This document shows positions 1-12,017 of a stretch of DNA of 12,017 bases, in pieces. Each line of letters begins with the position of its first letter. The first letter of the stretch is position 1. The translations under genes were made by a program, and so were the position numbers. The notes below the pieces were generated by a model that was not told the DNA's origin, ran no database searches, and saw only the letters and a program-made list of their open reading frames with translations. The DNA comes from Candidatus Poribacteria bacterium (lineage in GTDB: Bacteria; Poribacteria; DTPJ01; WJIO01): positions 1 through 12,017 of the forward strand of contig WJIO01000424.1 of assembly GCA_014730235.1 (NCBI GenBank), written 5' to 3'.

Positions 1-983
1 AGACAGGATATGGAAGAGTAATTTACCTGGCTTTTGACTACATGGAACCATCACTTCTTCAATGGAAGGGAAATAATAAGTTATGGAAAAACCTTATTAA
101 ACCTTCAGTATTACAAAGATCTGATATAAGTAGAACAGTAAAAAATCTTCTTATATCTATTAGTTCCACAGACCTGCCCTCCCTTAATTCTGTTATAATA
201 TTTCTGTCATTTTACATAATTTTTTTGACTTTTGTTTCGTATATAATCTACAAAAAAGTTAAAAGGAATGGATGGATTTTTCTTTTTATACCATTTATTA
301 TCATATTTTTTTCTTTCGGTTCCCTGGGCTTTGTTTATCTGAACAGCAATTCGGCCTTAACAGTAGGTGAACTTTCAGTGGTGGATGTATTTCAGGATAT
401 AGATAGGGCCAGAGTATACAGCTATTTCAGCCTTTTTTCTCCTTCTGGTAATAGTTACAAAGTTAGTTTTAATAAGCCCAAAACTGTATTTTTAGATTAT
501 ATATCAGTATCAGACAGCAGGAAATATGTATACGGAGATATGAGCTTAATACAAAAAAATGGGTTAATTCTAGAAATATCTAACCCAGATATAGCAAATC
601 CACAGTTGCTTTGTAGTGAATTATATGTTAAGCTGGAAGGGAATATTGAGATTAATAGCAATAGTGAATTAATAAGCCATTTTCCCTTTGATCTCGATGA
701 ATGTTATTATTTTTCTGATGGTCAATACTTTTTTCTGGGGGATATTAAACAAGGTAAATCGCTGAGATGGGATAATCAGGGAAATATTCCCGGCATATCA
801 TCAATCAAAGATGAAGGAAAGCAAATATTTATTAACTCTATGCGGCGAAACCTTTCTCAGCGAATATCAGGCAGGGGAATTATAGGATGGATGAAGGATT
901 CCGCTCTTAGATCGCTGGCAGGGATAAATCCAGGTCAAACCTACAGAAAGACGGGTAGTTCTCTCGTCATTATTCATCTGTAG
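1..983 (+). CDS. C-terminal part of an uncharacterised two-helix membrane protein (5' end outside window)
   Basis: The frame is open from base 3, upstream of the first in-frame ATG at 42, so this is the 3' part of a longer gene and not a gene starting at 42. The first visible residues (GRVIYLAFDYMEP, then a Trp) resemble the end of the glutamine-amidotransferase-like or vWA-linked domain found in large membrane proteins of several anaerobes; that is recall of a family pattern, not a search. Counting from the ATG at 42, two hydrophobic helices lie at about residues 48-70 and 77-100, joined by a short basic loop (KKVKRNG). About 210 polar residues follow and are probably extracytoplasmic. No catalytic motif is visible. 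The gene ends 32 bp before the radical-SAM activase, so co-transcription is possible, but a functional link is not evident. Function unknown. Confidence 0.75.
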   Translation, partial: TGYGRVIYLAFDYMEPSLLQWKGNNKLWKNLIKPSVLQRSDISRTVKNLLISISSTDLPSLNSVIIFLSFYIIFLTFVSYIIYKKVKRNGWIFLFIPFIIIFFSFGSLGFVYLNSNSALTVGELSVVDVFQDIDRARVYSYFSLFSPSGNSYKVSFNKPKTVFLDYISVSDSRKYVYGDMSLIQKNGLILEISNPDIANPQLLCSELYVKLEGNIEINSNSELISHFPFDLDECYYFSDGQYFFLGDIKQGKSLRWDNQGNIPGISSIKDEGKQIFINSMRRNLSQRISGRGIIGWMKDSALRSLAGINPGQTYRKTGSSLVIIHL

Positions 984-1015
984 ATTCTGAAATTATGCCA
1001 ATGTGAGGTTATTAG

Positions 1016-1933
1016 ATGAGTGAATTAACAGGCACGATATTTGATATTAAAAGGTTCGCTGTACATGATGGTCCGGGTATAAGGACAACAGTGTTTTTCA
1101 AGGGATGCCCATTGCGCTGTCTTTGGTGTCATAACCCGGAATCTATGAAAATCCAAAAGCAGATAGTCTTTTTTGAAAATAAATGTATAGGTTGTGGCGA
1201 ATGCTTTAAACGCTGTCCAAGCGGAGCTTTAGAAGCAACTCCAGAGGGACGTGTATATTACCGGGCAAAATGCAAACTGTGTGGAACATGTGTGGAATAC
1301 TGTTACGCAGAAGCTACGGTTATGGAAGGTAAAACCGTAACAGTTCAGGAAGTAATTGACGAAGTAAAAAAAGATATGCCATTTTATGAAAATTCAGGCG
1401 GCGGTGTAACCCTTTCAGGAGGTGAGCCAACCTTCCAGCCGGATTTTTGTCTTGCTGTGTTAAAAGCTTCCAAAGAAGAAGGTATGCACACAACTTTGGA
1501 TACATCGGGCTGTGTAAAATGGGATACCCTGGAAAAAATACTGGAATACGTTGACCTTGTTCTTTATGATATGAAACATATGAATCCCGATAAGCACAAA
1601 GAATTTACAGGAGTACCCAACGAACTTATACTATCAAACCTGAAAAAAATGGATCAACTGAGTATACCCATAGAAATTAGAATGCCCACAATTCCGGAGT
1701 TAAATGATTCCCAGGAAAATCTACAGGCTTTAGCTGAATTTTTGTCAGAACTTAAAAATGTTAAACGTATTAAGCTTTTGCCGTATCATAGATTGGGTGA
1801 AGGTAAATACGAACGCCTGGATATGGACTACAGATTAAAAGATCTGCAGCCGCCCTCAAAGGAACGAATGAAAGAAATTACCGATTTTATGCGGGATAGA
1901 ATCTCTGAGCGTATTGAAGTTATTTCTGGGTAG
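1016..1933 (+). CDS. Glycyl-radical enzyme activating protein (PflA-like radical SAM)
   Basis: This 305-residue cytoplasmic enzyme uses S-adenosylmethionine and a 4Fe-4S cluster to place the glycyl radical on a partner enzyme such as a pyruvate formate-lyase-type lyase or a dehydratase. The radical-SAM cysteines are at 31, 35 and 38 (CPLRCLWC, a C-x3-C-x2-C motif), and the SAM-contacting GGE is at 135-137 (LSGGEP). An inserted ferredoxin-like domain carries two further 4Fe-4S sets, at Cys57/60/63/67 and Cys86/89/92/96. This insert is typical of activases for enzymes other than classical PFL (the PflA of E. coli lacks it). The N-terminal VHDGPGIRTTVFFKGCP segment is diagnostic of the family. 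ATG 1016 has a GAGG sequence 7 nt upstream. No glycyl-radical enzyme gene is present in the window, so its substrate cannot be named; the usual partner may lie elsewhere. Confidence 0.93.
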   Translation: MSELTGTIFDIKRFAVHDGPGIRTTVFFKGCPLRCLWCHNPESMKIQKQIVFFENKCIGCGECFKRCPSGALEATPEGRVYYRAKCKLCGTCVEYCYAEATVMEGKTVTVQEVIDEVKKDMPFYENSGGGVTLSGGEPTFQPDFCLAVLKASKEEGMHTTLDTSGCVKWDTLEKILEYVDLVLYDMKHMNPDKHKEFTGVPNELILSNLKKMDQLSIPIEIRMPTIPELNDSQENLQALAEFLSELKNVKRIKLLPYHRLGEGKYERLDMDYRLKDLQPPSKERMKEITDFMRDRISERIEVISG

Positions 1934-1973
1934 GCTTTCTGACGCTTTAATAATTGCAATTGGTAATAAAATT

Positions 1974-2045
1974 GGACCTTCCGGGTTTAGCATGGTAATA
2001 ATTTGGAAATTTTCTTAGCTTTACCACACTGAACCCGGAAGAGCC
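1974..2045. mobile_element. MITE copy A, 72 bp, minimal inverted-repeat element
   Basis: The left end (GGACCTTCCGGGTTTAGCAT) and the right end read on the opposite strand (GGCTCTTCCGGGTTCAGTGT) match at 20 of 25 positions over their outer 25 bases. Only about 22 bp lie between the arms, so this copy is essentially two terminal repeats back to back. The inner right arm (TTTTCTTA-CTTTACCACACTG) is nearly identical to copy B at 5602-5622, which ties the copies into one family. The flanking octamers (ATAAAATT and AAAAATTT) agree at 6 of 8 positions, which means little in AT-rich DNA. No ORF lies inside. It sits just upstream of a remnant reading frame and of the UvrC-like gene. Confidence 0.8.
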
Positions 2046-2051
2046 AAAAAT

Positions 2052-2150
2052 TTTATTAAATCTGTTAAACAAATATATGGAGATAAGCTGAGTATGGGTT
2101 ACCAGGAAGCACCAAAACAGGAATTACTTTTTGATATTGATAAATTATAA
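2052..2150 (+). pseudogene. Possible 3' remnant of a lost gene, or an 18-codon leader ORF
   Basis: A frame directly after MITE copy A encodes about 32 residues ending at TAA 2148-2150. It includes YGDKLSMGYQEAP and ends QELLFDIDKL. Its composition looks like a real protein tail and not like spacer DNA. The only in-frame ATG is at 2094; it has GGAG 11 nt upstream and would give an 18-residue peptide. The order of a short helix, then YG, then a small residue and Gly recalls the C-terminal tail of Y-family DNA polymerases. That is a weak resemblance, offered only because the next gene is a DNA-repair homologue. The alternatives are a leader peptide or chance. The frame is closed upstream by TAG at 2016-2018, inside the MITE. 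Confidence 0.3.
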
Positions 2151-2167
2151 ATTTAAACATTATTCTC

Positions 2168-3265
2168 ATGCTTACCAAAGAATTAGTAAAGCCATTACCA
2201 GACAAACCCGGTGTATATTTCTTCAGGAGCAGGACATCCGAAATCCTTTATATTGGCAAGGCAAAGTCTTTGAAGAAACGGGTCAGATCATATACTTATC
2301 CGTCATATCGCCATTCAAAAAGAACCCGACGTTTAGTAAGACGTGTTAAACAGGTAGATTATACTGTTTGTGGTTCAGAACTGGAAGCCCTGCTTTTGGA
2401 ATCAAGGCTTATTAAAGAACACCTGCCTGAATATAACGTTGCTCAAAAGCGCCTCAGAAATTTCCCTTTTGTAAAAATAACAATGCAGGATGATTTTCCC
2501 AAGATACTTGTATCATGGGAGATCGAATCCGATGGAGCCAAGTATCTGGGGCCCTTTTCACATATGTCCGCAGCACAGGAAACTGTTGATCTTATCATCA
2601 ACTACTTTCCTGTGCGTAAATGCGATGATGAAGTCTTTAGAAGGACGAAACGTCCCTGCCTGGAGTATCACCTTAACAACTGTACCGGGCCTTGCTGTGG
2701 GAAAATTAGCAGGGAAAAATATCGCAATATAATTGGCTCAATTTTAAGGCTTCTTGGTGGTCAGAAATATACTCTTATAAGGGATATGGAAAAAGATATG
2801 AGAGAAGCGGCAGAGGAGTTGAAATTTGAAAAGGCGGCAAGATTAAGAGATCATATAGATGGTCTTCGGAAAGAAATCATAAGGAGAAAATTCAGGGTGA
2901 ATTCGGTGGATAACAATAATCTTATAGCCATTTATCCAGCTATAGAGATTAATTCTGCTGAACTATTTTTCATAAGAAAAGGTGCTTTGGTAGAGCAGAA
3001 AACCGTTTGTGCCGAAAATCAAACGGAAGAAAGACTTTATGGTGAACTTGCCGGGTATATTAAACAAATATTCTTTAATGGAAATAATCCCGATAAAAAA
3101 CAGATGACAAAACTGGAAGTAGACGCCATGAATATAATATCCCGGTGGCTTTATCGTCATCGGAATGATCAATCTCTGGTTCATATAAAAAGAAAGCGAA
3201 ATAAAACTGAAACTATAAATTCAGCGGCTAAAAATGTAATAAATATTATCCGTTCTTTATCATAA
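2168..3265 (+). CDS. Short UvrC-like GIY-YIG endonuclease with Fe-S cysteines and UVR domain, lacking the RNase H half
   Basis: This 365-residue cytoplasmic protein is homologous to the N-terminal half of excinuclease subunit UvrC, which makes the 3' incision in nucleotide excision repair. The GIY-YIG nuclease domain covers about residues 10-95: GVY at 15-17, YIG at 28-30, Arg38/Arg40 following, and Glu78 in LLLESRLIK as the likely metal ligand. Cys152, 164, 172 and 176 keep the 12-8-4 spacing of the UvrC iron-sulfur ligands (RPCLEYHL, CTGPC). A UVR (UvrB-interacting) helical pair lies at about 204-238. The protein then follows the UvrC middle region and stops before the RNase H-like 5'-nuclease and helix-hairpin-helix domains (full UvrC is about 600 residues). 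Cho is similarly short but normally lacks UVR. ATG 2168 fits the family start but has no clear Shine-Dalgarno sequence. The stop is 8 bp from the converging gene. Confidence 0.88.
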   Translation: MLTKELVKPLPDKPGVYFFRSRTSEILYIGKAKSLKKRVRSYTYPSYRHSKRTRRLVRRVKQVDYTVCGSELEALLLESRLIKEHLPEYNVAQKRLRNFPFVKITMQDDFPKILVSWEIESDGAKYLGPFSHMSAAQETVDLIINYFPVRKCDDEVFRRTKRPCLEYHLNNCTGPCCGKISREKYRNIIGSILRLLGGQKYTLIRDMEKDMREAAEELKFEKAARLRDHIDGLRKEIIRRKFRVNSVDNNNLIAIYPAIEINSAELFFIRKGALVEQKTVCAENQTEERLYGELAGYIKQIFFNGNNPDKKQMTKLEVDAMNIISRWLYRHRNDQSLVHIKRKRNKTETINSAAKNVINIIRSLS

Positions 3266-3273
3266 TCATAATT

Positions 3274-5418
3274 TTAAAAAGGCTTCCATTTTAGCAGGTA
3301 TGAAAGCTTTATAAAAATAATCCGCTCGCTTTCTTTTACGTCTTTTTCTTTTTCATCCGTATATACAAAATATAGATTACTTTCGGGTCGAAATTCCCAG
3401 CCAAACAGACCAAAGATATAACGACCTGCATCCCGGGACATTTCAAAAGTGGTCCTTACAAACATTTTATGGGAGAACTGATAGCTGGTTGTAAGTCTTC
3501 GATTCAGCATCAGGGGTTCACCCTCTTTATCCAGTCGTTCCAGATCGAACTCGATCCTAAGCTTTTGAGTTGGTATTATTCTTATTTCCGGAGCAATGAA
3601 AAACATATCCCTGTCGTCCTGTTTTCCAAAGGATACTCTATTCATTATTGTTGCCCATTTAGGAGGAAACCATCCGGTAAAGAAGAATACAGTTTTATCA
3701 GTGTAAAATTTATCTTCATTGTCCGGATCAACATGATAATACCACTGGGGTTCTACCGAAGCGTAAAAATCCAGAAACCGTGCCCCTAATTCTAAAACAG
3801 CACGTTCGTTAGTGGTTACACTTTTATGATTTTCCAGCTTTTCACCGCCAAACCATGTTCTTATAGACTTAAGAACATCGGAGTTACGGTCATACTCATA
3901 GCCCATTCCCCCCCTGAAACCTCTGCGGTCAATACGCGGTACAAACCCTGTTTCAGCTTCAAAATCCGGGCCCACATCAACATAGCTTAGATCATAATGT
4001 CCTGACGGTACACTGCCTTTGAGTTCCAGAATAAAAGCATTGTCGTCTAAATCATGGGACCAGCTATTGGCATATTGACCCATCAGCCTTGTATCTTTTG
4101 GCAAAGATAAATTAAAATCTACTGATCCAATTCGGTTATAATCATTAGCTTTTTGCTTATTTACGCCTAGAATCCCTATACTTGAATTCCTGCCTACATC
4201 CCTTTGTCCACGAAAAACCAGATATTTATTATCCGTTTCGTCCTCTGTTTCCTCTTCCGGTTCCTCTTCATCATCAGATTCAACTGTATCATCAGCCTTA
4301 CATCCTAGCAGGGCCATATTATAACTGCCCAATTTACCGACGGCCTTGGCCCCATACATCAGGTCTTTTATTCCCACCCTTCGGGTATAAAAAAGCTCAA
4401 TAGGGGATTGAAAAAGCTCCATACCCTCCTGGAAAAACGGTCTTTTTTCAGGGAAACGCCTCTCCACATCATCCAGATTGATCCGGGCGGGGTCGGCTTC
4501 TACCTGTGCAAAATCGGGATTAAAGGTAAAATCTGCTGTTATGGTTGTGGATGGATACCTTAGATCTATACCTGCGTCAGGCTCTATATCCCTTTCGGGG
4601 GAAAGCTGGGGTTTGATTGTGCCATAGGGTTTAAATTCCAGGGCGCGCCTTGTGGAGAATTCTTCAGGAGTAAGACCTACAATTACACCAAATTTTGAGA
4701 CGGCAAGTTCTTCTTCGCCTACATCTGCCCATGTGTCCTCTTCTTCTAGTTCCTCGTTTCCTCGCCAGAAATTTATACCCCATGTTCCATCTCCCTTTTT
4801 ATCGAAACGAAGCTCAGAAAAGGGTATAGCTAACTCAGCCGTCCAGCCTTTATCATCCCTGGATGCCCCAGCATCCCAGGCGCAGTCCCAGGCCCGGGAT
4901 CTGTCGCCGAATGGACCGCCGCTTCGCATGCTTCCCTCGTTGGCAATGCGCCTATCAGCCTGAGTTCCCAGACAATTAACGGAAAAGGCATAACAGTTAC
5001 GCCGGTCATGGTATGTGTCCAGAAAAACCTCCACAAAATCGTCCTGGAAAAAGCGACCATCCCTTTTCATTTCCATTCCAATAACCTTATCAGGATTTTT
5101 TTTATGACACTCAAAACCTATATATATTTTTTCAGTATCAAACAGGACATAAACCATTGTAGGATCACCAGGCTTTCCCCCCTTAACCGGTTCGTATTGC
5201 AGAAAATCGGAAACAGGCTGGGCTTTTTTCCAGGCTTCATCGTCCAGTTTACCGTCTATATCCGGAGCTTCTTCAGAACTTATTTTAATAGCTTTTATTA
5301 TTTTGGGATTTTCTTCTTTTTGGTCATCGTCATCATCATAGGATGTAACCGGGAAAGAAAAAACAAAAACAGCAATAAAACACACAAATGCTAAAATAAT
5401 ATTTTCGCAATTTTTCAT
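3274..5418 (-). CDS. Secreted CBM9-like / DUF5916 outer-membrane beta-barrel protein
   Basis: The 714-residue product has an N-terminal signal peptide (hydrophobic core about residues 7-24, then a run of five Asp). A CBM9-like carbohydrate-binding fold follows at about 45-250 (IDGKLDDEAW, then VYVLFDTEKIYIGF, FQDDFVEVFLD, GWTAELAIPFSELRF). The DUF5916 signature follows at about 299-340 (NPDFAQVEADP, then FPEKRPFFQEG), and the rest is strand-rich up to a C-terminal Phe. This is the architecture of envelope proteins of diderm bacteria thought to sit in the outer membrane; their biochemical role is not settled. A very acidic stretch at about 386-397 probably forms a surface loop. The start is ATG 5418, not GTG 5439, because AGGAGG lies 7 nt before that ATG and overlaps the longer version. 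It has its own promoter (5466-5494) and converges with the UvrC-like gene. Confidence 0.88.
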   Translation of the reverse strand: MKNCENIILAFVCFIAVFVFSFPVTSYDDDDDQKEENPKIIKAIKISSEEAPDIDGKLDDEAWKKAQPVSDFLQYEPVKGGKPGDPTMVYVLFDTEKIYIGFECHKKNPDKVIGMEMKRDGRFFQDDFVEVFLDTYHDRRNCYAFSVNCLGTQADRRIANEGSMRSGGPFGDRSRAWDCAWDAGASRDDKGWTAELAIPFSELRFDKKGDGTWGINFWRGNEELEEEDTWADVGEEELAVSKFGVIVGLTPEEFSTRRALEFKPYGTIKPQLSPERDIEPDAGIDLRYPSTTITADFTFNPDFAQVEADPARINLDDVERRFPEKRPFFQEGMELFQSPIELFYTRRVGIKDLMYGAKAVGKLGSYNMALLGCKADDTVESDDEEEPEEETEDETDNKYLVFRGQRDVGRNSSIGILGVNKQKANDYNRIGSVDFNLSLPKDTRLMGQYANSWSHDLDDNAFILELKGSVPSGHYDLSYVDVGPDFEAETGFVPRIDRRGFRGGMGYEYDRNSDVLKSIRTWFGGEKLENHKSVTTNERAVLELGARFLDFYASVEPQWYYHVDPDNEDKFYTDKTVFFFTGWFPPKWATIMNRVSFGKQDDRDMFFIAPEIRIIPTQKLRIEFDLERLDKEGEPLMLNRRLTTSYQFSHKMFVRTTFEMSRDAGRYIFGLFGWEFRPESNLYFVYTDEKEKDVKESERIIFIKLSYLLKWKPF

Positions 5419-5425
5419 GTATTTT

Positions 5426-5431
5426 CCTCCT
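5426..5431 (-). promoter_or_regulatory. Shine-Dalgarno that fixes the DUF5916 start
   Basis: AGGAGG read on the - strand lies 7 nt before ATG 5418. An upstream in-frame GTG at 5439 would put this motif inside the coding region and has no comparable site of its own, so the shorter product is preferred. Confidence 0.8.
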
Positions 5432-5465
5432 GGTTTCACTTTTATAGAGCTTTAAAAACAGAAGT

Positions 5466-5494
5466 ATTATAACACGACGATTATTCTGTGTCTA
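5466..5494 (-). promoter_or_regulatory. Sigma-70 promoter of the DUF5916 gene
   Basis: On the - strand, TAGACA (5494-5489) and TATAAT (5471-5466) are separated by 17 bp, and TGT directly before the -10 box gives an extended -10. Five of six -35 bases and all six -10 bases match consensus. Transcription would start near 5459, leaving a leader of about 40 nt. The inner boundary of MITE copy B is 23 bp upstream of the -35 box, so the promoter itself lies outside the element. Confidence 0.7.
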
Positions 5495-5509
5495 TAAAAA
5501 ATCCTTTTT

Positions 5510-5517
5510 TATCTTAT
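5510..5517. repeat. Left target-site duplication of MITE copy B
   Basis: TATCTTAT is identical to 5638-5645 on the other side of the element. The right copy contains the stop codon of the lipoprotein gene (TTA at 5642-5644, TAA on the - strand). Confidence 0.88.
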
Positions 5518-5637
5518 GGTTCTTCCGGGTTAAGTGTGGTTATAATTGAAAATTCCCTCAGCTTGTCATTCCTGCTTTCGCAGGAATGACAGCGTAAAGA
5601 ATTTTCTTATCTTTACCACACTGAACCTGGAAGAGCC
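5518..5637. mobile_element. MITE copy B, 120 bp, with perfect 8-bp target duplication
   Basis: The left end GGTTCTTCCGGGTTAAGTGT and the right end on the opposite strand, GGCTCTTCCAGGTTCAGTGT, form arms whose similarity extends about 40 bp inwards (to GAAAATTC on both sides). The octamer TATCTTAT occurs immediately outside both ends (5510-5517 and 5638-5645), a perfect target-site duplication and direct evidence that this unit transposed. Terminal GG, the GG-TCTTC start and an 8-bp duplication are features of ISL3-family elements; that assignment is inference. The centre is filled by a 12-bp-stem palindrome (5564-5591). There is no coding capacity. It lies between the lipoprotein gene stop and the DUF5916 promoter. 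Confidence 0.9.
5564..5591. repeat. Perfect 12-bp-stem palindrome nested inside MITE copy B
   Basis: TGTCATTCCTGC pairs with GCAGGAATGACA across a 4-nt loop: TTTC on the + strand, and GAAA, a GNRA tetraloop, on the - strand. The sequence closely resembles the palindromic intergenic repeat of the GTCATTCC-type common in many bacterial genomes, so it may be a second repeat that entered the MITE. It has no T-tract on either strand and so is not a standard terminator. Confidence 0.8.
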
Positions 5638-5645
5638 TATCTTAT
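5638..5645. repeat. Right target-site duplication of MITE copy B
   Basis: TATCTTAT duplicates 5510-5517. On the - strand the insertion point lies 4 nt after the lipoprotein gene stop codon, so the reading frame was left whole. Confidence 0.88.
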
Positions 5646-6586
5646 TTCAGATAGTATGATTTGAGGGTTGCCTCTGTGTGTATGTTTTCGCCGCCTACAT
5701 TTTCCTCCTGGGTAAATTTTACTATGCCTACATTTGGTGCGAGCCAGTGGTAGGTTATTATGCGATCAATTTCGTTGCCCAGGAGTTCCCACGTGAAGTC
5801 CTCTTTTATTTTGAATACATGCTCAAAACTTCCGGCTTCGACAGTTAAATCCTCTTCGGATATGACTTCATAAGTGGCTCTACCGTTGCCGATGAAAAAG
5901 CCTTCCGGAAGTTTTACATTAAACTCGACTTCCCATGTTTCACCGGGGATGAGGGGTAATTTATAGAGGGGTAGTTCTGGAGAGAAGATTATAGTATCGC
6001 CGCCGGCGTTGGAGCCTCCCATAGCGTATTGGTATACCACATCTGAATCAATATTAATGTAGGTGAAGTTTGCCGCATCCGGCAGGTCTGATGATGTTGT
6101 TTGTTTTACATAGGCTGTGGTATCCGATTCCAATCCCTGTATCTCAATAGTGTCAATAATCTCAAAATTAATGGTATTGCCGTCGCTGTCCTCAAAAGTC
6201 CAGCTATAGCCGACTTCCAAGGGGTAATAATCGCCGGGGCGGGGTATCCACACCCACAGTATAATGCTTTGTGATACACTGTCGTTACCGTCGCTGACTG
6301 TTACCGTTATTTCGTATCTACCCTCTTCCTGGGGAGGTGACCAGCTTACGGTTTTGCTGCTGCCGTTAATATTTCCAGCGGCGGCAGTCCATATATATGT
6401 TAATGGATCTTCGTCTACATCTCCGGCTTCGACTGTAAGCGTCGCTGTTTGATCCGGGGCCACTATCTCTGGTTCGGCTATAAGGCTGAATATTATGGGA
6501 GGATCTGATTCATCTTCACCGCATCCGGGGATTAGAGCAAGGATGGTCAGGGAAAAAATGGTGATAAGAATGTAAATATTTTTCAT
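5642..6586 (-). CDS. PKD/Ig-like domain lipoprotein of unknown function
   Basis: The 314-residue product begins with a lipoprotein signal peptide: Lys3, a hydrophobic core at 4-19, and the lipobox LIPGC with Cys22 as the acylated residue. The mature protein is therefore expected to be membrane-anchored. Residues of about 33-112 form an Ig-like fold of the PKD/cadherin type (DQTATLTVEAGDVDEDPLTY, then GRYEITVTVSDG). From about 115 onwards comes a second domain (YYPLEVGYSWTF, later ETWEVEF and EAGSFEHVFKIKE), a pattern common in uncharacterised secreted proteins of diderm bacteria. No enzyme motif is visible. ATG 6586 has a weak AAGGGA about 9 nt upstream. The stop codon lies within the target duplication of MITE copy B. 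It is on the same strand as the DUF5916 gene 223 bp downstream, but that gene has its own promoter, so an operon is not required. Confidence 0.82.
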   Translation of the reverse strand: MKNIYILITIFSLTILALIPGCGEDESDPPIIFSLIAEPEIVAPDQTATLTVEAGDVDEDPLTYIWTAAAGNINGSSKTVSWSPPQEEGRYEITVTVSDGNDSVSQSIILWVWIPRPGDYYPLEVGYSWTFEDSDGNTINFEIIDTIEIQGLESDTTAYVKQTTSSDLPDAANFTYINIDSDVVYQYAMGGSNAGGDTIIFSPELPLYKLPLIPGETWEVEFNVKLPEGFFIGNGRATYEVISEEDLTVEAGSFEHVFKIKEDFTWELLGNEIDRIITYHWLAPNVGIVKFTQEENVGGENIHTEATLKSYYLK

Positions 6587-6605
6587 TATGGTAATCCCTT
6601 ATAAG

Positions 6606-6611
6606 ATAATA
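6606..6611 (-). promoter_or_regulatory. Possible extended -10 element for the lipoprotein gene
   Basis: On the - strand TATTAT (6611-6606) is preceded by TGC, giving TGCTATTAT. There is no good -35 box 17 bp upstream (the sequence there is TCAAAT, within the CGGAT repeat region). The leader would be only about 15 nt long. This is a weak call. Confidence 0.3.
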
Positions 6612-6616
6612 GCACA

Positions 6617-6649
6617 CGGATGATACGGATTTGACGGATTGTCGCGGAT
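6617..6649. repeat. Four phased CGGAT repeats upstream of the lipoprotein gene
   Basis: CGGAT occurs at 6617, 6626, 6635 and 6645, spaced 9, 9 and 10 bp. An ATCAGCG stretch follows about 30 bp further out, at 6682-6688. The pattern recalls dispersed intergenic repeats built of ATCCG units seen in various genomes. Because it lies just upstream of the lipoprotein start it could also be a multi-site operator. Which of the two it is cannot be told from one copy. Confidence 0.5.
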
Positions 6650-6747
6650 ATTTATGTAAACCATATAATAGAATACGAAAATCAGCGAAAAAGGATTACC
6701 CGACCCTTAATATTTAGTGATCAAACCATTTATCAGTAAAAAATTAT

Positions 6748-6854
6748 GACTTTTCAGGATTAAGTCTGGAAAATCAAAACGGGAGGGCTAAACCCTCCCG
6801 AAAGTAAGTTAAAACTTAAATAATTTTTATTTTCACACTGAACCCGGAAGAACC
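6748..6854. mobile_element. MITE copy C, 107 bp, degenerate left arm
   Basis: The right end read inwards on the - strand is GGTTCTTCCGGGTTCAGTGT, an almost exact match to the other copies. The left end (GACTTTTCAGGATTAAGTCT) has decayed but aligns at 12 of 16 positions over the TTCCGGGTTCAGTGTG core. The flanking octamers (AAAATTAT, CAATTAAT) agree at 5 of 8, so any target duplication has eroded and this copy is probably older than B. Its centre carries a perfect 8-bp hairpin (6780-6800) that looks like a terminator, plus a smaller palindrome TAAGTT-AA-AACTTA at 6805-6818. Confidence 0.75.
6770..6800 (-). terminator. Rho-independent terminator candidate after the pseudopilin gene
   Basis: On the - strand, CGGGAGGG pairs perfectly with CCCTCCCG across a 5-nt loop (TTTAG) and is followed by TTTTGATTTT. 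It lies 94 bp after the stop of the pseudopilin gene and is the first strong hairpin the transcript meets. It is embedded in the middle of MITE copy C, so the transposon copy appears to supply the 3' end of this transcription unit. On the + strand there is no T-tract, so termination should be one-way. Confidence 0.6.
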
Positions 6855-6894
6855 CAATTAATTAGCTTTGGGATATTTAAATCAGAACCTTAAT

Positions 6895-7344
6895 CTAGTT
6901 TTCCTCAGTCCAGTTGACTATATCTTCGTTATTGCCATTTCCTCCGGATATACCGTCTTTACCATAGGAAAGTAGGTCGTAATCATATCTATTAACTCTA
7001 CCGGGGTATATGTAAACATAATTTCTTTCCCATGGGTCTTTGAGTATGGGCTTATCCAGATAAGGTCCCTGCCAGTTGTTGGGTATAGGGGGAATAATTG
7101 GTTTTTCCCAGAGGGCTTTCAAGCCCTGTTCTGTGCTGGGATAAGCTCCGTTATGATTGGCGTAAATATCCAGAGCAAGACCCAATTCGTCAATATCGTT
7201 ATTGGCCTGTGTACGCCGGGCCTTTTCCTGTTGACGTAAAAGCCTGGGAGCGGCAACTCCGGCAAGAATTACAATCACAACTATAATAATCAAAAGATGC
7301 ACCAGAGAAAAACCTGATACACCTTTGCGAAATTTTTTCAGCAT
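6895..7344 (-). CDS. gspG: GspG-type major pseudopilin with His in place of Glu5
   Basis: The 149-residue precursor is a type II secretion or type IV-pilus-like pseudopilin that would be cleaved by prepilin peptidase and assembled at the inner membrane. It has an 11-residue basic leader ending in Gly11, cleavage before Phe12, and a hydrophobic helix at about 12-35. The GspG core follows: LGLALDIYANHNGAYP, TEQGLKALWEKP, NWQGPYL, KDPWERNYVYIYPG and the calcium-loop region (SYGKDG, then EDIVNW). The mature N-terminus reads FSLVH, so the nearly invariant Glu at +5 is His. The start is ATG 7344, because AAGGAG lies 8 nt upstream; a start at 7374 would add ten hydrophilic residues and overlap the upstream gene. 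Only 2 bp separate it from the phosphomannomutase stop, indicating translational coupling. No other secretion gene is present in the window. Confidence 0.88.
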   Translation of the reverse strand: MLKKFRKGVSGFSLVHLLIIIVVIVILAGVAAPRLLRQQEKARRTQANNDIDELGLALDIYANHNGAYPSTEQGLKALWEKPIIPPIPNNWQGPYLDKPILKDPWERNYVYIYPGRVNRYDYDLLSYGKDGISGGNGNNEDIVNWTEEN

Positions 7345-7346
7345 AC

Positions 7347-8990
7347 CTAATTCTCCTTTTTTATCTCTTCCCAAAAACTTTCAATGGCTTTTTCCAAAGG
7401 TTCTGGTTCAACTGTGGAATATTCCTTAAATATATTATTTACTTCCTGCATCCTCTGGTAAAGTAGCTCATAACTTGGGGCTTCAAACTTAAGTGTAAGC
7501 TTAGGAACTGTATTACTGGCTCTAATCAGAAACCAGCTATGGTCTTTGAATTGAGCGCGAACACCGTCCACCTCAATAAGACCACAATCGGGTTTCTGTA
7601 TTTTTATTTTACTTTTGCCATCACCGACTTCCAGAGGATCGCACAAAGCTTTTAAATCATCTTTATAATCTTTAGATATTTGGGCTTTAATTTTATCCAC
7701 TATCTGGAATTTTTCTTTATCATCGCATGAAACCCTTATTTCCGGTCCTGTTGGATTAGAAGGGATAGTATCCATTAGTTCCTGCAAGGTTACACCTGCA
7801 CATGAATCATCGGTTTTAAATTCGTCCAGTATGTATATAAATTTCAGGGCGGAATACAGGCCATCGTCTATTAGTATATCCGCAGCATGGGGAACGAAGT
7901 TACTGTTTTCACCCATAGAAGCTGTAGGATAAAAGAAGTGCCCGGAAGCCTCCGCTGTTGTGTGAGTTGGTTTTGTCTTACCAATTTCCGGTATTATTAA
8001 CCGGGCAAAAAGACGATGGCTGGGATAACCAGCAGGAATAAAGAAGCCGCGCCCTCCGTTTTCGGATACAATTTTCATGGCGGCGTTGGATGCCCTTACA
8101 TCCAGGGCCATGACCTCTTCATCATTTTTGCTGTTTAACAGATATTCTTTGTAGAATATGGCAGCCATTTTTTCGGGCCAGACAACCTCTGCATTTTCGG
8201 CCACAAATCCGCTTCTGTCAGCATCACCATCAGTTAAAAGCCCGTACCATTTATCTTCCGGGCTATTTATACCCCTGTTTGTGGCTTCCAAAGCTTCTGA
8301 TACAAGCTCAGCGGCTTCTTTATCCGAGGGATCAGCATCATGGTAAGGGAAACTGCCGTCGGGTTTTGTAAGTAAAGCTATTACATCCGCGCCTCTTTCC
8401 TGAAGCAGGGGAACAAGCAAACCGCCCAAACCATTACCGGCGTCAAATATTATCCGGTGTTTACACTTAAACGGCTCAGGAAAAGCTTTATTGAGCATCT
8501 GTATATATGAATCAACAATATTTATTTTTTCTATATTACCTTTTTTCTTTGACAGTCTATATTTACCCTCTTCGATTTTCGGTATGAGTTCTTTTAATTG
8601 TTCGCCATAAAGGGCTTCCATACCCTCGCTGATTTTCATCCCGTCAAAATACCAGGGATTATGGCTCCCTGTTACCTGAACTGCGCCGTCCAGACCATGT
8701 CGTATAAGGTACCAGTTATTGGCACCGCTAGGTACTTGACCCTCATCAACCTTTACGTTTATACCCACTGCCGTATAACCATCAACAAGAGCCTGTCGCA
8801 GTTTGGTCGTCATTATTCTATGATCGCCGGATATGACTACTGTTGAACCTTCTTCTAAACGACTTCCCAAAGCCATACCGATGTTTAGAGCTACATCTTC
8901 GGTTAGGTTCTTTTTAATGTCCTTCTCCGGCACATCATGGGTATAGCCTCGTATATCATATCCTCTGAATATAGTAGCATCTATCTTCAT
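7347..8990 (-). CDS. Phosphomannomutase/phosphoglucomutase (alpha-D-phosphohexomutase family)
   Basis: This 547-residue cytoplasmic enzyme interconverts hexose 6-phosphate and hexose 1-phosphate, feeding nucleotide-sugar synthesis for envelope glycans. The phosphoserine loop TGSHNP is at 107-112 (Ser109). The metal-binding DGDADR is at 254-259 (Asp254, 256, 258). The sugar-specificity loop AEASGH is at 346-351, and the C-terminal phosphate-binding RASNT is at 490-494, followed by KLTLKFEA. The AlgC-like RASNT loop suggests the dual mannose/glucose type. The length is about 90 residues above the usual 450-465, with the extra sequence spread over linkers and a C-terminal tail rather than a recognisable added domain. 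ATG 8990 has GGTGA about 9 nt upstream and a good promoter at 9058-9086. It overlaps functionally with the pseudopilin gene only by operon position; no direct link is known. Confidence 0.92.
   Translation of the reverse strand: MKIDATIFRGYDIRGYTHDVPEKDIKKNLTEDVALNIGMALGSRLEEGSTVVISGDHRIMTTKLRQALVDGYTAVGINVKVDEGQVPSGANNWYLIRHGLDGAVQVTGSHNPWYFDGMKISEGMEALYGEQLKELIPKIEEGKYRLSKKKGNIEKINIVDSYIQMLNKAFPEPFKCKHRIIFDAGNGLGGLLVPLLQERGADVIALLTKPDGSFPYHDADPSDKEAAELVSEALEATNRGINSPEDKWYGLLTDGDADRSGFVAENAEVVWPEKMAAIFYKEYLLNSKNDEEVMALDVRASNAAMKIVSENGGRGFFIPAGYPSHRLFARLIIPEIGKTKPTHTTAEASGHFFYPTASMGENSNFVPHAADILIDDGLYSALKFIYILDEFKTDDSCAGVTLQELMDTIPSNPTGPEIRVSCDDKEKFQIVDKIKAQISKDYKDDLKALCDPLEVGDGKSKIKIQKPDCGLIEVDGVRAQFKDHSWFLIRASNTVPKLTLKFEAPSYELLYQRMQEVNNIFKEYSTVEPEPLEKAIESFWEEIKKEN
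7353..7358 (-). promoter_or_regulatory. Shine-Dalgarno for the pseudopilin gene inside the upstream coding sequence
   Basis: AAGGAG on the - strand encodes a Lys-Glu pair at the very end of the phosphomannomutase gene and lies 8 nt before ATG 7344. This decides the pseudopilin start and implies coupled translation of the two genes. Confidence 0.75.
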
Positions 8991-9057
8991 CAGATAATTT
9001 CACCCCGATCATTTATGTTTAAATTTTTGATTATTATCAATATTAATAACTGGCAAG

Positions 9058-9086
9058 ATTCTACCTCATTTAATTGCTTATGTCAA
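9058..9086 (-). promoter_or_regulatory. Sigma-70 promoter of the phosphomannomutase-pseudopilin unit
   Basis: On the - strand a consensus TTGACA (9086-9081) is followed after exactly 17 bp by TAGAAT (9063-9058). Transcription would begin near 9050, giving a leader of about 60 nt. The leader contains an AT-rich imperfect palindrome around 9029-9048. Confidence 0.78.
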
Positions 9087-9165
9087 TACTGATCTGTTGA
9101 AATTCAGACATTAGTTGGGACAGAAATCCTGTGAAATTTTCTTAATAGTAATTGTTAAAAAATGA

Positions 9166-9282
9166 GGTTTTTCAGGGTTAGTTTGGTAACTGATATTTCT
9201 AAAATTAACTAAAACCAGATGTTGCAGTGCTTAAAGAGACACTAGCATTTTCAACTATAACCCCACTAAACCCAGAAGAACC
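9166..9282. mobile_element. MITE copy D, 117 bp, between two divergent promoters
   Basis: The left end GGTTTTTCAGGGTTAGTTTG and the right end on the - strand, GGTTCTTCTGGGTTTAGTGG, share the family termini with one gap and a few substitutions. The inner right arm (GGTTATAGTTGAAAATGC on the - strand) matches the left arm of copy B (GGTTATAATTGAAAATTC). The flanking octamers (AAAAATGA, AAACTTTA) agree at 5 of 8, so no convincing duplication remains. The centre holds an imperfect hairpin (TGCAGTG against CACTaGCA, 9223-9247). The element separates the phosphomannomutase promoter from the rpoD promoter. Confidence 0.75.
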
Positions 9283-9363
9283 AAACTTTATTTTTTATTC
9301 CGTTCTTCGCAATAACACAGGGATGTAAAATTTATGCTTGGTAAATATAAATACAAAAATTCT

Positions 9364-9392
9364 TTGACTTTAATGAACACATATGCTATAAT
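9364..9392 (+). promoter_or_regulatory. Sigma-70 promoter of rpoD
   Basis: TTGACT (9364-9369), a 17-bp spacer and a perfect TATAAT (9387-9392) with TGC immediately before the -10 box make this the strongest promoter in the window. The predicted start is near 9399, with a leader of about 73 nt to ATG 9472. Transcription of the housekeeping sigma gene from such a site implies autoregulation by its own holoenzyme. Confidence 0.85.
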
Positions 9393-9460
9393 AATTGCAT
9401 GGATTAACTGACAGTTTCTAGTGCTTAATTGCTCCAGGTGGTCTGAAATCAATAATAATC

Positions 9461-9465
9461 AGGGA
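9461..9465 (+). promoter_or_regulatory. Shine-Dalgarno that fixes the RpoD start
   Basis: AGGGA lies 6 nt before ATG 9472. The alternative GTG at 9421 has no such site and would begin only about 22 nt after the predicted transcription start, adding 17 residues ([17 protein letters not shown]) that do not look like sigma region 1.1. Confidence 0.65.
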
Positions 9466-9471
9466 TCTCTT

Positions 9472-11283
9472 ATGGGTAAACTCGAAGACCTCGTGAAATC
9501 CAAAATTGCTGAGGTTGCGAAAGAAAAGGGATACCTAACCTGCCGAGATATAAGTTCTGCGCTTGCCAATGAATATGGCCTTTCCAAAGGTTCCAGGAAT
9601 ATAGAACGTATATTCTCTATTCTTGACAAGTTAAACATCGAAATACGCCTTTCAGATCAGGATAAAATTCAACCCCCCAATTCTTCTAAATCCAGCAAAA
9701 AGTCAAATTCTAAAGATAAAGATCAGGATGATAATAAAGATTCTGAAGACGATTTAGATTATTCTTCAGATGATGACGAAGAATCTGAGGATGATTCTGA
9801 ATCTACTGATGATAATTTTTGTCAAAAAAGCAAGAATTCTGGAAAATCTTCGAATTCCGGTGGTGATGCCACAACCCTTTATCTTCGTGAAATGGGACGT
9901 TCATCCCTTTTGACAAAGGAAGAAGAGGTTTTGCTTTCTAAACGTATTGAAGACTGGCAAAAGGTTATACTTGAAGCATTGCTTGAGATACCTTTTGCTA
10001 TAAGAGAAATAAGAAAGATCGCCAATAAGACCTTCGACAAAACCCTGAAGCGAATATCTCGAAAAAGCGACACACCATCCGTTTCCATTCATAGCTCCAA
10101 ACGCCTTAAAAATCTTGAGAGTGTCATTAATTTTCTGGAGGAAACAGAAAAAGAGATGAGGAACTATCATAACCAATTGTGTAATGATAATTCGGAATCG
10201 CAAGTAGATGATATTCTCGAAAAGATTTCTTGCAGCAAACAGGAATCAATGGAGATTATATCTAAGGCACGCATTTCTGAAGATGATATCTGGAAAGTAG
10301 TAACAAATATCAAGAAAATGCTTGAGGAAGTATATGCTATCAGGAAAGAAAATGAAAATCAAACTGAGCATGAAATCCACGACGAAATGTCGGCGTTTTT
10401 AATAGATGGATATAATGAAATGGATATAGCATATGTGGATATGAAATTAAGCAGCAATTCACAAAAAATCCGTATGATCGAACAGACTGTCGGCATTCCT
10501 GTTGATAGACTTGAGAATATTGTTGATCTGATAAAAGGTGCAGAAGAACAAGTCCATAAGGCAAAAATGAAGATGGTCTCGGCAAATCTAAGGCTTGTGG
10601 TCAATATTGCCAAGAGATACGGTGGTCGGGGGTTATCATTCCTGGATCTGGTTCAGGAAGGTAATATAGGGCTTATGCGAGCCGTAGATAAATTCGACTA
10701 TCGCAAAGGTTATAAATTCAGTACTTATGCAACATGGTGGATTCGGCAGGCAGTTACAAGAGCCATAGCCGATCAGGGAAGAACTATACGCATACCGGTA
10801 CATATGATCGAAGCCATTAACAAAGTTACTGCTGCAACAAAAAAGTTAATACAACGAACAGGAAGAGAACCTACGTTTGAAGAAATCGCCCAGGATATGA
10901 ACCTGCCAGTAGAAAAAATACAGCATATTCTGGAAGTCGCTCAAAGCCCTGTTTCCCTCGAAACGCCTGTAGGCAGTGAAGAAGATAGTCTGCTCAGTGA
11001 TCTTATTGAAGATAAGGACATTGAAGGACCTGACATACAGACTATATCCAACGCCATAAGCGAACAGGTTAGAGCTGCACTGGAAGCCCTTTCCGAACGA
11101 GAAGCCGACATAATAAGACTGCGCTTTGGTATTGATAATAAAGAACCTCAAACCCTCGAAGAGGTCGGTAAAAAATTCGGGATAACCAGAGAACGAGTAA
11201 GACAAATCGAAGCCGCAGCCCTCAAAAAACTCGCCCACCCGGGTAGAAGCAAGGAACTTAAAGACTTGCTTGAGCTTAGCTAA
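9472..11283 (+). CDS. rpoD: RNA polymerase housekeeping sigma factor RpoD (sigma-70, group 1)
   Basis: The 603-residue protein directs RNA polymerase to -35/-10 promoters. Region 1.1 is at about 1-62. A low-complexity Ser/Asp/Glu/Lys linker covers 63-133 and contains an acidic run around 87-115. Region 1.2 is at 136-165 ([19 protein letters not shown]), followed by a helical non-conserved region of about 200 residues. Region 2 is at 370-445 ([57 protein letters not shown]). Region 3 is at about 446-530 (with [13 protein letters not shown]) and region 4 is at 535-603 ([32 protein letters not shown]). The size and the large insert match proteobacterial-type RpoD, not the compact Firmicute SigA. 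The gene stands alone with its own promoter; the frequent partner dnaG is not adjacent. No clear terminator hairpin is visible in the 92 bp after it. Confidence 0.96.
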
Positions 11284-11375
11284 CCTGATAAATCTATACA
11301 TTTATACCAAAAACCTTAATCCAAAAAACTATATTTTAAACTTTTCTGCAAAAACCGTTAAAGGAGTAATAATAT

Positions 11376-12017
11376 ATGACATCAAAAGAGCGTATGCTAA
11401 AAGCAATGCAAAATGGTAAACCCGACTGCGTTCCTGTCGCGCCGGACATGTCCAACATGATACCATGCAGGCTTACAGGCAAACCGTTCTGGGATATTTA
11501 TTTATATCAGGATCCTCCTCTATGGAAAGCTTATATCGGAGCCGCTAAACATTTTGGTATTGACGGCTGGTTAGCGGGTGTTCCACTACAATTTGATTAT
11601 GAAATAGAAGCTGCAAAAGATCGGCCTGGGCGGCAGGAAGCAATTATAAAACGCACCTCAGAACGCATTTATACCCGGTTTCATGCGGACATAAACGGCG
11701 AAAAACACTGGTCGAATTACTGCAATGTCTATTACATTGCTGATCCTCCCACGCGAGGACTTCCTCTGGCAAAAGCAGGATTGCCTGATAACGCACCCAC
11801 CGAATGGGAGGATGTTCATCGCCGAACCAATTATAAAGGCCTGAAGGCGTTCCACGAAGCCAATGAATATATGGGTGATGATGGTGTTGTAGGGGTCGCC
11901 ATCGGGATTCCGGGGCTTAATTTAAGGAACATGGATTCCATATACGAATACTACGATAACCGGGAAAAAGTAATCAAAAGATGCCAACAGTCAAAAGAGA
12001 ATCTTGTCCGCAGGTTG
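11376..12017 (+). CDS. Uroporphyrinogen decarboxylase (URO-D) family protein, N-terminal 214 residues
   Basis: A frame opening at ATG 11376, with AAGGAG 9 nt upstream, stays open to the last base of the window. The family is usually about 330-380 residues, so roughly 60 percent is visible. The N-terminus (SKERMLKAMQNGKPDCVPV) is the standard opening of URO-D superfamily proteins, and KHFGIDGW fits the first beta-alpha units of the barrel. Many such proteins in anaerobes are cobalamin-dependent methyltransferases of the MtaA/MtbA/CmuA kind and not haem enzymes; the deciding Zn-binding His-x-Cys motif would lie beyond the window. The immediate neighbour (rpoD) gives no clue to substrate. No strong promoter is visible in 11284-11375, so read-through from rpoD is possible. 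Confidence 0.82.
   Translation, partial: MTSKERMLKAMQNGKPDCVPVAPDMSNMIPCRLTGKPFWDIYLYQDPPLWKAYIGAAKHFGIDGWLAGVPLQFDYEIEAAKDRPGRQEAIIKRTSERIYTRFHADINGEKHWSNYCNVYYIADPPTRGLPLAKAGLPDNAPTEWEDVHRRTNYKGLKAFHEANEYMGDDGVVGVAIGIPGLNLRNMDSIYEYYDNREKVIKRCQQSKENLVRRL

Follow-up and report, generated by a model that had tools for sequence, protein, structure and literature searches.

A 187-bp MITE of Microcystis aeruginosa has been attributed to ISL3 (PMC11448079), and MITEs of ISL3 type are, on that report, a kind already known. Its ends start with GGCTCTTCG, compared with GG[CT]TCTTCC in the elements analysed here (family A), and 8-nt duplications, a stem-loop and an inferred ISL3 transposase are features that the report describes in common with them. 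The Microcystis element differs in sequence and length, and its genome also contains ISL3 elements whose ends match it; the parts of the report drawn on here do not mention a core common to other families (PMC11448079). The ISL3 insertion sequences of Neochlamydia pS13 and Gloeothece Cy782202 also resemble family A in end type and in their AT-rich 8-bp duplications, but they encode a transposase, whereas family A is non-coding.

What is unusual here, compared with the Microcystis MITE as reported, is the copy number and a core shared between families, for which a search of the literature yielded only the parallels BOX, NIME and TIME. The BOX elements of Streptococcus suis and S. pneumoniae are likewise modular, with end modules in S. 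suis that vary around one boxB module (PMC3049150), but their inner modules are in tandem, whereas the elements here have one palindrome and separate duplications (8 bp in family A, 5–6 bp in family B). Neisserial intergenic mosaic elements also form mosaics in hundreds of copies, and their dRS3 repeat, ATTCCC-N8-GGGAAT, is similar to the layout ATTCCT-N8-AGGAAT contained in the core described below; dRS3, however, forms outer inverted repeats flanking neisserial repeats, while the palindrome here is central (PMC9778887). ERIC elements, of about 127 bp (PMC3049150) and with 711 copies in Photorhabdus luminescens (PMC10969869), are similar in length, are intergenic and reach hundreds of copies; the comparison is one of length, location and copy number, and ISL3-type ends and 8-bp duplications distinguish family A.

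Family A very probably consists of non-coding MITEs that were mobilised in trans by an ISL3-family transposase, expanded in the host lineage, share a core with other MITE families and form mosaics with them. According to the mechanism proposed here, an ISL3-family DDE transposase would act in trans, its source being an element that the assembly lacks or does not resolve. The enzyme would recognise the 22-nt ends GG[C/T]TCTTCCGGGTTNAGTGTGG, and the element would be cut out and then inserted between genes at an AT-rich target, of which 8 bp are duplicated. Mosaic elements have arisen by nested insertion and probably also by recombination or deletion between shared cores.

The window, by which we mean the whole 12,017-nt stretch analysed, is contig 371 of a 5.53-Mb assembly in 451 contigs. 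Matches to the 22-nt family A end GGNTCTTCCGGGTTNAGTGTGG placed four elements in it, exactly where they had been predicted. Copy 2 (5518..5637) is a full-length element of the standard form, and its 120 bp are the modal length of the family. Its ends have no mismatch at 5518-5539 (+) and one at 5616-5637 (-), and it folds into a strong hairpin (z -13.5) containing the palindromic core GTCATTCCTGCTTTCGCAGGAATGAC (5565..5590), which is common to several MITE families. Copy 1 (1974..2045; 72 bp) is internally deleted and has no core palindrome; its ends carry three mismatches at 1974-1995 (+) and none at 2024-2045 (-), and its fold is one long hairpin (z -7.6). Copy 3 (6748..6854; 107 bp) has a decayed left end with five mismatches (6748-6769, +) and a right end with one (6833-6854, -), and its sequence and fold indicate an alternative internal hairpin, CGGGAGGGCTAAACCCTCCCG (6780..6800), in place of the usual core. 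Copy 4 (9166..9282; 117 bp) is a mosaic without a core, in which A-type ends enclose an interior of family C/D. Its left end (9165/9166-9187, +) has six mismatches when aligned without gaps and aligns better with one 1-nt gap, its right end (9261-9282, -) has two, and a family C motif at 9189-9219 matches at 31 of 31 nt. It is the ends, not the interiors, that unite all four copies. The original prediction of inverted ends is clearly borne out for copies 1 and 2, while in copies 3 and 4 one end is good and the other decayed. A search with a 19-nt end, allowing up to three mismatches, found six sites in the window, which account for six of the eight ends; 200 dinucleotide-shuffled sequences contained no such site.

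No gene lies inside any of the copies and all four are intergenic, in agreement with the prediction. The neighbours of copy 1 are a radical-SAM activating-enzyme gene and a UvrC-like gene; those of copy 3 are a PKD-domain lipoprotein-like gene and one resembling type II secretion G, and copy 4 is flanked by a phosphomannomutase-like gene and a sigma-70 gene. Copy 2 has a DUF5916 gene on one side and the PKD-domain lipoprotein-like gene on the other, and is located just past the stop codon of the latter. It is flanked by perfect 8-bp target duplications, TATCTTAT, at 5510..5517 (+) and 5638..5645 (+), the right one overlapping the stop codon of the gene at 5642-6586 (-). The flanks of copies 1, 3 and 4 match at 6, 5 and 5 of 8 positions respectively, no more than would be expected by chance in AT-rich DNA.

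The family is abundant throughout the host genome, as had been suggested from the window. With up to two mismatches the 22-nt end was found 734 times, and not at all with a reversed control, while the 19-nt end with up to three mismatches gave 1044 matches against 3. The same 22-nt search gave no match in a genome of the same order and at most 14 in any one of 83 other genomes of the phylum. Inverted pairs of ends were analysed in a 0.7-Mb sample of stretches, part of them chosen for end matches and part taken from about every eleventh contig. The sample contained 68 inverted pairs of 40–250 bp with a modal length of 120 bp, and pairs of less than 200 bp, which had been proposed as a check, were frequent genome-wide. 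A pattern of two exact ends separated by 20–50 nt gave no match, since elements are usually 120 bp long. The 281 kb of the sample that had not been chosen for end matches held 23 pairs and 15 single ends, from which we estimate approximately 450 paired elements in the genome, or up to about 750 if half-elements with a single end are counted. The average is about one element per 7–12 kb; the window, with four copies in 12 kb, is denser than this, and the density of one per roughly 2 kb given in the original prediction is not representative. Only three of the 68 elements lay mostly within ORFs of at least 100 codons, compared with 88% of random places, and 65 lay outside. Among IMG/VR contigs, the end was matched once exactly and 12 times more loosely, each time as a singleton without an ISL3 gene, and the core palindrome was not found there. 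The expansion of family A to several hundred copies is seen in the host lineage only. Such numbers in 5.5 Mb, in a sparsely sampled lineage, are near the top of those reported for bacterial MITEs, and repeats of this kind are probably also behind some of the contig breaks in the assembly.

In its standard form, a family A element is a near-perfect hairpin centred on the 26-nt palindrome GTCATTCCTGC-N4-GCAGGAATGAC. This core is held by most A copies and is also found in two MITE families whose ends are unrelated; it occurs 338 times in the host genome and was absent from 96 relatives. Conservation of the core arms (0.92–0.96) is about that of the outer ends (0.93), and is lower between them (0.86–0.88). 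The arms beside the core fall into several groups, namely A, B and C/D. Family B elements are 124 bp long, with arms ending in GTAATCGTTAAAAAATG, 5–6-bp duplications and 235 ends genome-wide, and C/D arms end in ACTGA[GT]A[AT]TTCTAAAA. Among 98 cores in the sample, 57 were flanked by two A arms and 7 by two B arms, and about a dozen joined arms of different families. Three MITE families with different ends and duplication lengths but one core form a natural experiment on the gain of new ends by non-autonomous elements, and on how far palindromic cores drive rearrangement.

Nested insertion is documented in these sequences as a source of mosaics: six times, an A element was found inserted into a B end at the junction GTTAAAAAATGA/GG or no more than two bases away. 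In copy 4 of the window, A ends and a C interior are combined with a B end at the left flank (GTAATTGTTAAAAAATG, 9148..9164, +, one mismatch), and this B end is at the site of repeated A insertion. A second source would be recombination or deletion between shared cores. At L207:4205-4326, half an A element, the core and half a B element are enclosed by B ends, a layout that would be left by a nested A element from which the sequence between two cores was afterwards deleted. We tentatively suggest, as a possibility rather than an expectation, that the core acts as an exchange point, where complete end-modules are swapped between unrelated MITE families by recombination, and that the chimeras mark past chromosome rearrangements. 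If so, such swaps would allow a population of elements to change its mobilising transposase.

The core could instead be an independent mobile repeat, similar to dRS3 or REP, that was inserted separately in the three MITE families, which would be compatible with trans mobilisation of family A. Its presence in families with unrelated ends is consistent with this, as is its 20-bp layout, which differs from neisserial dRS3 by one base per arm (PMC9778887). However, only one of the 98 sampled cores had no known MITE arm on either side, so the core hardly spreads alone here, and no duplication was noticed around it within A or B elements; we regard an independent origin as unlikely. It is less probable still that the mosaics are artefacts of short-read assembly at a 26-bp repeat. 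With 451 contigs, about 5% contamination and a short core in 338 copies, chimeras at short repeats could partly be assembly errors, but several mosaics are explained by insertion at the B-end junction given above, seen six times, and assemblers normally use k-mers longer than 26.

The target duplications record the past insertion of family A elements. When the two flanks of the 68 pairs were compared at every length from 3 to 13, 8 bp alone stood out, with 81% of positions matching and 29 of 68 duplications perfect (that of copy 2 among them), compared with 0.5 for shuffled partners. Perfect duplications numbered four at 7 bp and one at 9 bp. The duplicated target sequences are AT-rich. The 8-bp duplication predicted from the window is therefore a property of the family across the genome sample, although within the window it is perfect for copy 2 only.

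To compare family A with known insertion sequences, an ISL3 transposase fragment from the same phylum was used as query to find annotated ISL3 elements on plasmids. The Neochlamydia element has the end GGCTCTTCGGAGGTTTACGTGGTA and the duplication AAATATTT on both sides, the Gloeothece element has the end GGTTCTTCAGATTTAAGTATGCTA, and elements of Anabaena and Nostoc have CTAATAAA and AAAAATTA. Perfect 8-bp duplications were present at ISL3 elements of Anabaena, Nostoc, Neochlamydia and Oscillatoria. By our own count, 18–19 of 24 positions agree between the known ISL3 ends and family A, which share the start GG[CT]TCTTC and a similar inner part. Within the phylum, an ISL3 gene in genome G071 stops approximately 20 bp before GGTTCATCAGACTTAAGTGGGG, an end of the family A type, and elements of 270–570 bp with GG[CT]TCTTCAGAGTTAAGTGTGG ends and perfect 8-bp duplications occur in other genomes. 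Because both ends and duplications match those of known ISL3 elements, the predicted assignment of family A to ISL3 appears well supported. The ends, the length of the duplication and established knowledge of DDE transposases together point to an ISL3 transposase as the enzyme and to cut-and-paste as the probable mode.

Three ISL3 transposase fragments were detected in the host assembly, all at contig edges and none seen to be bounded by A ends. Protein searches of the assembly for an intact or full-length ISL3 transposase found none beyond these fragments, and the N-terminal zinc ribbon of ISL3 transposases was not found in this genome. Multi-copy insertion sequences are often lost from short-read assemblies. 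One fragment (L033), the one with the most readily judged ends, looked promising as the parent, with an A-like end about 290 bp downstream. It was dropped when relatives in named genomes (L087-L166; 95–98% identity) proved to have different ends: they terminate where the transposase gene stops, in a repeat of the GGNTCATCCGG type, and the L033 element is therefore probably not the parent. That no ISL3 transposase with family A ends was found in the host genome, and that several IS families make 8-bp duplications, would fit a mover from some other DDE family whose ISL3-like ends arose by convergence. We consider this very improbable, as known ISL3 elements have the same GG[CT]TCTTC start, a matching inner end sequence and AT-rich duplications, and the end of the ISL3 gene in G071 matches too.

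A comparison with empty sites had been proposed as a check. Relatives lack the elements, and since the genome of the same order contains none at all, paralogous rather than orthologous empty sites were used. At L075:7231-7351, an A element splits a family B repeat between two copies of TCATTTTT, whereas four intact B copies have a single TCATTTTT. Filled and empty sites can likewise be compared for an element at L202:4881, and one at L060:114 is nested in another A element. When the flanks of several A elements were joined, they matched uninterrupted repeats at other places over the whole junction. These comparisons of filled and empty sites are direct evidence, at the level of sequence, of insertion. 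Elements that are non-coding, shorter than 400 bp and dispersed, with terminal inverted repeats, target duplications and paralogous empty sites, have the features by which MITEs are recognised. The strong hairpins (z -13.5), the nearly exclusive intergenic location and the greater conservation of the central palindrome (0.92–0.96) than of the arms (0.86–0.88) might suggest RNA or regulatory hairpins, such as terminators or REP-like extragenic palindromes, spread by gene conversion and not transposable, but as the main account this is refuted by the exact 8-bp duplications, with insertions into repeats that have empty counterparts and no Rfam match also against it, and it is scarcely credible, though a role of the hairpin in transcripts is possible.

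A search of the window for Rfam families and tRNAs found none. Near-identical copies were not seen among the family A elements compared, and a short-read assembly could miss young copies that are identical. A 120-bp consensus was derived from the 32 standard-length elements; their median identity to it was 91%, with nearest neighbours up to 95% identical. As typical copies differ from the consensus by about 9%, the expansion of family A was probably not very recent.

A second MITE family in this genome, family B, consists of elements of approximately 124 bp that end in GTAATCGTTAAAAAATG and are flanked by duplications of 5-6 bp, as in the copies at L185:808-931 and L216:11784-11907. Its ends number 235 genome-wide at ≤1 mismatch, and one such end lies in the window at 9148-9164. 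The elements of a third repeat family, C/D, are 160-215 bp long with the ends ACTGA[GT]A[AT]TTCTAAAA (for example L202:3781-3995 and L030:1312-1481), and also contain the core palindrome of the other MITE families; in the window, family C/D is found at 9189-9219.

Other genomes of the phylum carry elements of 270-570 bp whose ends are of the ISL3 type and whose 8-bp duplications are perfect, at low copy number in each (L038, L039 and L041 in G029; L035:1164-1481 in G079).

An ISL3 transposase fragment is present at L033:3-179. At the protein level it is 95-98% identical to fragments (L087, L088) in one Desulfobacteraceae and one Neomarinimicrobiota MAG, which belong to the same sample series (Tobar). 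The high identity to both matches may reflect either recent transfer or shared contamination.

The window also encodes a short UvrC-like protein of 365 aa (2168-3265), with GIY-YIG, UVR and RNase H-like parts.
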